This document shows positions 1 to 64,000 of a stretch of 64,000 nucleotides of DNA, one piece after another; the first letter of the stretch is position 1; every line of letters starts with the position of its first letter. The notes under the pieces are model-generated. The model saw only the letters and a program-made list of their open reading frames with translations, had not been told where the DNA came from and did not search any database. The stretch lies in assembly GCA_019038745.1 (NCBI GenBank), contig JAHOYV010000037.1, positions 1 through 64,000 on the forward strand. The letters run 5' to 3'. A program made the translations under genes and the position numbers. The DNA comes from Gemmatimonadales bacterium (GTDB lineage Bacteria > Krumholzibacteriota > Krumholzibacteriia > LZORAL124-64-63).

Positions 1-1049
1 CGAACCAGGCGGCCGCGGGCGTCGTAGATCGAAAGGCTGACGTTCGCAGCTTTGGGCAGGCTGAAGGGAATGATCGTCTGCGGGTTGAACGGGTTGGGGA
101 AATTATTGCCCAACACGATCCGGGCGGAAACGAGTTGGCTGCCATTTCCATTAGTATCTCCGACCGGGGAGTAAGGGTTGTAGGGTTCCAGCAAATGATT
201 CGCCAGGATGTACTCTACGTTTTGCCGCAAAGCGTCGTGGTCCATGCGGTAGGGACGACCCGTAATGTGGACCAGTCTTCCTCCATCCGAGCGGAAAGTG
301 CCGCCGCCTTCTGGAGCGACCCAGGCCCCTGTGCCGCGTGTGCCGGAGAAACCCTCCGTATCCTGGAATATCAGGGTGCCGGGATCTACGTTGGTCAGGT
401 ACACGTCATTGAAGGACTGGGTGCCTATAAAAGGAATGTCCACCAGGCCGGGATCGACGGCGATGCAGTTGCCCAGCGTCCCGTCGATCGCGACGAAGGA
501 AACTCCAAGGTAGGTTGCTAGATCTCCCACCAGGAAAGTGCTGCTGCGCCGACTCATCAGAAGCACGTTGCCGCCGGCCTCGAGATAGGACAGGATCGGG
601 GTCTCGGCCCACTTGGCCAGATCCCCGTTGTAGTTGTTGCCTACCCAGATAACAGTTGAGAAATCACCGATGATGTCTGCTGGAACCGGACCGTGTCCCA
701 GGGGTGTGGGGAGGTTGGCCGGGTAGCCGCCGCTGGGTTCGTTGAAGCAGTCCCAGAAGGTGATCGGGTTGCTGCCCCAGAATGTGCTGTCCGTGTAGGC
801 TGAGGTGATCTCCGAATCATAAGTGCCCCAGTCCACTCCGTTGACCAGGAGGATGCCCTGGTCCAGCGATGCGGCATCAACGGTAGTTTGAATCTGTCGC
901 AGGATCCAGTGGTCCGGATCCAGGTCCACGCTTGTCACTGCGTCCGGCACGGTCACGGGATAAGTCTCGCTGGCCAGACTGTTCTGTACCGTTACTTCGA
1001 GCGGGCCGGATTCGGTTTCGATGCGCAAACGGATCGGCATGGTGAAAAG
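1..1049 (-). pseudogene. Truncated C-terminal copy of the M1 aminopeptidase gene
   Basis: Identical, base for base, to 6511-7559. It encodes residues about 513-862 of the intact M1 peptidase that lies further right on the same strand. The copy lacks the signal peptide and the HELAH zinc site, so it cannot be a peptidase. It runs off the left edge, so its true 3' end (the FlgD-like tail) is not visible. Upstream on the minus strand the frame continues without a stop into an intron-maturase remnant, giving a chimeric open frame. This is either a real partial duplication created by a mobile element or an assembly artefact at a contig end; perfect identity fits a very recent event or an artefact. 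Confidence 0.8.
1..1049. repeat. 1,049-bp exact direct repeat, copy A (copy B at 6511-7559)
   Basis: Positions 1-1049 match 6511-7559 exactly and in the same orientation. The match ends at 1049/7559, where the sequences diverge abruptly. The left end is cut by the window edge, so the repeat may be longer. Confidence 0.95.
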
Positions 1050-1296
1050 TGCCGGCCTGTTATAAATGGTTTTGTGATAAAATCGGGACAGGGGAGCCGG
1101 GCGTTGGCCGCCACTTTTAGTTGCCTGTCCACGGGACATTCCCCGCGCTCGCAAGCGGTGCCGTAGCCACTCGTTCAGACCGCTAAAGATCTTCGGTGTG
1201 TCGGCCAGCTGGAAGTACCCCTTCCAACCCAGCAGATAACGCCGCAGCTCTTCTGCTACCTGAACCAGACTCCGGCTCAGACCATAAACCAAAAAA
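1050..1296 (-). mobile_element. Remnant of a group II intron reverse transcriptase/maturase (GIIM domain)
   Basis: Reading the minus strand from about 1290 gives a frame containing SLVQVAEELRRYLLGWKGYF, then LADTPKIFSGLNEWLRHRLR. This matches the conserved C-terminal maturase-specific region of group II intron-encoded proteins (typically 'LNxYLRGWxGYF...LDxWIRRRLR'). No reverse-transcriptase YADD core lies upstream: a metallophosphoesterase gene ends at 1363. The remnant is therefore a 5'-truncated fragment of about 60-80 codons. After RLRA (about position 1145) the resemblance stops; about 95 bp of unassigned sequence then joins the duplicated peptidase segment at 1049/1050, in frame. No intron RNA domain V was recognised. 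The family call is confident; element boundaries are not. Confidence 0.75.
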
Positions 1297-1362
1297 AAAC
1301 CGGCCGCCAAACCCCCTTGGACTTGACGACCGGATCAGTTCAAATCAGAAAAGAGACACGGA

Positions 1363-2200
1363 CTATTTGAACAGAGCCTTAACATAATCAAATGCTACAT
1401 GTTCGGTTACTACCGGCAAAACAACAGCGATTGAAAAGGAATCAATTAAATTCCCGCTCAATCCATGTACGTAACAACTAACATAACCGGCGGAAAAATT
1501 GACCTCCAGCCAATGATGTTCAGATACCGAAAATATTTGAGTCTCGCTCGTACCCACTTCATCCAAGGGAGCCCCCGCTCCACCAATAACCAAATAGGTT
1601 CTATTGTTTACTAAATGTCTTTCATAAGCATGTCCGTGTCCGCAAATAACCAAATCAACATTTGTTTCTTCAATGATTGGCAAGTAAATCCCACGAATGA
1701 ATTCTGCTAATTCCCCGTTCCTCAAATTGTCGGAATACATAGGATGGTGCATGTATAAAATTGTAAATTCAGCGTCCTCCAGTAATGCTGTTCTCAACCA
1801 TTCCAGATTTTCACTGGTTGCACTTCCCGTTGGCCAGCGACATTTAGATTTCCACGAGGGGAATTGTAGTTGACGCCGGGCATCCCGTGTCGAATCCAAC
1901 AATGATGTGGATGCCCTCATCATGTGTATCTATAAGTGTAGCCCATGACCAATATAGAAGATTATCATAATAGTCGTGGTTGCCCGGAACCGGGGTTGTG
2001 TTGGGAAATAGTTCCTTATACCTGGAGTATTCAGCTTGTTCAAAAAACAGCCCGTTTTCGACAATATCTCCACAATCATAAATATGGTTTTTGCCTATTT
2101 GCTCTGAAATAATTTCGGCAATACTGTCCGGGTATGAAGATCTTGCATCGATTTGTACATCGCTGATAAACAACAATGCTAAAAAAATTATACTTGTCAT
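1363..2200 (-). pseudogene. Secreted calcineurin-like metallophosphoesterase, frameshifted
   Basis: Two overlapping minus-strand frames together make one metallophosphoesterase. The 5' part (from ATG 2200, after a GGGGG ribosome-site-like stretch) begins with a hydrophobic leader MTSIIFLALLF and carries CGDIVENG and PGNHDYYDN, the metal motifs GDxxxxG and GNHD. The 3' part (to the stop at 1363) carries HHPMY and CGHGHAYER, the remaining His motifs. The join needs a one-base frame change around 1850-1870. All metal-binding motifs survive, so this could be a recent pseudogene, a sequencing error or, less likely, programmed frameshifting. The product would be an exported phosphatase or phosphodiesterase of the purple-acid-phosphatase type. 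It has lower G+C than its neighbours and sits next to mobile DNA, which hints at transfer. Confidence 0.7.
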
Positions 2201-2426
2201 TTGAGTGCCCCCGTTTCCCGCCATTGCATTTTGGTTGCAATCGCCCACCCCGGCCATTTGCCAGTTGGAGGCAGACGATTCGAGACGAATCTCGATGGTT
2301 CCAAAGCACGGAAAGGGGCACAACGGAAGCGGTCAGCAATGGTTTGAGACTGATGTACATCGTCAGAAACTGTTTGAAATTTACTGAAATTGGTTTACAA
2401 TCTTCATTTGAGTAGGGAGCTTATAT

Positions 2427-3713
2427 ATGGATCGCAATGTAGATATTTCAAAAAGTGATTTCCCCGACAGATTAAGGAAATTACGGGAGGAACGCCGTCT
2501 TACTCAGGCTGATCTGGGGGATCTGGCCCAACTTTCCTACCGTACGATCCACGACCTGGAGTTGGGAAAAAGAGATCGGACACTGGTCAAGACCTTGATG
2601 TTGATTACCAAGGCCTTGGATGTGTCGTACGAAAGACTACTCAACGGCGATCAGGCTGATCGCACGGACAAAATTCCCCCTCCAAAAGGAAAGCGTTTTC
2701 TTCCGACGACTCTCGGTGTGTTGCTGCTCCTGTCCGTCGCCATTTTAGCCCTTTGGACGGTATTCAAACCACCCCAATGGACTGTGACCGGCAATACACT
2801 GGTAGCCAAGGATGGGATATTCGGGTTCCAGCGCTGGCAACGGGAATTTCCGGATGAAATCGCTATTTGTCAGCCTGCTCCGTGGTCAGGGGATGTTCTT
2901 CTGGTGGGGCTGCACAGTAACAATTCCGGAGGAAGTCGCCTGCATGCGCTTTCACTCAGGTCCGGGAATTCTCTCTGGGAGGTTCAGCCTGATGTAAATG
3001 AGATCGCGGCGGCATTCGGCCGTGAACTCGTTTTCGGGGGTGGGTTCAATTGTTCCGGTCTATTGCCGGCCGACCTTGACGGGGATGGTACTTCAGAAAT
3101 CCTCGCACACTTCAGTCACACAAAGTGGTTTCCGCATGCCTTGTGTCTCATTGATTCAAAGGGCAACCTACTTTCCCAATACGCCAGCATGGGGTCTATT
3201 TATGATCTGCTCATCATCGATATGGACGGCGACAAGAAGGATGAGGTGATCGGCGCAGGAACGAACAATGCCCGGATCTACCAGGGAGCTACAGTTTTTG
3301 TCCTGGACGAAAATCATTTCTCCGGTGCGACGATCGATGATTCGGTGAGCCACGGCAATTCCATCAAGGATGGCTCCCTAATGCGCCTTGTGATTCCACA
3401 GTATCCGGCGCCCTACATGAACCATATGCAATACACCCGGCTGATCGCCGAAAATATCGAGACTTTTGAAAGAGAAAATGACGATTTCAGGATGACCGTA
3501 TTTGTTGGCCACGATCCGGATAGGCATCTGATTGTCGAGTTGGACTCGACCCTGACACCGTTGGATTCCCATATGTCCGATGTCTTCAGAATGGAGATAC
3601 TCCACTCGTGGCCTGATTCACTACGAGAATTCGGGCCCTTGGATCCCGGTTGGAGGCGGGATTGGTTGGCCCATCACGTTCGATTCGAGGCTGGAAAACG
3701 GGTTCACCCTTAG
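2427..3713 (+). CDS. Membrane-anchored XRE-family DNA-binding protein with FG-GAP-like C-terminal domain
   Basis: A 428-aa protein in three parts. Residues about 12-70 form an XRE/Cro helix-turn-helix (RKLREERRLTQADLGDLAQL, then SYRTIHDLELGKR). Residues about 92-113 form one transmembrane helix (LGVLLLLSVAILALWTVF). The rest, predicted outside the cytoplasm, contains DxDxDG calcium-loop motifs typical of FG-GAP/VCBS propeller blades (ADLDGDGTSEIL, IDMDGDKKDEVI). The layout suggests a one-component sensor that couples an external beta-propeller to DNA binding; this is inference. The ATG at 2427 follows a GTAGGGAG ribosome site. It stands alone, divergent from the metallophosphoesterase, so no partner is evident. 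Confidence 0.8.
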   Translation: MDRNVDISKSDFPDRLRKLREERRLTQADLGDLAQLSYRTIHDLELGKRDRTLVKTLMLITKALDVSYERLLNGDQADRTDKIPPPKGKRFLPTTLGVLLLLSVAILALWTVFKPPQWTVTGNTLVAKDGIFGFQRWQREFPDEIAICQPAPWSGDVLLVGLHSNNSGGSRLHALSLRSGNSLWEVQPDVNEIAAAFGRELVFGGGFNCSGLLPADLDGDGTSEILAHFSHTKWFPHALCLIDSKGNLLSQYASMGSIYDLLIIDMDGDKKDEVIGAGTNNARIYQGATVFVLDENHFSGATIDDSVSHGNSIKDGSLMRLVIPQYPAPYMNHMQYTRLIAENIETFERENDDFRMTVFVGHDPDRHLIVELDSTLTPLDSHMSDVFRMEILHSWPDSLREFGPLDPGWRRDWLAHHVRFEAGKRVHP

Positions 3714-4186
3714 TGGGTATCACCCTCCCAGTCGGAGCTTTCGTCATCCCAATCCCCCCGAACCAGAACCAGGACTCCGGAATTGGGCACTCCCGGCCCA
3801 ACTGAAACGACCCAGCCACCCTTGGCCTGTCGTGATCTAACCGAGCCGGGCGGAAAGTACAAACCCGCGCTTGTGCGTTCTTCCCCGTCTTCAGGACGGA
3901 CGGAGGTTCAGTCGGCTCCACGATATGCTATAGTCTTTTCTCTACCACCACCGGTTCCATGGAATCGTGAACATGTATTGAGCTACGCTTACTAGAATGA
4001 ACTGAGTTAATACCTGTTCAAAAAGGGCAGACACAATTTCAGCGGCCTTGGCAATTTGCCGGGTTTTAGCCGCAAGAATGAATTGAAATTGTGCCAAAAA
4101 TTGAATAGGGTAAAATCGATATAAAGACGGGCTTGGCCCATCATCTACAAACTCATTTCTCGAAATATAAAATGGGGGTTGCCGGA
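3714..4186. other. Intergenic region with a nested hairpin
   Basis: No convincing gene. It contains a long imperfect hairpin at 4032-4093: outer arms CACAATTTCA / TGAAATTGTG, inner arms GCGGC / GCCGC, and GGC / GCC at the tip. It lies about 95 bp before the glycosyltransferase start. It may be a transcript leader structure or a terminator for the upstream gene, but it lacks a clean T-tract. Confidence 0.4.
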
Positions 4187-5650
4187 ATGAAGGAAAACGA
4201 AAAGCCAACCATCAAACTTCTGGTGGGTCCCTATCTTTCTGCTGACTGGTCAGACTATATGGCCGGTGCCTTTGCCGACTACGATGCCAAGACATTTGGT
4301 CCGTGGGAGGGTGCGGACCTGAAAATCGATGGACTACCTTCACTGGAACAAATTCTCGATCTGCTCCCTGCGGACTGGAGTCCGGATCTTCTCCTCCTTT
4401 GGCGCCCGGAGTACGTATACATTCCGCCGGGTCTCGAAACGGCGCCTTTTCCAACTGCAGCGCTGGTCAGCGATTGGTATCTGGCCTTCTCGGACAGCCT
4501 GGAGGCAGCCTGGAGAGTCGACGCTCTCGTTACCGGAACTCGGGGAGAGCGTATTTTCCGGGCAGCAGGTTTTGAAAACGTAGTAGCCATGCCCATGCTG
4601 GGCTATCAACCGGATCTGGACGGCCGTTACGCTTTGCCGACCGCAGACCGGAATATCGACGTTTTTTGCGGGGGCAACCCCAACTGGATTGTTCACAAGG
4701 AACGTGCTCTGGTTCATGCCGAGTTGAAAAAACTGTCGGATCAAATTCGGATCCATGAGGGACCTCTTGTCGACCGAGTTGAGTTCAATCGTCTCATGGG
4801 CCGAAGCCGAATTTTCGTCAATCAGACGGTGATCGGTGAAGTGAACATGAAAGTATACGAAGCCACTGCCTCGGGAACCTGCCTGTTCGTCGAAGAGGAC
4901 AATCTGGATATCCGAAATTATCTGGTTCCCGATGAATCTGTGGTCCTTTTCAATCGTGCCAATTTGAACGAAAAGATTCTCTATTTCCTTGAGCACGAGG
5001 AAGAGCGGGCGGCGATCGCCGAACGTGCAAAGCCCCTGATGGCTCCCTTCACATACCGGCGAAACATGAGCGCAATTGTTGAACGACTTATCGGACAAGA
5101 CGGCCTCTGCGTAAATCCAGGTCCCCGCCCGATTTCGGAACTCGGCCCCGAAGAAATCGCCGAAGGATTGGCGGGATACGCCCTCCGCCACAATGGAGAA
5201 GACCCGATGGCCGCCGTAGCCCTGTGTTCTGCCTTGAAAGACGGACCACGGTCACTTCTTCTGAACACGTGCGCCAAGTACACGGTCAATTACACTGCGG
5301 GTCATTCATCTCAATGGGAAAATTCAGCCATACTCAAGAGCTTTGCGATGGCAAAAGCCGCTGATCCTGAATCCCTCCAGGCAGCCTATACATGGGCCAA
5401 AATGGCAACCGCTTACGTAGCTCCAATGGCCCAAGGGGCTCTCGATGATCTGGAACGGCTTCTGCTTGGAAATTGCGCCGTGCCTTTCTCAAGCGCGGGT
5501 CCCTATTTTGGCATGGACAGGAATATGCGTTTTGTTTTCCAACGAACGGCCTGGGAAGCCCTCGAAGCAGGGCAATCAATGGACGAGGCCTTGCGGGCTC
5601 TTCTGCTGGAAGATCTGAATACAATGCGGAAAAAAACAGGCGAGTCGTGA
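4187..5650 (+). CDS. CgeB-like family glycosyltransferase
   Basis: About 487 aa from ATG 4187, which has GGGGG about 8 bases upstream; in-frame ATG 4172 and TTG 4133 lack a ribosome site. The middle of the protein carries the Glyco_trans_1_2 / CgeB signature: 'DVFCGGNPNW', then FNRLMGRSRIFVNQTVIGE and KVYEATASGTCLFVEEDN, followed by VLF and a tail of 'ILYFLEHEEERAAIAERA'. These are the GT-B C-terminal donor-site features of family 1-like glycosyltransferases. The N-terminal 170 residues resemble the DUF3880-type acceptor half, and the last 150 residues are helical and unassigned. No signal peptide or membrane segment is seen, so it probably acts in the cytoplasm on surface glycans or glycoproteins; the substrate is unknown. 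Confidence 0.7.
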   Translation: MKENEKPTIKLLVGPYLSADWSDYMAGAFADYDAKTFGPWEGADLKIDGLPSLEQILDLLPADWSPDLLLLWRPEYVYIPPGLETAPFPTAALVSDWYLAFSDSLEAAWRVDALVTGTRGERIFRAAGFENVVAMPMLGYQPDLDGRYALPTADRNIDVFCGGNPNWIVHKERALVHAELKKLSDQIRIHEGPLVDRVEFNRLMGRSRIFVNQTVIGEVNMKVYEATASGTCLFVEEDNLDIRNYLVPDESVVLFNRANLNEKILYFLEHEEERAAIAERAKPLMAPFTYRRNMSAIVERLIGQDGLCVNPGPRPISELGPEEIAEGLAGYALRHNGEDPMAAVALCSALKDGPRSLLLNTCAKYTVNYTAGHSSQWENSAILKSFAMAKAADPESLQAAYTWAKMATAYVAPMAQGALDDLERLLLGNCAVPFSSAGPYFGMDRNMRFVFQRTAWEALEAGQSMDEALRALLLEDLNTMRKKTGES

Positions 5651-6353
5651 AGTTGAGCCGGGTACCTTGAGTTGACCAGATGTGCTTTTGTAACCTTGGA
5701 TAATGATCAGGAGATCCCGGTGTTGCTCGCTTTTCCAGGTGATTACGTGATCTGGAACAATCTGGCAGAGAGGGATGACAATCGAATCTTTTGAGTGATC
5801 CTTTTTTCCGACCTAACATTTGTTACCACATAGATCTTTATGTTTTTTTGAACTCACGGGGTTCTAAAATTTTCCCACCCCCTGAACCAAAGAAGTGAGA
5901 ATACCACAAATCGTCTGACAAATCCCTGTTTCCTGCCAGCAACATCCGGACTTTTCTTGGATGGAATAAACGGGAGCCACGGAGAAGTAAATTCAAACGC
6001 ATAGTTCCCCCTTTTTGACCGAATGCTGACGCCATTCTACTCCATCCTCAGCACGGTTTCAATTCCTTCATGCAGCTAAAGTCCGGCAAACGGCCAAAAC
6101 TTGGCCCAAATGCAGAATTCCCGGCACACCCCGGCCCCAACCGGTTTCAATGCCAAATCTGGAAATCACTGCTGACATTTATCTACTTTGGTGTGGTTCA
6201 GTTCCAGGTTTCGTCTGCTGACTCACCGTGGGCGGAACACGTGATATCCGTAAGATGGTCCTTATTCGTTGATTGGTTTCCTGTTTCTCGTCCGCAGCCC
6301 TGGAGGCGAACACCGAATGCCCGGAAACCGGGTGCAAACAATACTTTCCAGAA
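5651..6353. other. About 700 bp without a recognisable gene
   Basis: Between the glycosyltransferase end and the M1 peptidase stop. Short open frames on both strands have no recognisable domains and no good ribosome sites. No tRNA, repeat or insertion-sequence end is visible. Confidence 0.4.
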
Positions 6354-9095
6354 TCACCTCACCAGCACCAGTCCTTGCGTCTGCACGCCGCTATCCTCGG
6401 TCCTCAAACGAGCGAAGTAGGTTCCCGAGGGAGTGCTGCGTCCGCCATCGTCCATTCCGTCCCAGTTTATCCGGTGATTGCCCTCAGGGTAGGATCCCTC
6501 GGCCAGCTTCCGAACCAGGCGGCCGCGGGCGTCGTAGATCGAAAGGCTGACGTTCGCAGCTTTGGGCAGGCTGAAGGGAATGATCGTCTGCGGGTTGAAC
6601 GGGTTGGGGAAATTATTGCCCAACACGATCCGGGCGGAAACGAGTTGGCTGCCATTTCCATTAGTATCTCCGACCGGGGAGTAAGGGTTGTAGGGTTCCA
6701 GCAAATGATTCGCCAGGATGTACTCTACGTTTTGCCGCAAAGCGTCGTGGTCCATGCGGTAGGGACGACCCGTAATGTGGACCAGTCTTCCTCCATCCGA
6801 GCGGAAAGTGCCGCCGCCTTCTGGAGCGACCCAGGCCCCTGTGCCGCGTGTGCCGGAGAAACCCTCCGTATCCTGGAATATCAGGGTGCCGGGATCTACG
6901 TTGGTCAGGTACACGTCATTGAAGGACTGGGTGCCTATAAAAGGAATGTCCACCAGGCCGGGATCGACGGCGATGCAGTTGCCCAGCGTCCCGTCGATCG
7001 CGACGAAGGAAACTCCAAGGTAGGTTGCTAGATCTCCCACCAGGAAAGTGCTGCTGCGCCGACTCATCAGAAGCACGTTGCCGCCGGCCTCGAGATAGGA
7101 CAGGATCGGGGTCTCGGCCCACTTGGCCAGATCCCCGTTGTAGTTGTTGCCTACCCAGATAACAGTTGAGAAATCACCGATGATGTCTGCTGGAACCGGA
7201 CCGTGTCCCAGGGGTGTGGGGAGGTTGGCCGGGTAGCCGCCGCTGGGTTCGTTGAAGCAGTCCCAGAAGGTGATCGGGTTGCTGCCCCAGAATGTGCTGT
7301 CCGTGTAGGCTGAGGTGATCTCCGAATCATAAGTGCCCCAGTCCACTCCGTTGACCAGGAGGATGCCCTGGTCCAGCGATGCGGCATCAACGGTAGTTTG
7401 AATCTGTCGCAGGATCCAGTGGTCCGGATCCAGGTCCACGCTTGTCACTGCGTCCGGCACGGTCACGGGATAAGTCTCGCTGGCCAGACTGTTCTGTACC
7501 GTTACTTCGAGCGGGCCGGATTCGGTTTCGATGCGCAAACGGATCGGCATGGTGAAAAGCCCGGTGTTGGTCTGCAGCTGGTCGATTGTAACCAGGATCT
7601 CATCCGGACTTGCTCCCTCGTTCCAGTTTATTCGGTAGACGGGAAAATATTCACCGTAGATCCATTGCTGAAAGAAAGCACCCAGATCTTTGCCGCTGAC
7701 CGTCTCCAGGGCTTCCTGCAGCTCCTCGGTGGTTGCCGAGTCGTAAAGGTGATTGGCACGGTAGAGGGCCAGGCCGGCGAAGAAGTCAGCATCGCCCAGT
7801 ACGCCGCGCAGCATGTGAACGATCCAGCTTCCCTTGTTGTAGCTCAGGTAGGTATCGAATATTGCGCCGAAATCGCTGGGGTCTTCAACGAAGATGGTGC
7901 CGGGACCGTAGAAGGCGGCAATGCTCATGTACTCCTGGTACCTGTCCCAACCGTAGGCTTCCTCTGCCCAGTAGGCCTCACTCCAGGTGGCGAATCCCTC
8001 GTTCAACCAGATGTGTTTGAAATCCTCGCAGGTTACCATGTCGCCCCACCACTGGTGCGCCAGTTCGTGCGAGACGATGTCCTCGGACCACCACCCGAGA
8101 CTCGTGATCGTCTGGTGTTCCATACCGCCGCCCCAGACGAAATCGGCGTGGCCGTACTTTTCGTTTACAAAGGGGTACTCCCCGTAACCCTCGGCGAAGT
8201 GGGTGATCATCGAGGCGGTAAGATCGTACACCGGTTGAACCTCTTCGAAATGATCGGGATAGAGGAAGTACATGATTTCCATGGGGTCCCCGCCATCCAG
8301 GGGAATGTACCAGTCGGAGTATTGCTGATAGGGATAGATGGCCAGAGAAACCAGGTAGGTGGCGATCGGATAGTTGGATTTCCAATGGAATGTGCGCAAG
8401 CCGGAGGTGCTGGTGTCCGACTGCAAAAGGCCGTTGCTGGCCACGACCAGGTTTTCCGGCACCGTGCAGCGGATGCTGACCGAGTCGGCCTTGTCGCTGT
8501 TCAAATCCTTGCAGGGCCACCAGTAGCGAGCGCCGTAAGGTTCGCTCAGGGTCCAGATCATGTGCTCGTAGTTGTAATTGCTCCAGCCGAAGTACGAACT
8601 GGCCGGATTGCCATTGTAGGAGACCGTCACTTGCACGGTTTCTCCGGGATCATAGGTCCGGTCCAGGTCGACGGTGAGCACGTCGCCGCTGCGGTTGAAA
8701 GTGGTTGCCGCACCGCCGACCGTCACAGCAGATACGGTAAGGTTGTAGCGCAGATCAAGGTCGAAGGTGTTGATGGATCCGCCGTTGACTTCGGCTAACG
8801 TGGTCACGACGCCGGTAAGGGTGGTGGCAGCCGGGTCCAGCGTGAGATCCAGGTCGTAGTAATGGACATCGTAGAGCGCCTGATTGGCGGTCATGGCGGT
8901 CTCGGCCCCAAGCAGATTCTTGTTCAGGGTAGCCTTGCGGGACGCCTCCTGGAGGCGGTGCTCCAGAATGGACTTTCGTCTGGAGTCGGGATCGTCCTGG
9001 TCCGGGATCGGGGCAGCCAGTGCAGCGGAAAAAACCGGGACCACGATGAGGCAGGCCAAAAGGATGGAAAAGAAATTCGGGCGGCGCGAGATCAT
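6354..9095 (-). CDS. Secreted M1 family zinc aminopeptidase with FlgD-like C-terminal tail
   Basis: A 913-aa exported metallopeptidase. Residues 1-28 are a signal peptide (FFSILLACLIVVPVFSAALA). An M1 N-terminal beta domain follows, then the exopeptidase motif GGGMEHQ near 325 (the GAMEN equivalent) and the zinc site H343-ELA-H347 with the third ligand E366 in NEGFATW. After the catalytic part comes a Rossmann-like or Ig-like region, and the last 80 residues form a FlgD-like Ig tail starting NNFPNPFNPQT and containing INWDGMDDGG and GTYFARL. Such tails are used for outer-membrane export and anchoring in FCB bacteria (type IX-like sorting). Probably a cell-surface or secreted aminopeptidase. 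Residues 513-862 are duplicated exactly at the left edge of the window. Confidence 0.95.
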   Translation of the reverse strand: MISRRPNFFSILLACLIVVPVFSAALAAPIPDQDDPDSRRKSILEHRLQEASRKATLNKNLLGAETAMTANQALYDVHYYDLDLTLDPAATTLTGVVTTLAEVNGGSINTFDLDLRYNLTVSAVTVGGAATTFNRSGDVLTVDLDRTYDPGETVQVTVSYNGNPASSYFGWSNYNYEHMIWTLSEPYGARYWWPCKDLNSDKADSVSIRCTVPENLVVASNGLLQSDTSTSGLRTFHWKSNYPIATYLVSLAIYPYQQYSDWYIPLDGGDPMEIMYFLYPDHFEEVQPVYDLTASMITHFAEGYGEYPFVNEKYGHADFVWGGGMEHQTITSLGWWSEDIVSHELAHQWWGDMVTCEDFKHIWLNEGFATWSEAYWAEEAYGWDRYQEYMSIAAFYGPGTIFVEDPSDFGAIFDTYLSYNKGSWIVHMLRGVLGDADFFAGLALYRANHLYDSATTEELQEALETVSGKDLGAFFQQWIYGEYFPVYRINWNEGASPDEILVTIDQLQTNTGLFTMPIRLRIETESGPLEVTVQNSLASETYPVTVPDAVTSVDLDPDHWILRQIQTTVDAASLDQGILLVNGVDWGTYDSEITSAYTDSTFWGSNPITFWDCFNEPSGGYPANLPTPLGHGPVPADIIGDFSTVIWVGNNYNGDLAKWAETPILSYLEAGGNVLLMSRRSSTFLVGDLATYLGVSFVAIDGTLGNCIAVDPGLVDIPFIGTQSFNDVYLTNVDPGTLIFQDTEGFSGTRGTGAWVAPEGGGTFRSDGGRLVHITGRPYRMDHDALRQNVEYILANHLLEPYNPYSPVGDTNGNGSQLVSARIVLGNNFPNPFNPQTIIPFSLPKAANVSLSIYDARGRLVRKLAEGSYPEGNHRINWDGMDDGGRSTPSGTYFARLRTEDSGVQTQGLVLVR
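6511..7559. repeat. 1,049-bp exact direct repeat, copy B
   Basis: Lies inside the intact M1 peptidase gene and is identical to 1-1049. The edge at 7559 falls within codon context LFTMP; the other edge is unknown because copy A is cut by the window start. Confidence 0.95.
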
Positions 9096-9356
9096 GGATT
9101 CCCCCGGCTGTTTGTGGGTCGTTTTGAAAAGAAGGTAGGGCTCGACTTGATCCGGATCCCCATCACACTACAATCATACCATAATTCGAGGCATTTTTCT
9201 ACTTTGGGCGAAATTCCGGGAGTCAGGATACTTGTTGGAACATTAGCTGGATTTTGAGATTTGATCTGAGGCATTGAACCAGCCCGCAGGAGTCGCTACT
9301 ATGAACCGGACAGGTTATCAACCGGCAGACTCGGAAATCGGCAGGTACACGCGCTG

Positions 9357-10529
9357 ATGAATCCCTTTGAACTGTCCCTCAACGTGATCGAGGAACTGGT
9401 GCGCGAGCACGGCACGCCCATCTACGTGGTCAACCGCAGAAAAATACGCGAAAATTTCCAGCGTCTGGACACCGGTCTGCCTGCCGTGAAATTCTACTAC
9501 GCTGTGAAGGCAAATCCCTGTCCCGAAATTCTGGAGACCCTGGTCACCGCCGGAGCCGGTTTCGACGTGGCCTCGAAGGGAGAAATCCTGGCCGCCGTGG
9601 CTGCGGGTGCCAATCCCAGGGAAGATTTGATCTTCGCCGACACCGTGAAGGATCCGAAGCAGATCGCCTACGCGCACTCCATCGGGCTGGATGATTTCAC
9701 TTTCGACAATCGGTCGGAGATAACGCAGATCGCCCGGCATGCCCCCGGGTCCAAGGTTCACTTGCGCATCATCGTTTCGAACGAGGGTAGCGTTGCCCAC
9801 TTGAGTCACAAGTTCGGAGCGGATTTGGCGGAAGCCGTTCCCTTGTTGCTGGCGGCGCGGGAACAGGGATTGGTCCCCCACGGGATCAGCTTCCACGTCG
9901 GCAGCCAGTGCCTGGATGCGAATCGGTATGTGGAGGCCCTGGACACCACTCGAAAAATTTTCACCGAGGCTGCGGGTGTGGGCATCGAACTGAAATCGAT
10001 CGACATCGGCGGAGGCTTCCCGGTTCGCTACATCGATGAGGAGATTGATCTGGAGGATATGTGCGGGCGAATCCGGGATCACTACGAGCAACTCTTCGGC
10101 AGGGAGGGCCTGACCGGCAGGAATGATGGACCTCCCTGCGAACTGGTGGCCGAACCTGGTCGGGCCATCGTCGGTGACGCGGCGATTCTGGTCACCAAGG
10201 TCATTTCCGAGTCGGTTCGCGAGGGTCGCAACTGGCTCTACTTCGACGACGGGACCTATGGCAGCTTCATGGAAGTGTTGCTTTACAATATGAATTTTCC
10301 CTGGCGCACTAACACCAAAGGGCCGTTGAAGCAATATGTTCTCGCAGGACCAACCTGCGATTCGATAGATGTTTTTTCCCGGGATGCGAAAGGTGAAGTC
10401 TGTACTGTCGAACTACCCGAGATGCACCTGGATGATCTACTCATAGTCGGCAGCATGGGGGCCTATACGTATTCGGAGTCCACACGATTCAATGGCTTTG
10501 AACCTCCGAAATTCGTGTTCGTGGATTGA
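9357..10529 (+). CDS. PLP-dependent ornithine (or lysine/ornithine) decarboxylase, fold type III
   Basis: A 390-aa alanine-racemase-fold decarboxylase. The PLP lysine is K51 in FYYAVKANPCPE. The glycine-rich phosphate-binding segment is IDIGGGFPVRY, EPGRAIVGDA binds the cofactor phosphate, and the C-terminal GPTCDSIDV supplies the catalytic Cys and Asp of the partner subunit. The GPTCDSxD form is typical of bacterial ornithine/lysine decarboxylases rather than of diaminopimelate decarboxylase (usually GPxCESxD). It would make putrescine or cadaverine, feeding polyamine synthesis in the cytoplasm. Divergent from the M1 peptidase, with 261 bp between them. Its stop is 39 bp before the ABC ATPase, so these may be co-transcribed. 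The ribosome site is weak. Confidence 0.85.
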   Translation: MNPFELSLNVIEELVREHGTPIYVVNRRKIRENFQRLDTGLPAVKFYYAVKANPCPEILETLVTAGAGFDVASKGEILAAVAAGANPREDLIFADTVKDPKQIAYAHSIGLDDFTFDNRSEITQIARHAPGSKVHLRIIVSNEGSVAHLSHKFGADLAEAVPLLLAAREQGLVPHGISFHVGSQCLDANRYVEALDTTRKIFTEAAGVGIELKSIDIGGGFPVRYIDEEIDLEDMCGRIRDHYEQLFGREGLTGRNDGPPCELVAEPGRAIVGDAAILVTKVISESVREGRNWLYFDDGTYGSFMEVLLYNMNFPWRTNTKGPLKQYVLAGPTCDSIDVFSRDAKGEVCTVELPEMHLDDLLIVGSMGAYTYSESTRFNGFEPPKFVFVD

Positions 10530-10568
10530 GATTTTAGCAGGGGTTTAACCGCACAGGAACGGGTTGAT

Positions 10569-11318
10569 ATGACCATTGAAATCAAGGATCTGGCCAAGAC
10601 ATTCGGGAAGAAGGAAGCGGTCAAGGGGTTCAATCTGACCGTTCCCAAAGGATCTTTCTTCGGTTTCCTGGGACCCAACGGTGCAGGAAAGACAACGACC
10701 ATCCGCATGGTTACCGGCCTGCTGGCCCCCACCCGCGGTGACGCCATCCTGGCCGGGAATTCCATCGTCAGGAATGCGGTGGCGGCCAAGCGACAGATCG
10801 GCGTGGTTCCCGACGATCTCGCCCTCTTCGACCGGCTTTCGATGTGGGAGCATTTGACAATGGCCGGGGGGATCTACGGGTTGAATCGGGACGATACACA
10901 TACCCGGGCCGAGGACCTGTTGAAGGTCATGGGCCTGTGGGAAGAGCGGGGAACCTTCGCGGGCGACTCGTCCCACGGAATGCGCAAGAAACTGGCCCTT
11001 GCTATGGCCCTGATCCACAATCCGTCCATCCTCTTTCTGGATGAACCCTTCGAAGGCATTGATCCGTTGGCGGGCAAGGTGTTGCGTCGGCTGCTGCAAC
11101 GAATGTCCGAGCAGGGAACGACAATCTTCCTGACCTCGCACATTCTGGAGATCATCGAGAAGCTCGTCGACCACGTTGCGATCATCGTCGAGGGGGAGAT
11201 TGCCCTGGATTCATCCCTGGCCGAGTTGGTTGCCGGGGGGCGCACTCTTGAGGACGTTTTTGTGGATGCTGTCGGCGATTCTGCGGGTGATTCGGATTTG
11301 GATCTGGCATGGCTGTGA
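10569..11318 (+). CDS. ABC-2 type transporter ATP-binding protein
   Basis: A 249-aa ABC ATPase. Walker A is GPNGAGKTTT (residues 35-44), the signature-like segment is SSHGMRKKLALAMAL, Walker B plus catalytic Glu is ILFLDEPFEGIDP, and the switch His is in LTSHILE. The family is the DrrA/CcmA-like group that pairs with ABC-2 permeases. It overlaps the permease gene by 10 bases, so the two are translationally coupled and form one exporter in the inner membrane. The cargo cannot be read from the sequence. Confidence 0.92.
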   Translation: MTIEIKDLAKTFGKKEAVKGFNLTVPKGSFFGFLGPNGAGKTTTIRMVTGLLAPTRGDAILAGNSIVRNAVAAKRQIGVVPDDLALFDRLSMWEHLTMAGGIYGLNRDDTHTRAEDLLKVMGLWEERGTFAGDSSHGMRKKLALAMALIHNPSILFLDEPFEGIDPLAGKVLRRLLQRMSEQGTTIFLTSHILEIIEKLVDHVAIIVEGEIALDSSLAELVAGGRTLEDVFVDAVGDSAGDSDLDLAWL

Positions 11319-12901
11319 AACCGGTCGTTTTTTCGTTGCTGCCCTACATGTGGCGGGCGTGGTGGCGCAAGCTGGAGCAACGGGGAGTCTGGCACGGGGC
11401 CAACACGGGCATGGTGATGGCTCTGGCCTTTCTGAGTCTGATTGCCGTTTTGATCGGAAGCCTCTTTGCCTTCAAAGTTCTTCGCAGCGACGCGGTCAAC
11501 CAGGGTATTATGATCCTGGAGTTTTGCCTGAATACGATTCTGTTAAGTTGGCTCTTCATCCCGATCATGGTGGGGTCGACCACCGCCGAGGGCCGGGGTT
11601 TACAGCCTGTGCGGTTGGGCCAATTTCCCCTGGGGATCGGTCACCTTCTGGCTATCGGACTGCTGGGACGCCTGATTCAACCAGTGTACTGGATCCTGAC
11701 CGGGGCCTCGCTGTGTGTATTGCTGCCCCTGTCTGCGATGGCCCAGCCGATCGCCGGATTGGCAGCGGGTATTCTCTTTCTGGTTTTCAGCGCCCTCCTG
11801 GCCTGGAGCGTCGAGCTGTTCGGCGGCGCCTTTTTCTCCTCCCGTCACGGGCGGGAAATGGTAATGGTCGGCGTGCTCCTGATCATGATCCCCATGTTGA
11901 TTCTCCTGAACGGTGACTACTCCTTTGCGGACGACGCTCTGACCTTTTCCATGGGTGAGCACAGTTGGCTGTTACTAAGTATGGATGGAAGCGAAGGGCT
12001 GTTGGTCCGGGTGCGGGTGCTCTCGCCTTCACTCTGGGTCACGGGAGCCGGGCAGGGCGGTGCGGGGGTGTGGGGAATAATTCTGCTGGCCCTGGCAGTG
12101 GGTCTCAGTGCCGTTACGGCATTGCTCAGCCTGCGCAGGGTGATGGTGCATCCGCCGGGCAGCCTGAGCAGTCGGAAGAGTGGTACGAGGGCCATCGGAA
12201 CACTGCGGTGGCTACCGGCGCAGATGGGTCCCCTGGTGATCAAGGAAATGCGCTATTTGACCCGGACGTTGGATCATATGCTGGGTGTTGGGACGGGTCT
12301 GGCAGCGCTGGTCTGGATCCTCCTGCGTCCTGAGCATATATCCTTCGTGTTGCCGCTGGCAGCAGTAATGATTGTCTTCAACGAGTCGGCTATTCCGCTG
12401 AACAATTTCGGCCTGGACGGACCGGGAGCCGATCGTTACCGGCTGTTGCCCCTGTCGGGCCGGCAGGTGTTGTTGACCAAGAATCTGGCCTACTTCGGAT
12501 TGGTGGGAATCCAAATAATCCCGCTGGTTGTGGCGGGGATTCTCAAGGGTGGCCTGTTGCTGGCCTTGTCCACGGTGCTGGGTGTGTGGGCGGCTTGTCT
12601 TGTGACGGCCGCGGGTGGCAACGTGGCCTCGATCCGTTCGCCCGCGCCCCGGGCTTTCTTCAACTTCGAATCCAAGGAGCAGACCGGTGGCGCTCTGGCA
12701 CTGATTCTGGCCGGGTTGGTGTGGGTTGTTCCCGCCGGTGTGTATTTCGCCATGATGGGCATCGGCGAGTGGGCGGTGGCTCTGGGCATGTTCGTTCTGC
12801 TGACCATCGCTGGATTGATTTACTGGTCCTGGCTGCGGGGCGCCGGCATTTCATTCGAGGAATCTGGCGAGATGATGAGGGCGAGATTAACCAAGGAATG
12901 A
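11309..12901 (+). CDS. ABC-2 type transporter permease
   Basis: A 530-aa very hydrophobic protein with about 10-12 predicted transmembrane segments, e.g. MALAFLSLIAVLIGSLFAF near the N-terminus and TALLSLRRVMVHP after the first half. It starts inside the ATPase gene with a 10-base overlap, so it is the matching membrane subunit. It is longer than simple ABC-2 permeases (about 250-400 aa), and looks like two membrane halves joined by a soluble loop around residue 290. Substrate unknown. Confidence 0.8.
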   Translation: MAVKPVVFSLLPYMWRAWWRKLEQRGVWHGANTGMVMALAFLSLIAVLIGSLFAFKVLRSDAVNQGIMILEFCLNTILLSWLFIPIMVGSTTAEGRGLQPVRLGQFPLGIGHLLAIGLLGRLIQPVYWILTGASLCVLLPLSAMAQPIAGLAAGILFLVFSALLAWSVELFGGAFFSSRHGREMVMVGVLLIMIPMLILLNGDYSFADDALTFSMGEHSWLLLSMDGSEGLLVRVRVLSPSLWVTGAGQGGAGVWGIILLALAVGLSAVTALLSLRRVMVHPPGSLSSRKSGTRAIGTLRWLPAQMGPLVIKEMRYLTRTLDHMLGVGTGLAALVWILLRPEHISFVLPLAAVMIVFNESAIPLNNFGLDGPGADRYRLLPLSGRQVLLTKNLAYFGLVGIQIIPLVVAGILKGGLLLALSTVLGVWAACLVTAAGGNVASIRSPAPRAFFNFESKEQTGGALALILAGLVWVVPAGVYFAMMGIGEWAVALGMFVLLTIAGLIYWSWLRGAGISFEESGEMMRARLTKE

Positions 12902-13038
12902 AAGGGGTCCGATGCTGGAAGTACTCTTTAAACTGAAGGTTGCCGGTACCTGCCCAGGGTGTGAGAGCCCAGCCAGTGTGACGACGTTCCCAACAATGGG
13001 CTACATCATTTTCGAAAACTCCGGGACCTCCCGAGCCA

Positions 13039-14334
13039 ATGATTGAATTATCCAAAGCCAAACGGGCCTGGTGCATGTATGACTGGGCCAACAGCGCTTT
13101 TGCCACCACTGTAATGGCCGCTCTTTTTCCACCCTTTTTCCGCAATATTGCCCAAAGTGCCGGTTTTGGGGAAACTGCCTCGACCTCCTTGTGGGGGTAT
13201 GTCACAGCGGGTGCTTTGCTGCTGTTGGCTTTGACGGCTCCGGTGCTCGGTGCGTTGTCGGACGCCCAATCCAGGCGCAAAGTATTTCTGGGGTTTTTTG
13301 CCGGGCTGGGCATTTTGGCCACAACCCTGTTCGTGGTATTGGGCGACGATGACTGGAAGCTGGCAGCACTGCTTTTCGGGGCGGCCAATTTTGGCTTCGG
13401 CAGCTCCATAATTTTCTACGAATCTCTTCTGCCCGGGCTGGCCCAGGGCCGGGAAATGGATAGGCTTTCCACCCAAGCCTACGGTTGGGGTTACGCCGGA
13501 GGTGGGTTGCTGCTGGTTGTAAACCTGTTGATGGTTACGAAACCGGCATTGTTCGGTCTGGCCGGGATGGGCCAGGCGGTGAAACTATCCTTTTTGACGG
13601 TGGCTTTGTGGTGGGGGGTCTTTTCGGTACCCCTGTTCCGACACGTTCCTGAACCTAGTGGCCAGGCCGGAGGCTCACGGGAAAAGCCCGGACTGGGCGA
13701 CGGCTTCAGGCGTTTGGCCGCCACCTTCAGGGCCATTGGCCGGCATCGTAACCTGACCCTGTTTTTGGTGGCCTACTGGATCTACAACGACGGCATCGGT
13801 ACGATCGTGAAAATGGCCACCGCCTACGGCTCCGAAATCGGCATCGGAATGACCGACCTGATGGGGGCCCTGGTTCTGACCCAGGTTGTGGGGATCCCCT
13901 GTGCCCTGCTGTTTGGACGGTTGGCGGCCAGGATTGGGGCCAAGAAGGCGATCGTTTTTGCTCTGTCAATTTATTGTCTGATCAGCGTGGGGGGCTTCTT
14001 TCTGCAAAGCGCCGCACACTTTTATGTCCTGGCCGGGTTGGTCGGCACGGTGCAGGGCGGGGCCCAGGCTCTCAGCCGCTCGGTCTTCGGCAGCATGGTG
14101 CCCCGCCACCGCAGTGCCGAATTCTTCGGCTTCTATTCCACAAGTGGCAAGCTGGCCGGAGTTGCAGGGCCTTTGGTGTTCGGACTGGTCGGACAAGTGA
14201 CCGGCACGAGCCGGTTGGGAATCATGGCTTTGGTAGTGTTCTTCGTTCTGGGCGGTTGGTTGCTTAGCCGGGTTGATGTCCGGGCAGGCCAGCTGGAAGC
14301 GCGTCGGATCGAAGCGGAAGAAAGAGTAACGTGA
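13039..14334 (+). CDS. MFS transporter, UMF1 (Atg22-like) family
   Basis: A 431-aa polytopic membrane protein with 12 predicted helices. The N-terminus AKRAWCMYDWANSAFATTVM is the UMF1/Atg22-like signature ('W.xYDWANSAf'). The loop LGALSDAQSRRKVFLGFF matches the MFS A-motif, and ALSRSVFGSMVPRHRSAEFF near residue 350 is also conserved in this family. Bacterial members are usually annotated as MFS transporters of unknown substrate; the yeast relative exports amino acids from the vacuole. It sits 137 bp after the ABC permease in the same direction and may belong to that transcript. Confidence 0.88.
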   Translation: MIELSKAKRAWCMYDWANSAFATTVMAALFPPFFRNIAQSAGFGETASTSLWGYVTAGALLLLALTAPVLGALSDAQSRRKVFLGFFAGLGILATTLFVVLGDDDWKLAALLFGAANFGFGSSIIFYESLLPGLAQGREMDRLSTQAYGWGYAGGGLLLVVNLLMVTKPALFGLAGMGQAVKLSFLTVALWWGVFSVPLFRHVPEPSGQAGGSREKPGLGDGFRRLAATFRAIGRHRNLTLFLVAYWIYNDGIGTIVKMATAYGSEIGIGMTDLMGALVLTQVVGIPCALLFGRLAARIGAKKAIVFALSIYCLISVGGFFLQSAAHFYVLAGLVGTVQGGAQALSRSVFGSMVPRHRSAEFFGFYSTSGKLAGVAGPLVFGLVGQVTGTSRLGIMALVVFFVLGGWLLSRVDVRAGQLEARRIEAEERVT

Positions 14335-14573
14335 TCGATCATGTCTGGAAAAATCATTATTTCTATTTGGGCAATAGCAACTCTTGCCGGAGGCCTGGAT
14401 GACGGGCTGGCAGGTACATATCTATTGCGGGGGTGAATACTGAGCGGGCCTGGACTTCCCGCCAAATTCCTCATCATCAATAATCCGCCCAGTAATACAC
14501 CCCACGCCTGATTTCCCTCACACTCCTCACAATCATAAATCTAGGCCGATAAGATTCCTGCGGAATCCCCTCA

Positions 14574-15377
14574 TTACCGGAACAGACTCTTCACCTGATC
14601 CCAGCTCGCCGCCTGGCTGGCGACTTCGCCGGTAGTGTTGATCACTCCGACGGCTTTGAGATCCATCCCGCAACTGGGCGAGGGGGTCGGATACGGGTCT
14701 GCCACCGGGCGTCCCAACCAATCCACGCTGCCGCCGGGTCCGGTGATGTCGCCCACCACATCCACGATCCGCAGGGTTGTAATCGCATCCAGATTCACGG
14801 CTCCGGACAATACATCGTGGTGGCCGGCCAGGACCAGGTCGGACAGGTCAAATCCGGTTCCGCCCAGGAAATTTCCGGCCAGGTTGTAGAAGTCGGCCGG
14901 ATCACTCGTGTCCCATGGACCGGGTTGGGTCGTGCGGCGACACAGGGCAGGCAGTCTGGCAAAGGTGGACCCGTCGCTGCTGACTTCCACAAAGCCCAAC
15001 TCCATGAAAACCCCGTTATACTCAAATCCGTTTTCAAAGACGATAAAATCATCGCCGGGGCCGTCGGAGAGCACCATTTCAAGGAGCAGGGTGATCGAAC
15101 CGCCGTCACCGAGGCTGAAAATATCTGCACTGGATCCCAGCACATTGTTGACCGTTCCGTAGGAAGCGTAGCCGAGGCTCGGATCCTGATAGTCCTGGTA
15201 ACCCACCGCCGAGCCCACGACACCGCCGGCCCAGGCCACGATGGATCCGTCGCCCATATCGTACTCGTTGTTGATCTGCCCGCTGTCGGAGAACTGGGCG
15301 AAGGCTGGGAGTGCCGTCAGAAGAACGGCCGGAACGAGGGCGAAGAAACATTTGAAGGAACACTTGAAGAAATGCAT
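14574..15377 (-). CDS. Secreted protein under cobalamin riboswitch control
   Basis: About 267 aa. I place the start at ATG 15377, which has GGAGG six bases upstream; a GTG at 15398 is less likely. The N-terminus is a signal peptide (FFALVPAVLLTALPAFAQ). The mature protein contains VLGSSADIFSLGDGGSITL, then DGPGDDFIVFENGF and ELGFVEVSSDGSTF, and later DLSDLVLAGHHDV and TTLRIVDVVGD. This is a beta-rich surface-protein pattern I have seen associated with cobalamin uptake loci, but I cannot name a family. It has no FlgD-like tail. A B12 riboswitch directly upstream and no other gene in the unit suggest a role in binding or capturing corrinoids at the cell surface. This role is inference. Confidence 0.75.
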   Translation of the reverse strand: MHFFKCSFKCFFALVPAVLLTALPAFAQFSDSGQINNEYDMGDGSIVAWAGGVVGSAVGYQDYQDPSLGYASYGTVNNVLGSSADIFSLGDGGSITLLLEMVLSDGPGDDFIVFENGFEYNGVFMELGFVEVSSDGSTFARLPALCRRTTQPGPWDTSDPADFYNLAGNFLGGTGFDLSDLVLAGHHDVLSGAVNLDAITTLRIVDVVGDITGPGGSVDWLGRPVADPYPTPSPSCGMDLKAVGVINTTGEVASQAASWDQVKSLFR

Positions 15378-15529
15378 GAAGAACCTCCGGTGCGCCACCT
15401 CGGCGCAGGGAATGACCGGAGAACAAGGGAGTGTGAGCGGACCTATGAATCCGCTCCAAAGCAGAATCGAATGCGGAAAAACCCCATGCGATGCATACCC
15501 AAATCCTTGCCCTCGAAGGTCGGGTGAAA

Positions 15530-15700
15530 GGCTCTTGGTCGGTCTCCTGGCTTGCGGATCGTCCTCGTCCCGAGCCTTCCCGACCTTCGGGGGTCAGTGG
15601 CATCGTTCGGGAGTCGTCATCGCTTACAGTGGCGGGGCCGCGCCGGATTTTCACCGGCTTCCGGTTGACCTTGAACCCGGGAGCGTGTGCCCCCTCGGTT
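15530..15700 (-). promoter_or_regulatory. Cobalamin (B12) riboswitch
   Basis: The minus strand shows the conserved core in order: GGAAGCCGGTGAAAATCCGG (about 15642-15661), GCCCCGCCACTGTAAGCG with the GCCACTGTA core at 15625-15633, the ATGCCACTG...GGGAAGGC arm near 15575-15605, and the B12 box AGCCAGGAGACC at 15542-15553. These match the adenosylcobalamin riboswitch consensus. It lies about 150 nt before the ATG at 15377. The leader between holds a hairpin at 15435-15456 (GAGCGGA / TCCGCTC) without a T-run, so control is probably at translation. Confidence 0.95.
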
Positions 15701-15811
15701 GTCGGGGTGGATTGTAAGACCAGGGGGCTTCGAAATCAAGATGATCCGGCTTTTCTCTACTGGTTTCCCAAATTCTTCCCCTGGGGGAATAACTTAATAA
15801 TTGGCGTACCT

Positions 15812-15870
15812 GACCAAAAAGAAAACCCAAACAAAAACGGCGCCCACTCCATGTTTCAGGGTGGGCGCCG
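15812..15870 (-). terminator. Rho-independent terminator of the prolyl oligopeptidase gene
   Basis: Perfect 9-bp stem GGCGCCCAC / GTGGGCGCC at 15839-15869. On the minus strand it is followed by GTTTTTGTTTGGGTTTTC. It lies 17 bp after the stop at 15887. Confidence 0.9.
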
Positions 15871-15886
15871 CTACTGGATCTTGTTG

Positions 15887-18031
15887 CTACTGTTCGGGCA
15901 CTCCCATTCCCAACTGATCCATCAGGAACGCCCGTTGCTCGACCTGCTGGTCGATTTGGGTGGTGATGGTCGTACCGCCCCCGTGTCCCGATGCCTTGTT
16001 GATCAAGAGCATGATGGGTCCACCGCCGTTATCGGCCTTTTGCAGGGCGGCCGCCATCTTGCGAGCGTGCAGGGGGTCTACCCGGGCATCGTTCTCACTG
16101 CCGGTAACCAGGAAAGCCGGGTATTTTACATTCTGCCGGATGTTGTGGTACGGCGAGTATGCATGCAGGTACTTGAACTGCTCGGGATCATCACTGCTGC
16201 CTAACTCTTCGGCCCAGATGTTGGCCAGACCGTGCTGGTGGTAAGTCACCATGTCCAAAACGGGCACTGCGCATCGAACGACCTTGAAAAGATCGGGGCG
16301 CTGCACCGTCACGGCGCCGACCAGGAGTCCACCGTTGCTGCCGCCGCTGATGGCCAATTTTTCAGGACGAGTGTAGCCGTTGGCGATGAGGTGCTCGGCT
16401 GCTGCAATGAAATCGTCGAATACGTTCTGCTTTTTATCCAGCATTCCCGCTTCGTGCCATTCGCGGCCGTACTCGCCGCCCCCTCGCAGATTCGTCACAA
16501 CATACACGCCGCCGGCTTCCAACCAGGTCAGGGCCGTGGTGGAAAAACGCGGCCGCATACTCACGTTGAAGCCGCCGTAGCCGTAAAGCATGGTCGGGTT
16601 ATCGCCGTCCAGTTTCATGTCGTCCTTGTGGACGATGAACATTGATACGGGTGTACCGTCCTTGCTCTCGTACCACACCTGGTCGGCCACCACGCCCTGC
16701 ACATCGACCTTCACGGGAAAATCATGGTAGACCACCATTTCGTTGGTGTCGGAATCGTATTTGAAAGTAGTCGGAGGATAGATGAAGGATGAAAAGTGAA
16801 CCCAGATGTCATCCGACGTCCAGCGACCTCCCACGCCACCACTGCCGATGGTCGGGAACGGCAGATCGCGTACGAAGTCCCCCTCCAGAGTGTATATCTT
16901 TACCACTGAATAGGTGTTGTGGGTGTAACTGGCGTAGATGTATCCGTTGATGGCCGAGATGTGCGAAAGCTTGTCTTCTGGATTTTCGGGCAGAAATACT
17001 TTCCAGTTCTCGCGCTCAGGCTTATCCACTGTCGTGACGTAGACCATCTTGCGGGGCGCATCTTCGTTCGTTGTGATCAACATTTTGCCTTCGACGATAT
17101 CCAGGCCGTATTGATTTTCCATGCCGGTGGCCAGGGGGATCAGTTCGCCCTTGTCCCCGGTCTTGCGATAAAAAAGATCGGTGGCGTTGAACAGACTGCG
17201 GGAATAGACCGTGTATTCGGCGTCTTCAGTAAGCCAAACTCGGTGCCAGGTCTCCTTCACGTCGTCGTCCCAAAATACTTTAACATCCTCACTGGCTTCG
17301 GTGCCCAGCTTGTGATACCAGGCCGAATGCCAGTATTCGTGTTCACCTGCGGGGACTTCTCCCTCCAGGGGTCTGCACGTGTAATAGAAACCTTCATTGT
17401 CCGGCAGCCAACTGTCTACCGACTGTTTCCAACCGCGCAATTTGTCCGGCAGCAATTCCCCTGTTTCGGTGATCATGATCCGCATCACGGGATTCTCGTC
17501 GCCGCCGTGTGTCACACCGTATGCCACGTACTTACCGTCCCGGCTGGCACTCAGGCCGCCCAGGGTTTCGGTCTCTTCCCACTCGTTCGGGTCAAGTACG
17601 ATCCGGCCTTCAGCGTCGGCGTTGGCCTTGGTCATATAGACCCACTTTTCGTCTTCCTTCTTTTTGGTCCAGTAGAAAAGGCGCTCTCCCCCGAGCACCG
17701 GCTGGGGAATGGATTCGTCGTCGTAGCGCCACAGGTCATTGAAACGTTGCTTCAGCCAGGAGCGTTGGGGCAGGGAATCGGTGATGCTGTGCGTGAAGGC
17801 TTCCTGGTCGGCGGTCCAGGCTTGAACTTCATCGGAATCGGCGTCTTCGAGCCAGCGGTAGTTGTCGGTGATTTCGGTGCCGTGGTAGTCGTTAACCACG
17901 GGAATCATTGTTGTTGCCGGGTAGGGACAAGTGTGGGTGTCCACCTTTGGTTTGGGGGCGCCTGAGCAGGCCGCCAGGGATAGAATGACAGCCAGGGTCG
18001 CCAAGGCGGTCAGGGGCAGGAAGCGTTTCAT
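15887..18031 (-). CDS. Prolyl oligopeptidase (S9A family), lipoprotein
   Basis: A 714-aa serine peptidase. It begins with a lipoprotein signal peptide ending in the lipobox LAAC-S, so it is anchored in the envelope. Residues about 75-430 form the beta-propeller gate, and the rest is the alpha/beta-hydrolase domain. The nucleophile is S565 in ISGGSNGGLL; the acid is the Asp of GSENDARVDP and the base the His of KASGHGGGTT. LRGGGEYGREWHEAG before the nucleophile is a hallmark of the family. It cleaves short peptides after proline and probably works in the periplasm or outer envelope on imported peptides. Its own terminator follows; it appears monocistronic. Confidence 0.95.
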   Translation of the reverse strand: MKRFLPLTALATLAVILSLAACSGAPKPKVDTHTCPYPATTMIPVVNDYHGTEITDNYRWLEDADSDEVQAWTADQEAFTHSITDSLPQRSWLKQRFNDLWRYDDESIPQPVLGGERLFYWTKKKEDEKWVYMTKANADAEGRIVLDPNEWEETETLGGLSASRDGKYVAYGVTHGGDENPVMRIMITETGELLPDKLRGWKQSVDSWLPDNEGFYYTCRPLEGEVPAGEHEYWHSAWYHKLGTEASEDVKVFWDDDVKETWHRVWLTEDAEYTVYSRSLFNATDLFYRKTGDKGELIPLATGMENQYGLDIVEGKMLITTNEDAPRKMVYVTTVDKPERENWKVFLPENPEDKLSHISAINGYIYASYTHNTYSVVKIYTLEGDFVRDLPFPTIGSGGVGGRWTSDDIWVHFSSFIYPPTTFKYDSDTNEMVVYHDFPVKVDVQGVVADQVWYESKDGTPVSMFIVHKDDMKLDGDNPTMLYGYGGFNVSMRPRFSTTALTWLEAGGVYVVTNLRGGGEYGREWHEAGMLDKKQNVFDDFIAAAEHLIANGYTRPEKLAISGGSNGGLLVGAVTVQRPDLFKVVRCAVPVLDMVTYHQHGLANIWAEELGSSDDPEQFKYLHAYSPYHNIRQNVKYPAFLVTGSENDARVDPLHARKMAAALQKADNGGGPIMLLINKASGHGGGTTITTQIDQQVEQRAFLMDQLGMGVPEQ

Positions 18032-18186
18032 CGAAATCTCCTATTAGGTTGGCGAATGAGCAGACAATTGGGAAAAATTTTATGTTGCGGCCATCTTACC
18101 CATTACTTCAAATACTTCAATGAAATTGTAGGAACGATCCATGTGAATAAGTTGGATTTGTTGAAGGAAGTCGTGTCCATGACAAG

Positions 18187-18210
18187 GCGGGGGAAGATCG
18201 CTTCCCCCGG
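18187..18210. terminator. Strong hairpin at the end of the Exb/TonB operon
   Basis: Perfect 8-bp inverted repeat GGGGGAAG / CTTCCCCC with loop ATCG at 18189-18208, about 45 bp beyond the last stop of the minus-strand operon. It lacks a clear T-tract on either side, so the terminator role is tentative. Confidence 0.4.
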
Positions 18211-18253
18211 GGGAATTGGAAAATTTGCGGAATTTTGCCCACAAGATACAGGG

Positions 18254-19303
18254 CTATTTGGTGGCGATGATCACCATACCGTTATCCGGGGCGTCGGCCA
18301 CTACGTCGGCGGTGGTACCGATGCGATAAGGTCGTCCGATTACTTTCCCGTCCAGGGAGCGGGCAACGGTATCGGCCAGGCGCCGCGCCTGTCCTTTGGT
18401 TCGTGCGGTTACATTGATCTCGATTTCCCCCTCGATTCCCTCGATCTGGTTGAGCCAGGATGCTGCTTCCCGGATCAAATCCGCTGTGGGGGAGCCGTCC
18501 GATCCGCGGTCGTTTGCAGATTCGGTGAAGAGTTCGCCGGCCATGACGAGCTGGATGCCGTCCTCCCGCATCAGGCGGTATGGGGGCAACTCGAATCCCT
18601 CGCCGGTGTAAGTACGAAGATTGCCTGCCTTGTCCCTGGTTTCCAGTACGTGGGTGTAGATCAGGCCGGGCCAGGCAGGAGAACCGTTGCTGCGTCGGCC
18701 GTCCCAGGCGATGGTTTCGGGAGGCTGGCCCTTGCCCTCGTAGGAAATTGCGGGTCGGCCTCGGGAATCCACAACCGTGAGTTGCCAATGATGAGCCTGC
18801 TCGATCATGGGTCGGAAGACGACCACGTCGCCCGCGGCGAAACCATCCATCCAGGGACATCCCAGGTAGGGCGACTGCTCCAAGGCGGAGAAAGAGGTGA
18901 CGACGGGGAATAGGTCCACCTTTTCCCATGTGTTTTTCCACCCCAGTCCAGGGGCATTTCGCGGCTGCAAGTCCAAGACGATTCCGGGTCGCTCAAAACT
19001 GATGCTGACCTTGTCGTCGCCCTCGATTGTAAGACTTCTCAAGACGCAGCCATCGGTGTTGCGGTCCAGGGCCATCCGTTTCGGGGAGATATCGCGTACC
19101 CGATTCGAATCCTGGCTGGTGATGGCCATACTTGCGATGTTGGAAGTGCCGGCCGTGTTTACAGGGCTGGTCGCGGCGGCGATTTCCAGGCCGGTTTCGT
19201 CGTTTGTCTCGGCGCAGAAGGCAGTCATCGTTACGGTCAGGCTCAAGGCCATGGCCAGGCAACTGATCATCAGGATCATCGAGTTTTTCCGGGTCCTGTT
19301 CAT
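18254..19303 (-). CDS. Exported protein with FlgD-like segment and OmpA-like C-terminus (last gene of Exb/TonB operon)
   Basis: About 349 aa from ATG 19303, preceded by GAGG; ATG 19318, overlapping the TonB stop as ATGA, is an alternative start. The signal peptide is ILMISCLAMALSLTVTMTAF. Middle segment IAWDGRRSNGSPAWPGLIYT is FlgD-like (compare WDGxxxxG...PxGxYxY). The C-terminal 90 residues (ESANDRGSDGSPTADLIREA, then EIEINVTARTKGQARRLADT, ending NGMVII) loosely follow the OmpA/Pal peptidoglycan-binding pattern, with several key residues missing. Its place after exbB-exbD-exbD-tonB suggests a periplasmic or envelope partner of that complex, like Pal in the Tol system. The OmpA link is an inference of moderate strength. 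Confidence 0.65.
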   Translation of the reverse strand: MNRTRKNSMILMISCLAMALSLTVTMTAFCAETNDETGLEIAAATSPVNTAGTSNIASMAITSQDSNRVRDISPKRMALDRNTDGCVLRSLTIEGDDKVSISFERPGIVLDLQPRNAPGLGWKNTWEKVDLFPVVTSFSALEQSPYLGCPWMDGFAAGDVVVFRPMIEQAHHWQLTVVDSRGRPAISYEGKGQPPETIAWDGRRSNGSPAWPGLIYTHVLETRDKAGNLRTYTGEGFELPPYRLMREDGIQLVMAGELFTESANDRGSDGSPTADLIREAASWLNQIEGIEGEIEINVTARTKGQARRLADTVARSLDGKVIGRPYRIGTTADVVADAPDNGMVIIATK

Positions 19304-19314
19304 TTCGGTTTTCC

Positions 19315-20208
19315 TCATCCGGCTTGTTTGAGCCTGTAGTTGAATTCGATGCGTCCCCACTGCTCGGCAGTGGATCCGCCGCCCAGGGTTTCGAAGAGCC
19401 AGGACAGCAGGGAAGACTTGGCGCGCTGGTCAAAATCCTGGTATCCGGAGGTTTTCTCGACGCGGACATTCTCTTTGACCCTTCCGCTGGGAAGGACCGT
19501 AAACAGCAATTCCACAGAGACTTCCACACCGTCTTGTTTGGCCCATTCGGGATAGGTCGGTGTATTGAAGGAGAGCAACTCACGATCGGAAACGGGTCCG
19601 GCCAGGGAGATCCCAGGGCTGATTTCCTGTTTGGCTGCAGCGGTTTCCTGAGGTGGTGCTGTAAGCTCGGCGATGGCCGTTACTTCGATTGCGGCCCGTT
19701 GGATCGGGCGGGGTGCCGAGCGAACCGGAGACAACTCCGTTTTGCGGTTTCGGGTCAGATCTGCAGTTTTTCGGCCTGTTACGGGTATGAAGGAGGCCAG
19801 TACCGAATTCCGTTTCACCGAGATATGACTGGCTGCGGCATTGGCCACCAGGTGTCGCCCGGCTTTATCCTGTCGCAGGGAGGCCAGACGCTCACCGATT
19901 GTCGGAGACCGTTTCCCGGGTGTCGGCAGGATTACCTGCTGGGTCTCTTCGCTGGAAGCGACGTTTAGAGGATCAGGAGCTTGCTCGGTTTCCGGCTCCA
20001 GAGCCGGCGATGAAATTTCAACGGGCGTGGGAGCCAACCATGTAATTTCGGTAACAAGGTAATCCGTTTCAGGATCAGTCAACGGAATGGAGTCCAGGTT
20101 CAGGATGATGAATCCCCCGAGCAGGTGAATCACCACGCTTGCGACGGCCAGTCTGTTGGTCCTTTCGCGGATCGCATTCAATTCCCGGTTGATGCTCAGC
20201 GTTTCCAT
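19315..20208 (-). CDS. TonB family energy transducer
   Basis: A 297-aa protein with the TonB plan. A short cytoplasmic N-terminus is followed by one transmembrane helix (VASVVIHLLGGFIILNL, residues 23-40), then a long proline/charge-rich periplasmic linker. The C-terminal TonB domain from about residue 205 reads PTYPEWAKQDGVEVSVELLF, then LPSGRVKENVRVEKTSGYQDF. This domain normally contacts the TonB box of outer-membrane receptors. It overlaps the preceding exbD by 13 bases and is followed by the OmpA-like gene. No TonB-dependent receptor is present in the window, so its outer-membrane partner is unknown; the PorV-like barrel and surface protein of the same operon are candidates. Confidence 0.85.
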   Translation of the reverse strand: METLSINRELNAIRERTNRLAVASVVIHLLGGFIILNLDSIPLTDPETDYLVTEITWLAPTPVEISSPALEPETEQAPDPLNVASSEETQQVILPTPGKRSPTIGERLASLRQDKAGRHLVANAAASHISVKRNSVLASFIPVTGRKTADLTRNRKTELSPVRSAPRPIQRAAIEVTAIAELTAPPQETAAAKQEISPGISLAGPVSDRELLSFNTPTYPEWAKQDGVEVSVELLFTVLPSGRVKENVRVEKTSGYQDFDQRAKSSLLSWLFETLGGGSTAEQWGRIEFNYRLKQAG

Positions 20209-20630
20209 GTCGCCTCCTTGCGGGACATGGTCGTGGCGATGGCCAGACGCGACGCTCCAGCTTGGCGGGCAGTGTCCAGGATTCCCTGAACCGCATCGTG
20301 GGTGATGTTCCCATCAGCACGCACGATGACAAGAAGATCCTCGGAGTCTTCAGCCGACAATCGCGCCTTGAGTGTGGCCGGCAGGTCCTCCGGCAGGATC
20401 AACTCCCTGTCCAGGGAGAGTCCGCCCGATTCAGCCAACGTGATGTTCAGGCGGTTGCTTCCCTCGGCTCCTCGTGTGTGGGCCTCCGGAAGGTCGATGT
20501 CCAGGTCCGATATGGTCATCACGGGAGTGGTGATCAGGAGTATGATCACCAACACCAGGGCTACGTCGATGATCGGCGTAACGTTGATGCCCGAGATGGA
20601 GGCGCTCTTATTTATCAGCGGTTGTTGCAT
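20196..20630 (-). CDS. ExbD/TolR family biopolymer transport protein (second copy)
   Basis: About 144 aa from ATG 20630, which has GGGAG upstream; ATG 20663 is an alternative. One N-terminal helix, ISGINVTPIIDVALVLVIIL, contains the Asp needed for proton use in ExbD/TolR proteins (residue about 21). It is followed by a periplasmic domain with LLVIVRADGNITHDAVQGIL, the conserved 'v.I.aD....y..v..vl' pattern. It forms a proton-driven motor with ExbB. It is the second of two tandem exbD-like genes with quite different periplasmic domains, which points to a heteromeric motor. Confidence 0.88.
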   Translation of the reverse strand: MQQPLINKSASISGINVTPIIDVALVLVIILLITTPVMTISDLDIDLPEAHTRGAEGSNRLNITLAESGGLSLDRELILPEDLPATLKARLSAEDSEDLLVIVRADGNITHDAVQGILDTARQAGASRLAIATTMSRKEATWKR

Positions 20631-20643
20631 TTCATCTCCCGGC

Positions 20644-21054
20644 TTATCTTCCGGCCACTGCAATTTCAGGTGCGCCGCTCAGGCGAGCCTGGTCCAGAAC
20701 GTTTACGAAGGCGCCGTGGGTGATCCAGCCTGCGCAATCTATGGCAATGCCCCGATACTTTTGTTCCCCCATCAGCGGTTTCAACACTTTCAGCAGGGAT
20801 CCCCGGGCCAGTTCTTTCCCGTCCACTTCGACTGTGCTTTCGGATAGCAATTTGACGTCCAAGAGGGGCAGGGTGGCCAGGGGAGTGCTGTCGGCTGTCT
20901 GCTTCGGGGTCTGGCTGAACCATATCCCGGATTCCATGGCCAACGGGGTCAATAGCAGCAGGATGACAACCAGCACCAACGAAACGTCGATCAGCGGTGT
21001 CATGTTTACTTGAAACTCACCTTTTTCCTGGTCTTCGTTATTTTCCAGAATCAT
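20644..21054 (-). CDS. ExbD/TolR family biopolymer transport protein (first copy)
   Basis: About 136 aa from ATG 21054, with AAAGGAG nine bases upstream. The helix is FQVNMTPLIDVSLVLVVILL, with the proton-carrying Asp in PLIDVSLV. The periplasmic part ends with YRGIAIDCAGWITHGAFVNV and LDQARLSGAPEIAVA, the ExbD fold. Compared with its neighbour, the usual 'ADG' turn is replaced by DCAG. It lies between exbB and the second exbD with short gaps, so it belongs to the same motor. Confidence 0.88.
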   Translation of the reverse strand: MILENNEDQEKGEFQVNMTPLIDVSLVLVVILLLLTPLAMESGIWFSQTPKQTADSTPLATLPLLDVKLLSESTVEVDGKELARGSLLKVLKPLMGEQKYRGIAIDCAGWITHGAFVNVLDQARLSGAPEIAVAGR

Positions 21055-21115
21055 GGTTCTGCTCCTTTGCCGGTCGTGGGAGCGGCACAACCCGCGTTGT
21101 ATTGGACCGCATCTT

Positions 21116-21739
21116 CTAATTGACGGTTTCCAGAATGGCCGCCCGAACGCTACGCGCGCAGTTCTCGGCAACCGTCAGCATCACGTTCATGCGCCGCGTG
21201 TAATGGTTGTAGAGCAGAATTGCGGGCACGGCGATGATGATGCCCGCCGCGGTTGTCAACAGCGCTTCGGCTACGCCCGAGGCCACCACCGAGGGGGATG
21301 TCGAGCCGGTCAAGGACATGCTGTGGAACGCCCGCATGATGCCCCAGATCGTGCCCAAAAGACCGATCAGGGGAGCCACTGCGGCCATGGTGCCCAGCAC
21401 TCCAAGGTTCTTTTCCAGCAGCATCTTCTGTTGGCTCAGGCTGATCTGAAGCCGTTCGTCCGCCGGTTTGCCGTTTACTTCCTTGCTCTCGAAGAGCTGG
21501 GAAACAACGGGGCCCAGCGGATGACGGGTGCTCTCGATGTCCCGTCCGGCATCTCCCAGATCGCCCTTGCGGATCTTGCGCAGGGAATTTTCCAGGATGA
21601 TGTCCGAATCTCCACGGCGCCCGAAATAGTACCAGGCCCGTTCTCCGGCTACGGCCAGGGTCACGATGCTGCATCCGATCAGGACCAGAAAAATGGGGCT
21701 GTTGGTCATCCATTCGAGCCAGTTGAATTCCGCAAACAT
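21116..21739 (-). CDS. ExbB/TolQ/MotA family proton channel
   Basis: A 207-aa inner-membrane protein with three predicted helices: SPIFLVLIGCSIVTLAVAGE at the N-terminus, then LGTMAAVAPLIGLLGTIWGI and LLTTAAGIIIAVPAILLYNH. The last two are the signature ExbB/TolQ helices lining the proton path. Partner ExbD proteins follow at once. The cytoplasmic loop between helices 1 and 2 is of normal length. It provides proton-motive energy to TonB or to another transducer in this operon. Confidence 0.93.
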   Translation of the reverse strand: MFAEFNWLEWMTNSPIFLVLIGCSIVTLAVAGERAWYYFGRRGDSDIILENSLRKIRKGDLGDAGRDIESTRHPLGPVVSQLFESKEVNGKPADERLQISLSQQKMLLEKNLGVLGTMAAVAPLIGLLGTIWGIMRAFHSMSLTGSTSPSVVASGVAEALLTTAAGIIIAVPAILLYNHYTRRMNVMLTVAENCARSVRAAILETVN

Positions 21740-21763
21740 CTACGTTCTCCTTGTTGGTTTCGA

Positions 21764-24700
21764 TTAGAGCCCGAGGGCGGTCTCCAGTTGGGTTGCACGT
21801 TCCTGAGCCGCACCCAGCAAAGCCGGGTCGGCGGCGTTTTCGATCAGATCCTTGTAGTTGGCCAGGGCCTGCCGATAGTCGCCGCCTTCTTCCTGGAGGG
21901 CGGCGGTCTGGGCCAGGGCCGAGAGCCGGAATGTGTTGGATTTTTCACTGTAGGCGATGGACTGTTCGTACGATCCGAGCGCGCCCTCACGGTCCCCTGC
22001 CTTGTCCAGACAGACTCCCGCCAGATAATTCAATTCGACGGTTTCAGTACCTTCAGCGCCCAGTTCGATGGCTCGATGGTACTCCGCCGCCGCTGACCCG
22101 AATCGCCCGGTTTCTTCATGAATTTCGCCCAAAACACGGGCCACTTGGATGTCCCGTTTTTGCGCGGGGAAATCGCGGGTCCGGTATTCCTCCAGGGCTC
22201 GGCCGGCGCCTTCACCATCGCCCAGGATTCGGCGGCAAAGCGCCAGATTGAACAGTGACGCCGAGTGGATTTCATCCTCCGCCTCTGTTTTCAGGACCGC
22301 TTGAAAGTCTTCGCCTGCCTGAATGTACCGACCATCCTGGAAGTGCAGCGAAGCGACCCGGAACCGTGCGGTGGGGCCCAATTCACTGGTGGGGAAGTAA
22401 TCCAGGAAACGCATCCAGTTCTGGAGGGCTTCCTCACTGTCGCCTGACTTCTCCCGGCAATCGGCGGCCAGGAACGAGGCGCGATCCGCTCCGGAATAGG
22501 AGGGGTAGCGACCGGCTAATTCGGTGAAGAGAAGGCCGGCGCCGATGAAGTCTTCAGCGTCATACTGTTTTACGGCCAGTTCCATCCTGGCCTCCGGGGC
22601 CAGTGGGTTGGCCGGGAAATCCCGAGCCAGTTCCTCGAAGCAGGCATCGTCGCCGTCTTGGCCCAGTCCGAAGAGGACCTGAGTCAAATCCTGCACGGCT
22701 TCCCGGCTTTCGGGTGATTCAGGATATTGGGCTCGCAGCTCCCGGAATCGAGCCAGGGCCTGGGTGCCCAGGCCTTCGTTGTAGTCGCAGCGGCCCAGAC
22801 GCAGCAGGGCGGTGGCTTGGGCCTGGTCCGTTGGAAAGTTTTCCATCAGAGCTACGAAGCATTCTCGTGCTTCGGGGAAGTGGCCTGCCTGGAAGTAGGC
22901 GTTGCCCGTTCGGAGCCAGGCCTTCTCCGCGGTGGGAGAAGTCGGGTCCTGGTGGGTGATCCGTTCCCAGGCGTCCACTGCGTCTCCATCGCGTCCCAGC
23001 CTTTGAAAACACAAACCCTGTTGAAACAGGGCCGTCTGAAATTCCGTGTGCAGGGGGTATTTCCCGAGGAATTCCGTGTAGGCGTCTGCAGCGGCCTGGT
23101 AATCCTTGGTGTTGAACATGGAGTGAGCCATGGTCAGTCGGGTCGCGCTCAGGTTTTCATCATCCTGCTGGGCGGAGTATCGGGCCAGCATCCGTTTCTC
23201 GGTCTCGATTGCCAGGTCCTGCCGTCCCTGTCGGGCATAGGTCCAGGCCAGCAGTCGATTGGCCCGGATCCCAACCCTGTGGTCGGGGAATTCGGTCAGC
23301 AGGAGATCCAGAGAAGCTTGGGCTTCGGGGAAGCGGGCCTGGGCGGCCAGGGCGTCTGCATCCAACAGCAGGGAATAGGCTCGCCAGAGCGAATTGCTGG
23401 GCGGCATTTTCTGCAGGGCCAGGTGCGGTGCGCCGCTCATTCTGCCCAATTGATTCGATTGGTGATAGGAATATTCCAGCAGACAGAGGGATGCTTCGAC
23501 CAATTCCTGATGTTGGGGCGATTCGAAGACGAAGGTGGCTCCACTGCCCGCGTAACGGTCCAGGACCAGTTGGAAGTACGGCGCAGCGTCCAGGGGATGT
23601 CCCTGCTCAAGGAGGCCGACTCCGGCCAAGTACACGGCTGCCGGTGCCTCGGGAGCGTAGGGGTAGCCGTTGGCCACGGCCTGGTAGGCTCCGTTGGCTT
23701 CCTCTGTCCTGTCCAGGGCGTCAAGGCAGCGACCGGTGCGGTACAGGGAGCTGCCGGCCAGGTCGTTGGCGAAGTAGCCGGACAAGACCTTGTTGAAACT
23801 GGTGATGGCCAGTTGGTAATCCTGCATGAGCCAGTGCATCTCGCCGAGGGCAAAAAGGGCCCGAGCTGCCATATCCTGACCGGTATAGGTTTCTGCCACG
23901 GTCGTCATCGAGCTGATTCCTTCACCGGTGTTCCCGCCCAGAAAATGGCAGGCGGCAGCAAGGAAGCGGGCTTCGGAATGAATATCGGGGCGGGCTATTT
24001 TCGCGGCTAACTTTTCGAACTCCGTTGCTGCATTACGATAGTCCCTCTCCAGGGAAAAAATTCGACCCTTGGCCAAGTAGGCATAGCCGCACAGCCGAGA
24101 GGATGGATACTCATCCAGCAGGTTTTGAAATGCGATCACCGCCGGATACTCGGCACCCAGTTTCTCCTGGCAGAGACCCTCAAGTAAAAGTCCCAAAGCC
24201 GGCAAAGGAGGCGCATTGGTTTCCTGCTGATCCGGTAGATCTCCGGATGAATCGACGGACTCCACACCCGGATTTTTCGGCAGCCAGGTCAGGGCCGATT
24301 CGAATTGTCCCTCTGCGTAGTCCATGGCCGCCAGCAGGGTGCGGGCCCGTCCGTCCCGTTTCAACCAGGGGTTGGCCGCAATAAGGCCGTCTAGATTATT
24401 CCGAGCGGCGGGAAGTTCTCCTCGACGCAACAGATTCCAGGTATTGGCTAATGTGGCCTCGGTCTGCAGTGGACTACCGTCGTGATCCTCAGCCCATTTT
24501 TTCCACAAGATGGCTGCTTGGTCATCATTTCCTGCTGCTTCCAGGGCGGTGATGTAGGCAAATGCGGCGTCATCGGCGAACCAGGTTCCGCGCAGGGTCT
24601 TTCCCGCTTCGGCGAAAAGATCGGCGGCCTCTGCGAAGCGGAAGTTCTGGAAGTCAGATTTCCCCCCCTGCATCAGTCGGTTGCCTTCGGGGATATTTTC

Positions 24701-24832
24701 CTGGGATGGATGGCCGGCGAAGGCCGAAGCTCCACAGGCCAGCGTTCCCCAGACCAGCACCAGGATCATCACCGGCGCTGTTCGACTCCATCGTTTTCTT
24801 ATTTGGCGACTCATCATTGTCATTTTCCTCAT
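21764..24832 (-). CDS. Large exported TPR protein
   Basis: A 1,022-aa protein with a signal peptide (VMILVLVWGTLACGASAFAG). More than a dozen tetratricopeptide repeats follow, e.g. ALFALGEMHWLMQDYQLAIT, LYRTGRCLDALDRTEEANGA, QGLCFQRLGRDGDAVDAWER and YLAGVCLDKAGDREGALGSY. The start could also be ATG 24823 or 24817, since AGGA lies within the first codons. No catalytic domain is visible. It stands between the PorV-like barrel and exbB, 24 bp from exbB, so it is a likely periplasmic scaffold joining the motor to an outer-membrane assembly. The Tol system uses a smaller TPR protein (YbgF/CpoB) in this way. Function beyond scaffolding is unknown. Confidence 0.8.
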   Translation of the reverse strand: MRKMTMMSRQIRKRWSRTAPVMILVLVWGTLACGASAFAGHPSQENIPEGNRLMQGGKSDFQNFRFAEAADLFAEAGKTLRGTWFADDAAFAYITALEAAGNDDQAAILWKKWAEDHDGSPLQTEATLANTWNLLRRGELPAARNNLDGLIAANPWLKRDGRARTLLAAMDYAEGQFESALTWLPKNPGVESVDSSGDLPDQQETNAPPLPALGLLLEGLCQEKLGAEYPAVIAFQNLLDEYPSSRLCGYAYLAKGRIFSLERDYRNAATEFEKLAAKIARPDIHSEARFLAAACHFLGGNTGEGISSMTTVAETYTGQDMAARALFALGEMHWLMQDYQLAITSFNKVLSGYFANDLAGSSLYRTGRCLDALDRTEEANGAYQAVANGYPYAPEAPAAVYLAGVGLLEQGHPLDAAPYFQLVLDRYAGSGATFVFESPQHQELVEASLCLLEYSYHQSNQLGRMSGAPHLALQKMPPSNSLWRAYSLLLDADALAAQARFPEAQASLDLLLTEFPDHRVGIRANRLLAWTYARQGRQDLAIETEKRMLARYSAQQDDENLSATRLTMAHSMFNTKDYQAAADAYTEFLGKYPLHTEFQTALFQQGLCFQRLGRDGDAVDAWERITHQDPTSPTAEKAWLRTGNAYFQAGHFPEARECFVALMENFPTDQAQATALLRLGRCDYNEGLGTQALARFRELRAQYPESPESREAVQDLTQVLFGLGQDGDDACFEELARDFPANPLAPEARMELAVKQYDAEDFIGAGLLFTELAGRYPSYSGADRASFLAADCREKSGDSEEALQNWMRFLDYFPTSELGPTARFRVASLHFQDGRYIQAGEDFQAVLKTEAEDEIHSASLFNLALCRRILGDGEGAGRALEEYRTRDFPAQKRDIQVARVLGEIHEETGRFGSAAAEYHRAIELGAEGTETVELNYLAGVCLDKAGDREGALGSYEQSIAYSEKSNTFRLSALAQTAALQEEGGDYRQALANYKDLIENAADPALLGAAQERATQLETALGL

Positions 24833-24862
24833 TCCGGCCGCTGGCGGCCCAGGATACTCGTT

Positions 24863-26137
24863 TTAGCGGGAGCCCACTTGGATGGGCACCGATACTTCGT
24901 TGATTTTCGTGTTGATCTGGATGGTTCGAACCGGACTTTCGGTTCGGTGCCCGGTGGCATCCGAGACCACCAGATGGTACAGATAACTGCCATCGGGGAG
25001 CTGGTCGCCGGTGTTGGCCTTGCCGTCCCACATGACTTGTTCCGGAGGAGTTCCGCGACCACCGAAAGTGCGCACCTGTTTACCGGACCGGTCCTTGATG
25101 TCCAGGGTCCAGGAGGCGACGTCGTTGCGCGTATTGGAACTGAGGTGGAATCGGGTCGTGGAGTTCCTGCCCAGCGGCGAGAAGACCACGGGGTCGGCCT
25201 GGGAACTGGCGAAGAATCCGCCGAATTGCCAGGAAACGCCGAAGCGGTGGGTGATGCCCAACTCGTGCCCGATTGCACCGTAGTCGATGCGAAGCAGATT
25301 AGGCATCTGGAAGCTGAAGCCGCCGGCGGGGGATGTCTTGTCGAAGCCTGCGCGCAGGGCGAAATTGTCACCGATCCAGATCTCAGCTCCGCCGCGCCCG
25401 GTAGGATCAAACCCCTCCACCTGGACCAGTTCGGCTGTGATCAAGGCTCGATTCTGCAGTAGATCCAGCGCCATACCGCCCGTTATCTGGGTCGGATAAG
25501 TTTCATTGGTTTCACGTAACGTCAAGGAAGGTCCGCCTATATTGATCAAGGCGGCCCCCACCCGAAGCGAAGGGGTCACGCGGGCCATCGCACCTAGGTC
25601 GAATCCGAAGCCAGAGCTGCTCCACTCGTCGATGGATTGCCGGATCACTCTCAGGTTTCCGCCTACGGACAGGAACGAGGCCACATCATGGGAGGCCGAG
25701 AACAGGAAGGCGGTCTCCTTTTCCTGGAAGGATCCGAAGTCGTCGTTTACCCCGTTTGTCTTTTGAAAAGCTCCCGAGCGCAGGGCCAGAACCGAAAATC
25801 CCAGAGTGGGAAATCTGGTTCCGGGCGCCACGAAGCTCAGGCCGTTGACGGTTGTGTCTTCGAATAACCGAGTGGACTCCACGAATACCTCGTTCATGCC
25901 TAGCTGGGTCATCCCGGCCGGATTCCACAGCATGCCTAGAGGTTGGTCAGCCACCGCGGTGAAGGCGCCGCCCAATCCCATGGACCGGGCGCTTCTATAA
26001 CTGGTCAGCCAGTCTCCGGGCTGACCTCCATCGGGGGTCTCGGCTATGCCGGCCAGGGGCCAGGTCATCAGCATCAGAGACAGAAACAGGGCTCCGGTAA
26101 ATCCGGGAAACAGGTTCGGCTTTCGGTTGCCGTTCAT
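24863..26137 (-). CDS. PorV/PorQ-like outer-membrane beta-barrel with FlgD-like tail
   Basis: A 424-aa exported protein. After the signal peptide comes the start typical of the PorV/PorQ (UPF0164) family: SYRSARSMGLGGAFTAVADQ, then MLWNPAGMTQLGMNEVFVES. Alternating beta-strand sequence follows to about residue 320, consistent with a FadL-fold barrel. The last 100 residues form a FlgD-like Ig unit (FHLSSNTRNDVASWTLDIKD, PEQVMWDGKANTGDQLPDGS, YLYHLVV). In type IX secretion PorV carries cargo to the attachment complex; here a barrel of that kind is in an operon with a surface Ig-like protein and an ExbBD motor. That functional link is inference. Confidence 0.85.
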   Translation of the reverse strand: MNGNRKPNLFPGFTGALFLSLMLMTWPLAGIAETPDGGQPGDWLTSYRSARSMGLGGAFTAVADQPLGMLWNPAGMTQLGMNEVFVESTRLFEDTTVNGLSFVAPGTRFPTLGFSVLALRSGAFQKTNGVNDDFGSFQEKETAFLFSASHDVASFLSVGGNLRVIRQSIDEWSSSGFGFDLGAMARVTPSLRVGAALINIGGPSLTLRETNETYPTQITGGMALDLLQNRALITAELVQVEGFDPTGRGGAEIWIGDNFALRAGFDKTSPAGGFSFQMPNLLRIDYGAIGHELGITHRFGVSWQFGGFFASSQADPVVFSPLGRNSTTRFHLSSNTRNDVASWTLDIKDRSGKQVRTFGGRGTPPEQVMWDGKANTGDQLPDGSYLYHLVVSDATGHRTESPVRTIQINTKINEVSVPIQVGSR

Positions 26138-26157
26138 CTTCTATTCCTTTCGGCCGC

Positions 26158-29100
26158 CTAGCGGACCACGCCAATCCGGCGGCGCATCTTGTGAATTGTC
26201 TCCCCGTCAGTTTCCGCCTCGACGAGCACGATGTACCCACCACTGGCGACGACCTCTCCCTGGCCGTTGATTCCGTCCCATAAAATCGTGTTCAACCCCG
26301 CATCGCTTCCCGGATCGCCCAACTCACTGCGCGTCTGGAAGACCAGGGTTCCGCTGAGCGTGTAGTAGCTCATGGTCACCGCGGCGTCGCGAGACAGAAC
26401 GTAGGCGATCTTCGTCTCGCCCTCGTCGGGATGGAACGGGTTGGGGTAGTTGGTGATGTAACCGGCCTCCTGATTGGGATCCACCAGGGCCGTCGCAATA
26501 GTCAATTCGGTGGCAAAACCGGCAGCTGCGGCTTGAACCATGCCGAGCTCCGGTTCACTGTGTCCGGTATAACGGGCCTGGGCGATTCCCTCGAGGTTTG
26601 TAACTTCATCCAGGGGAGTGATGGACCCCGAGCCCTCGGCCAAGGAAAAGGCCACCGGAATATTGTCGATTCCGTTGCCGAATTCGTCCGCCACGGTGGC
26701 GCTGACCAGGGCGCTCTTCATGCCGCCGACCCATGGGGGATCGCTGGAAAACTGTAACGAGTTGGGCGGGCCGGTTTCCACGAGGATCAGGTTGGATAGG
26801 CCCGGTTCGTGGTCCAGAACGTCGCTGACTTCCAGAATTATGGGTTCGGCCCCGGTGTAAGTCTGGCTCACTGTGCGGCGGCCCTGCCTGAGCTGGAAAG
26901 TCGAGTTGAGCAACTTGCCCTTACCCGGTTCGCCGGTTGTGGCGTTCAGAACCTTGACGTTGACTCGACAGTTGATCTCCTGCATTACCGCCCCGGCGTC
27001 GTTGGTCACTGCAACCGAGAGGGTGAAGGGCTTGCCGGCGATCACCTGGGCCGGGTTCACTTCCGCTTCCAGGTGGAATCCGCTGTTGATGGCCCGGATC
27101 TGGGTCATGGCCGGGGGAATATCGTCTCGAGTCAGGTTGGTGGCCGTGATCAGTTGATGGCCTCCGGATGAAAGCCGTGCCAAGGCCACCGCTTCGCCCT
27201 GGTCCAGGCTGAAGGCGGCCGGCAACTCGGCCAGCGGATCAGTAACCGTCAATTCGATTTCGTCCGCTACGTCGTCGCGGGGATTCCACCAGCTGTCGGT
27301 CGCATGTAGAAGCAAGTCGAATCCGTAACTGATGGACTGGTCCAGCGGGTCACCAATCTTGCCCGTTTCAGAACCGGAAAGGAGTTCCTCGCCAGGGGCC
27401 AGGAGGATCAGACGGGCGTAGGATCCGGGACTTACAACAAAGGCCGTGGAATTACACGGTGTGATCCCGGAGGGTGAGGCGTTATCCAGGCTCTTGGCCA
27501 GGATAGTGTGGGTTCCGGCCCGATACATTGTGGTCTCTACCGTTGCGGTTCCAGCAGCCAATTGCACCGTGTCGGGCAGATCGGCGAAGGGATCGGTAAC
27601 GGTCAGGGTCACCGGGCTGTCGGTGCCCGGAACATGGTTGAACCAGGAATCGACCGCGCGAATTTCGAACTCCAGGGATTTGCCAGCCGTCTGTGCGACA
27701 GGTTCGCCGGCCAAGGCGGGATCCAACCCGCCCTGCAGGGATTCGCCAGGCAGAAGGATCTGCACGGCGGCAAAATCCCCGGGCAGGACCTCGAAGTGCC
27801 CGCTGGTGCCGATGTTCGGCGGGGAGGCATAATCCAAGCAGGAGAAGGCGCTGGCCGGATTGGCTCCGTAGAGGATCACTTGCCCCGACCAGGTTCCATC
27901 CGAGAATTGGATTTCCTCGGGAGACATGCTGCCCGGTCCTGTTTCGCAGGTCAGGCGTGTCGGTCCGTTGTAACCGGTAAGGATTGATCCGTCCAAGTCG
28001 GTCACGGTGATGTTGACGGTGAAGGGAACTCCGGCGGTCACTGTTTCCGGAACAGATCCGATCACGAAGGTCGGGGTACTCGAAAGGACCCGGATTCCCA
28101 GGCTGGTCATGGACTCTATGCCCACATCCTGTTGGTCGTTGACGGTAAGATTCCAGGTGCCGGCGGAGCCGAATATTACGTCCAGGACGCCCTGGCCATC
28201 GACAAGGGATGCTTCCAGGGGAGTTGTGGCGGCAGTATCCTGGGATTCCAGTCCTACCAGGGGAGCGTCTCCCACAAGGTTCCAATAGTTATCGGTGGCC
28301 AATATACGGGCGGAGAAGGAATATCCGGTAGCCTGGGTAGCCGGTTCGCCGGTCAGGCCCGCCGCCGTGGTGGGAGCCCGCTCCTGGCCCGGTAAAAGGA
28401 TCTGGAGGCGGGAGTAGGGTCCGGGAAGTACATCAAAGGAATTGCTGACTCCCTCGATGGGGTCGAAGGTCTGACAGATCGCGTGTAACCGGGCGTGATC
28501 GGCCAGCAGAAATGTCACCGAACCGGACCAGACGCCGTTGGCCATCTGGGCGGTTTCAGGCGCCATCCGGCCTACGCCCCAGCTGGTCAATTGGGTCAGG
28601 TCGATTTCCGCGTTGAAGCTCGTAACCCGGTTCCCGTTCTGGTCCACCATCTCGATGGTGATATCCGCGGGAGCCCCGGCAGAAAGCTCAGGGCCCAGGT
28701 CGGAAATGCGCAGGGAGGCGGCAATCCCGGTTGTGGGAATTACCATCACGACGGAGGAAGTAGCCGTGTAATGCTCTCGGTCGGTCAGGTCCGTGGCAGT
28801 AACGGTAAAGGCCCCCACCGAATTTAGGGTAACGGTCATTGTGACTTCCCCGGCCACCATGGGCAGCACCTGGGGAAGATCAGCCGTATCGTCCGTGCTG
28901 CTCAACAACATCACGTGACTCACGTTGGTGTGGGTTTCCCACGTCGCTTTGCAGGCCCGTACAAGAACCTGGAAGGGGACCCCGACCATCTGTGTAAGAG
29001 GTTCTCCAACCTTTCCCGTTTCGGTTTCAGGATCGGGTTCCTCCCCCGGCAACAGAATCTGCAACAGCTGATAGGGACATTTTTCCTCGGCCAGAACCGT

Positions 29101-29190
29101 CGATACGGTCCCAAAGTTCATTGCCGCCAGGGCCAGAAATACAAATAACCACAAGCGGGGGAACCAATTTCTTCGAATCACCACGATCAC
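26158..29190 (-). CDS. Large secreted multi-Ig-like surface protein with four internal repeats and FlgD-like tail
   Basis: A 1,010-aa protein with a signal peptide (WLFVFLALAAMNFGTVSTVL). It contains four copies of a repeat opening with LQILLPGE or a variant: YQLLQILLPGEEPDPETETG, YSRLQILLPGQERAPTTAAG, FAAVQILLPGESLQGGLDPA and YARLILLAPGEELLSGSETG. Each is followed by a 'GxPxxQxxG' turn and Ig-like strands. A later domain (VADEFGNGIDNIPVAFSLAE) resembles invasin-type Big_1 folds. The C-terminal 85 residues are a FlgD-like tail starting TNYPNPFHPDEGETKI with LWDGINGQGEVVASGGY. First gene of the operon leading to the PorV-like, TPR, Exb and TonB genes; probably its exported cargo or surface appendage. 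Confidence 0.8.
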   Translation of the reverse strand: MIVVIRRNWFPRLWLFVFLALAAMNFGTVSTVLAEEKCPYQLLQILLPGEEPDPETETGKVGEPLTQMVGVPFQVLVRACKATWETHTNVSHVMLLSSTDDTADLPQVLPMVAGEVTMTVTLNSVGAFTVTATDLTDREHYTATSSVVMVIPTTGIAASLRISDLGPELSAGAPADITIEMVDQNGNRVTSFNAEIDLTQLTSWGVGRMAPETAQMANGVWSGSVTFLLADHARLHAICQTFDPIEGVSNSFDVLPGPYSRLQILLPGQERAPTTAAGLTGEPATQATGYSFSARILATDNYWNLVGDAPLVGLESQDTAATTPLEASLVDGQGVLDVIFGSAGTWNLTVNDQQDVGIESMTSLGIRVLSSTPTFVIGSVPETVTAGVPFTVNITVTDLDGSILTGYNGPTRLTCETGPGSMSPEEIQFSDGTWSGQVILYGANPASAFSCLDYASPPNIGTSGHFEVLPGDFAAVQILLPGESLQGGLDPALAGEPVAQTAGKSLEFEIRAVDSWFNHVPGTDSPVTLTVTDPFADLPDTVQLAAGTATVETTMYRAGTHTILAKSLDNASPSGITPCNSTAFVVSPGSYARLILLAPGEELLSGSETGKIGDPLDQSISYGFDLLLHATDSWWNPRDDVADEIELTVTDPLAELPAAFSLDQGEAVALARLSSGGHQLITATNLTRDDIPPAMTQIRAINSGFHLEAEVNPAQVIAGKPFTLSVAVTNDAGAVMQEINCRVNVKVLNATTGEPGKGKLLNSTFQLRQGRRTVSQTYTGAEPIILEVSDVLDHEPGLSNLILVETGPPNSLQFSSDPPWVGGMKSALVSATVADEFGNGIDNIPVAFSLAEGSGSITPLDEVTNLEGIAQARYTGHSEPELGMVQAAAAGFATELTIATALVDPNQEAGYITNYPNPFHPDEGETKIAYVLSRDAAVTMSYYTLSGTLVFQTRSELGDPGSDAGLNTILWDGINGQGEVVASGGYIVLVEAETDGETIHKMRRRIGVVR

Positions 29191-29582
29191 CTTCTCTGGG
29201 TATGAAGCCTCGATAGCGATTGTTGGATCTATTGACCAGATCCTGATCGCTCCCTCCTTTTGCCCTACAATTCAACAGTGTTTCGGCAAGACATATGCCA
29301 GGAAAAGGCCCCTTGGGGGTACGGAGCAAAGGGATTCCAAATGGGGAAATTCTTAGGAGCTTGCAGGGGCGAAGCCCTTATTCCGCCTGGGTTGAGGCTT
29401 GGAATTCAATAGCAAGGTCGACAGTTTATTGATCAGGGGGTCAGAACTTCAGGCAAGGGAGGCCGGAATCGAATCCGGCCCACCAAAAAAGTCGGGTTAC
29501 AGACCAGAAAAGGTCGCAAAAACAGGGGTCCATGGACCCAAATACTACAAATAAACCACTATAGGCATTAGGAGGGACCGGA
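29191..29582. other. Intergenic region between pyrE and the surface-protein operon
   Basis: 392 bp without a gene. It holds two hairpins: GGGTCCATGGACCC at 29526-29539 (see the terminator entry) and GGCCGGAATCGAATCCGGCC at 29461-29480. It should also contain the promoter of the minus-strand surface-protein operon starting at 29190, but I could not assign -35/-10 boxes with confidence. Confidence 0.4.
29512..29539 (-). terminator. Probable terminator after pyrE
   Basis: Palindrome GGGTCCATGGACCC at 29526-29539. On the minus strand it is followed by CTGTTTTTGC. It lies 44 bp beyond the pyrE stop at 29583. The T-tract is short. Confidence 0.5.
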
Positions 29583-30155
29583 TCAGTTGCCCCTACTGCC
29601 GGGTTTGACTACCTCTACGCCCTCACGGCAGAGAGGACAATCATCGGGTTCCCAGGTTTCGACCTTCACCTTGGCCAGTGACTTAAGTGGAAGGGGCAGT
29701 TCCACTTCTCCGCTGGTTCGGTCGATGATGCTGGTCAATCCGACCACCTGGCCACCGGCCTCCTCTACTACCTTGACGACTTCCAACAGGCTGGTGCCCC
29801 TGGTGACTACATCCTCCGCAATGATCACTTTCTCACCGGGATCCATGGCGAATCCCCTGCGAATCATCATTACTCCGTCTTTGCGCTCGGTGAACACGAA
29901 ACGGCGCCCCATGGCCCGGGCCATTTCATGGCCGATCAGAATGCCCCCGAGGGCGGGACTGACCACCAGATCGCAGGCGGATTCCTTGAAGAAGGCACCC
30001 ATGGCCGCGCCCAGCTCCTTGGCGAGCTCGGGGTATTGTAATAGGCGGGCGCATTGGAAGTAGGTATCGCTGTGGCGGCCGCTACTCAGCTGGAAATGTC
30101 CGTGGTGCAGGGCTCCCAGCTCTTTCATCATTTCCAGGACCTTGTCTTCAGTCAT
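29583..30155 (-). CDS. pyrE: Orotate phosphoribosyltransferase
   Basis: About 190 aa from ATG 30155, with AAAGG nine bases upstream. It joins orotate to PRPP, giving OMP, in pyrimidine synthesis. The PRPP-binding motif is VIIAEDVVTRGTSLLEVV, the orotate loop is FTERKDGVMMIRRGF, and SSGRHSDTYFQCARLLQYP near the N-terminus is family-typical. The C-terminal extension EPDDCPLCREGVEVVKPGS with two Cys is seen in a subset of bacterial OPRTs. It follows pyrF by 47 bp in the same direction, so the last two steps of UMP synthesis are encoded together. Confidence 0.95.
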   Translation of the reverse strand: MTEDKVLEMMKELGALHHGHFQLSSGRHSDTYFQCARLLQYPELAKELGAAMGAFFKESACDLVVSPALGGILIGHEMARAMGRRFVFTERKDGVMMIRRGFAMDPGEKVIIAEDVVTRGTSLLEVVKVVEEAGGQVVGLTSIIDRTSGEVELPLPLKSLAKVKVETWEPDDCPLCREGVEVVKPGSRGN

Positions 30156-30202
30156 TTTCTGGACCTTTCTCGTACGGGCCGGAGATGTTCCGGATTCAGG
30201 GT

Positions 30203-30961
30203 TCAGGTCATGTCCGCGGCGATGTTGGCCAGGGCTGCGGCCGGGTTCTCGGCCCGGGTGATGGGGCGACCGATGACCAGGAAATCCGCGCCTGCGGCTA
30301 CAGCCATGGAGGGTGTTGTCACGCGGTGTTGATCGTCGGTTCCGCTTCCTGCCAGTCGGATTCCCGGCGTTACGACCAGGGGCTCGGGGCCGACGGCTTT
30401 CCGTAACTGCGGCAAATCGGCGGCTGAACAGACCAGACCATCGCAGCCACAATCCCAGGCCAGGGTTGCCAGACGTTCCACGCTCTGCTGTAGGGAATCG
30501 CTCGAGGGCCGGACTTCTGCCATTTCGGTTTCTGAAAGACTGGTCAAGACCGTTACGGCCAGCAGGGCGGGTCGTCGCCCCTCGGGAGCATCCGGACCCA
30601 GGGGGGCGGTGGACAGAGCCTCGGCGGCGGCGGTCAGGGCGCTACGGCCGGCCGAGGCGTGGATCGTGCAGAGGGAAGCCCCCAGCTCCGCGGCGATTCG
30701 GGCGGCCGAAGCCACCGTGTTCGGAATGTCGTGGTACTTCAGATCCAAAAAAACATCCTTACCTGTTCGGCGCAGTTCATGGACCACTTTCGGCCCCGCC
30801 GCCGAGTACAGCTCCAGGCCCACTTTTACAAATCCTCCGTCCAGGCCCAGTGAATTGGCCAGCGTAAGGGCCTGTTCAGGGCCGGGGACATCCAGGGCTG
30901 TGATGATTCTCCGATTGGCGGGCAGCGAGCGTAAGCTGAGCAGCAGATCGTCTCTATTCAT
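30203..30961 (-). CDS. pyrF: Orotidine 5'-phosphate decarboxylase
   Basis: About 252 aa from ATG 30961, with GAGAGG upstream. It converts OMP to UMP. The catalytic K-D-x-x-x-D array is visible: ITALDVPGPEQAL at the N-terminus, FLDLKYHDIPNTV (Asp-Lys-Asp tetrad) near residue 73, and VTPGIRLAGSGTDDQHRVTT with DFLVIGRPITRAENP at the phosphate site. These fit the group 1 bacterial enzyme. It heads the pyrF-pyrE unit, divergent from serS. Three 10-bp direct repeats lie immediately before its ribosome site. Confidence 0.95.
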   Translation of the reverse strand: MNRDDLLLSLRSLPANRRIITALDVPGPEQALTLANSLGLDGGFVKVGLELYSAAGPKVVHELRRTGKDVFLDLKYHDIPNTVASAARIAAELGASLCTIHASAGRSALTAAAEALSTAPLGPDAPEGRRPALLAVTVLTSLSETEMAEVRPSSDSLQQSVERLATLAWDCGCDGLVCSAADLPQLRKAVGPEPLVVTPGIRLAGSGTDDQHRVTTPSMAVAAGADFLVIGRPITRAENPAAALANIAADMT

Positions 30962-30970
30962 GATTCCTCT

Positions 30971-31000
30971 CAAAATCCGGAAGAATCCGGAAAAATCCGG
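30971..31000. repeat. Three 10-bp direct repeats (AARAATCCGG) before pyrF
   Basis: CAAAATCCGG, AAGAATCCGG and AAAAATCCGG in tandem at 30971-31000, right upstream of the pyrF ribosome site in the pyrF-serS divergent gap. They could be an operator or a leader element. Confidence 0.6.
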
Positions 31001-31036
31001 GCTGGTGATTTGCCTTGCTTGTCTTGGCCGTTTGTT

Positions 31037-31056
31037 ACTAATCTTCACTAATCTTC
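31037..31056. repeat. Two 10-bp direct repeats (ACTAATCTTC) before serS
   Basis: ACTAATCTTC occurs twice back to back, about 100 bp before the serS start. Function unknown. Confidence 0.5.
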
Positions 31057-31152
31057 TAACAGTCGGAGCCTGGGAATGCAAACCCATTTCCGTGGATTCG
31101 CCAATCAAGACCACGAAGTGGACCTCGTGGCCGCAGAGAAAGGAACCAGGAC

Positions 31153-32412
31153 TTGTTGGATCGGAAATTTCTCCGGGAGAATCGGGAACTTGTGACCCGG
31201 GCGGTGGACCTGAAAAACGAATCGGTGGACATCGACGCCTATTATGACAAGGACGCGGAGCGGCGGGCCGCACTGCAGGAGACCGAGACGCTTCAGGCGG
31301 AGGCCAACAAGGCCAACAAGGCAATTTCCGAGCTCAAAAAAGCCGGGGGTGACGCCACTGCGGAGATTGCCGCAATGAAGGAAATATCCCAAAGGGTCAA
31401 GGCCCTGAAGGCCAGGGCTGTTGAGCTGGAGAAGGACGTAGAGCATCTGTATCTGCAGATTCCCAACGTGCCGGATGCCTCGGCGCCGGAGGGCGGCGAG
31501 GAGAACAACGAGTTGGTCCGTTCCTGGGGCGAACCGGCCAAGAACGATTTCCAGGTGATGCCCCACTGGGACATCGGCCAAGAGCTGGGGATCCTGCACC
31601 CGGAGCGGTCGGCCCGCATGAGTGGCAGCGGATTCCTCTTTTTGACCGGGGACGGCGCGCGTCTGGAACGGGCCCTGATCAACTGGTTCCTGGACCTCCA
31701 CAAGGAACAGGGCTACACCGAGTGTTTGATTCCCTACCTTGTAAACCGTGTCGCCATGACCGGTACGGGGCAGTTGCCCAAGCTGGCCGAAGACATGTAC
31801 CATTGTTCCACCGACGATCTTTTCCTGATTCCCACCGCCGAGGTTTCGGTTACCAATCTGCACATGAAGGAGACCCTGGCGGCGGAGGATCTGCCTCTGA
31901 AGTACTGTGCCTACTCCGCCTGCTTCCGTCGTGAGGCGGGGGCGGCCGGCAAGGATACGCGGGGTATGTTGCGGGTACACCAGTTCAACAAGGTGGAGAT
32001 GGTCAAATTCGTCAAGCCGGAGACCTCCTGGGAAGAACTGGAGAGCCTGACGGCCGATGCAGAGGAAATGCTGCAGAAACTGGAATTGCCCTACCGCGTG
32101 CTTTCCCTGGCCACCGGTGATCTGAGCTTTGCTGCGGCCAAGTGCTACGATCTGGAAGTCTGGTCGGCCGGAGTCCAGAATTGGCTGGAGGTTTCCTCCT
32201 GCAGTAATTTCCTGGATTTCCAGGCCCGCCGGGCCGGGATACGCTACAAGGGCGCCGGGGCCAAGGGCTTTCTTCACACCCTGAACGGGTCGGGCCTCGC
32301 CTTGCCTCGCATCATGGTGGCGATCATGGAAAATTACCAGACATCCGACGGCCGCATCCGGATTCCAAAGGTTCTTGTGCCCTATTTGGGTGGCCAGGAG
32401 TACATCGCCTGA
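31153..32412 (+). CDS. serS: Seryl-tRNA synthetase
   Basis: A 419-aa class II synthetase, normal length. Residues 1-105 are the coiled-coil tRNA-binding arm (DKDAERRAALQETETLQAEA, KALKARAVELEKDVEHLYLQ). The catalytic core has motif 2 ACFRREAGAAGKDTRGMLRV and HQFNKVEMVKF, TAEVSVTNLH for serine binding, and motif 3 LNGSGLALPRIMVAIMENYQ. In motif 3 the common 'GLAVGRTLVA' is replaced by GLALPRIMVA; the catalytic Arg is kept. Start is TTG 31153 after AGGAACC. Two bases separate its stop from the next gene, so it is co-transcribed with the kinase. Confidence 0.95.
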   Translation: MLDRKFLRENRELVTRAVDLKNESVDIDAYYDKDAERRAALQETETLQAEANKANKAISELKKAGGDATAEIAAMKEISQRVKALKARAVELEKDVEHLYLQIPNVPDASAPEGGEENNELVRSWGEPAKNDFQVMPHWDIGQELGILHPERSARMSGSGFLFLTGDGARLERALINWFLDLHKEQGYTECLIPYLVNRVAMTGTGQLPKLAEDMYHCSTDDLFLIPTAEVSVTNLHMKETLAAEDLPLKYCAYSACFRREAGAAGKDTRGMLRVHQFNKVEMVKFVKPETSWEELESLTADAEEMLQKLELPYRVLSLATGDLSFAAAKCYDLEVWSAGVQNWLEVSSCSNFLDFQARRAGIRYKGAGAKGFLHTLNGSGLALPRIMVAIMENYQTSDGRIRIPKVLVPYLGGQEYIA

Positions 32413-32414
32413 TT

Positions 32415-33704
32415 ATGGGAAAATTGTCCGGACATCTCCGATTCTCCTGGTTGCGCAAGCGATACCTGTTCAACATTTATCTCCTGCTGGGCAGCATCAG
32501 CATCGTGGTGGCCACGACCATCTTTACCATCCGGGTCTCCAAGAGCGTCGAACGGCAGAGCTACCTGACGACTGAGCTTTTTTCGAATCTGGCCAGTCGT
32601 CTGTTGTTGGCCGTGGATGTCGATGAAGTGGAGCCGGTCATCGCCATCATCAACGAGATCGAGGTGCCGTTCATCATCACCGACAACTCGGGCCGTCCCT
32701 TCCTTTGGAACGAGCCGGTGATCGGGATTCCGGTGCCCAGCTTTGAGCAACTGTTGCTGGTCAATCCATCCAGCCCGACCAACCCCGCGGTCGCCGAGAT
32801 CCTGACCATGGCAGCGGCTTTCGATCAGGAACAGGAGCCTTTCGCCATCGTGTCGCCGGCCGGGCAGCGGCTGGGCACGCTGCACTACGGGCAATCCGCC
32901 CTGAGCATGCGGATCCGTTACATGCCCTACCTCGAATTGATGATCATGGCCCTGTTTTTCCTGGTTATCGTGTGGGCCCTACAGGGTAGGAAGGATGCGG
33001 AACAGAAGGCCCTGTTTGCGGGCATGGCCAAGGAAACGGCCCACCAGCTCGGTACGCCGCTGACCTCGATCATGGGTTGGGTGGCGTTGCTGGAGGAAAA
33101 AGTCGGTTCCGATGATGACGTGATCATCGAACTGCACCAGGATGTGAATCGCCTCAGCCGCATCTCGGCCCGGTTCAGCCAGATCGGTTCCCGGCCCAAA
33201 CTGGAGGATACTGATTTCACCGGGTTGGTCGATGAGGGAATAGAATACTTTCGCCGCCGGTTGCCGCAGATGGGTGGTCGAGTGCAGTTGCGACGTGAAG
33301 GAGACGTCTCCAATCCGGTCCGTTTCAACCGGGACCTGATGGGGTGGGTCATCGAAAACCTGATCAAGAACGGAATCGATGCCCTGATTGACGGCAAGGG
33401 AACCATTACCATCAAATTGAGTGATCGATCCCAGGGGGGGGCCCTTATGCTGGTCTCGGACACTGGGCGGGGTATTCCAGCCCGGGTGGGAAAAAAGGTC
33501 TTCGAACCCGGGTTCACTACCAAAAAACGTGGTTGGGGCATGGGCCTGGCTCTCGTCAAACGGATTGTGGTGCAGTATCATGGGGGCAGGATCAACATTG
33601 CTTCGACCAGCCGTCACGGCACCACTTTTCAGGTGCTTTTGCCGTCTGCCGGGGACCTGGCCGGCGCCGATGAAATCAGTCCGTATTCCGATCAAAGGAG
33701 TTGA
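32415..33704 (+). CDS. Sensor histidine kinase (PorY-like position, upstream of porX)
   Basis: A 429-aa membrane kinase. Two transmembrane helices (YLLLGSISIVVATTIFTI near 22-39 and LELMIMALFFLVIVWAL near 173-189) enclose an external sensor of about 130 residues. HisKA follows with H210 in FAGMAKETAHQLGTPLTSIM, then HATPase_c with the N box VIENLIKNGIDALID, DTGRGIP (G1) and KKRGWGMGLALVKRIV (G2). Topology and size resemble PorY, the kinase of the Bacteroidetes type IX secretion regulator PorX. Its stop overlaps the ribosome site of porX, so the two form a physically linked pair. Confidence 0.88.
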   Translation: MGKLSGHLRFSWLRKRYLFNIYLLLGSISIVVATTIFTIRVSKSVERQSYLTTELFSNLASRLLLAVDVDEVEPVIAIINEIEVPFIITDNSGRPFLWNEPVIGIPVPSFEQLLLVNPSSPTNPAVAEILTMAAAFDQEQEPFAIVSPAGQRLGTLHYGQSALSMRIRYMPYLELMIMALFFLVIVWALQGRKDAEQKALFAGMAKETAHQLGTPLTSIMGWVALLEEKVGSDDDVIIELHQDVNRLSRISARFSQIGSRPKLEDTDFTGLVDEGIEYFRRRLPQMGGRVQLRREGDVSNPVRFNRDLMGWVIENLIKNGIDALIDGKGTITIKLSDRSQGGALMLVSDTGRGIPARVGKKVFEPGFTTKKRGWGMGLALVKRIVVQYHGGRINIASTSRHGTTFQVLLPSAGDLAGADEISPYSDQRS

Positions 33705-33706
33705 CC

Positions 33707-35299
33707 GTGGCTTTCAAGGTTTTGTGGGTGGACGACAACATCGAGGAACTGCGTTCCCATGTTTTGTATCTTTCCGAGAAGGGTTTCGAAGTGGAGGGCG
33801 TTACCAACGGCCAAGATGCCCTGGCGGTTTTGGCCACCAAGGATTTTGACGGTATCCTGCTGGACGAAATGATGCCGGGCATGGGAGGCCTGGAAACCCT
33901 CGAGGAGATCCGGAAGCTGGATCCGCATGTGCCGGTGATCATGATCACCAAAAGCGAGGCCGAGGATCTGATGACCCGGGCGATCGGTAAGCGAATCAAC
34001 GATTACCTGGTTAAGCCGGTCTCTCCTATCCAGGTTCTTTCCGCTTTGCGACGCCAGTTGGAGGCCAGGAAGCTGGCCAGCGAAGAAGTCACCCGCGACT
34101 ACATGAGCAACTTCATGGCCGTCACCGACCGCATTGCCACTGCCGTCAAGCCGTCCGACTGGGAAGGAATCTACTCCGACCTTGTCACCTGGGGAATGGA
34201 TCTTTTCGAGTTCAGCGACCACGGATTGCTGGAAACCCAGGCGGATCAGATGGCCGCCGCCGACCAGGCCTTCGGCAAGTACGTGCGGGAGAATTACAAG
34301 GACTGGATCCACGACGACGGACCTACCGGAGTCGGGGGCAAATGGGATCCCGAGGGGGGAACGCCCCTGTTCGGTCCGAGGGTTTTTGAGACCTGGATCG
34401 AACCGGAAATCCAGGGAAGCGACCAGGTTTTCTGGATCATCATCGACTGTATGCGACTGGACCAGATGCGGATGATCGAGCCACTGCTGGAGCCCTACTT
34501 CCATTTGGAACGAAAGAGTTTCTGGTCGATTCTGCCCACAGCCACTCCCTATGCGAGGAATGCGCTCTTTTCTGGACTTTATCCCCTGGATATTGCGGAA
34601 GGGTATCCCGATTGGTGGACTTCCGGTGCCAATCCGGGCGGTAGTCGCAACGCATACGAGCAGGAACTCCTGGAGGCCCAACTGGAGCGCCTGGCCAGCC
34701 CTGCGGTCGGCAGCTGCAAGTACTACAAGGTTTCCGACGATAGGGACTCCGACCACCTGCACCGCAATCTCGGTTCCCTTGGCGAAACAAAACTGGTCGC
34801 TGGAGTCTACAACTTCCTGGACATCATGGCCCACGGCCGCAGCCAGAATCGGATCCTCAAGGAGCTGGCTCCGGACGAGGCTGCGTTCCGGTCCCTGATG
34901 CGCTCCTGGTTTGAACACTCCAAGCTCTTCGAGGTGATGAAGAGTCTGGCCCGCCGCAAGTGTACGGTGATCGTGACAACCGACCATGGCTCGATGCTTT
35001 GCAAACGGTCGTTGAAGGTGCGCGGCAACCGGGATACCAGCTCAAACGTTCGTTATAAATTCGGGGACAATCTCGGCGTGGACGACAACCGGGTTCTGTT
35101 GATGAAAAACCCGGAGGATTTCCGACTTCCCAAACAGACCACCATCGAGAACTACGCAGTGACCTCGGAAAACTTCTATCTGGTTTATCCTACGAATTTC
35201 CACGAGTACGAGCGCCTCTATAGGGACAGCTTCCAGCACGGGGGGATCAGTCTTGAGGAAATGATCTGCCCTTTCACCATTTTGCGGCCGCGGGTGTAA
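33707..35299 (+). CDS. porX: PorX: response regulator with PglZ (alkaline phosphatase superfamily) output domain
   Basis: About 530 aa from GTG 33707, six bases after AAAGGAG; TTG 33701 is too close to that site. The receiver domain covers residues 1-120: acidic pocket LWVDDN, phospho-acceptor D53 in GILLDEMMPGM, and Lys in NDYLVKPVSP. A helical linker leads to a PglZ domain with FWIIIDCMRLDQMRM, LPTATPYARNALFSGLYP (nucleophile Thr of the ATPYARN motif) and TTDHGSMLCKRSLKVRG (metal-binding DHG). This architecture is that of PorX, which regulates type IX secretion genes in Bacteroidetes and hydrolyses oligoribonucleotides in reported work. It is followed 23 bp later by tsaE. Confidence 0.93.
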   Translation: MAFKVLWVDDNIEELRSHVLYLSEKGFEVEGVTNGQDALAVLATKDFDGILLDEMMPGMGGLETLEEIRKLDPHVPVIMITKSEAEDLMTRAIGKRINDYLVKPVSPIQVLSALRRQLEARKLASEEVTRDYMSNFMAVTDRIATAVKPSDWEGIYSDLVTWGMDLFEFSDHGLLETQADQMAAADQAFGKYVRENYKDWIHDDGPTGVGGKWDPEGGTPLFGPRVFETWIEPEIQGSDQVFWIIIDCMRLDQMRMIEPLLEPYFHLERKSFWSILPTATPYARNALFSGLYPLDIAEGYPDWWTSGANPGGSRNAYEQELLEAQLERLASPAVGSCKYYKVSDDRDSDHLHRNLGSLGETKLVAGVYNFLDIMAHGRSQNRILKELAPDEAAFRSLMRSWFEHSKLFEVMKSLARRKCTVIVTTDHGSMLCKRSLKVRGNRDTSSNVRYKFGDNLGVDDNRVLLMKNPEDFRLPKQTTIENYAVTSENFYLVYPTNFHEYERLYRDSFQHGGISLEEMICPFTILRPRV

Positions 35300-35322
35300 C
35301 GGAGAACCCTGGGAGACAGCCG

Positions 35323-35844
35323 ATGGATCCGATCCAGCCCAGCGCGGACGATTTTTCCTTTCTGGTGACCACCGACGGTCCGGAGGGCACGGCGGATCTG
35401 GGCCGTAGGGCAGCTTCGCTTCTGGTCGGTGGGGAGATCATCCTGCTTTACGGTGATCTGGGCGCGGGCAAGACCTGCTTTGCCCAGGGATTGTGCGAGG
35501 GGCTGGATGTCGAGGAAGATGTTGTATCGCCCACCTTCACCCTGGTGAACACGTACCAGGGTCGCGTGAAGGTTCACCACCTGGATTTCTACCGCATTGA
35601 ACCCGGGGACGACCTGGGTGACATCGGAGTGCCCGACCTACTGGACGAGGTTTGGGATGGACGGGCGGTGGCCCTTGTCGAATGGCCCGCTGTGCTGTTG
35701 CCGGAATTCGGGACGCAGACGCCGCGTCTGGAGTTGTTGGCAGAGCCGGGTGATTCACCCTCGGATCGACGTTGGTGGTTGCGGGGAGTTCCCGGGACGC
35801 CCCCGGCCTGGGCCGAATTGTTTGATCAGAAAGTGGAACGATGA
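35323..35844 (+). CDS. tsaE: tRNA threonylcarbamoyladenosine biosynthesis ATPase TsaE
   Basis: A 173-aa P-loop ATPase. Walker A is GDLGAGKTCFAQGL (residues 44-57). SPTFTLVNTYQGRVKVHHLD then FYRI carries the switch region and DEVWDGRAVALVEWPAVL the Walker B-like strand; these are TsaE hallmarks. It drives turnover of the TsaB-TsaD complex that makes t6A at position 37 of ANN-decoding tRNAs. tsaB follows 61 bp later, then rimI, the order found in many bacteria; tsaD is not in the window. Confidence 0.93.
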   Translation: MDPIQPSADDFSFLVTTDGPEGTADLGRRAASLLVGGEIILLYGDLGAGKTCFAQGLCEGLDVEEDVVSPTFTLVNTYQGRVKVHHLDFYRIEPGDDLGDIGVPDLLDEVWDGRAVALVEWPAVLLPEFGTQTPRLELLAEPGDSPSDRRWWLRGVPGTPPAWAELFDQKVER

Positions 35845-35905
35845 TCCGCTTTCAGCAGATTATTTCACCGAGAATAGGTATTCCAACGAGGAAAGGGAAC
35901 CCACC

Positions 35906-36697
35906 GTGTTGAGTCTGGCCCTGGACACCGCCACCACTTGGGGCCGCTTCGCCCTGGCCGATGACGACCGCCTGTTGGAATACCGCCCCCTGAACGTGTC
36001 CGGCAGTTACGCCGACGCGTTGCTGCCCATGATACAGGAAATTCTGGCTTCGGTAGGTCGAAAAAAGGAAGAACTCGGAGCCGTGGGGATTACCAGCGGC
36101 CCGGGAAGTTTTACGGGTGTGCGGATCGGCGTGGCCACGGCCAAGGGCCTGGCCTGGGCCCTGGGCTGCGACCTGGTTTCGGTTACGACCCTGGAGGCGA
36201 TGGCTGGAGCGATGCTGGCCGAGCATCCGGATGCGAACCTGGCGGTGCCCGTGCTGGACGCCCGGCGACGGGAAGTTTTCGCGGCAGTTTTCGAGCGCCA
36301 CAACGGCTGGGTACGACCCCTGGCCGAGCCTGCCGCCGATACACCCGACCACTGGTGGGCCCGGATTCGGGAACTGCTGGACGACGTGGATGCCCCGGTC
36401 TACGCGGGGGACGGGACGAACCTGCTGCTGGGCCAGGGCGACGACCTGCGACCGGAATTGCTGGGGCGCGGCCGGCCCGTGTTGCGCCGCTGGTCCGCCG
36501 CCCATCCCGCGACCGCGAGTGCCCTGGCCGTGGCCATGGGTTCGGCGGAGGTCGACCTGCCTCGAATTCACCCCTTTTCACTGGTGCCCCAGTACCTTCG
36601 CGTCAGCGACGCTGAGGTCAAGGGGCGCGTGGATCTGACCCCCAAAGTTCCGAGCACGGAAGTGGATTTCCACAAGGGACAAAAGGATCCGACGTGA
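35906..36697 (+). CDS. tsaB: tRNA threonylcarbamoyladenosine biosynthesis protein TsaB
   Basis: About 263 aa from GTG 35906, with GAAAGGG eight bases upstream. An ASKHA-fold scaffold without full catalytic residues. N-terminal LSLALDTATTWGRFALADDD and ITSGPGSFTGVRIGVATAKG are the family signature; VPVLDARRREVFAAVFER is the strand pair after it. It forms a heterodimer with TsaD and is activated by TsaE. The last 40 residues (about 220-263) are a longer tail than usual. The stop overlaps the GTG of rimI by four bases. Confidence 0.93.
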   Translation: MLSLALDTATTWGRFALADDDRLLEYRPLNVSGSYADALLPMIQEILASVGRKKEELGAVGITSGPGSFTGVRIGVATAKGLAWALGCDLVSVTTLEAMAGAMLAEHPDANLAVPVLDARRREVFAAVFERHNGWVRPLAEPAADTPDHWWARIRELLDDVDAPVYAGDGTNLLLGQGDDLRPELLGRGRPVLRRWSAAHPATASALAVAMGSAEVDLPRIHPFSLVPQYLRVSDAEVKGRVDLTPKVPSTEVDFHKGQKDPT

Positions 36698-37218
36698 GCA
36701 GGGAAGAGGGTACAGTAATCATCCGGCAGGGCCGGCTGTCCGACTTGTCCGCTGTCAGCAGGATCGAAAGCCTGAGCTTCGAAGATCCCTGGCCCGATAC
36801 CGCTCTGGGTGGTGAGCTGTTGGCTGATGATCTTCGCTTGCCGTTGGTTGCTTTGGTAGCGGGTCAAGTGGATGGCCCAACCGACGAGCAACCAGGTGTA
36901 CAACCTGGCGAACAACTGGGCGGATACCTGATGTCCTGGAAGGTTGCCGATCAGCTTCATGTTCTGAATGTCGCAGTGGATCCCGGCTCGCTGCGGTGTG
37001 GAATTGCCACGGCTCTGCTTCGCGAAGCGGCTCGGCTTGCCCATGATTTGGGTTTGTTGGAGATGACTCTGGAAGTTCGGCGCGGCAATGATCCCGCCTT
37101 GGCATTTTATCTCCGTCACGGTTTCATAGAGGTGGGGGTGCGGGAGGGATATTATTCCCAAACCGGGGAGGATGCTTTGATCATGAACTGTCCGGTGGAG
37201 AGTTTGATCAAGCCCTGA
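36694..37218 (+). CDS. rimI: GNAT acetyltransferase RimI
   Basis: A 174-aa GNAT protein, starting at GTG 36694 inside the tsaB stop. LHVLNVAVDPGSLRCGIATA with LLREAARLAH is the acetyl-CoA-binding motif A (R-x-x-G-x-A variant RCGIAT), and LEMTLEVRRGNDPALAFYLR plus HGFIEVGVREGYYS is the motif B region typical of RimI, the ribosomal S18 N-terminal acetyltransferase. There is an unusual Gln/Gly-rich insert of about 15 residues around 60-75 (GQVDGPTDEQPGVQPGEQLG). The tsaE-tsaB-rimI order supports the call. Confidence 0.88.
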   Translation: MSREEGTVIIRQGRLSDLSAVSRIESLSFEDPWPDTALGGELLADDLRLPLVALVAGQVDGPTDEQPGVQPGEQLGGYLMSWKVADQLHVLNVAVDPGSLRCGIATALLREAARLAHDLGLLEMTLEVRRGNDPALAFYLRHGFIEVGVREGYYSQTGEDALIMNCPVESLIKP

Positions 37219-37386
37219 ATCGGGCTCGTAGCCGACCCAGGCACTGCCTCCGATGGAGCTTGTGTTCGGATGTTGCTTGCGGTCCGACTCAGATATATTT
37301 CGGGGACCAAATGGGGCACCCGGAAATACGAAAAGAACCAGAACTAGATGTTTTTTGTTCCTCTCACACGTCATTCATGTTTGAGC

Positions 37387-38079
37387 TTAGAATTCCGTGT
37401 TTCGACTCACACTTGGATCTTTGGTCCTTTTCAAATGTAAGAATTCATAAGGTGTCGCATTTTTGTTCTCTCTTCTCATGTACCCGAGCCGATCAAAGGT
37501 TTGCTTCCAATTACGGATCTCTTGCCCATAGGTCTCTTGGTCCACTTCCTTGTCGTAATCACCGTTAAAAATGCGTGCATATGCCAACTCTCGGGTTTCG
37601 CCTTCGATCTCCTCCAGCTGAATCTTATGAGGTCGCAGGACCAGCATCACGGTGTCTCCCGGCTGCACCCAGGGCTGGTTATCGGTTTGGATCGATATCA
37701 GACTTCCATGATTGGCCGGGTCCCGCCTGCAACGAGGATACGGAGTGTTTTCTTCACATGTAAAAAAGACGTTCAAAGTCACAAACTGAGTTTGGTTCCC
37801 TGCCTTGTCACCTTCGTAGACATGCATGGTGACCAAGCCGACCGGTTGCCGATTTCGAGGGGGGAATATCGGTTCTATCTTTATGATCTTTCCCAGAACA
37901 AAGATTTCATCCGAAGATAGAGATGTGCAAATGAACTCCTCGTCCTGTGTAGGACGATAATCCGGGTAATGATCCCAGGTAACAACCTTCGAAATGACGT
38001 TCTTATCAAAAGGCGGGGCAGCGACAGCAACAAAGGGAAGCAGCAGAGCGATTAAAACTAAGGTGGTCCTTTTAAACAT
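37387..38079 (-). CDS. Exported protein of unknown function
   Basis: A 230-aa protein with a signal peptide (LVLIALLLPFVAVAAPPFD). ATG 38079 has GGAGGG upstream. The mature part is beta-rich and begins DKNVISKVVTWDHYPDYRPT. Segments DEIFVLGKIIKIEPIFPPRN and VQPGDTVMLVLRPHKIQLEE look like an OB/beta-barrel fold ('GDTVMLVLRP'). Two Cys (CEEN, PRCRR) might form a disulfide. I do not recognise a family. It stands alone, convergent with rimI, in a lower-G+C accessory stretch. Confidence 0.7.
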   Translation of the reverse strand: MFKRTTLVLIALLLPFVAVAAPPFDKNVISKVVTWDHYPDYRPTQDEEFICTSLSSDEIFVLGKIIKIEPIFPPRNRQPVGLVTMHVYEGDKAGNQTQFVTLNVFFTCEENTPYPRCRRDPANHGSLISIQTDNQPWVQPGDTVMLVLRPHKIQLEEIEGETRELAYARIFNGDYDKEVDQETYGQEIRNWKQTFDRLGYMRRENKNATPYEFLHLKRTKDPSVSRNTEF

Positions 38080-38417
38080 GACTTTCCCTCCTGCTAAAGA
38101 CTTGCCGAGTACCTGTGCTTATGGCTCTGCGCTCCATAAGTCAAGTCCCCCAAATCACGCGAGAGAATCTTGAAATCTTCTTGGTTCCAACCCCTGACTG
38201 GCTCTGTGAACGGCGTAACTGGGTGCATGGCGGTGATCTTGTTCTGTCGCCACACCATCCAACGGCTGCCAAGTGTTGTTTGACCAAGACCTTTGCCTTG
38301 GCAAAACTTCGACGGTTTCCCCCGGGGGAAGTGGTCGTTGCTGACGGTCGCTTCGTAGACAAAAGTGACCAACCGGGGCGATGGCTGCGCGAAGTTCGGC
38401 TTGTCTGCGAGAGCCCG
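38080..38417. other. Intergenic region, nothing recognised
   Basis: 338 bp between two minus-strand genes. No domain-bearing frame, repeat or RNA fold recognised. It should hold the promoter of the exported protein at 37387-38079. Confidence 0.4.
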
Positions 38418-38675
38418 TCATCTGTCCCGTTTTTGTTGTTCCTGAAGCACCTCGCTCATGGGCTTCAGCGGCTCCACCGAAAAGATGAACTCCACGGGAA
38501 ATCCGAAGTATTCGCTGATGCGAAACGCGAGATCGAGGCTGGGGTTATAATCTTCCCGTTCCAGATAACCCACGGTTTGGAAATTTACGCCGACGGCCTC
38601 GGCCAGGTCCTTGCGTGAGATTTCCCGCTCCTGCCGCAGCACGGCGATCCGATTGTAGATCTTGCGCCCCTTCAT
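38418..38675 (-). CDS. Small XRE-family transcriptional regulator
   Basis: An 85-aa Cro/CI-type helix-turn-helix protein: YNRIAVLRQEREISRKDLAE then AVGVNFQTVGYLEREDYNP and SLDLAFRISEYFGFPVEFIF. This is the common short regulator type (YozG-like), often encoded next to a DUF2178-like membrane protein. Its ATG overlaps the end of the membrane-protein gene by four bases, so they are coupled. It probably represses its own operon through the inverted repeat in the promoter at 39185-39232. Confidence 0.9.
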   Translation of the reverse strand: MKGRKIYNRIAVLRQEREISRKDLAEAVGVNFQTVGYLEREDYNPSLDLAFRISEYFGFPVEFIFSVEPLKPMSEVLQEQQKRDR

Positions 38676-39130
38676 GACAGTTCACCCGGGACTTCGCGCT
38701 CGGTCCAGGCCAGGATTGAGCCTGGCAATGTGTGCGCGAGATAGATCAGGCTGGATACCAGGGGCATCGAAATTACAAAATCCAAGGAGGGAACCAGTCC
38801 ATACAGAACTGCGTGCACCATCATGATCGCCAAACAGATTACGGTAAACCCACTATAGGCCCGGCTCAGTGAATTGTGGGTGATCTGCAGTTCCCGTTCG
38901 TCCAGCATCCCGGTGGCCGTGTGGGTTAGCTTCCAGAGGCCCGATTGCACGTGAGCTGGAATGAAGGTGGCAATCACGAAGATGAAAGCCGTGATCCCGG
39001 CCGCGTCGATCAAATGGGAGGCTCCCCTTTGCTGGTACACGAAGACGAAACAGACATTCACGATAAGCAATGACAGATAGTTGGCGGTAACGAGTCCCCT
39101 TCTTCTTGTCCGGTAGTTTTGCTGAGTCAT
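38672..39130 (-). CDS. Four-helix membrane protein paired with XRE regulator
   Basis: About 152 aa from ATG 39130, with GAGGGAG upstream. Four predicted transmembrane helices: YLSLLIVNVCFVFVYQ, GITAFIFVIATFIPAH, GFTVICLAIMMVHAVLYG and VISMPLVSSLIYLAHTLPGS. The motif MLDERELQITHNSLSRAYSG between helices 2 and 3 is a DERE/Q-type loop also seen in DUF2178-like proteins that accompany small XRE regulators. No enzyme residues are visible. Such pairs are thought to act as membrane sensors or anti-regulators; the role here is inference. Confidence 0.75.
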   Translation of the reverse strand: MTQQNYRTRRRGLVTANYLSLLIVNVCFVFVYQQRGASHLIDAAGITAFIFVIATFIPAHVQSGLWKLTHTATGMLDERELQITHNSLSRAYSGFTVICLAIMMVHAVLYGLVPSLDFVISMPLVSSLIYLAHTLPGSILAWTEREVPGELS

Positions 39131-39184
39131 TTTGGTCTCCCTCTGTGTTTGATCTGTTCCTGGCTTCCGTCGCAACGAGCTGTT

Positions 39185-39232
39185 TTTACATCGATATGTT
39201 GTAAATATACGTATAATGGTCGACATGTACAA
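39185..39232 (-). promoter_or_regulatory. Promoter with overlapping inverted-repeat operator for the membrane-protein/XRE operon
   Basis: On the minus strand TTGTAC (39232-39227), 17 bases, then TATATT (39209-39204). An inverted repeat TTTACA / TGTAAA (39185-39190 and 39200-39205) overlaps the -10 and start site, as expected for an autorepressor site. A TATAAT at 39212-39217 reads towards the plus-strand lipoprotein gene but lacks a good -35. Confidence 0.5.
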
Positions 39233-39434
39233 GCTTTTGTTAAGTAAAACTTCAATATTTGCCGCTCCCTTGTCCGAAATGTGGCCGTCCGATGCAGAGT
39301 TCTTTTGCTCGGGGCCAATTTCAGAAAACGGTTCGCAACAATCATCCCCCTTCCTCGTAAATCACCCACCTCATAATATTTCAATCCCCTTGTACGAGTT
39401 GGGGTGGCATTTGTGTAAGAAGAGGATCATTCAC

Positions 39435-40412
39435 ATGCGGTTACCATCAGGTCTTACCTGTATAATCATTTTAGTCATCTTTGTGGGTGGATGTAGTGCC
39501 CAGGTGGATCCAACAGTCGACTATCTCGGCCAAACACCACCGGCAAATACCCCTTTGCGTTTTGCGCCCGATCTGGTTTCCACCGGGCATCACGAACACA
39601 GCAGGATTGTCTTCTCTCCCGATGGATTGGAATTGTATTGGGCAGTAATACCAGTTGATCCGGACTTCCAGCAGGGCGGCAGTAATCCGTTCCTGCCAAA
39701 TCAACAGAACATCTGGTTTACACGCAAATCATCCGAAGGCTGGAGCAAACCACGGATATTGCCGGTTACGGAGAACAGCAGCGCCAGTTCACCCGCTTTA
39801 GATAAAGACGGAAAAACTTTATATTTCAAAACCCTGGACCCACAGGCCGACCCGGATCAACGACCAAGACCCAGAATTCTCTATGCAGCCTCGAAAGAAA
39901 ACGACGAATGGAACAACCCCCTCATCGTTTCAGACATTCTGCCGAGTGAAAAAGGACTGGTTTCGAGTTCCTTCTGTTTCGCCGAAAACAAGAATCTTTA
40001 TTTTGATCTTGGAGGTCCCGGCGAAACGGGCGCCTGGCAGTGGCGGGTGTATGTCTCGAAGTTCCAGAACGGTCATTATGATGAGCCTCAATTGTTGCCC
40101 GACCGCATCAACGACGGGCAGATCAACTGGTGTCCGTGGATAGCTCCTGATGAGTCATACCTTATCTGGTCGTCACACCGCGAAGGCGAAGTGGGCAGCG
40201 GCGATCTTTATGTGAGTTTTCAGCAGCCTGACGGATCGTGGACGGCGCCGCTCAACCTTGGGGAAAGTATCAATACACCAAACCAGGAAAGGTTTCCCTC
40301 TGTCTCACCCGATGGCCATTACTTGTTTTTTTCTCGGCATGCCGACGATGAGACGTTCAGTGATATCTACTGGGTCAATATCAATACCTTGACCAAACTC
40401 CACCCGGGTTAA
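39435..40412 (+). CDS. PD40/WD40-like beta-propeller lipoprotein
   Basis: About 325 aa from ATG 39435, with AGAGGA upstream. A lipoprotein signal ends in VGGC-S. The mature protein is a TolB-like/PD40 propeller: SRIVFSPDGLELYWAVIPVD, SSASSPALDKDGKTLYFKTL, NWCPWIAPDESYLIWSSHRE and RFPSVSPDGHYLFFSRHADD are four blades with the S-P-D/x-D-G pattern. Such proteins bind peptides or glycans or act as periplasmic sensors. It precedes the hydrolase gene by 28 bp and is probably co-transcribed with it. Confidence 0.82.
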   Translation: MRLPSGLTCIIILVIFVGGCSAQVDPTVDYLGQTPPANTPLRFAPDLVSTGHHEHSRIVFSPDGLELYWAVIPVDPDFQQGGSNPFLPNQQNIWFTRKSSEGWSKPRILPVTENSSASSPALDKDGKTLYFKTLDPQADPDQRPRPRILYAASKENDEWNNPLIVSDILPSEKGLVSSSFCFAENKNLYFDLGGPGETGAWQWRVYVSKFQNGHYDEPQLLPDRINDGQINWCPWIAPDESYLIWSSHREGEVGSGDLYVSFQQPDGSWTAPLNLGESINTPNQERFPSVSPDGHYLFFSRHADDETFSDIYWVNINTLTKLHPG

Positions 40413-40440
40413 TCCCCGAAGTATAACCACGAGGAACAAA

Positions 40441-41514
40441 ATGCTCCTACTTAAACTCAGATCAATCCTGTCCAGCGGCCTCGTCATTTTTTGTAGCTTG
40501 GCCGTCCTCTGCCCGGACCTTGCTCTTTCCCAGACGAACTCCCAGACGAACGAAGCCACCCCGTCCTTCTGGAGTGAAATTCAAGAGGCCACTTCCACCC
40601 TCAGGGACCAGGAGAAATTCGACGAAGCGTTGGACCTGATAGAACAAAGTGCCCCCGAACTGGGGGATCGTGAATTCGAAGTCTCTGATTTGACCATGAA
40701 AATCCTTTTCGAGGCCGGGCGCACTGAAGAGGCAATGACCGTTTGGGAAAAGGGTCTTGATGAGGGTTTTTTCTATTTTGTGGTCCCTCGTTTTGCCTCC
40801 TATGACGGTGTGCGCAAGACTGATCGGTTCAAGAACGCCCTGGCTCAGAACAACCGGTTGCGCGAAAAAGCCAACAGTGAATCCAAGCCGGAATTCAAGG
40901 TGGTCACCCCCGCTTCGTATTCCCCCAAGAACTCTTATCCTCTCTTGATGGTCATTCACGGAGGCAATCAAAGTATCGTCAAGGCGATGGACACCTGGGA
41001 TCCCAATGTGATTGGTGACGATCTGTTGATTGCCTATGTGCAATCCAGCATGCGGGCCGATACCAAGTCGTATCGCTGGGACCTCAATGGTGTCGACATC
41101 TACAAACTGCCTACGGCACAGGGTGAGGTCATTGGCTTGTATCAGGATATAGTCGAACAATATTCCGTGGACACCGGGCAGGTCTCTCTGGCGGGATTTT
41201 CCCAGGGAGGTAATCTCGCGCTGATTATGGCAGCCGAGGGAACAATCCCGGCCAATGGTTTTATTGCCGGTTGCCCCGCAATCAGGAGCCCACTTGCTCT
41301 TGAGACCGCTCAAACTGCCGCCGCACGTGGCGTGCGCGGAACAATATTTGTCGGTTCCAATGACTGGACCGCAGCAGCAGTCCAGACCACGGTGGCCAAC
41401 TTCAATGAAGCAGGGCTGCCGGTCAACCACATTGTCATGGAAGACAGGGGACACGAGTATCCCGAGAACTTTGAAGAGGTGCTGCAAGAAGCAATCAAAC
41501 AGATCTATCAATAA
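40441..41514 (+). CDS. Exported alpha/beta-hydrolase (esterase/phospholipase-like) with N-terminal helical repeat
   Basis: A 357-aa protein, ATG 40441 with GAGGAA upstream. A signal peptide (LVIFCSLAVLCPDLALSQ) is followed by about 100 residues of TPR-like helices (KFDEALDLIEQSAPELGDRE). Then comes an alpha/beta-hydrolase: oxyanion strand YPLLMVIHGGNQS, nucleophile Ser in VSLAGFSQGGNLALIMAA, and a C-terminal His in VMEDRGHEYPENFEEVLQEA. The order matches the phospholipase/carboxylesterase group. Substrate unknown. A hairpin follows at 41528-41559. Confidence 0.85.
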   Translation: MLLLKLRSILSSGLVIFCSLAVLCPDLALSQTNSQTNEATPSFWSEIQEATSTLRDQEKFDEALDLIEQSAPELGDREFEVSDLTMKILFEAGRTEEAMTVWEKGLDEGFFYFVVPRFASYDGVRKTDRFKNALAQNNRLREKANSESKPEFKVVTPASYSPKNSYPLLMVIHGGNQSIVKAMDTWDPNVIGDDLLIAYVQSSMRADTKSYRWDLNGVDIYKLPTAQGEVIGLYQDIVEQYSVDTGQVSLAGFSQGGNLALIMAAEGTIPANGFIAGCPAIRSPLALETAQTAAARGVRGTIFVGSNDWTAAAVQTTVANFNEAGLPVNHIVMEDRGHEYPENFEEVLQEAIKQIYQ

Positions 41515-41525
41515 CAATGCCAAAG

Positions 41526-41572
41526 GTCAGGGGCGACTGAAACGGTTAAGTTGCCCCTGTTGGAAAATCTCA
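41526..41572 (+). terminator. Hairpin after the alpha/beta-hydrolase gene
   Basis: A 10-bp stem CAGGGGCGAC / GTTGCCCCTG (one G-T pair) at 41528-41559, just after the stop at 41514, in the convergent gap. The T-tract is weak. Confidence 0.45.
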
Positions 41573-41650
41573 TTCACTCCTCCGCTTTTCTCCATGCTGA
41601 CGCGTAAGCTTACGCAACTACACCAATATTCAATCCCGGCTCTTACTACT

Positions 41651-42796
41651 TCAACTGTCACTGTCATTGGTGGTTTTCATGTTTAAATCTTCCCTGATCA
41701 AACCGGCCATCATTTCGTTGCAAACATCCTGGGTGACACCGAAATCTCGTGAGTTGGTAATCACGACATAGGCTCGATCCAATCCGGGGGCCACGATCAT
41801 CGAGGAGTACCACATCCCGTTGCTGCCGTTGTGCGAGAGAGCATATCCCTTGGCCCAATGGGGTGATTCTGCAACACCCCAGCCACCGGCATAGTAGCCG
41901 ACCGGCTGCACCAGTTTGCTCATCGTACCCGCGTCGAGAAGAGAATTCTCAGCAGACAGAAACAGCGACAGAAATACAGCCCAGTCATCGATCGTACAAT
42001 AGACCGTTCCTGCCGGACCAAGAGCTTCAGAACAGTCAGATTGAGAAGGCCGCCACGCATCGCCGGATCTTTGATGCCCCCAAGGTTGATCAATCTGACC
42101 GCGAGTACCGGGAAAACCAAACCCGGCAGACGTCATCCCCAGCGGATGAAACAAGCGCTCCGCCATCAACGTCTCCCACAGCAATCCGGTAACCCTCTCC
42201 GCCATACAAGCGGCGGCTACATAGCCCAAATTGGAGTAATAATGGCCCCCCTGTTCGTGAACCGGGGGCCCCGAAAGTTTCTTCTTCAACAACCCCAAGC
42301 GCTTCTCTTTGGTCAGGTGCTGATCATAAGTAAAACAATCCTCAACGCCGGCGCGATGAGTCATCAATTGCCACAAAGTAATATCGTGATAGTCCCGATG
42401 GATATGCCGCTTCAGCTCGGGAATAGCCTCAGTCAGGGTCATATCCCAGCCAAGCTTGCCTTCCTCGACCAGCGTGGCGAGCATGGCGCAGGTCATCGCC
42501 TTGGTACACGAACCCAGATACACGCAGTCGGAGGTTTTCAACAGAGTAGCGCTGCCGGCTTTTCGTACGCCGGCAGCGCTGCTTGCGATCACACCCTTGG
42601 AAGAAATGATCGCCGCTACTATTCCCGGTGCTTTGTCCTCATCGATAACCTCGGACAGGATTCGCCGGATAGCTTCGGATGCATCCGGCCCGGGCTCAGC
42701 TTGTGCATCGATCGGTTGGGCGGAAATCTGCAACCACGCCACAACAATTATGGTCACGATTTTCGCAAGTCCTGGTCGCATGTACTGGTGCTTCAT
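41651..42796 (-). CDS. Exported beta-lactamase-family serine hydrolase
   Basis: A 381-aa protein with signal peptide (IVTIIVVAWLQISAQPIDA). It has the class C beta-lactamase/DD-peptidase motifs: SxxK as GSCTKAMTCAML (Ser nucleophile near residue 95), YxN as HYYSNLGYVAAACMAERV, and HNG in YALSHNGSNGMWYSS in place of KTG. The pattern fits the broad 'serine hydrolase/esterase EstB' group rather than true antibiotic resistance enzymes. It is 9 bp downstream of the SBBP propeller gene and probably shares its transcript. The substrate cannot be inferred. Confidence 0.88.
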   Translation of the reverse strand: MKHQYMRPGLAKIVTIIVVAWLQISAQPIDAQAEPGPDASEAIRRILSEVIDEDKAPGIVAAIISSKGVIASSAAGVRKAGSATLLKTSDCVYLGSCTKAMTCAMLATLVEEGKLGWDMTLTEAIPELKRHIHRDYHDITLWQLMTHRAGVEDCFTYDQHLTKEKRLGLLKKKLSGPPVHEQGGHYYSNLGYVAAACMAERVTGLLWETLMAERLFHPLGMTSAGFGFPGTRGQIDQPWGHQRSGDAWRPSQSDCSEALGPAGTVYCTIDDWAVFLSLFLSAENSLLDAGTMSKLVQPVGYYAGGWGVAESPHWAKGYALSHNGSNGMWYSSMIVAPGLDRAYVVITNSRDFGVTQDVCNEMMAGLIREDLNMKTTNDSDS

Positions 42797-42805
42797 TTGA
42801 CGTTA

Positions 42806-44365
42806 TCACTTCTCGGCAAGACCGGTGTTCTTTACCAATCTACCCAACATCAAATAGGTGGGCGGCTCCATAAGCGCCCCCTCCGTTACGGGGAATCCCG
42901 TCATCCCCGATTCTCCGCGCTGGCCGGCCTCTGCGATATAACAGATGTTCCCCGATTTGTCAGAACAGGTTCTGGGCTGAAAACAAGCTCCCAGGTAGGT
43001 TGAATAAACAAGGCTACGGTTCTTGATGTCGATCACGGAAACAAAAGCCTGCCTGCGCCCCGAGAAAGTAGAACTGAATGTCTTTTCCCAAACAGGATAT
43101 TCTGAAAGTACGGCGTCCTCCGTAAGCGGAAAATCGGGAGAGTTGGTTTTTCCACCGATGACAAGGGTCTCTTCATCAAGAAAGTATGCGGACATGACGT
43201 GATCGGCCTCACTTCCGCCAAACACAGTGGAGTACTCCAGAGTCATATCATCGGAATTGAAAACGGTGATATAGCAATCCCTATCACCCTTGATCTCTTT
43301 ACTGAGGGCGTTGTCAGTAATCGGGAAACCTTCCTCCTTGGTGCTGCCGCATACCAACAATCTGTTCGGGCTTGCCCAGCTGAGAGTTGAGCTCATATGG
43401 CCCCCAGCACCCAGATAGCTCAAATATAAAATCTCTGTTCCCGTTGCATTGATTTTGGCTACGAAGTGATCAATGCCATCGGCAAAGCCGCCTACTTGGG
43501 GCATGATCATGGTCTTGCGGACCGCGTTATCGGTGACCGGCAGTTCATCTGCAACCGTAAAACCGGTCACATAAATATTATCCGTATCATCAACAGCCAC
43601 GCTGGTGATCATTTCCATTCTGCCTCCGCCTACAGAAGTAGAAAACAGGAGCCGGTCACCCTCAGGACTGAATTTGGCAATGAAGCAATCCGACTTTGCA
43701 TACTCTTTATCAATGACGCCATCTGTGGCCGGGAAATCCTTCGAACCCGTTGTTCCGGCAATAATGATATTTCCTTTGCTGTCAATCTGGATACAGTCGG
43801 AGGATACTGTTTCTTCCACTTCTCCACCGATGAACGTGGAGAAAACAAGCTCGCTTCCTGTTGGGTCTATCTTGGCTACATAGACATCGCCGGCCCATTG
43901 GCCTTCTCCATTGAAGCTGGTATCGAATGCTCCGTCGGTAACGGGGAAGTCGGAGGACTGTGTGCCGCCTATCATGTAGATATAGCCCTCATCATCCACT
44001 GTCACTCCGGTATGGTGTTCTCTTTTCGTGCCGCCGATCAGCGAGGCGAATACCAATTCACCCTCCGGCGTTAGTTTCGCGACAAAGGCATCGGCCTCAC
44101 CCTTGATCTCTGTTTGGTACGCGCCTTCGGTGGCGGGAAAATTCTTGTCCCTTGTATTTCCCGTGATGTAGATATTTCCCTCACTGTCGGTGGTAATATC
44201 GAAGCCGGCGGCGAACTTGTCGGTATGCCAGAGGTAGGTGGAAAAGCCCAGTGTATACGCCGAGTTATCCGTCGAGCTATCCGGTTGCGCGCTGGTTTGA
44301 GAGAAGGCATTTGCGGAACAAAAAACCGCTGCCAACACGACGATGGTAATTGATTTTCTCAACAA
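42806..44365 (-). CDS. Secreted SBBP-repeat beta-propeller protein
   Basis: About 519 aa. I prefer TTG 44365, with AAGGAG six bases upstream, over ATG 44389, which has no ribosome site. The signal peptide is ITIVVLAAVFCSANAFSQ. About seven SBBP-type repeats follow, each with a 'xxxSTYLGG...', 'GNIYITGxT', 'DFPxTxxA' and 'DAFVAKL' rhythm, e.g. DSEGNIYITGNTRDKNFPAT, EADAFVAKLTPEGELVFASL and LIGGTKREHHTGVTVDDEGY. This is a beta-propeller fold typical of FCB surface proteins. It lies upstream of the serine hydrolase and near the LytS/LytTR pair, which may control it. Confidence 0.88.
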   Translation of the reverse strand: MLRKSITIVVLAAVFCSANAFSQTSAQPDSSTDNSAYTLGFSTYLWHTDKFAAGFDITTDSEGNIYITGNTRDKNFPATEGAYQTEIKGEADAFVAKLTPEGELVFASLIGGTKREHHTGVTVDDEGYIYMIGGTQSSDFPVTDGAFDTSFNGEGQWAGDVYVAKIDPTGSELVFSTFIGGEVEETVSSDCIQIDSKGNIIIAGTTGSKDFPATDGVIDKEYAKSDCFIAKFSPEGDRLLFSTSVGGGRMEMITSVAVDDTDNIYVTGFTVADELPVTDNAVRKTMIMPQVGGFADGIDHFVAKINATGTEILYLSYLGAGGHMSSTLSWASPNRLLVCGSTKEEGFPITDNALSKEIKGDRDCYITVFNSDDMTLEYSTVFGGSEADHVMSAYFLDEETLVIGGKTNSPDFPLTEDAVLSEYPVWEKTFSSTFSGRRQAFVSVIDIKNRSLVYSTYLGACFQPRTCSDKSGNICYIAEAGQRGESGMTGFPVTEGALMEPPTYLMLGRLVKNTGLAEK

Positions 44366-44558
44366 GGAATTCTCCTTCGACAAGCCCATGACTACTCACA
44401 TCAGGTACCCCCTGATTATTCTCGACCGGAGGTCCTACGCTCAATTAACCGAGTTGTTCGAGCGAAAGAAGCAATATTGCACAGACTTCAATATGGTTGT
44501 ACAGGATGCAATCCAGGCGGGGTTTTGCGGGGATTCCGGCTGGAATTCCGGGCGAAAA

Positions 44559-45266
44559 TCAGTTGTGAAACAAGCCGTACAGGCTCTTGTATTTGGACCG
44601 ACTCAACGGCAAAACCGTGCCGTCTTTCAGGGAGAGCTCATACTTGCCGCCACCGGAATGGCAGAACGAATCGATCGCGTTCAAGTTCACGAAATACGAC
44701 CGGTGCGTGCGAAAAAAGTAGGCCGGCAGTATCTGTTCGAGGCGGTTCATCGTTTTCAACAGCAACTCCATTTTCTCCTCTTTGAAATGAAGCTCGACAT
44801 AGGGACCGACCGACTTCATATGCGTGATGTTCTCTATTTCTACGAGCCGGTACCCCTCCTTCGTCTTTACGCTGAGGTATTTCGTGTCAACATCGTCGTT
44901 CTTCGTTTGCTCCAGGATTCTATCGAGCACTTCCAGCAACCGGCTTCTTCCAAAAGGCTTCACGATGAAATCGAGCACACCGTACTGGAACGCTTCCAGG
45001 GCCTGATTCGGATAGGCCGAAATAATGACCGTATGAAATGACTGCGCGGCCGCCGTCTGCAGCAACTCGTATCCGTTTTCGCCGTGGAGATTGAGATCCA
45101 GCAGGCACAAATCGACGGCGTTTTTTTCTACATACTCCAATGCTCCAGCCAGGTCGTGAACCATGGTGATGGACTCGAGCTGATCCTGCAGGATTTCTTC
45201 GCAGAGTTGTTTGGTGTACTCCGCGGTGGGATATTCATCCTCGACAATTAATATTTTCAACGGCAT
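44559..45266 (-). CDS. LytTR-family response regulator
   Basis: About 235 aa from ATG 45266, with AGGA nine bases upstream. Receiver domain: ILIVEDEYPTAEYTKQL, phospho-acceptor D57 in LCLLDLNLHGENGY, and Lys in FIVKPFGRSRLLEV. The LytTR DNA-binding domain follows from about 135: TKYLSVKTKEGYRLVEIENI, THMKSVGPYVELHF and AYFFRTHRSYFVNLNAIDSF. It is the partner of the kinase encoded just upstream, whose last codons overlap an alternative ATG of this gene. Likely targets are neighbouring surface-protein genes. Confidence 0.92.
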   Translation of the reverse strand: MPLKILIVEDEYPTAEYTKQLCEEILQDQLESITMVHDLAGALEYVEKNAVDLCLLDLNLHGENGYELLQTAAAQSFHTVIISAYPNQALEAFQYGVLDFIVKPFGRSRLLEVLDRILEQTKNDDVDTKYLSVKTKEGYRLVEIENITHMKSVGPYVELHFKEEKMELLLKTMNRLEQILPAYFFRTHRSYFVNLNAIDSFCHSGGGKYELSLKDGTVLPLSRSKYKSLYGLFHN

Positions 45267-45283
45267 AGATCGGCTTTCCTGGT

Positions 45284-47089
45284 TCATGGAGAAGGGGGCT
45301 GTTCGATGACGATGGTCACCTTCCACTGATCATCGTCCAGTGTATGATCCACGCTCCATTTGTCGAAGAAGCTCTCGTTCAGCCTCGCCCTGATGTACTT
45401 GAGCCCCATGCCCTCTTGTATTTCGTCTTCTGATTTCCGTGAAACCTCTCTCAATCGTGAACCATTATTGGACAGATGATAAACAATCTGCTGATCATTC
45501 CTCTCACACGCTAAACGAATCGTACCCCCTTCCTGCGTTTCGAATGAATGCGTGAGCGCGTTCTCGATGAGGGTGTGAAATATCATCGGAGGCACCTGGC
45601 CATCTTCACACAACCCGTCAGTGATAAGCTCATAGGTTGAGCCCATTCGAAAACCCATGAGCTTTAAATGTGTGTTGCACAGGTCGATTTCCTGATGAAG
45701 GGGAATCAGTTTTTTGTCCGCAATACGGTTGATCATTCTGAATTCTTCAGCGAGTGCCTCAATGAGCTGCAACGCGTTGTCCGGCTCCTTCTTGATCCAG
45801 TTCATGATCGATTGCAGGGTATTTAGAATAAAATGCGGCTGGATGTTCTTCTTGAGAAGATCGACCTCCAGGCGGGATGAGCGCAGCGTGATTTCCTGCA
45901 ACTGCGTGTTCTGTGCATGGATCATGCGACTGATGGATAAAACGATACAAAACAAAAAGATAATATCACTGGCTAAATACAGAAACAGATGACTGTCGAT
46001 CACCTGTGAAAAGAGATTCGGGTATTTGAATATTCGCCAAATAATCAGACCGACAAATGCAGCAACACTGCCGGTAGTTCTCCTATACATACTGTATAGA
46101 AGAAGGACCCCGGCCAACGCCGGCAGCAACTCGAAATAAAACAGAGGGCGATTTGGAATGCTTGACTGCAGCCAAATTGAAATTACGGACATCAGGATTG
46201 CGAACAGAAGAACATAAGCTTTTCGGGGGATTTCATATGTGTATACGACGAACGTGACAAAAAACAACATGGATAATACGATGCCATATTTGAACAGCAG
46301 AAAAATCCATTCGAGATGCTCAACATTAATTTCATTGTATAAGGTGAGAATCGTAAAGGTATCGAAGAACAGAGTGATGAAACAATACAAGGCAAAGAGA
46401 AGATAGGAACGGTGGCGACTTCCTGCAAAGAACATAGCTATACAAAACAGGCCTGCTATGAGAGAGGCCCCGCCGACAAACACGCGAGAGCTGCTTTTGT
46501 AAGAATAATCATAGAGAAAGTTGTAGTGATACCCGATATCGATGTTGCCCAGAGGATGCCTGTTTCCGGTGTGAAAATTGGAGAGCCGGATTGCAATCGT
46601 ATGATCCCCGGGACTTGTCAGTTCTCTTTTCAGTCGGACGATCTTTTTTATCGGACCCGAAACTTCTTCTTCGAACGAGTCGGCCACAACGCCGCCGGTG
46701 TCGATCAGATTTCCATCCCAGTACACCTCAAAAGCCGATGCCAGCCCGGCTACGGAAAGGGCCAGAATATCAAAATCATTTTGAGAACCTTCCAAACGAA
46801 TATCCGCGCGATACCATTGAACGCCTTGCCTATATTCGCCCCCTCGCCTACCTGTTGGGTATTCCCACGCTACTTTATCCAAATCCTGGATTGATAGATC
46901 CGAGCCATCTCCGGTTTCATGGTACCAGTGTCTGATGTTGCTTGAATATTCCTGAGAGAGGTTGTGTGTATTAATGGAAATTGGATTGGTTGGTTGAGCG
47001 AAAATCGAGTTGGAAACGAGTAAGGCAATTGCCAAAACAGTATAAGATATGCATTTAAAAAGATAAGAGTCAGTAGGCTTTGAATTCAC
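45284..47089 (-). CDS. LytS/YehU-type sensor histidine kinase with 7TMR-DISM-like sensor
   Basis: A 601-aa membrane kinase, GTG start 47089 after AGGA. A signal peptide is followed by an external beta-sandwich of about 160 residues (VQWYRADIRLEGSQNDFDIL, EVYWDGNLIDTGG), like 7TMR-DISM extracellular domains. Seven predicted helices cover 205-400. The cytoplasmic His_kinase domain has LLKKNIQPHFILNTLQSIMN (phospho-His in the Q-P-H-F motif), MIFHTLIENALTHSFET as N box, and a GMGLKYIRARL G box. The pair with the LytTR regulator is classic. It is in a low-G+C accessory block. Confidence 0.9.
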   Translation of the reverse strand: MNSKPTDSYLFKCISYTVLAIALLVSNSIFAQPTNPISINTHNLSQEYSSNIRHWYHETGDGSDLSIQDLDKVAWEYPTGRRGGEYRQGVQWYRADIRLEGSQNDFDILALSVAGLASAFEVYWDGNLIDTGGVVADSFEEEVSGPIKKIVRLKRELTSPGDHTIAIRLSNFHTGNRHPLGNIDIGYHYNFLYDYSYKSSSRVFVGGASLIAGLFCIAMFFAGSRHRSYLLFALYCFITLFFDTFTILTLYNEINVEHLEWIFLLFKYGIVLSMLFFVTFVVYTYEIPRKAYVLLFAILMSVISIWLQSSIPNRPLFYFELLPALAGVLLLYSMYRRTTGSVAAFVGLIIWRIFKYPNLFSQVIDSHLFLYLASDIIFLFCIVLSISRMIHAQNTQLQEITLRSSRLEVDLLKKNIQPHFILNTLQSIMNWIKKEPDNALQLIEALAEEFRMINRIADKKLIPLHQEIDLCNTHLKLMGFRMGSTYELITDGLCEDGQVPPMIFHTLIENALTHSFETQEGGTIRLACERNDQQIVYHLSNNGSRLREVSRKSEDEIQEGMGLKYIRARLNESFFDKWSVDHTLDDDQWKVTIVIEQPPSP

Positions 47090-47186
47090 AACTAATCCTG
47101 CGTTAGTTTCCTTGTCAACGACAGATCTGGCGGTGGGTTGCCCGCGCCGGGGAGCATATGGATTTAATCTCTGTATAAATTAACGT

Positions 47187-47417
47187 TTATTCAAGGAGAG
47201 CTTCCAATTTAATCCATCCGTATTGATTTCCAGCGAATTCGCACGCAGAATCGAATATCTCCAGTTTATGATCTTCAAACGAGCCGTTACCTGCTGGAAT
47301 TTGCTCCGGAGGGACATAAATGGTGAGTACGGAGAGCCCGTCGAAACCCAGAAATCCAGCCTGAGCCCAGTCCGGTCCCTTTTCGTTGGCCAACTCCGTT
47401 GGCAGATAATCGTCCAA
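47187..47417 (-). CDS. Hypothetical short protein or gene fragment
   Basis: A 76-residue open frame, MDDYLPTELANEKGPDWAQA at the start and CEFAGNQYGWIKLEALLE at the end. The composition looks protein-like, but the start is TTG with no ribosome site. The frame extends upstream without an ATG, so this may be the 3' remnant of a larger gene. No family recognised. Confidence 0.25.
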   Translation of the reverse strand: MDDYLPTELANEKGPDWAQAGFLGFDGLSVLTIYVPPEQIPAGNGSFEDHKLEIFDSACEFAGNQYGWIKLEALLE

Positions 47418-47553
47418 CCAAAAAGAAGAAGACCGAAAAAGCTTGTCCCTTCCGGGGGAAAGGGGCTAATCTTGCCGGGAATTCAAGTAAGTGAAGGGCG
47501 GGCCAGTTCGGTCTCGCCCTGTTGGATATTTCGGATACTCCGAGGAGGACGCC

Positions 47554-48435
47554 GTGTCCTGGTTGACCCAGGCGGCCAAGGGCATCAAAGCCCTTACCAG
47601 CCAGAAAAAGGATATCCCCGACAACCTGTGGCGGAAGTGCCCCAGTTGTGCCGAGGTCCTGTATCATCGCGAGTTGGACCGCAACCTCTGGGTGTGCGGA
47701 TCCTGCGGCCATCATCTGCCCTTCACGACCGAGCAGTTCCTTGCACTGCTCGTCGACGAGGGTACCTGGGAAGAGACCCACACGGGAATCACCAGTGTTG
47801 ACGCCCTGGACTTCAAGGACTCCAAGCGCTACAAGGATCGCATCAAGGCCAGTCGCCAAAAAACAGGCAAGGAGGATGCGGTGGTCACCGGTCGTGGCCA
47901 GATCGGCCGAGTGCCGGTTTCCATGTCCATCATGGATTTTTCCTTCATGGGCGGCAGTATGGGCTCGGTGGTCGGCGAGAAGATTTCTCGCGCGCTGCTG
48001 GATTCGCTACGGTATCGCGAGGCGGCCATCATTCTCAGTCGCAGTGGCGGGGCCCGTATGCAGGAATCGCTGCTCTCCTTGATGCAGATGGCCAAGACCA
48101 GCGCGGTGTTGTCCAAATTGCGTTCCGAGGGAATCCCCTTCATCTCGGTGCTGACCAATCCCACCACCGGCGGGGTGACCGCGAGCTACGCCATGCTGGG
48201 TGATATCAACGTGGCCGAGCCGGGAGCGCTGATTGGCTTTGCTGGGCCGCGGGTCATCAAACAAACCATCGGCGGCGATCTGCCCGAGGGCTTTCAGTCG
48301 TCGGAATTCCTGATGGAAAAGGGCCAAGTGGATATTATTTCCGAACGCCGGAACCTGAAGGCCACGCTGGAGAAGACTTTGCACTGGTTCGTCGACGGCC
48401 GGGACGTTTCGGTGCGGCGCCCGCCCCGGGGCTGA
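47554..48435 (+). CDS. accD: Acetyl-CoA carboxylase carboxyltransferase subunit beta
   Basis: About 293 aa from GTG 47554, five bases after GAGGAGG. The N-terminal zinc ribbon is WRKCPSCAEVLYHRE then LWVCGSCGHHLPF, with four Cys. The carboxyltransferase core has DFSFMGGSMGSVVGEKISRA, AIILSRSGGARMQESLLSLM (oxyanion site GGARMQE) and NPTTGGVTASYAMLGDINVA (second site, TTGG). It pairs with AccA to make malonyl-CoA in fatty acid synthesis; accA is not in this window. accD-folC adjacency is also found in E. coli and many other bacteria. Confidence 0.96.
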   Translation: MSWLTQAAKGIKALTSQKKDIPDNLWRKCPSCAEVLYHRELDRNLWVCGSCGHHLPFTTEQFLALLVDEGTWEETHTGITSVDALDFKDSKRYKDRIKASRQKTGKEDAVVTGRGQIGRVPVSMSIMDFSFMGGSMGSVVGEKISRALLDSLRYREAAIILSRSGGARMQESLLSLMQMAKTSAVLSKLRSEGIPFISVLTNPTTGGVTASYAMLGDINVAEPGALIGFAGPRVIKQTIGGDLPEGFQSSEFLMEKGQVDIISERRNLKATLEKTLHWFVDGRDVSVRRPPRG

Positions 48436-48441
48436 GCCGAT

Positions 48442-50034
48442 ATGGGGCTCGGCAGTCCCCGCCCGAGTGGGGGGAATTCCCATCCCGGTGAGCCGGGCAT
48501 AGGTCCCGATCTCGGGCCTCCCTTTACCGCTCCCGACGAGACTACCCGTTGGTTGTTCAGTCTGAACCGCATGGGGATCCGGCCCGGTCTGATGCGTGTT
48601 CAGGGCCTGCTTGAGGATCTGGGTCATCCCGAACGTGAACTGCGCACCCTGGTTTCCGCCGGAACCAACGGCAAGGGAAGTACCACCCGCGCCCTGGCCT
48701 GTCTGTTGCAGGCGGCCGGGTACAAGGTTGCAACCTACACCAGCCCACACCTTCTTAACGTCCACGAACGAATCCTGATTGATGACCGTCCCCTGGACGA
48801 GGAGGATTTCGCCCGGCGGGTGGATTACATCCGACCGTTGGTGGAGAAGCACGAGGCCAGCTGGTTCGAAACGCTGACCGCCCTGGCGGTGTGGATTTCC
48901 CGGGACGAGGGAGTCGATTTTCTTTGCTGTGAAACGGGTCTGGGCGGGAGGCTGGATGCCACAAACGCCTTGCCCGCGGTGGCCACTCTCCTGACGACCA
49001 TTGATTTTGACCATCAGCGCATCCTGGGCAATACCCTGGAGGAAATCACAACCGAGAAGTTGGGACTGCTCAAGCGTGACGTTCCCCTGTTCTGCGGAGT
49101 GGGTTCTGATTTGCGGCCTCAGGTTTTTCGCGCGGCGGTGACCTCCGGCAGTCCTTGTCATTTCCTGGATGAGTTGGCACGCTGGGATCAGGAAAATTTC
49201 CCGTCGCCTGATGACCGGCCGGAAGGAACTTCCGACCGCGATCCGAAGGAACACAACCACGGTTGGGACCTCCACTTGACCGATCGCCGCTTCACTGCCC
49301 TGCCTGATCCCGGCACGCCGGCGTTGCGCCGCAACACGGCCCTGGCCTTGCTGTGTCTGTCCCGTTTGGAGCGGAATTTGAGTATGAGTCTGTTGCCGGA
49401 GAATCCTGCGGCGGCTCTGGGGAATCTTTTCCTTCCAGGCCGGTACCAGACGGTGCTGAAAAACCCGGACTGGATATTCGACACCGCCCACAACGCCCAG
49501 GCCTTGTCGGCCACCTTGCAGGAGTTTACTGCCGGGCGCGATGCGGGCGATTCGGCTGTAAAGGGCCGAAAGTTCCTGGTCTTCGGCGCCATGTACGACA
49601 AAGATATGCCCACCGGGTTGGCCGACCTGGTCGGAGACTTTGATGCAATATTGGGGATTCCGGTTAGTTTGCCCCGGTCACGGACTCACCAGGAGCTGGC
49701 GGAGCTTCTGATTGCGTGGGAATTGAGGCCGGAGGCTTGGCCTTTGGATCTGGACCCGGCAGTTTCATTGGAAGATTTGGTCCCAAAGGATGGTGCGGCC
49801 CGATGTGCGGTGGCCCCGGATCAGGACCAGGCTCTTGCCTGGTTGGCCGCCAACCTCGGTTCCCGGGATAAAGTGCTGGTCACCGGTAGCTGTTTTACCG
49901 TTGCCGAGATCCTGTCCCGTTTGGGATTTTCCGATCTGGAGTTGACCCGTCGGCCGGTTCCCTTTTCCGAGGTCATCGGGACCATGATCGGTCCGGTGGG
50001 GAAATTCGCGTCGAAACCAAAGGAGTCGTCTTGA
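48442..50034 (+). CDS. folC: Bifunctional folylpolyglutamate/dihydrofolate synthase
   Basis: A 530-aa Mur-ligase-like enzyme, longer than the usual 420-450 aa; the first 30 residues are Gly/Pro-rich and probably not part of the fold, so a later start is possible. ATP loop VSAGTNGKGSTTRALACLL, then KVATYTSPHLLNVHERILID. The carbamate/metal region is DFLCCETGLGGRLDATNALP and TTIDFDHQRILGNTLEEITT with EK. The C-terminal domain holds PGRYQTVLKNPDWIFDTAHN, the family's DGAHN equivalent. An insert around 250-275 is acidic. It follows accD by 6 bp and overlaps the next gene's start. Confidence 0.93.
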   Translation: MGLGSPRPSGGNSHPGEPGIGPDLGPPFTAPDETTRWLFSLNRMGIRPGLMRVQGLLEDLGHPERELRTLVSAGTNGKGSTTRALACLLQAAGYKVATYTSPHLLNVHERILIDDRPLDEEDFARRVDYIRPLVEKHEASWFETLTALAVWISRDEGVDFLCCETGLGGRLDATNALPAVATLLTTIDFDHQRILGNTLEEITTEKLGLLKRDVPLFCGVGSDLRPQVFRAAVTSGSPCHFLDELARWDQENFPSPDDRPEGTSDRDPKEHNHGWDLHLTDRRFTALPDPGTPALRRNTALALLCLSRLERNLSMSLLPENPAAALGNLFLPGRYQTVLKNPDWIFDTAHNAQALSATLQEFTAGRDAGDSAVKGRKFLVFGAMYDKDMPTGLADLVGDFDAILGIPVSLPRSRTHQELAELLIAWELRPEAWPLDLDPAVSLEDLVPKDGAARCAVAPDQDQALAWLAANLGSRDKVLVTGSCFTVAEILSRLGFSDLELTRRPVPFSEVIGTMIGPVGKFASKPKESS

Positions 50035-51044
50035 CTGCTGATTTGTTTCTGGGCGCCGACGTCGGTGGAACAGGCTTGAAGTACGTGGTGGTCTCCGCCA
50101 GTGGTTTGATCATCATTCGGGGGGAAGTTCCGACCGCCCCCGATGATGTGGGGGCGACCCTTGAACGACTGAGAGAAGCGGTCAGTGAGGATTTATCCGG
50201 GAAATCGGCCGGAAATCAAGTGACCGGATCTACTGAAGGTCTCGGGTCGTTGGGCCATCTGGCCGCGGTGGGGTTGGCTTGCGCCGGGATTGTAGACCTG
50301 GAGTCGGGAAGCCTGGGTCGGTCTCCCAACCTGCCGGGTTGGGAAGGGACGGATCTGACCAGCCAGCTCCATCGTGCATTCGGCTCCCTGCCGGTGACGC
50401 TGGCCAATGATGTGAACGCGGCCCTTTATGGTGAATTCAAGGCCGGAGCGGGGATGGGATGCAATAGTCTGGTAATGATCGCCCTGGGCACCGGTGTCGG
50501 CGGCGGTGTCCTCCTTAACGGCCAACTCCACACGGGAGCCCACTTCGGGGCAGGGGAAATCGGACACATGGTTCTGGATCCCCGGGGACCGACTTGTACC
50601 TGCGGCGGCCAGGGTTGCCTTGAGGCCTGGGCCGGCAGCGTGGGCTTGTTGCGCAGCGCCAGGGCTGCGGCCTCGGGTTCCGATTCGACTCCGGCTTTCC
50701 GAAATCTGGTTGCGGATCGGGGAAGCGAGTTGACTACTCGGGAACTCTCGGCACTCGCCGATGCCGGCGACATGACTTCCCTGGACCTTTTCCGCGAAGT
50801 GGGGGAACGGCTGGGGCAGGCAGTTGGAAATTTGGTAAATATTCTGGATCCGGATCGAGTCATAATCGGAGGAGGCGTGGCCCAGGCCGGTGATCACATT
50901 CTGAAACCATGCCGGCAGCAGGTAGCACGGCAAGTCCTGGCCGAAACCGCCCGGACCGTTCCGGTGATTCCAGCCGAACTTGGACCCCATGCCGCGGCGG
51001 TCGGAGCGGCATGGCTGGCCCGGGAATCGAGGCCGACTGCTTGA
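50031..51044 (+). CDS. ROK-family sugar kinase (glucokinase-like)
   Basis: A 337-aa ASKHA kinase. Start TTG 50031 overlaps the folC stop, with AAAGGAG upstream. ATP phosphate-1 loop GADVGGTGLKYVVV; catalytic Asp in VTLANDVNAALYGEF; GTGVGGGVLLNGQLHTGAHF then GAGEIGHM binds sugar. The ROK zinc site TCTCGGQGCLEAWAG (CxCGxxGCxE) is complete. It phosphorylates glucose or a related hexose in the cytoplasm. The exact sugar is not determinable. It is co-transcribed with accD-folC and followed by lptD. Confidence 0.9.
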   Translation: MTADLFLGADVGGTGLKYVVVSASGLIIIRGEVPTAPDDVGATLERLREAVSEDLSGKSAGNQVTGSTEGLGSLGHLAAVGLACAGIVDLESGSLGRSPNLPGWEGTDLTSQLHRAFGSLPVTLANDVNAALYGEFKAGAGMGCNSLVMIALGTGVGGGVLLNGQLHTGAHFGAGEIGHMVLDPRGPTCTCGGQGCLEAWAGSVGLLRSARAAASGSDSTPAFRNLVADRGSELTTRELSALADAGDMTSLDLFREVGERLGQAVGNLVNILDPDRVIIGGGVAQAGDHILKPCRQQVARQVLAETARTVPVIPAELGPHAAAVGAAWLARESRPTA

Positions 51045-51061
51045 CCATTCGGAACGGCAAA

Positions 51062-54000
51062 ATGATTTTTTCTGCAAGGCGGGTTCCCTGCCCTGTTTTG
51101 TGTTCCCCGCAAATTTCGGCCTGCTTGGCCGGTTTATTCATGATCTTCTTATTTGTTTTGGTATCTCCTGCACTAATTTTTGCCGATCCGGGGTCCGCGG
51201 ATTCGGCTCCATCAGGGCAAAAGGGTCCCCAGATCCGGGCCGACAGCTTTGTGGACCGGGTCATCGACGGAGAGCGGGTTTCCTTCGGTTACGGGAACGT
51301 ATTTATCGATCGGGACAGCCTGGTCGCTCTCTGTGACACGGCGGTCTCCTATCGCGCGAACGAAGTCTACGAATTTTACGGTAACGTCAGCGTAACCAGG
51401 GATTCCAAAGTCCTTACTTGCCGTCGTGCCGTTTATCGAATGAGTGAAGGCTCCGGCGATTTCTTCGGTGATGTCCGGATCCAGGAGGGGGATATTACCG
51501 CCACCGGCAGTCGTGGTGAATCCCGAAACCAAGATCGTTTTATGTGGCTTTTTGGTGATGCCCTGTTGGTCACTCCCGAGTATTCGGTTCTAGCCGACAC
51601 GGTATTTCGCGACAGGTTGACCGGAGAGGGAGAGGCCTTCGGCAACGTGCGGATCATGGAACCCGGCGCCAACAGCCTGGTCACCGGGGAGCACGCGTCA
51701 TTCCAGGCGGAAGGCCAGGTCGCGGTGATTGACCGCCGACCCTTCCTGACCAGTCGAGGCCAGGGCGGTGGACCCTTGACGAGTACCGCACGACTGATGC
51801 ATTTCTTCCGCGAGGAGGATCGGGTGGTGATGGTGGATTCGGTGCGTATCCATCACAACCAGACCGATGCCCGCGCCGATACCGCCATCGCCTATGGGCG
51901 GGACCGAATGCTCCTGCGCGGATCGCCCGAAGTAAGCATGGGAGGCCAGAGCGTCATGGTCGGAGACCAGATAGAGTTTTTCTACCTCGACGGGGCATTG
52001 GAACGCATGATTCTGGTCGGGTCGGCCCGGATGGAGGACAATTCTCCGGACAGTCTGGCGACACTTTACAGCGGGTTGCCGGCGATGGATGTTCTGGAAG
52101 GGGACTCCATTACCATTGATTTTGTGGAGGACGAGGTACATCGGAGTGTGGTGGTGGGTTCGGCTCACAGCATCTTCACGCCCCTGGACCTGGATGGAGA
52201 GGTGGCCACCAACGACGTGGTGGGCGACACGATCGTAATAGACTTTCGACGGGGCAAGGTGAACCGGGTTCGGGTTACGGGGCAGATGTCGGGGACCTAC
52301 CGCTTTGCGAAAATATCTGATATGGAAAGGCGGTCCGACTCCCTGACCGGGGTGGATGCAGACTCTCTGGTGTCCATCGGGCCCGACAGTAATGCTACGG
52401 CTATGGATTTTGTGGGCAGCGTTCAGGACGTGATCTACTCCGGCGGCGGTCTGGATTTTAAGTTCAAGGACCGCGCCATCGACATCCACGATCAGGGGAT
52501 GCTGACTTTCGACACCATGAAGCTGACAGCCGATCACATCAAGCTGGACACCGTCGAACGGGAGCTGTACGCCGAGGGGGACCCGCTGGTAGAGGACAGT
52601 GACGTGATCGCCGGTGAGCAGATGGGTTACAATTTCGGGCACAAAACAGGTGCCGTGGATGCAGGGGTCACGGCTTTCGACGATTATTACTATACCGGCC
52701 AGGAGATCAAACGCTTTCCTGATACTACGATGAAGATTTGTAGCGGCAAAATGACATCCTGCGACCTGGAAGAGCCCCACTACCATTTCTGGGCCAATAA
52801 AATGAAGATCAAAATGAAAGACAAGATCGTGGCCGCGCCAATCGTGCTGCGCGTAGGGGAGGTACCTATCTTCGCGCTGCCCTTCTACTTCAAGAACTTG
52901 AAGGTAGGCCGCCGGTCCGGCATACTTTTCCCCTCATTCGATTTTGGTTTTTCGAGCAGGGAGGGACGGTACATCCGCGACTTCGGCTACTATTGGGCGA
53001 CCAACGACTATCTCGATTTCCTGGTCGAAGGTGATTATAACGAAAATCGGGATCTGGCCTTCCGGGCCTCAAATCGCTATGTCAAACGCTATGCTCTGCG
53101 GGGTGGGGTGGAGTATTCCCGGCGGATTGGGCTGGGTTCCGACAAGAAACGGGAATGGCAGCTGCGCTGGAACCATGACCAACCCAGTCTTTTCAATGAT
53201 TACAAATTCAAAGCTGACGTGAAACTGGCCAGCCAGTCCCTGAGTTCGGATGATTTGGCCGGATCAAACCGGCGCGACATCATTTCCGGTCAACGGTCGT
53301 CAAAGTTCTATATCAGTCGAAACTTTTCCTTCCTGAGCACAAACCTGAGTGTTCAGCGGGACGAGCTGGCAAACGTGGCTGACGATGATCTCTCGACTGA
53401 CGTCAAGCTCAGCAATACGACTCTACCGGCCTTATCCCTGAACTTTCGTCAATTCACACTCGCTCCCGCCCTCCGCAGAGGGCAAAAAGGAAGTTTTGTC
53501 GGCGATTTTCTCCGCAACACCTATTTCAAACATGATTATTCCTTTAAGGCCGACCGTGAAGACCACGAGTTGACTACCATCAAGAACTATGATGCTTCCG
53601 GTCGCTGGTCTCTTACGGTGCGCCCGCCGAGGATCGGTATCTTCAACTTCAATTTTTCCGCGGACGCCGGCCAGACCTGGCGGAGGGATTCTATCGAGGG
53701 CCAGGAGTGGATAGCCGGTTCCGACACGACGGACGGCTATCTGCAGCCGCTGGAAGAATGGGAGGAGGACACCACGCCTTCGGCCAGTTTCGGTGGTGGT
53801 CTGAACACTACCCTGTACGGGATGTTCCCCGTACCGGTCGGCAAACTGCGCGCCATTCGACACACGGTCAGCTTCAATTCCGGTTGGCGTCAGCGGGTCG
53901 GACTGAATGGGAAACCCCCTTCTTCCAGCGTTAGTTTGAGTTTGACCAACCGCTTTGACGCAAAATACATGAGCGCTGATTCGGATACCACCGAGGCCGC

Positions 54001-54817
54001 GAAGAAGCTGGACGGTTTTTTGGACTGGTCGTTGCGCACGAGCTACGATCCTCGCGCCGAACCGGATGAGCGCTGGTCTGATATTTCCAGTGGGCTAACG
54101 ATCAAGCCCGGACAGAGTCGGTATCTTAAGCTGACGATTTCCAACGTTATCGATCCCCAGAGCTTGGCCCTCAAATCCACTAAATTCAACTACAGCTTGA
54201 ACCTGAACATGAAAGGTCGCCTGGATATGGGGAGGGTGGCCGAACTGGAAGAAGCTAAAAAAAATACAGCGATCGAAAGATTGGGTGATCAAACAAAACC
54301 AGCGGTCACCGACAGTCTTTCCGAAGAAGAGGAGTGGGCGCAGCAGGAGGATGAGTTCCTTTTGGAAGAGAATGACCTTTTTTCCGGGCAGGAGGGCTCT
54401 TTCAACGATTATCAAAATCGCCCGGATCCCAGGCTCGAAAGTGACCCAAAGGATCTGACCGAGGGCGGTCGCTACCTGCCCTTCGATTTACGGCCCTCGA
54501 TTTCCTACAACTACAGCACGAGCACCCAAAACCGACACCGGGCCAACGGCGGCCTGAATTTTAAAACCAACCTGACCAGGAAATGGGAATTCCGGTACAC
54601 TACGTCCTTCGATTTGGTGGCCGGCACTGCTACGCGGCAACAGTTCAGTTTGAACCGGGATTTGCACTGCTGGCGGCTGGAGTTCAATCGCACAATTAGC
54701 TCCGTTGATTCACAGTTTGGATTTCGGATCTATTTAAAAGCCATCCCTGCCTTGAAATTTACCCGAGGCCGCGAGGACTCCATGGGCTCCCTGACAGGTG
54801 GTCTTCAAGGATTCTAG
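51062..54817 (+). CDS. lptD: LPS-assembly protein LptD with very large N-terminal OstA region
   Basis: About 1,251 aa from ATG 51062 (ribosome site weak), against about 780 in E. coli. The signal peptide is GLFMIFLFVLVSPALIFADP. Residues about 50-600 are OstA/LptA-like beta-jellyroll repeats (GNVFIDRDSLVALCDTA, YEFYGNVSVTRDSKVLTCRR). The LptD junction motif is CSGKMTSCDLEEPHYHFWAN, then VLRVGEVPIFALPFYFKNLK and RSGILFPSFDFGFSSREGRY, leading into a C-terminal barrel of about 600 residues. It inserts LPS into the outer leaflet, so this organism probably makes LPS. An acidic insert around 1080-1130 (SEEEEWAQQEDEFLLEENDL) likely forms a loop. Confidence 0.88.
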   Translation: MIFSARRVPCPVLCSPQISACLAGLFMIFLFVLVSPALIFADPGSADSAPSGQKGPQIRADSFVDRVIDGERVSFGYGNVFIDRDSLVALCDTAVSYRANEVYEFYGNVSVTRDSKVLTCRRAVYRMSEGSGDFFGDVRIQEGDITATGSRGESRNQDRFMWLFGDALLVTPEYSVLADTVFRDRLTGEGEAFGNVRIMEPGANSLVTGEHASFQAEGQVAVIDRRPFLTSRGQGGGPLTSTARLMHFFREEDRVVMVDSVRIHHNQTDARADTAIAYGRDRMLLRGSPEVSMGGQSVMVGDQIEFFYLDGALERMILVGSARMEDNSPDSLATLYSGLPAMDVLEGDSITIDFVEDEVHRSVVVGSAHSIFTPLDLDGEVATNDVVGDTIVIDFRRGKVNRVRVTGQMSGTYRFAKISDMERRSDSLTGVDADSLVSIGPDSNATAMDFVGSVQDVIYSGGGLDFKFKDRAIDIHDQGMLTFDTMKLTADHIKLDTVERELYAEGDPLVEDSDVIAGEQMGYNFGHKTGAVDAGVTAFDDYYYTGQEIKRFPDTTMKICSGKMTSCDLEEPHYHFWANKMKIKMKDKIVAAPIVLRVGEVPIFALPFYFKNLKVGRRSGILFPSFDFGFSSREGRYIRDFGYYWATNDYLDFLVEGDYNENRDLAFRASNRYVKRYALRGGVEYSRRIGLGSDKKREWQLRWNHDQPSLFNDYKFKADVKLASQSLSSDDLAGSNRRDIISGQRSSKFYISRNFSFLSTNLSVQRDELANVADDDLSTDVKLSNTTLPALSLNFRQFTLAPALRRGQKGSFVGDFLRNTYFKHDYSFKADREDHELTTIKNYDASGRWSLTVRPPRIGIFNFNFSADAGQTWRRDSIEGQEWIAGSDTTDGYLQPLEEWEEDTTPSASFGGGLNTTLYGMFPVPVGKLRAIRHTVSFNSGWRQRVGLNGKPPSSSVSLSLTNRFDAKYMSADSDTTEAAKKLDGFLDWSLRTSYDPRAEPDERWSDISSGLTIKPGQSRYLKLTISNVIDPQSLALKSTKFNYSLNLNMKGRLDMGRVAELEEAKKNTAIERLGDQTKPAVTDSLSEEEEWAQQEDEFLLEENDLFSGQEGSFNDYQNRPDPRLESDPKDLTEGGRYLPFDLRPSISYNYSTSTQNRHRANGGLNFKTNLTRKWEFRYTTSFDLVAGTATRQQFSLNRDLHCWRLEFNRTISSVDSQFGFRIYLKAIPALKFTRGREDSMGSLTGGLQGF

Positions 54818-54916
54818 ACCCAGCCGGAAAGTCCTTCCTTTCTCTTTGTACACGGCGCGGATTCATTTCCATCTTGAGAAAACCCGCGTCCTGCCTGGGA
54901 AAACCCAAAGTTTCTG

Positions 54917-54946
54917 TTGACAGCTGGAGTCAGTAGGCGGTTTGAT
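54917..54946 (+). promoter_or_regulatory. Probable sigma70-type promoter of the HU gene
   Basis: TTGACA at 54917-54922, 18 bases, then TTTGAT at 54941-54946. The start codon of HU is at 54971, giving a leader of about 20 nt with an AAAGGAGGTGA ribosome site. Confidence 0.5.
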
Positions 54947-54970
54947 GGGCCAGGAAAGGAGGTGAGATTT

Positions 54971-55264
54971 ATGAATAAGACTGAACTCACTGATAATTTG
55001 GCCAAGAAGACCGGAATGAGCAAAGCCGCCGCCAAGCGGGCGGTGGACGCACTTTTTTCCACGGCTCCTCGCGAAGGAATCATCGCTAATGCGGTTTCCA
55101 AGGGTGATCGGGTGCAGATAACCGGATTCGGCACCTTTGAGCGCCGTAACCGCAAGAAGAGGACGGGTCGCAATCCCCAGACCGGACAGAGCCTCGTCAT
55201 TCCCGCTGCCAAGTATCCGGCTTTTGTCGCCGGCAAGAGTCTGAAGGAAAGAGTCCTGAAGTAG
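54971..55264 (+). CDS. HU family DNA-binding protein
   Basis: A 97-aa protein, ATG 54971 directly after the near-perfect ribosome site AAAGGAGGTGAGATTT, so highly translated. Dimerising helices MNKTELTDNLAKKTGMSKAA are followed by GDRVQITGFGTFERRNRKKR and TGRNPQTGQSL, the DNA-binding arm with Pro in NPQTG at the intercalation site. It shapes the nucleoid. Short own promoter and a strong terminator flank it, so it is monocistronic. Confidence 0.96.
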   Translation: MNKTELTDNLAKKTGMSKAAAKRAVDALFSTAPREGIIANAVSKGDRVQITGFGTFERRNRKKRTGRNPQTGQSLVIPAAKYPAFVAGKSLKERVLK

Positions 55265-55287
55265 GGGCTGCCTTCGGTTTGAAAACG

Positions 55288-55315
55288 GGGCGGCTTTCGG
55301 GCCGCCCTTCTTGTT
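55288..55315 (+). terminator. Rho-independent terminator of the HU gene
   Basis: Stem GGGCGGC / GCCGCCC (55288-55294 and 55301-55307) with loop TTTCGG, followed by TTCTTGTT. It lies 24 bp beyond the HU stop. Confidence 0.85.
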
Positions 55316-55342
55316 GCCCACGGGTTGAGGTCCGGTTATAAT
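55314..55342 (+). promoter_or_regulatory. Probable promoter of the selenoprotein-cytochrome operon
   Basis: TTGCCC at 55314-55319, 17 bases, then a perfect TATAAT at 55337-55342. The start codon at 55512 would have a leader of about 160 nt. Confidence 0.55.
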
Positions 55343-55511
55343 TAGCATGGGTCCACTTTGGATGGGCTTCTGGGGAACTTCAGCAGTGGACAGGGGTTGA
55401 CTACGCTGTGGTTTTTATTTTGTTTTCCTGACGACCAGTGGGATTAAGGTGTGCAATCCGGTTTTACGTATGACCGGGGATCAGACCCATATTTACAGGG
55501 AAAGGTTGGAG

Positions 55512-56879
55512 ATGATCAGATTGAAAAATTTGTTCGGTCGGGAAGGATGGTTGGCGTTGCTGCTGACTTTCGTCCTGGTTGTCCTGTCCCAGGGACTGGA
55601 CTTGAGGAAATCGTGGGCCGAGGGTGGGAACTGGAAAAACGTCACCCTGATCTATTCCACGGACATCAAGGGAAAAATCGAGCCTTGTGGCTGAAAGTCT
55701 AAGCAGCGTGGCGGGGTGGCCCGGAGGGCCGCCTTTTTAGATTCTGTTTGGGAAGAAAAAGTGCCTGTCCTGATGGTCGATGCCGGCGATATGTTCGGCC
55801 GGCGCAATAAAAACGAGCGCTTCCAGACCCGATTTCTTAGCGAAGTATGCGGCAGCTTCGGCATGGACGCAATCGGCCTGGGTGAAATGGACCTGAACTA
55901 TGGGATAGGGTTCCTCCGGGAAATGGTGGAGAAGTACGAACTTCCCTTCACCAACGCCAACGTGCGGGACCAGGTTACCGGGGAACTGATTCTGCCCGAA
56001 TATCTGATCGTAGAAAAAAATGATATCAAGTTCGGGATCATCAGCGTATTGGACCCGATCCGCAAAATTGTGACCATGTCCAACAAGGATCCGGAGTTTG
56101 AGATCCAGGATCCGATAGCCGTGTTGCGGGAACTGGTTCCCCGCGTCCGGGAGGAGGCCGACATCATCCTCCTGTTGGGGCACCTGGGTGACAAGAAACA
56201 CGAAACCGCCGTCAAGGAAGTCAAGGGCATAGGCATTTGCGTCAACGGCCATACTCATCGCAACTTGACCACTGAGCGGATCATTGATGACACGGCCATG
56301 CTGACGGCAACCTATGAGGGACGTTACATCGGTCGGGCGGATCTCTTCGTGGACGACAAGGATGGCCAACTAATGGCCTTTGATGTCTCCGTCAAAAGTC
56401 TGGATCAAAGCCAACCGGATTCCGAAGAAGTGTTGCAGCTGGTCGAGGACTACAAAAAGAGGCTCAAGGAATTCCAGCTGGTCAAGCGATCCGATTTTCC
56501 CAGGAACCTCGGTTCCGACAAGGAGCAGTTCCTGGTCGATCGCTCTTGTATGGGTTGTCACGAGGAAGCTTGGCAGGTTTACGCGAAATCGGGCCATAAG
56601 CGGGCTTTTGTCACTTTGCGCAACAAGGGCCAAAATTTCGAACCGGAGTGTCTGTCCTGTCATACTACGGGCTATATGCACAAGAACGGCTATTCTGACC
56701 AAAGGCCGTTCAACCACCTTGTGAATGTTCAATGCGAGGCGTGCCATGGATATGGGTCCGAGCATAATCGGGACGGTAAATGGGTGACTCGGGCCAAGGA
56801 TTCGTGCGTGATCTGTCACGACAAGGAAAACAGTCCGAATTTCGACTATGCGACCTACTGGGAAAAGATCAAACACTAG
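55512..56879 (+). CDS. Probable selenoprotein: exported metallophosphoesterase-tetraheme cytochrome c fusion
   Basis: Read from ATG 55512 (after GGTTGGAG), the frame gives a 455-aa protein if the in-frame TGA at 55692-55694 is decoded as selenocysteine (U61). The N-terminus has a membrane/signal segment (GWLALLLTFVLVVLSQGL), then YSTDIKGKIEPCGU and KSKQRGGVARRAAFLDSV. Relatives of this UshA/5'-nucleotidase-like family have a Cys at that site in an 'EPCGC...GGxARR' motif, so TGA replaces Cys, not an arbitrary residue. VPVLMVDAGDMFG, LLLGHLGDKKHE and CVNGHTHRNL are the phosphoesterase metal motifs. The C-terminus carries four haem sites: CMGCH, CLSCH, CEACH and CVICH, as in cytochrome c554-like proteins. 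A SECIS-like hairpin follows the TGA. The alternative is a nonsense-mutated gene; the conserved reading on both sides argues against it. Confidence 0.78.
55692..55733 (+). promoter_or_regulatory. UGA codon with candidate bacterial SECIS hairpin
   Basis: TGA at 55692-55694. A hairpin lies at 55710-55733: upper stem GGCCC / GGGCC (55718-55722, 55726-55730), loop GGA (55723-55725), lower pairing GGC / GCC with a 5' bulge GGGGT ending in T. The loop starts with G and lies 28 nt after the UGA, within the 16-37 nt expected for bacterial SECIS elements. It needs SelB binding tests or covariance data. Confidence 0.6.
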
Positions 56880-56889
56880 CTGGTTGTTC

Positions 56890-57768
56890 ATGTGCCTGCT
56901 CAGATCCTACCAATCTTTCTTCCGGCCGGACTCGGGTATTCCGGGTTCGGTCGGTTTTCGTTTTTCCCGTCTTTTTGATCGGGTATCCCTGCTCTTTCTG
57001 TTTTTGTTGCTCCTGTTGAACGGTACCCAGGCTCATGCTTTGGATTTCTTCACTCTCTGGCGGCAACCGAACATTCCTTTGCAGATCACAGAGGGGTCCT
57101 GGGCGGATTACCGCACCCAGGTTATGAAGGGGGGGCGGCGGGAGTCGAACCTGGTTCGGATATCCTGCCTCGACAGGCCTTTCGGTACGGACGACGAATC
57201 CTGGGCAATCGAACTGCTCTTTCTGGAGGAGAAGAAGGATGGTTCCCTCGTACCCCTGCCGGGTCAGGGAACGAGGCTGCGGATCTCTCGTGAACTTCTG
57301 AACCGTGAGGGGCAGTTGCTGGATTTCGTCCTTGAGATTGATAAATGGCAGGATGGAATAGGGAAATCGATCTCGCCTGAGGAGATACGTGATGATCCGT
57401 TGCTGGCTGCCTACTTCTCCTCGGAATTCGTCCCCGACCAGCTGGTGGTCACCGATCAGACCACCCGGGTCGTTCAGGGTCGCCAATTGCTTTGTGATCA
57501 ATTCACCATGGCTGCGGTGGATTCCCAGAGCGCTCGCCTGCCTGCCGGAGAAATGATCCAGGTCTCATCCTGGGAAATTACCGCTGCCGTCAACAGCGAG
57601 GTTCCCTTTCTGGGTCTTGCCTTTGTTACCGAGCGTGTCCGGTCCGAATCTCGGCTTGATCCTCCGAACAAGCGGATGAATATGCCGCCGCCGCGGATCC
57701 GGGTGGAGTTGATGGAGTTGGTTGCTTTCGGGATAGGCGCGGAGCCGGTTCTGGGGATGTTCAATTGA
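56890..57768 (+). CDS. Exported protein of unknown function next to the cytochrome
   Basis: About 292 aa from ATG 56890, 10 bp after the cytochrome stop; in-frame ATG 56848, inside the cytochrome gene, is less likely. A strong hydrophobic segment (VSLLFLFLLLLLNGTQAHAL) forms a signal peptide or anchor. The mature part is beta-rich: SWADYRTQVMKGGRRESNLV, WAIELLFLEEKKDGSLVPLP, QLLCDQFTMAAVDSQSARLP. No CxxCH and no known family. It is probably co-expressed with the cytochrome and may be its envelope partner. Confidence 0.7.
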   Translation: MCLLRSYQSFFRPDSGIPGSVGFRFSRLFDRVSLLFLFLLLLLNGTQAHALDFFTLWRQPNIPLQITEGSWADYRTQVMKGGRRESNLVRISCLDRPFGTDDESWAIELLFLEEKKDGSLVPLPGQGTRLRISRELLNREGQLLDFVLEIDKWQDGIGKSISPEEIRDDPLLAAYFSSEFVPDQLVVTDQTTRVVQGRQLLCDQFTMAAVDSQSARLPAGEMIQVSSWEITAAVNSEVPFLGLAFVTERVRSESRLDPPNKRMNMPPPRIRVELMELVAFGIGAEPVLGMFN

Positions 57769-57799
57769 CGGTCCATCCGGGCTATGGTATAATCACTTT

Positions 57800-58645
57800 A
57801 TGTTCACCAACGATTTGAAGGAATTCAGGGCCAAGGCTCATGAATTTTTGCTGGGCCAGGAAAAACCTTTGCCCACACCGGACATTGCCAGGCGCCTCTT
57901 CGGTGCCCGTCGCCACGAAATGCCTGAAACCCAGGTAGTGGTGAAGGCATTGCTGGGGGGCGACCCCCGCTTCGTCAAGACCCACGACAACTGCTGGACC
58001 GTTCTGGGATCCCCCATCCTGCAGCAACTCCTGGATGAGGCCACCTTCGTGGTTGTAGATCTGGAAACCACCGGCAGCGTGATCGGGTTGGACGAGATAA
58101 TTGAAATCGGCTTGGTGGTGATGCAGGGTGGCAATGTCATCGAGCAATTCGAGACCCTGGTCTGGAGCGATCGTAATATTCCGCCCTGGGTGGCTCGTCT
58201 GACGGGGATCAGCAACGACGACCTGGAGGGTGCACCCACTTTTTCAGATGTAGCCGAAAAATTGATCGGGCTGATGGACGGCCGGGTCTTCGTTGCTCAC
58301 GACATCCGGTTTGATCTTCCTTTTCTGCGCTGGGAGTTGGCTCGTCGCGGCTTGGCTCGTCCCGCTGTCACGGGGCTTTGCACGCTGCAGCTTTCTCATG
58401 TGATCTGGCCTCAGCTGAGAAGCCGGAGTTTGCCGGATCTGGCCAAACTATTCGGTGTCTCCCACGATAATCCCCACCGTGCCGCAGATGACGCTTTGGC
58501 CACCACTGGGATTCTTCGCCACGCCTTGCAGGAGGCCAAGGCGATGGGTCTGAACGATCTGGGCGACATCTTTTGCGCTGAAGCTCAGACGTCTTCTCCC
58601 AAAACCCACAAAGAGGCTCTTGCCTCTCGTGCTGCCGAATCCTGA
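57800..58645 (+). CDS. DEDDh-type 3'-5' exonuclease (DnaQ/PolC epsilon-like)
   Basis: A 281-aa protein. Residues 1-80 form a helical N-terminal domain not present in plain DnaQ (HEFLLGQEKPLPTPDIARRL). The exonuclease domain has ExoI FVVVDLETTGSVIGLDEIIE, ExoII VFVAHDIRFDLPFLRWE and ExoIIIe HRAADDALATTGIL: the D-E-D-D and His of the family are present. It removes 3' nucleotides and could proofread, or act in repair or RNA processing. The HisKA-like DNA polymerase III alpha partner is not in the window. It follows the exported protein by 32 bp and precedes the zinc-ribbon genes. Confidence 0.88.
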   Translation: MFTNDLKEFRAKAHEFLLGQEKPLPTPDIARRLFGARRHEMPETQVVVKALLGGDPRFVKTHDNCWTVLGSPILQQLLDEATFVVVDLETTGSVIGLDEIIEIGLVVMQGGNVIEQFETLVWSDRNIPPWVARLTGISNDDLEGAPTFSDVAEKLIGLMDGRVFVAHDIRFDLPFLRWELARRGLARPAVTGLCTLQLSHVIWPQLRSRSLPDLAKLFGVSHDNPHRAADDALATTGILRHALQEAKAMGLNDLGDIFCAEAQTSSPKTHKEALASRAAES

Positions 58646-58781
58646 TTTCCATACCTGATTGAGTCACCGTTTTATCCCCTGTTTTACAAGTGATCAACTG
58701 GTCCATTTCTCCAGTTTTATGAGGTAAGGATTGATTTGTTCGGCTGGTTCAAATTACAGCCGGAAAAATGGTCCGGACGGG

Positions 58782-58810
58782 TTGACTCCAAATTGACAAT
58801 GTACTAGGAT
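58782..58810 (+). promoter_or_regulatory. Candidate promoter of the small zinc-binding protein gene
   Basis: TTGACT at 58782-58787, 17 bases, then TAGGAT at 58805-58810. About 90 nt before the ATG at 58904. A second TTGACA lies at 58793. The fit to consensus is moderate. Confidence 0.35.
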
Positions 58811-58903
58811 GCTTGGCAATATAACACTCCCATCAGAGGAGGGGGCGGTGCTCAGCAGGTAGCCCAAGCGGAGTGGACGCGGATCGGAGCCAAGGAGGAC
58901 CCA

Positions 58904-59083
58904 ATGACCAGCGTCAAGGAAGATGACATTCTCATTCGGGATGAAAGCTTTGTTAAATATGAAAGACTGTTGACCAAGGCGGAAAACGAAGGGCGCATCG
59001 ATGGTCCCAGTAAATGTCTTGTCTGTGGGATGCGGTACATGTCCAAGGGTGAAGCCGACAACTGTTGCAAGATCATTCCCTGA
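58904..59083 (+). CDS. 59-aa small protein with CxxC and CC motifs
   Basis: ATG 58904 has a strong ribosome site AAGGAGG six bases upstream. The 59-residue protein begins MTSVKEDDILIRDESFVKYE and ends KCLVCGMRYMSKGEADNCCK then IIP. The four Cys (CLVC and CC) could bind zinc or an iron-sulfur cluster. No name is known to me. It lies just upstream of a second Cys-rich zinc-ribbon gene in the same direction. Confidence 0.7.
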   Translation: MTSVKEDDILIRDESFVKYERLLTKAENEGRIDGPSKCLVCGMRYMSKGEADNCCKIIP

Positions 59084-59148
59084 GACTACTGCGGTATAAG
59101 GGACAGCAACAGGTTAGAGCATCATGACGCACCATTTGTGGAGGGACA

Positions 59149-59811
59149 GTGAAGTCCAAACAGTTTTGTTCGGTCTGCAAGGAATTGCTGGAGATGGAAA
59201 TCGTTCCCACCGGTGATGGGGAGGACGATGGCGTCATATGGTATCGTTGTCCCCAGTGCCAAGGGTTTTTGCCCAAGCTCAACTCAAATGAATCCCACGG
59301 GGATGTCCCCGCTTCCGGTGAGATGAAGAAGGGCTCATCCGGCGAGGGTATAGGTACCAGCCAAGATACAAGTCAAGATACAAGTCAAGATACAAGCCCA
59401 GATAAAAGCCCAGACCAGGCCGACGATCTTTCCTTCGATAGCCCAGCCGAAATGATGGCTGCCCAGCTTGCCTCTGCCGAGGCTGCAAAAGATACCCCGG
59501 AGCAGGTTGCAAAGGACCCTCAATCCAGAGATGGTGATTCGAGCGAGGGCTCCGAGACCGAGGTTGAACCAGTAGCTGAATATGCAGCAAAGCTTGAGGA
59601 AGCGTTGTCGGATCTGCCGCCGGATGCTGATGGAGGAAGGCCCTATCGTCCCTGGGAGGTCTACGAGATCGGTCAATGCATCAGGCACTTGGCCTGGGAG
59701 GATTGTGGGATTGTGGTGGGCAAGGAACAATTGCCCGGTGGCCGTCTGATCATCAAGGTTTTCTTCCAGGAAGCCGGGGTTGTTCGTCTGATCGAACAGG
59801 CCGCCAAGTAG
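59149..59811 (+). CDS. Zinc-ribbon protein with repetitive linker and basic C-terminal domain
   Basis: A 220-aa protein, GTG 59149 after GGAGGGAC. The N-terminus is a zinc ribbon (FCSVCKELLEMEIVP then YRCPQCQGFL; two CxxC). Residues about 69-92 are a low-complexity Ser/Asp/Thr linker (TSQDTSQDTSQDTSPDKSPD). The C-terminal 60 residues (YEIGQCIRHLAWEDCGIVVG, KEQLPGGRLIIKVFFQEAGV) resemble DUF3553/CarD-like small beta domains that bind RNA polymerase or DNA. It is probably a nucleic-acid or transcription-associated protein; this is inference. It is followed 5 bp later by an exported-protein gene. Confidence 0.72.
   Translation: MKSKQFCSVCKELLEMEIVPTGDGEDDGVIWYRCPQCQGFLPKLNSNESHGDVPASGEMKKGSSGEGIGTSQDTSQDTSQDTSPDKSPDQADDLSFDSPAEMMAAQLASAEAAKDTPEQVAKDPQSRDGDSSEGSETEVEPVAEYAAKLEEALSDLPPDADGGRPYRPWEVYEIGQCIRHLAWEDCGIVVGKEQLPGGRLIIKVFFQEAGVVRLIEQAAK
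59359..59415 (+). repeat. 12-bp tandem repeat within the zinc-ribbon gene
   Basis: Four and a half copies of a 12-bp unit (AGTCAAGATACA type) at 59359-59415 encode the SQDT / SPDK repeat. The length is divisible by three, so copy-number changes keep the frame. Confidence 0.85.
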
Positions 59812-59816
59812 CGGTC

Positions 59817-60749
59817 ATGGGGATTATCTCTCATTATTTCCGCATCAATCCAAAGCTCCAAAATCCAGCCGTTTTGTTTCTGCTTTTTTTCTTGGTCTGT
59901 CCGGCCTCGGACAGCTTTGCCCAGATGCTTAATCTGGACCCCATTCCCTGGTCGGTCCCAGCCGATTCCACTTCCTCCCAGGCCTTTATCATCGAAGTGG
60001 CCCGGTTCGAGGAAACAACATTCGATTGGGCTGCGGATCGTCTTCAGCTGACTTTGATTCTACCGGCAGGGTTGAAGGGGACCTATTTTCTGAGAATGCC
60101 CCACATCACCTTCGACAAGGGGGACATACCTCTTTTTTCCCGCTGGCCGGGGGTCCAAGGGGAAGCGGTAGTGGACACCTTCTGGACCGAAAATCGGGTC
60201 TCCAGTTTTGGTCAAATCGAAGCGGGAGCCAACAGTTGGGTGGACTGGCCGCTGGTCGGACGAATCCATTACGGGGGCGCCATCGGCTTGCCCGTGGGAT
60301 CGGATCGCCTCTATCCCATATCATCCGTCAGTTTTCCCCTCCGCGGAGAGATTCGGAAGGATCTGGAATTGGTACCGGGAGTCCACCTGGCTCTGAGCGC
60401 CGGTTCCCTTTATAATCTTGATTCAGGTTCGGATCTCCTGGACCCCCAGGCCTTTCCAAACGGTCAAAGGTGGGGAGCTGCCCTGAGTCTCTACGGAGGA
60501 CCCAATCGCCGGATCGTTCTGGATTACGACCAACAAAACAGGGAAGGCCGTCGATCCACTTTAGTGGGTTTACAGGGCTGGCTGCCCTGGTCCGACGATG
60601 GTTCCTGGGGGTTGCGCGTAGATCGACAATTGGGTGGGTCCATTGACAGTTGCGCTACTTGGCGGGTGGCTCTTTCCTGGCGCTTCGACAATGCCCGGCA
60701 CCGGCCGGGTTACGAGGAGCCCGACCCCGAACTTTCCCTGGAAAAATAA
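59817..60749 (+). CDS. Exported beta-rich protein, possible outer-membrane barrel
   Basis: About 310 aa from ATG 59817. Signal peptide LFLLFFLVCPASDSFAQ. Alternating aromatic/polar strands follow: SSQAFIIEVARFEETTFDWA, HLALSAGSLYNLDSGSDLLD, RIVLDYDQQNREGRRSTLVG, GSWGLRVDRQLGGSID and WRVALSWRFDNARH near the end, consistent with a C-terminal beta-barrel. No known family recognised. It follows the zinc-ribbon gene with a 5-bp gap. Confidence 0.7.
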   Translation: MGIISHYFRINPKLQNPAVLFLLFFLVCPASDSFAQMLNLDPIPWSVPADSTSSQAFIIEVARFEETTFDWAADRLQLTLILPAGLKGTYFLRMPHITFDKGDIPLFSRWPGVQGEAVVDTFWTENRVSSFGQIEAGANSWVDWPLVGRIHYGGAIGLPVGSDRLYPISSVSFPLRGEIRKDLELVPGVHLALSAGSLYNLDSGSDLLDPQAFPNGQRWGAALSLYGGPNRRIVLDYDQQNREGRRSTLVGLQGWLPWSDDGSWGLRVDRQLGGSIDSCATWRVALSWRFDNARHRPGYEEPDPELSLEK

Positions 60750-61058
60750 ATCTCCCTTGGATGAATTTTGCGTGAACATCCCGACGACAGGTTGCGATTT
60801 GCCCTGTCCCATCCGGTAATTGCTTCCTGGTGTCCAATCGATCCAGCCCAGTCTCCTGCTTCCCCATGATTTCCCGAAGTTTCCGTGCCGATCCAGCCAC
60901 GGAGTGTCTTTCCCAGTAGATCCCGCCCAAATTGGCAGGATTCGGCGCCCGGGGAGGAACCGTAAACATGGCATATGCTTTGCGGTTTCCCGGTTCCCAA
61001 CGAAGTCCCCCGTGGGGCGGTTTGGACCTGGTGTCGAGTTTGGTTCAGCGGATGGAGA
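60750..61058. other. Intergenic region, nothing recognised
   Basis: 309 bp. No convincing gene or RNA. No repeat detected. Confidence 0.4.
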
Positions 61059-62213
61059 ATGGCTTTGGCCCACGTTCTTATTGACGGCGAATCCTGTACC
61101 CTCGCGGAAGTCCATGACTGTCTGCGGCGGTGGGGTTTGACTGTGGACTGTTTACCAAAGGATGCGCGGGCCAGGGGAACGGCTTCCCGGGCTGAGTGTG
61201 ACGCGGTCATTTTTCTATGCGAGGCGGGCCAGGGCGGCTCCGGGGCAATGGACTGTCATTTGAAATCCGTTCCCCCGATCGAAGGCGGAAGGCCCGATGG
61301 GGAGGAACTCCCTGCGCCCATGTTGGTAATCGGCAGGGGCCCGTTGGCCGAGACCATGGGCCGCCATGCCCACCAGTTGATTCCAGAGATAGGACCTGAA
61401 GGTTCCCACTTGAAAATGGCCCTGGGTCTTTGCCTGGAGAATCAATCGGGGTTAGGTCCGGCAGAGTTGGAGCGAAGCAACAGGGACCAGCAACTACACT
61501 TTCTGGGGCACGAACTGCGTAGTCCTCTGACTGCGCTCAAGACGGCCCTGGAAGTATTGCAGGGAGATTTGGGCGGGGTGGGCGGGTCGGCCCCGGAAAT
61601 GGAAAGCCCCGCTTCTGATCGGTCCCGGCTCCGAATGTTGGAGATCGCCCTGCGCAACGTACGCCGGATGCACCATGCGGTGGAATGGAGCCAGGCCCTT
61701 CTGAAATTCGAGGATTCCCGACCGGCCTCGGCTCTGCGTCAAATCTCCGTGAGCCAACTGGGGGAGGAATTGGGCCAAACCGTTGGAAATGAGGTCCGGG
61801 TAAGGGGTCGCGATGTGATCGTCGAATGCGATGCCGACCTCCTGCTTCATGTGGCCAAGCAGGCCATCCAGGCCATGCGGTTCGGGGATCCGGACCTGAA
61901 ACTGGTTTTGAACCTGGACGCGGAGACAGCGGGGACCGATCGCCTGCAGTTGGAAATTCTGTGCCCAGAATCAGACACCCCTTCCAATGATCACGCCGCA
62001 GAATCAGGTGGGGACCTGGTGTCTGCCGGGTCCGAAAACCGCGAGTCGAATCATCACCTTCAAAGATTCGCTGATTTTCTGAATCCGTCAGAGTCGCTGG
62101 TCCGGGCGAGCGGCGAAGTGAGGGTTTTCGGCGGAGCTGACGAAGGGTTCGGCCTGGCCCTGACCATCGCATTCAAGGTCTGCGGATCCGGTGTGGTTAC
62201 CCTGGTCTGTTGA
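61059..62213 (+). CDS. Degenerate histidine-kinase-like protein with pseudo-receiver N-terminus
   Basis: About 384 aa from ATG 61059, preceded by GGAGA. The N-terminal 100 residues (MALAHVLIDGESCTLAEVHD, CDAVIFLCEAGQ) resemble a receiver fold without the phospho-acceptor pocket. HisKA motif LHFLGHELRSPLTALKTALE contains a phospho-His (near 150). The ATP-binding region is eroded: the N box lacks Asn (LLHVAKQAIQAMRFG) and only a G2-like GFGLALTIAFKV remains. It may be an inactive kinase or a phosphotransfer partner of the next gene. Confidence 0.65.
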   Translation: MALAHVLIDGESCTLAEVHDCLRRWGLTVDCLPKDARARGTASRAECDAVIFLCEAGQGGSGAMDCHLKSVPPIEGGRPDGEELPAPMLVIGRGPLAETMGRHAHQLIPEIGPEGSHLKMALGLCLENQSGLGPAELERSNRDQQLHFLGHELRSPLTALKTALEVLQGDLGGVGGSAPEMESPASDRSRLRMLEIALRNVRRMHHAVEWSQALLKFEDSRPASALRQISVSQLGEELGQTVGNEVRVRGRDVIVECDADLLLHVAKQAIQAMRFGDPDLKLVLNLDAETAGTDRLQLEILCPESDTPSNDHAAESGGDLVSAGSENRESNHHLQRFADFLNPSESLVRASGEVRVFGGADEGFGLALTIAFKVCGSGVVTLVC

Positions 62214-62362
62214 CCCTTCCCTGGACTCCCTCTCAGAACCATTTCAGATCCTTCTGTTTCAGATCCTTCTTCTATGCCGTAGGATCCGGGTGTATTATCC
62301 ATTACAAATGATATGTTCCTGAACGCAAGTCGACCGCGTGATGTGCGGCTGTCCGGAAGGCG

Positions 62363-63574
62363 ATGATGGCAGGAAGTCCAAGCGGATCCGATATGGATCC
62401 TGCGGCAAGTAACCGGAGCAGGATTTCCCAGGCTGGGGATCTTGATATGGCTGGTGTCATACACGATGTGAATCAGATGCTGGCCGTGGTTATCGGCCGG
62501 GCAGGCCTACTGCTGAGTCGCGGGCCCGACCTGGAGTTGGAGGCGAATCTGCAGGCCATGGAATTGGCTGCCCGGGACGCGACTTCCATGCTCCTTCGTG
62601 TGAACAGTTCTGCAGAGGATCCACCCACCGGCGAAGTCCCATGGGTTTCCCTACGGCAGACTGTTGCTGAAGCGGGGATGTTGATCGCTCCGCCGGGAGG
62701 CGCATCCTGGTCAAAGGACACGGACTCCGCATGGAGCCTGGAGATCGGGATTCCGGCTGATTTGGCTGCCGGGATTCCCGCCCAGATTGTGCGCGAGGTC
62801 CTGAACAACCTGCTGTTGAATTCCCTGGAAGCCTCTCCGGACGGAGTAGGGATACAGGTTGCGGGGACTGCACGGCAGAGCCGTGTGCTGCTGACTTTTG
62901 CCGATGATGGCCCCGGCCTTTCCGAAACCGTCCGGGCGACTCTTTTCCAGCCGGGCCATTCCACTTCGGAGCTGCCGGGTCGGGGGATCGGGCTTGCCGG
63001 TTGCCGGAATTTGCTGCGAAAATGGGGGGGAGAATTGCGGTTGGGAGGACAAAAGGGTCCCGGTGCCGTGTTCGAACTGGATCTTCCGGAAGCGGGTACC
63101 GCTGTTACCACCGCGGGCGCAGCAGCCGGCCAAGTTCAACCGGGCCGCTCGGTGCTGATCGTGGACGATGAATTGGCGGTCAGGGAAATGCTGGGGGACG
63201 TGATGGCCGAGCTGGGCTGTACCGTGGCTTTGGCCAGGGATTCCGTCCAGGCCCTGGAGATTTTCGTGCCCGGCGGCTTCGACGTTGTTATCCTGGACCA
63301 GTCCTTGCCAGGCATGCAGGGCGAGGAATTGGCCGGCTTCCTACGCCGGAAGGATCCTGCAGTGGCCATCATTCTAGCCTCCGGTTGGGGAAAAGAGAAA
63401 ATTTTGGCCGGAGTGGACCCTGACCATGTTGATTTGACGACGGTTAAACCTTTGGAAATGTCGAAGATGGTGGCTTTGCTGTCTGAAGGAGCGACTTTGG
63501 TTGATCGGCGGCGCGGGACTGACATCAAGGACGGCACCTTGGATTCCAAATCGGGAAGGGAAAAGGAAAGATGA
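62363..63574 (+). CDS. Hybrid histidine kinase with C-terminal receiver
   Basis: A 403-aa soluble protein. The H-box-like segment MAGVIHDVNQMLAVVIGRAG (His near 34) is followed by a HATPase_c domain: REVLNNLLLNSLEAS (N box), DDGPGLSETV (G1), GRGIGLAGCRNL (G2). The receiver starts at about 258 with LIVDDELAVREML, phospho-Asp in VVILDQSLPGMQGEE and Lys in TVKPLEMSKMV. NtrB-like with fused receiver, no membrane part. It overlaps the next gene by four bases (ATGA) and probably forms a signalling unit with the gene upstream. Confidence 0.85.
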   Translation: MMAGSPSGSDMDPAASNRSRISQAGDLDMAGVIHDVNQMLAVVIGRAGLLLSRGPDLELEANLQAMELAARDATSMLLRVNSSAEDPPTGEVPWVSLRQTVAEAGMLIAPPGGASWSKDTDSAWSLEIGIPADLAAGIPAQIVREVLNNLLLNSLEASPDGVGIQVAGTARQSRVLLTFADDGPGLSETVRATLFQPGHSTSELPGRGIGLAGCRNLLRKWGGELRLGGQKGPGAVFELDLPEAGTAVTTAGAAAGQVQPGRSVLIVDDELAVREMLGDVMAELGCTVALARDSVQALEIFVPGGFDVVILDQSLPGMQGEELAGFLRRKDPAVAIILASGWGKEKILAGVDPDHVDLTTVKPLEMSKMVALLSEGATLVDRRRGTDIKDGTLDSKSGREKER

Positions 63575-64000
63575 CCAGGTCAGCAATTACATATTGTAGT
63601 GAACAATCTAGAAGTTGGAGTGGATGGGGGAGGCTTGGTGTGCCGTTGGCGATCACTTTCCTTTTGTTTTTTCTATTGATTGGCTCGGCAGGCGAAGCGG
63701 CTGCCCAGGACCGCCGGGATATCTCCATCCCGGGGACGGTTCTGTCCTTCGCTCCGGTGGACACCCTGGTTTTGCCCACTGAGGGAAGGGTTGCGGGATT
63801 GACCTGGCTGGGCGCCGATACACTGGTGATTCTGGCTGATATGCCCGACACGCTCACCGAGTCCGGCGAGAGGGAAGTAAAGCTGGTGTTTCAGGATTCC
63901 ACCGGCACGATCATCAAGGAGGAGGATTTCTCAGGCGTTCTGGACCGCGGATTGGCCTGGGATGGGGAGTTTCTTTGGAGTTGCGGCGATGCCGATGACG
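63571..64000 (+). CDS. Exported protein, probable beta-propeller, incomplete at the right edge
   Basis: The visible 143 codons begin at ATG 63571, after GGGAAAAGGAAAG. The signal peptide is LAITFLLFFLLIGSAGEAAA. The mature start PVDTLVLPTEGRVAGLTWLG and later DRGLAWDGEFLWSCGDADD fit a propeller blade with the 'GLAWDGxxLW' motif of periplasmic or surface propellers. The gene runs off the window, so length and remaining domains are unknown. Confidence 0.75.
   Translation, partial: MTRSAITYCSEQSRSWSGWGRLGVPLAITFLLFFLLIGSAGEAAAQDRRDISIPGTVLSFAPVDTLVLPTEGRVAGLTWLGADTLVILADMPDTLTESGEREVKLVFQDSTGTIIKEEDFSGVLDRGLAWDGEFLWSCGDADD

Follow-up and report, generated by a model that had tools for sequence, protein, structure and literature searches.

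A UshA-like tetrahaem selenoprotein in a Krumholzibacteriota genome and its probable role in periplasmic redox chemistry

The window (the whole stretch of Krumholzibacteriota DNA that was analysed, 64,000 nucleotides) contains a frame of 455 codons at 55512–56879 on the + strand, which ends with TAG and has a single internal stop, the TGA at 55692–55694. An earlier note on this DNA had described the frame in the same way and with the same coordinates, and both were correct. The frame reads MIRLKNLFGREGW...YSTDIKGKIEPCG-U-KSKQRGGVARR..., followed by four CxxCH sites. The features of the locus are as follows.

55512–56879, + strand: UshA-like tetrahaem selenoprotein gene (455 aa; ATG start, TAG stop; residue 61 = Sec; 283.3 bits to NF041198).
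55512–55619, + strand: N-terminal signal/anchor segment (hydrophobic core at about residues 12–28 by hydropathy; helix 10–36 in the predicted model).
55632–56411, + strand: calcineurin-like/5'-nucleotidase N-domain with an eroded active site (residues 41–300; profile and structure matches).
55692–55694, + strand: TGA read as selenocysteine (Sec61 in a P-C-G-Sec motif; aligned column: TGA 61, Cys 17, gap 2, other 0).
55714–55734, + strand: putative SECIS hairpin of the bacterial type (−21.4 kcal/mol; 9 bp by the alignment, 10 bp when the window sequence itself is folded).
56529–56876, + strand: c554-like tetrahaem cytochrome c domain (residues 340–455; Pfam Cytochrome_C554, 48 bits against a cut-off of 20.8; cytochrome c554 1bvb, E 5e-21).
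56547–56561, + strand: CxxCH haem site 1 (C346–H350), from sequence; invariant in 80/80 homologues.
56649–56663, + strand: CxxCH haem site 2 (C380–H384), from sequence; invariant in 80/80.
56733–56747, + strand: CxxCH haem site 3 (C408–H412), from sequence; invariant in 80/80.
56805–56819, + strand: CxxCH haem site 4 (C432–H436), from sequence; invariant in 80/80.
56893–57768, + strand: downstream gene with a secreted-looking product, conserved 3' of the selenoprotein gene in 16 Krumholzibacteria loci.

Export and haem attachment require an N-terminal signal/anchor segment. The protein has the four CxxCH motifs and the hydrophobic N-terminus of an exported tetrahaem c-type cytochrome, from which we infer that it is exported to the periplasm and carries attached haem. 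The earlier note had proposed a fusion with a cytochrome that carries four CxxCH sites, and this is supported.

In Krumholzibacteria the gene lies in a conserved block, in the order LptD, HU, selenoprotein gene, secreted protein of unknown function and exonuclease. The conservation of LptD, HU and exonuclease around it suggests vertical inheritance of the selenoprotein gene. The window neighbours (LptD, HU, exonuclease and a two-component kinase pair) were considered as a clue to function and set aside, as a vertically inherited block carries little information of this kind. The listed homologues of the 56893–57768 gene overlap the selenoprotein gene or lie within 13 bp of it (16 loci matched), and the two genes are possibly co-transcribed. 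The product of 56893–57768 had no Pfam or NCBIfam match, and no gene for a redox partner was found next to the selenoprotein gene in the window's own clade.

We consider it close to certain that UGA codon 61 is decoded as selenocysteine, a judgement that comes from sequence analysis. The earlier note had called the protein a selenoprotein, and it had proposed aligning homologues at the UGA and searching the genome for selA, selB, selC and selD. In the wider alignment of 80 homologues, the residue-61 column contained TGA in 61 sequences, a Cys codon in 17 and a gap in 2; the 78 sequences with an aligned residue showed nothing other than TGA or Cys. The note's expectation that relatives carry Cys at this site was therefore right in that Cys does align there in 17, but most relatives (61) have TGA and Cys is the minority form. 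The same exclusive exchange at exactly this codon was seen in independent genomes from several phyla. When the U/C label was placed on a tree of the 78 proteins, five changes were needed, and well-supported branches force no fewer than two of these. Within the same family of genomes, full-length orthologues each contained exactly one in-frame TGA, with two exceptions (in genomes G011 and G020; locus L047 and a relative), in which a second TGA lies elsewhere in the match. For the part of the gene 3' of the TGA, comparison with the same-genus orthologue gave dN 0.18 and dS 2.77 (saturated), indicating strong purifying selection downstream of the TGA.

The Sec machinery was searched family by family in the host genome (G000; 3.58 Mb, 112 contigs, 91% complete), which has Candidatus Krumholzibacteriia MAGs as its nearest named relatives, and all four genes were present: a tRNA-Sec (selC) with a TCA anticodon (UCA in RNA) at 68.9 bits (cut-off 47), SelB at 331.7 bits (cut-off 242), SelA at 457.1 bits (cut-off 268) and SelD at 360.6 bits (cut-off 125). 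The selD gene (L049, G000:C26:32771-33688) itself carries one in-frame TGA and probably encodes a selenoprotein, as in other bacteria. Global recoding of TGA was ruled out: TGA is the ordinary terminal stop of the neighbouring conserved genes for FolC, a ROK kinase and the exonuclease, so the genetic code is not globally changed. Across genomes, SelB was present in 26/31 of those with the Sec form vs 7/16 of those with the Cys form, as counted in MAGs that may be incomplete; we tried SelB presence as a sharp predictor of the form and found it only partial. One Eisenbacteria genome (G098) contains both forms, Cys and Sec (L089 and L109).

The putative SECIS hairpin has a 3-nt apical loop, GGA, at 55723–55725, 28 nt after the TGA. 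A model of the bacterial SECIS summarised in PMC13188914 sets four constraints, and the hairpin at 55714–55734 agrees with all of them. Among 38 distinct Sec genes, 88.3% of the alignment cells were paired, vs 34.8–54.7% when the partner strand was slid. The covariation score was 0.261 vs 0.168 in shuffles and was reached in 0 of 500 shuffles, a count that is not to be read as a probability; four pairs showed changes on both sides. The hairpin also followed the form of the gene. Six core positions were paired in 86–95% of Sec genes vs 41–47% of Cys genes, hairpin positions in Cys genes being 41–59% paired, and the Arg71 codon was CGG in 52/61 Sec genes vs 2/17 Cys genes. Folded alone, the window hairpin was not significantly stable (z −1.25); we dropped the single-sequence fold as evidence, and the case for the SECIS is thus a comparative one. 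Together, the Sec machinery, the exclusive Sec/Cys exchange and the conserved hairpin support the earlier claim of a selenoprotein. Two of the conditions that the note had set for refuting it, missing selA/selB/selC and residues in homologues that differ from Sec and Cys, were checked, and both outcomes favoured the claim.

It is very improbable that the TGA is a true stop, be it in a pseudogene, from a faulty assembly or between two distinct ORFs (one of 81 aa, the other of 387 aa with a GTG start at 55716): a GTG start candidate does exist 3' of the TGA and the single-sequence fold is not significant, but codon 61 is only ever TGA or Cys in independent genomes of several phyla, dN/dS after the TGA is far below 1, the second ORF would be without the signal segment required for haem attachment, and the genome has a complete Sec machinery. 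We accordingly rejected a pseudogene, an assembly error and a separate second ORF, on the conservation of the TGA in orthologues and on purifying selection.

The protein belongs to a known family. It scored 283.3 bits (P0001) against NF041198, 'UshA-like (seleno)protein' (UshA_like_PCGU), above the curated cut-off of 275, and contains the P-C-G-(U/C) motif as IEPCGU at residues 56–61. Residues 331–455 alone matched NF041198 positions 402–519 of 519 with 99.6 bits; the model thus extends over the cytochrome part, indicating that the fusion belongs to the known family. The window protein shares the PCGU motif and the two-domain layout of NF041198 and does not differ from it in kind, although its Krumholzibacteriota branch has scores close to the cut-off and did not appear in the selenoprotein papers searched. 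A family 'COG0737, UshA-like, CxU' was reported among the GOS selenoproteins in 2008 (PMC2398784) and was listed again in 2022 (PMC9312934) and 2026 (PMC13188914). The earlier note had presented the combination of domains as unusual; as a point of novelty this falls away, since NF041198 already spans the cytochrome part and the CxU family was published in 2008. The selenoprotein is a well-supported addition to the NF041198 family. We found no assigned activity for NF041198, and no mention of selenocysteine together with Krumholzibacteriota in the literature searched, the coverage of which was incomplete. A related family, NF049981 ('UshA-like (seleno)protein family 2'), has a related N-domain but is listed with a CxxU motif, and its model of 262 positions is too short for the cytochrome domain; the window protein scored 33.5 bits against it, far below the cut-off of 140.

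The best solved relatives of the N-domain were 5'-nucleotidases, as judged by both profile search (E 1.4e-40) and a Foldseek search with the predicted model (E 5.6e-23; mean pLDDT 91.2, pTM 0.83). UshA and CD73 (PDB 1ush, 5h7w, 3ivd) gave the best structural and profile matches. HMMER alignment to 5'-nucleotidases put the canonical metal and catalytic residues, whose roles in the UshA family are well established, at positions 51, 53, 93, 125, 126, 224, 247 and 249. None of the 80 homologues kept at least six of these eight. The catalytic His of GNHE (126) was lost in 80/80, and His was found at position 53 in 10 homologues and at position 249 in 5 of the 80; the window protein has K at 53, a metal-1 histidine position. 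The GNHE motif and metal-1 histidines of UshA and CD73 are lost here, and the full set expected of a dinuclear metallophosphoesterase (DxH, GD, GNHE, H and GHxH) is not conserved. The Krumholzibacteria clade largely keeps D51, D93, E/D125, H224 and H247, so that a mononuclear metal site is possible there, and to judge from these residues one metal could still be bound; outside this clade, D51, H224 and H247 vary widely. The 'metal-dependent phosphoesterase' of the earlier note is thus right as to the fold, which is that of the 5'-nucleotidase N-domain, and fails as to the dinuclear metal and catalytic residues.

The redox motifs showed the opposite pattern. C59 was fixed in 77/78 sequences, U/C61 in 78/78, and the four CxxCH motifs in 80/80. 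Cytochrome-less paralogues of about 330 aa contain an SCGC motif and are likewise without GNHE, indicating that the CxC/CxU motif goes with the fold and is independent of the haem domain. In one relative (L130, 7736-9103) Sec is kept and the CxU motif reads AGGU, with Gly at the position of its Cys, suggesting that in some members the selenol may do without the thiol.

The C-domain of 5'-nucleotidases, which binds the substrate in UshA and CD73, was not found in a Pfam scan of the window protein; the c554-like tetrahaem domain stands where it would be. This domain matched cytochrome c554 (PDB 1bvb) and other multihaem c cytochromes, from which the window protein differs in that the domain is fused behind a selenocysteine domain. 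Besides those of the CxxCH motifs, the histidines H362 and H418 were present in 80/80 homologues and H455 in 76/80. These three are candidate distal ligands for the four haems, and one haem might then be five-coordinate. A multihaem cytochrome c selenoprotein, MccSep (PDB 9wt8-9wtc, U325A mutant), was solved recently and also combines multiple haems with Sec. Only a single haem stretch of 34 residues matched the window protein (E 0.01) and its Sec lies at 325, indicating that MccSep is another family; a literature search for MccSep found nothing relevant.

The genes around family members in other phyla were also examined; their counts are raw tallies over the loci examined. A DsbA gene lies directly downstream in Nitrospinota/Nitrospirota loci, and a gammaproteobacterial Cys form (L113, 8001-9881) has a DsbA-like thioredoxin domain fused at its C-terminus. 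In a clade that includes Eisenbacteria (L094, L095, L102, L106, L107), DUF1573, rhodanese and MauE genes lie upstream and a 4Fe-4S protein gene lies downstream, and a redoxin gene adjoins L120. Among 19 loci on the Desulfobacterota side, 8 have a gene for a 16-CxxCH NapC/NirT-type cytochrome next to the family gene, and 6 have a 9-haem cytochrome accompanied by a membrane cytochrome b. Tandem Sec genes, in which a cytochrome-less PCAU form directly precedes a tetrahaem PCGU form, were observed in L195 (5897-6871/4409-5815), L200 (4054-5025/5131-6495) and L203 (5065-6021/6137-7522), and the two genes of each pair have their in-frame TGA at equivalent sites; all three pairs adjoin a 16-CxxCH NapC/NirT-type cytochrome gene.

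The loss of the hydrolase residues, with the CxU/CxC motif and haem sites invariant, suggests redox chemistry rather than phosphatase activity, and the protein is probably an electron-transfer enzyme, not a hydrolase. That it is both a Sec protein and an exported haem redox protein we hold with good confidence. We also think it probable that the exported NF041198 member works in the periplasm as a redox enzyme, electrons passing between a selenol/thiol pair and the four haems. Cys59 and Sec61 would lie on a loop just after strand 1, at the sheet end with the acid/His cluster D51, D93, E125, H224 and H247, and would form the reactive site, either as a selenol/thiol pair or by providing a further ligand to a metal. 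This site would reduce or oxidise a small substrate or a protein thiol, with electrons moving between it and the four haems in either direction, and the haems could be linked either to DsbA/Trx-like partners or, by way of multihaem cytochromes, to the quinone pool. A point against this reading is that none of the neighbours in the window's clade (LptD, HU, the secreted protein of unknown function and the exonuclease) is a redox partner. Sulfur species (disulfides, persulfides, polysulfides) are our best guess for the substrate, a guess that we offer tentatively; the step from gene context to substrate is the weakest of the mechanism, and the different contexts in other phyla may mean different substrates.

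It is conceivable, though we think it somewhat unlikely, that the protein is an electron-transfer or chaperone-like partner of thiol proteins and not a small-substrate enzyme, for example one that oxidises or reduces a DsbA-like or a MauE/rhodanese partner. It is a special case of the redox mechanism, so that our confidence in the two overlaps. It would account for the DsbA seen with Cys forms, as the next gene downstream or as a fused domain, for the rhodanese-MauE-DUF1573 cluster and for the redoxin neighbour, but Krumholzibacteria have no such neighbours, and none turned up in the examined Desulfobacterota-side loci, where membrane multihaem cytochromes adjoin the gene instead.

A hydrolase that uses selenium is improbable. 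In such an enzyme the calcineurin-like domain would still bind metal, with Sec as an extra ligand or a nucleophile, and would cleave phosphate or, like SoxB, an S-S or S-sulfonate bond, the haems serving a coupled oxidation. The retention of D51, D93, E125, H224 and H247 in the window's clade favours it, as does the similarity to 5'-nucleotidases and to SoxB, a weaker relative of the N-domain (E 2.6e-21 with profile A4; 74 bits, 73.9, for P0001). The SoxB thiosulfohydrolase (TIGR04486; PDB 2wdc) has the same calcineurin-like fold and is a periplasmic enzyme of a cytochrome c pathway, like the setting proposed here. The window protein differs from SoxB in its score (73.9 bits, with the SoxB cut-off at 550), in having a haem domain, and in belonging to a family in which the metal ligands of the superfamily are not conserved. 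Against a hydrolase, the metal-1 histidines (K53 and position 249) and the Asn-His of GNHE are not conserved, no homologue of 80 keeps six of the eight residues, and D51, H224 and H247 vary widely beyond the window's clade.

NF041198 is widespread; in a family-profile search, related sequences turned up in 96/198 genomes of one other phylum, many with TGA. One more member of a catalogued selenoprotein family is ordinary, and it is the function that could matter. The eroded hydrolase site, together with the invariant CxU motif and haems, points the search for that function away from phosphatases and towards redox chemistry, and the gene contexts name candidate partners: DsbA, NapC/NirT-type multihaem cytochromes, rhodanese and MauE. 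A more speculative possibility is that a 5'-nucleotidase-type hydrolase domain, having lost its catalytic residues, became a haem-wired selenol redox site, giving a new class of periplasmic respiratory oxidoreductase. The substrate of that class would probably be sulfane sulfur, disulfides or related oxidised species; the enzymes might, again tentatively, be made in many phyla in Sec and Cys forms, with tandem Sec genes beside 16- and 9-haem membrane cytochromes on the Desulfobacterota side.
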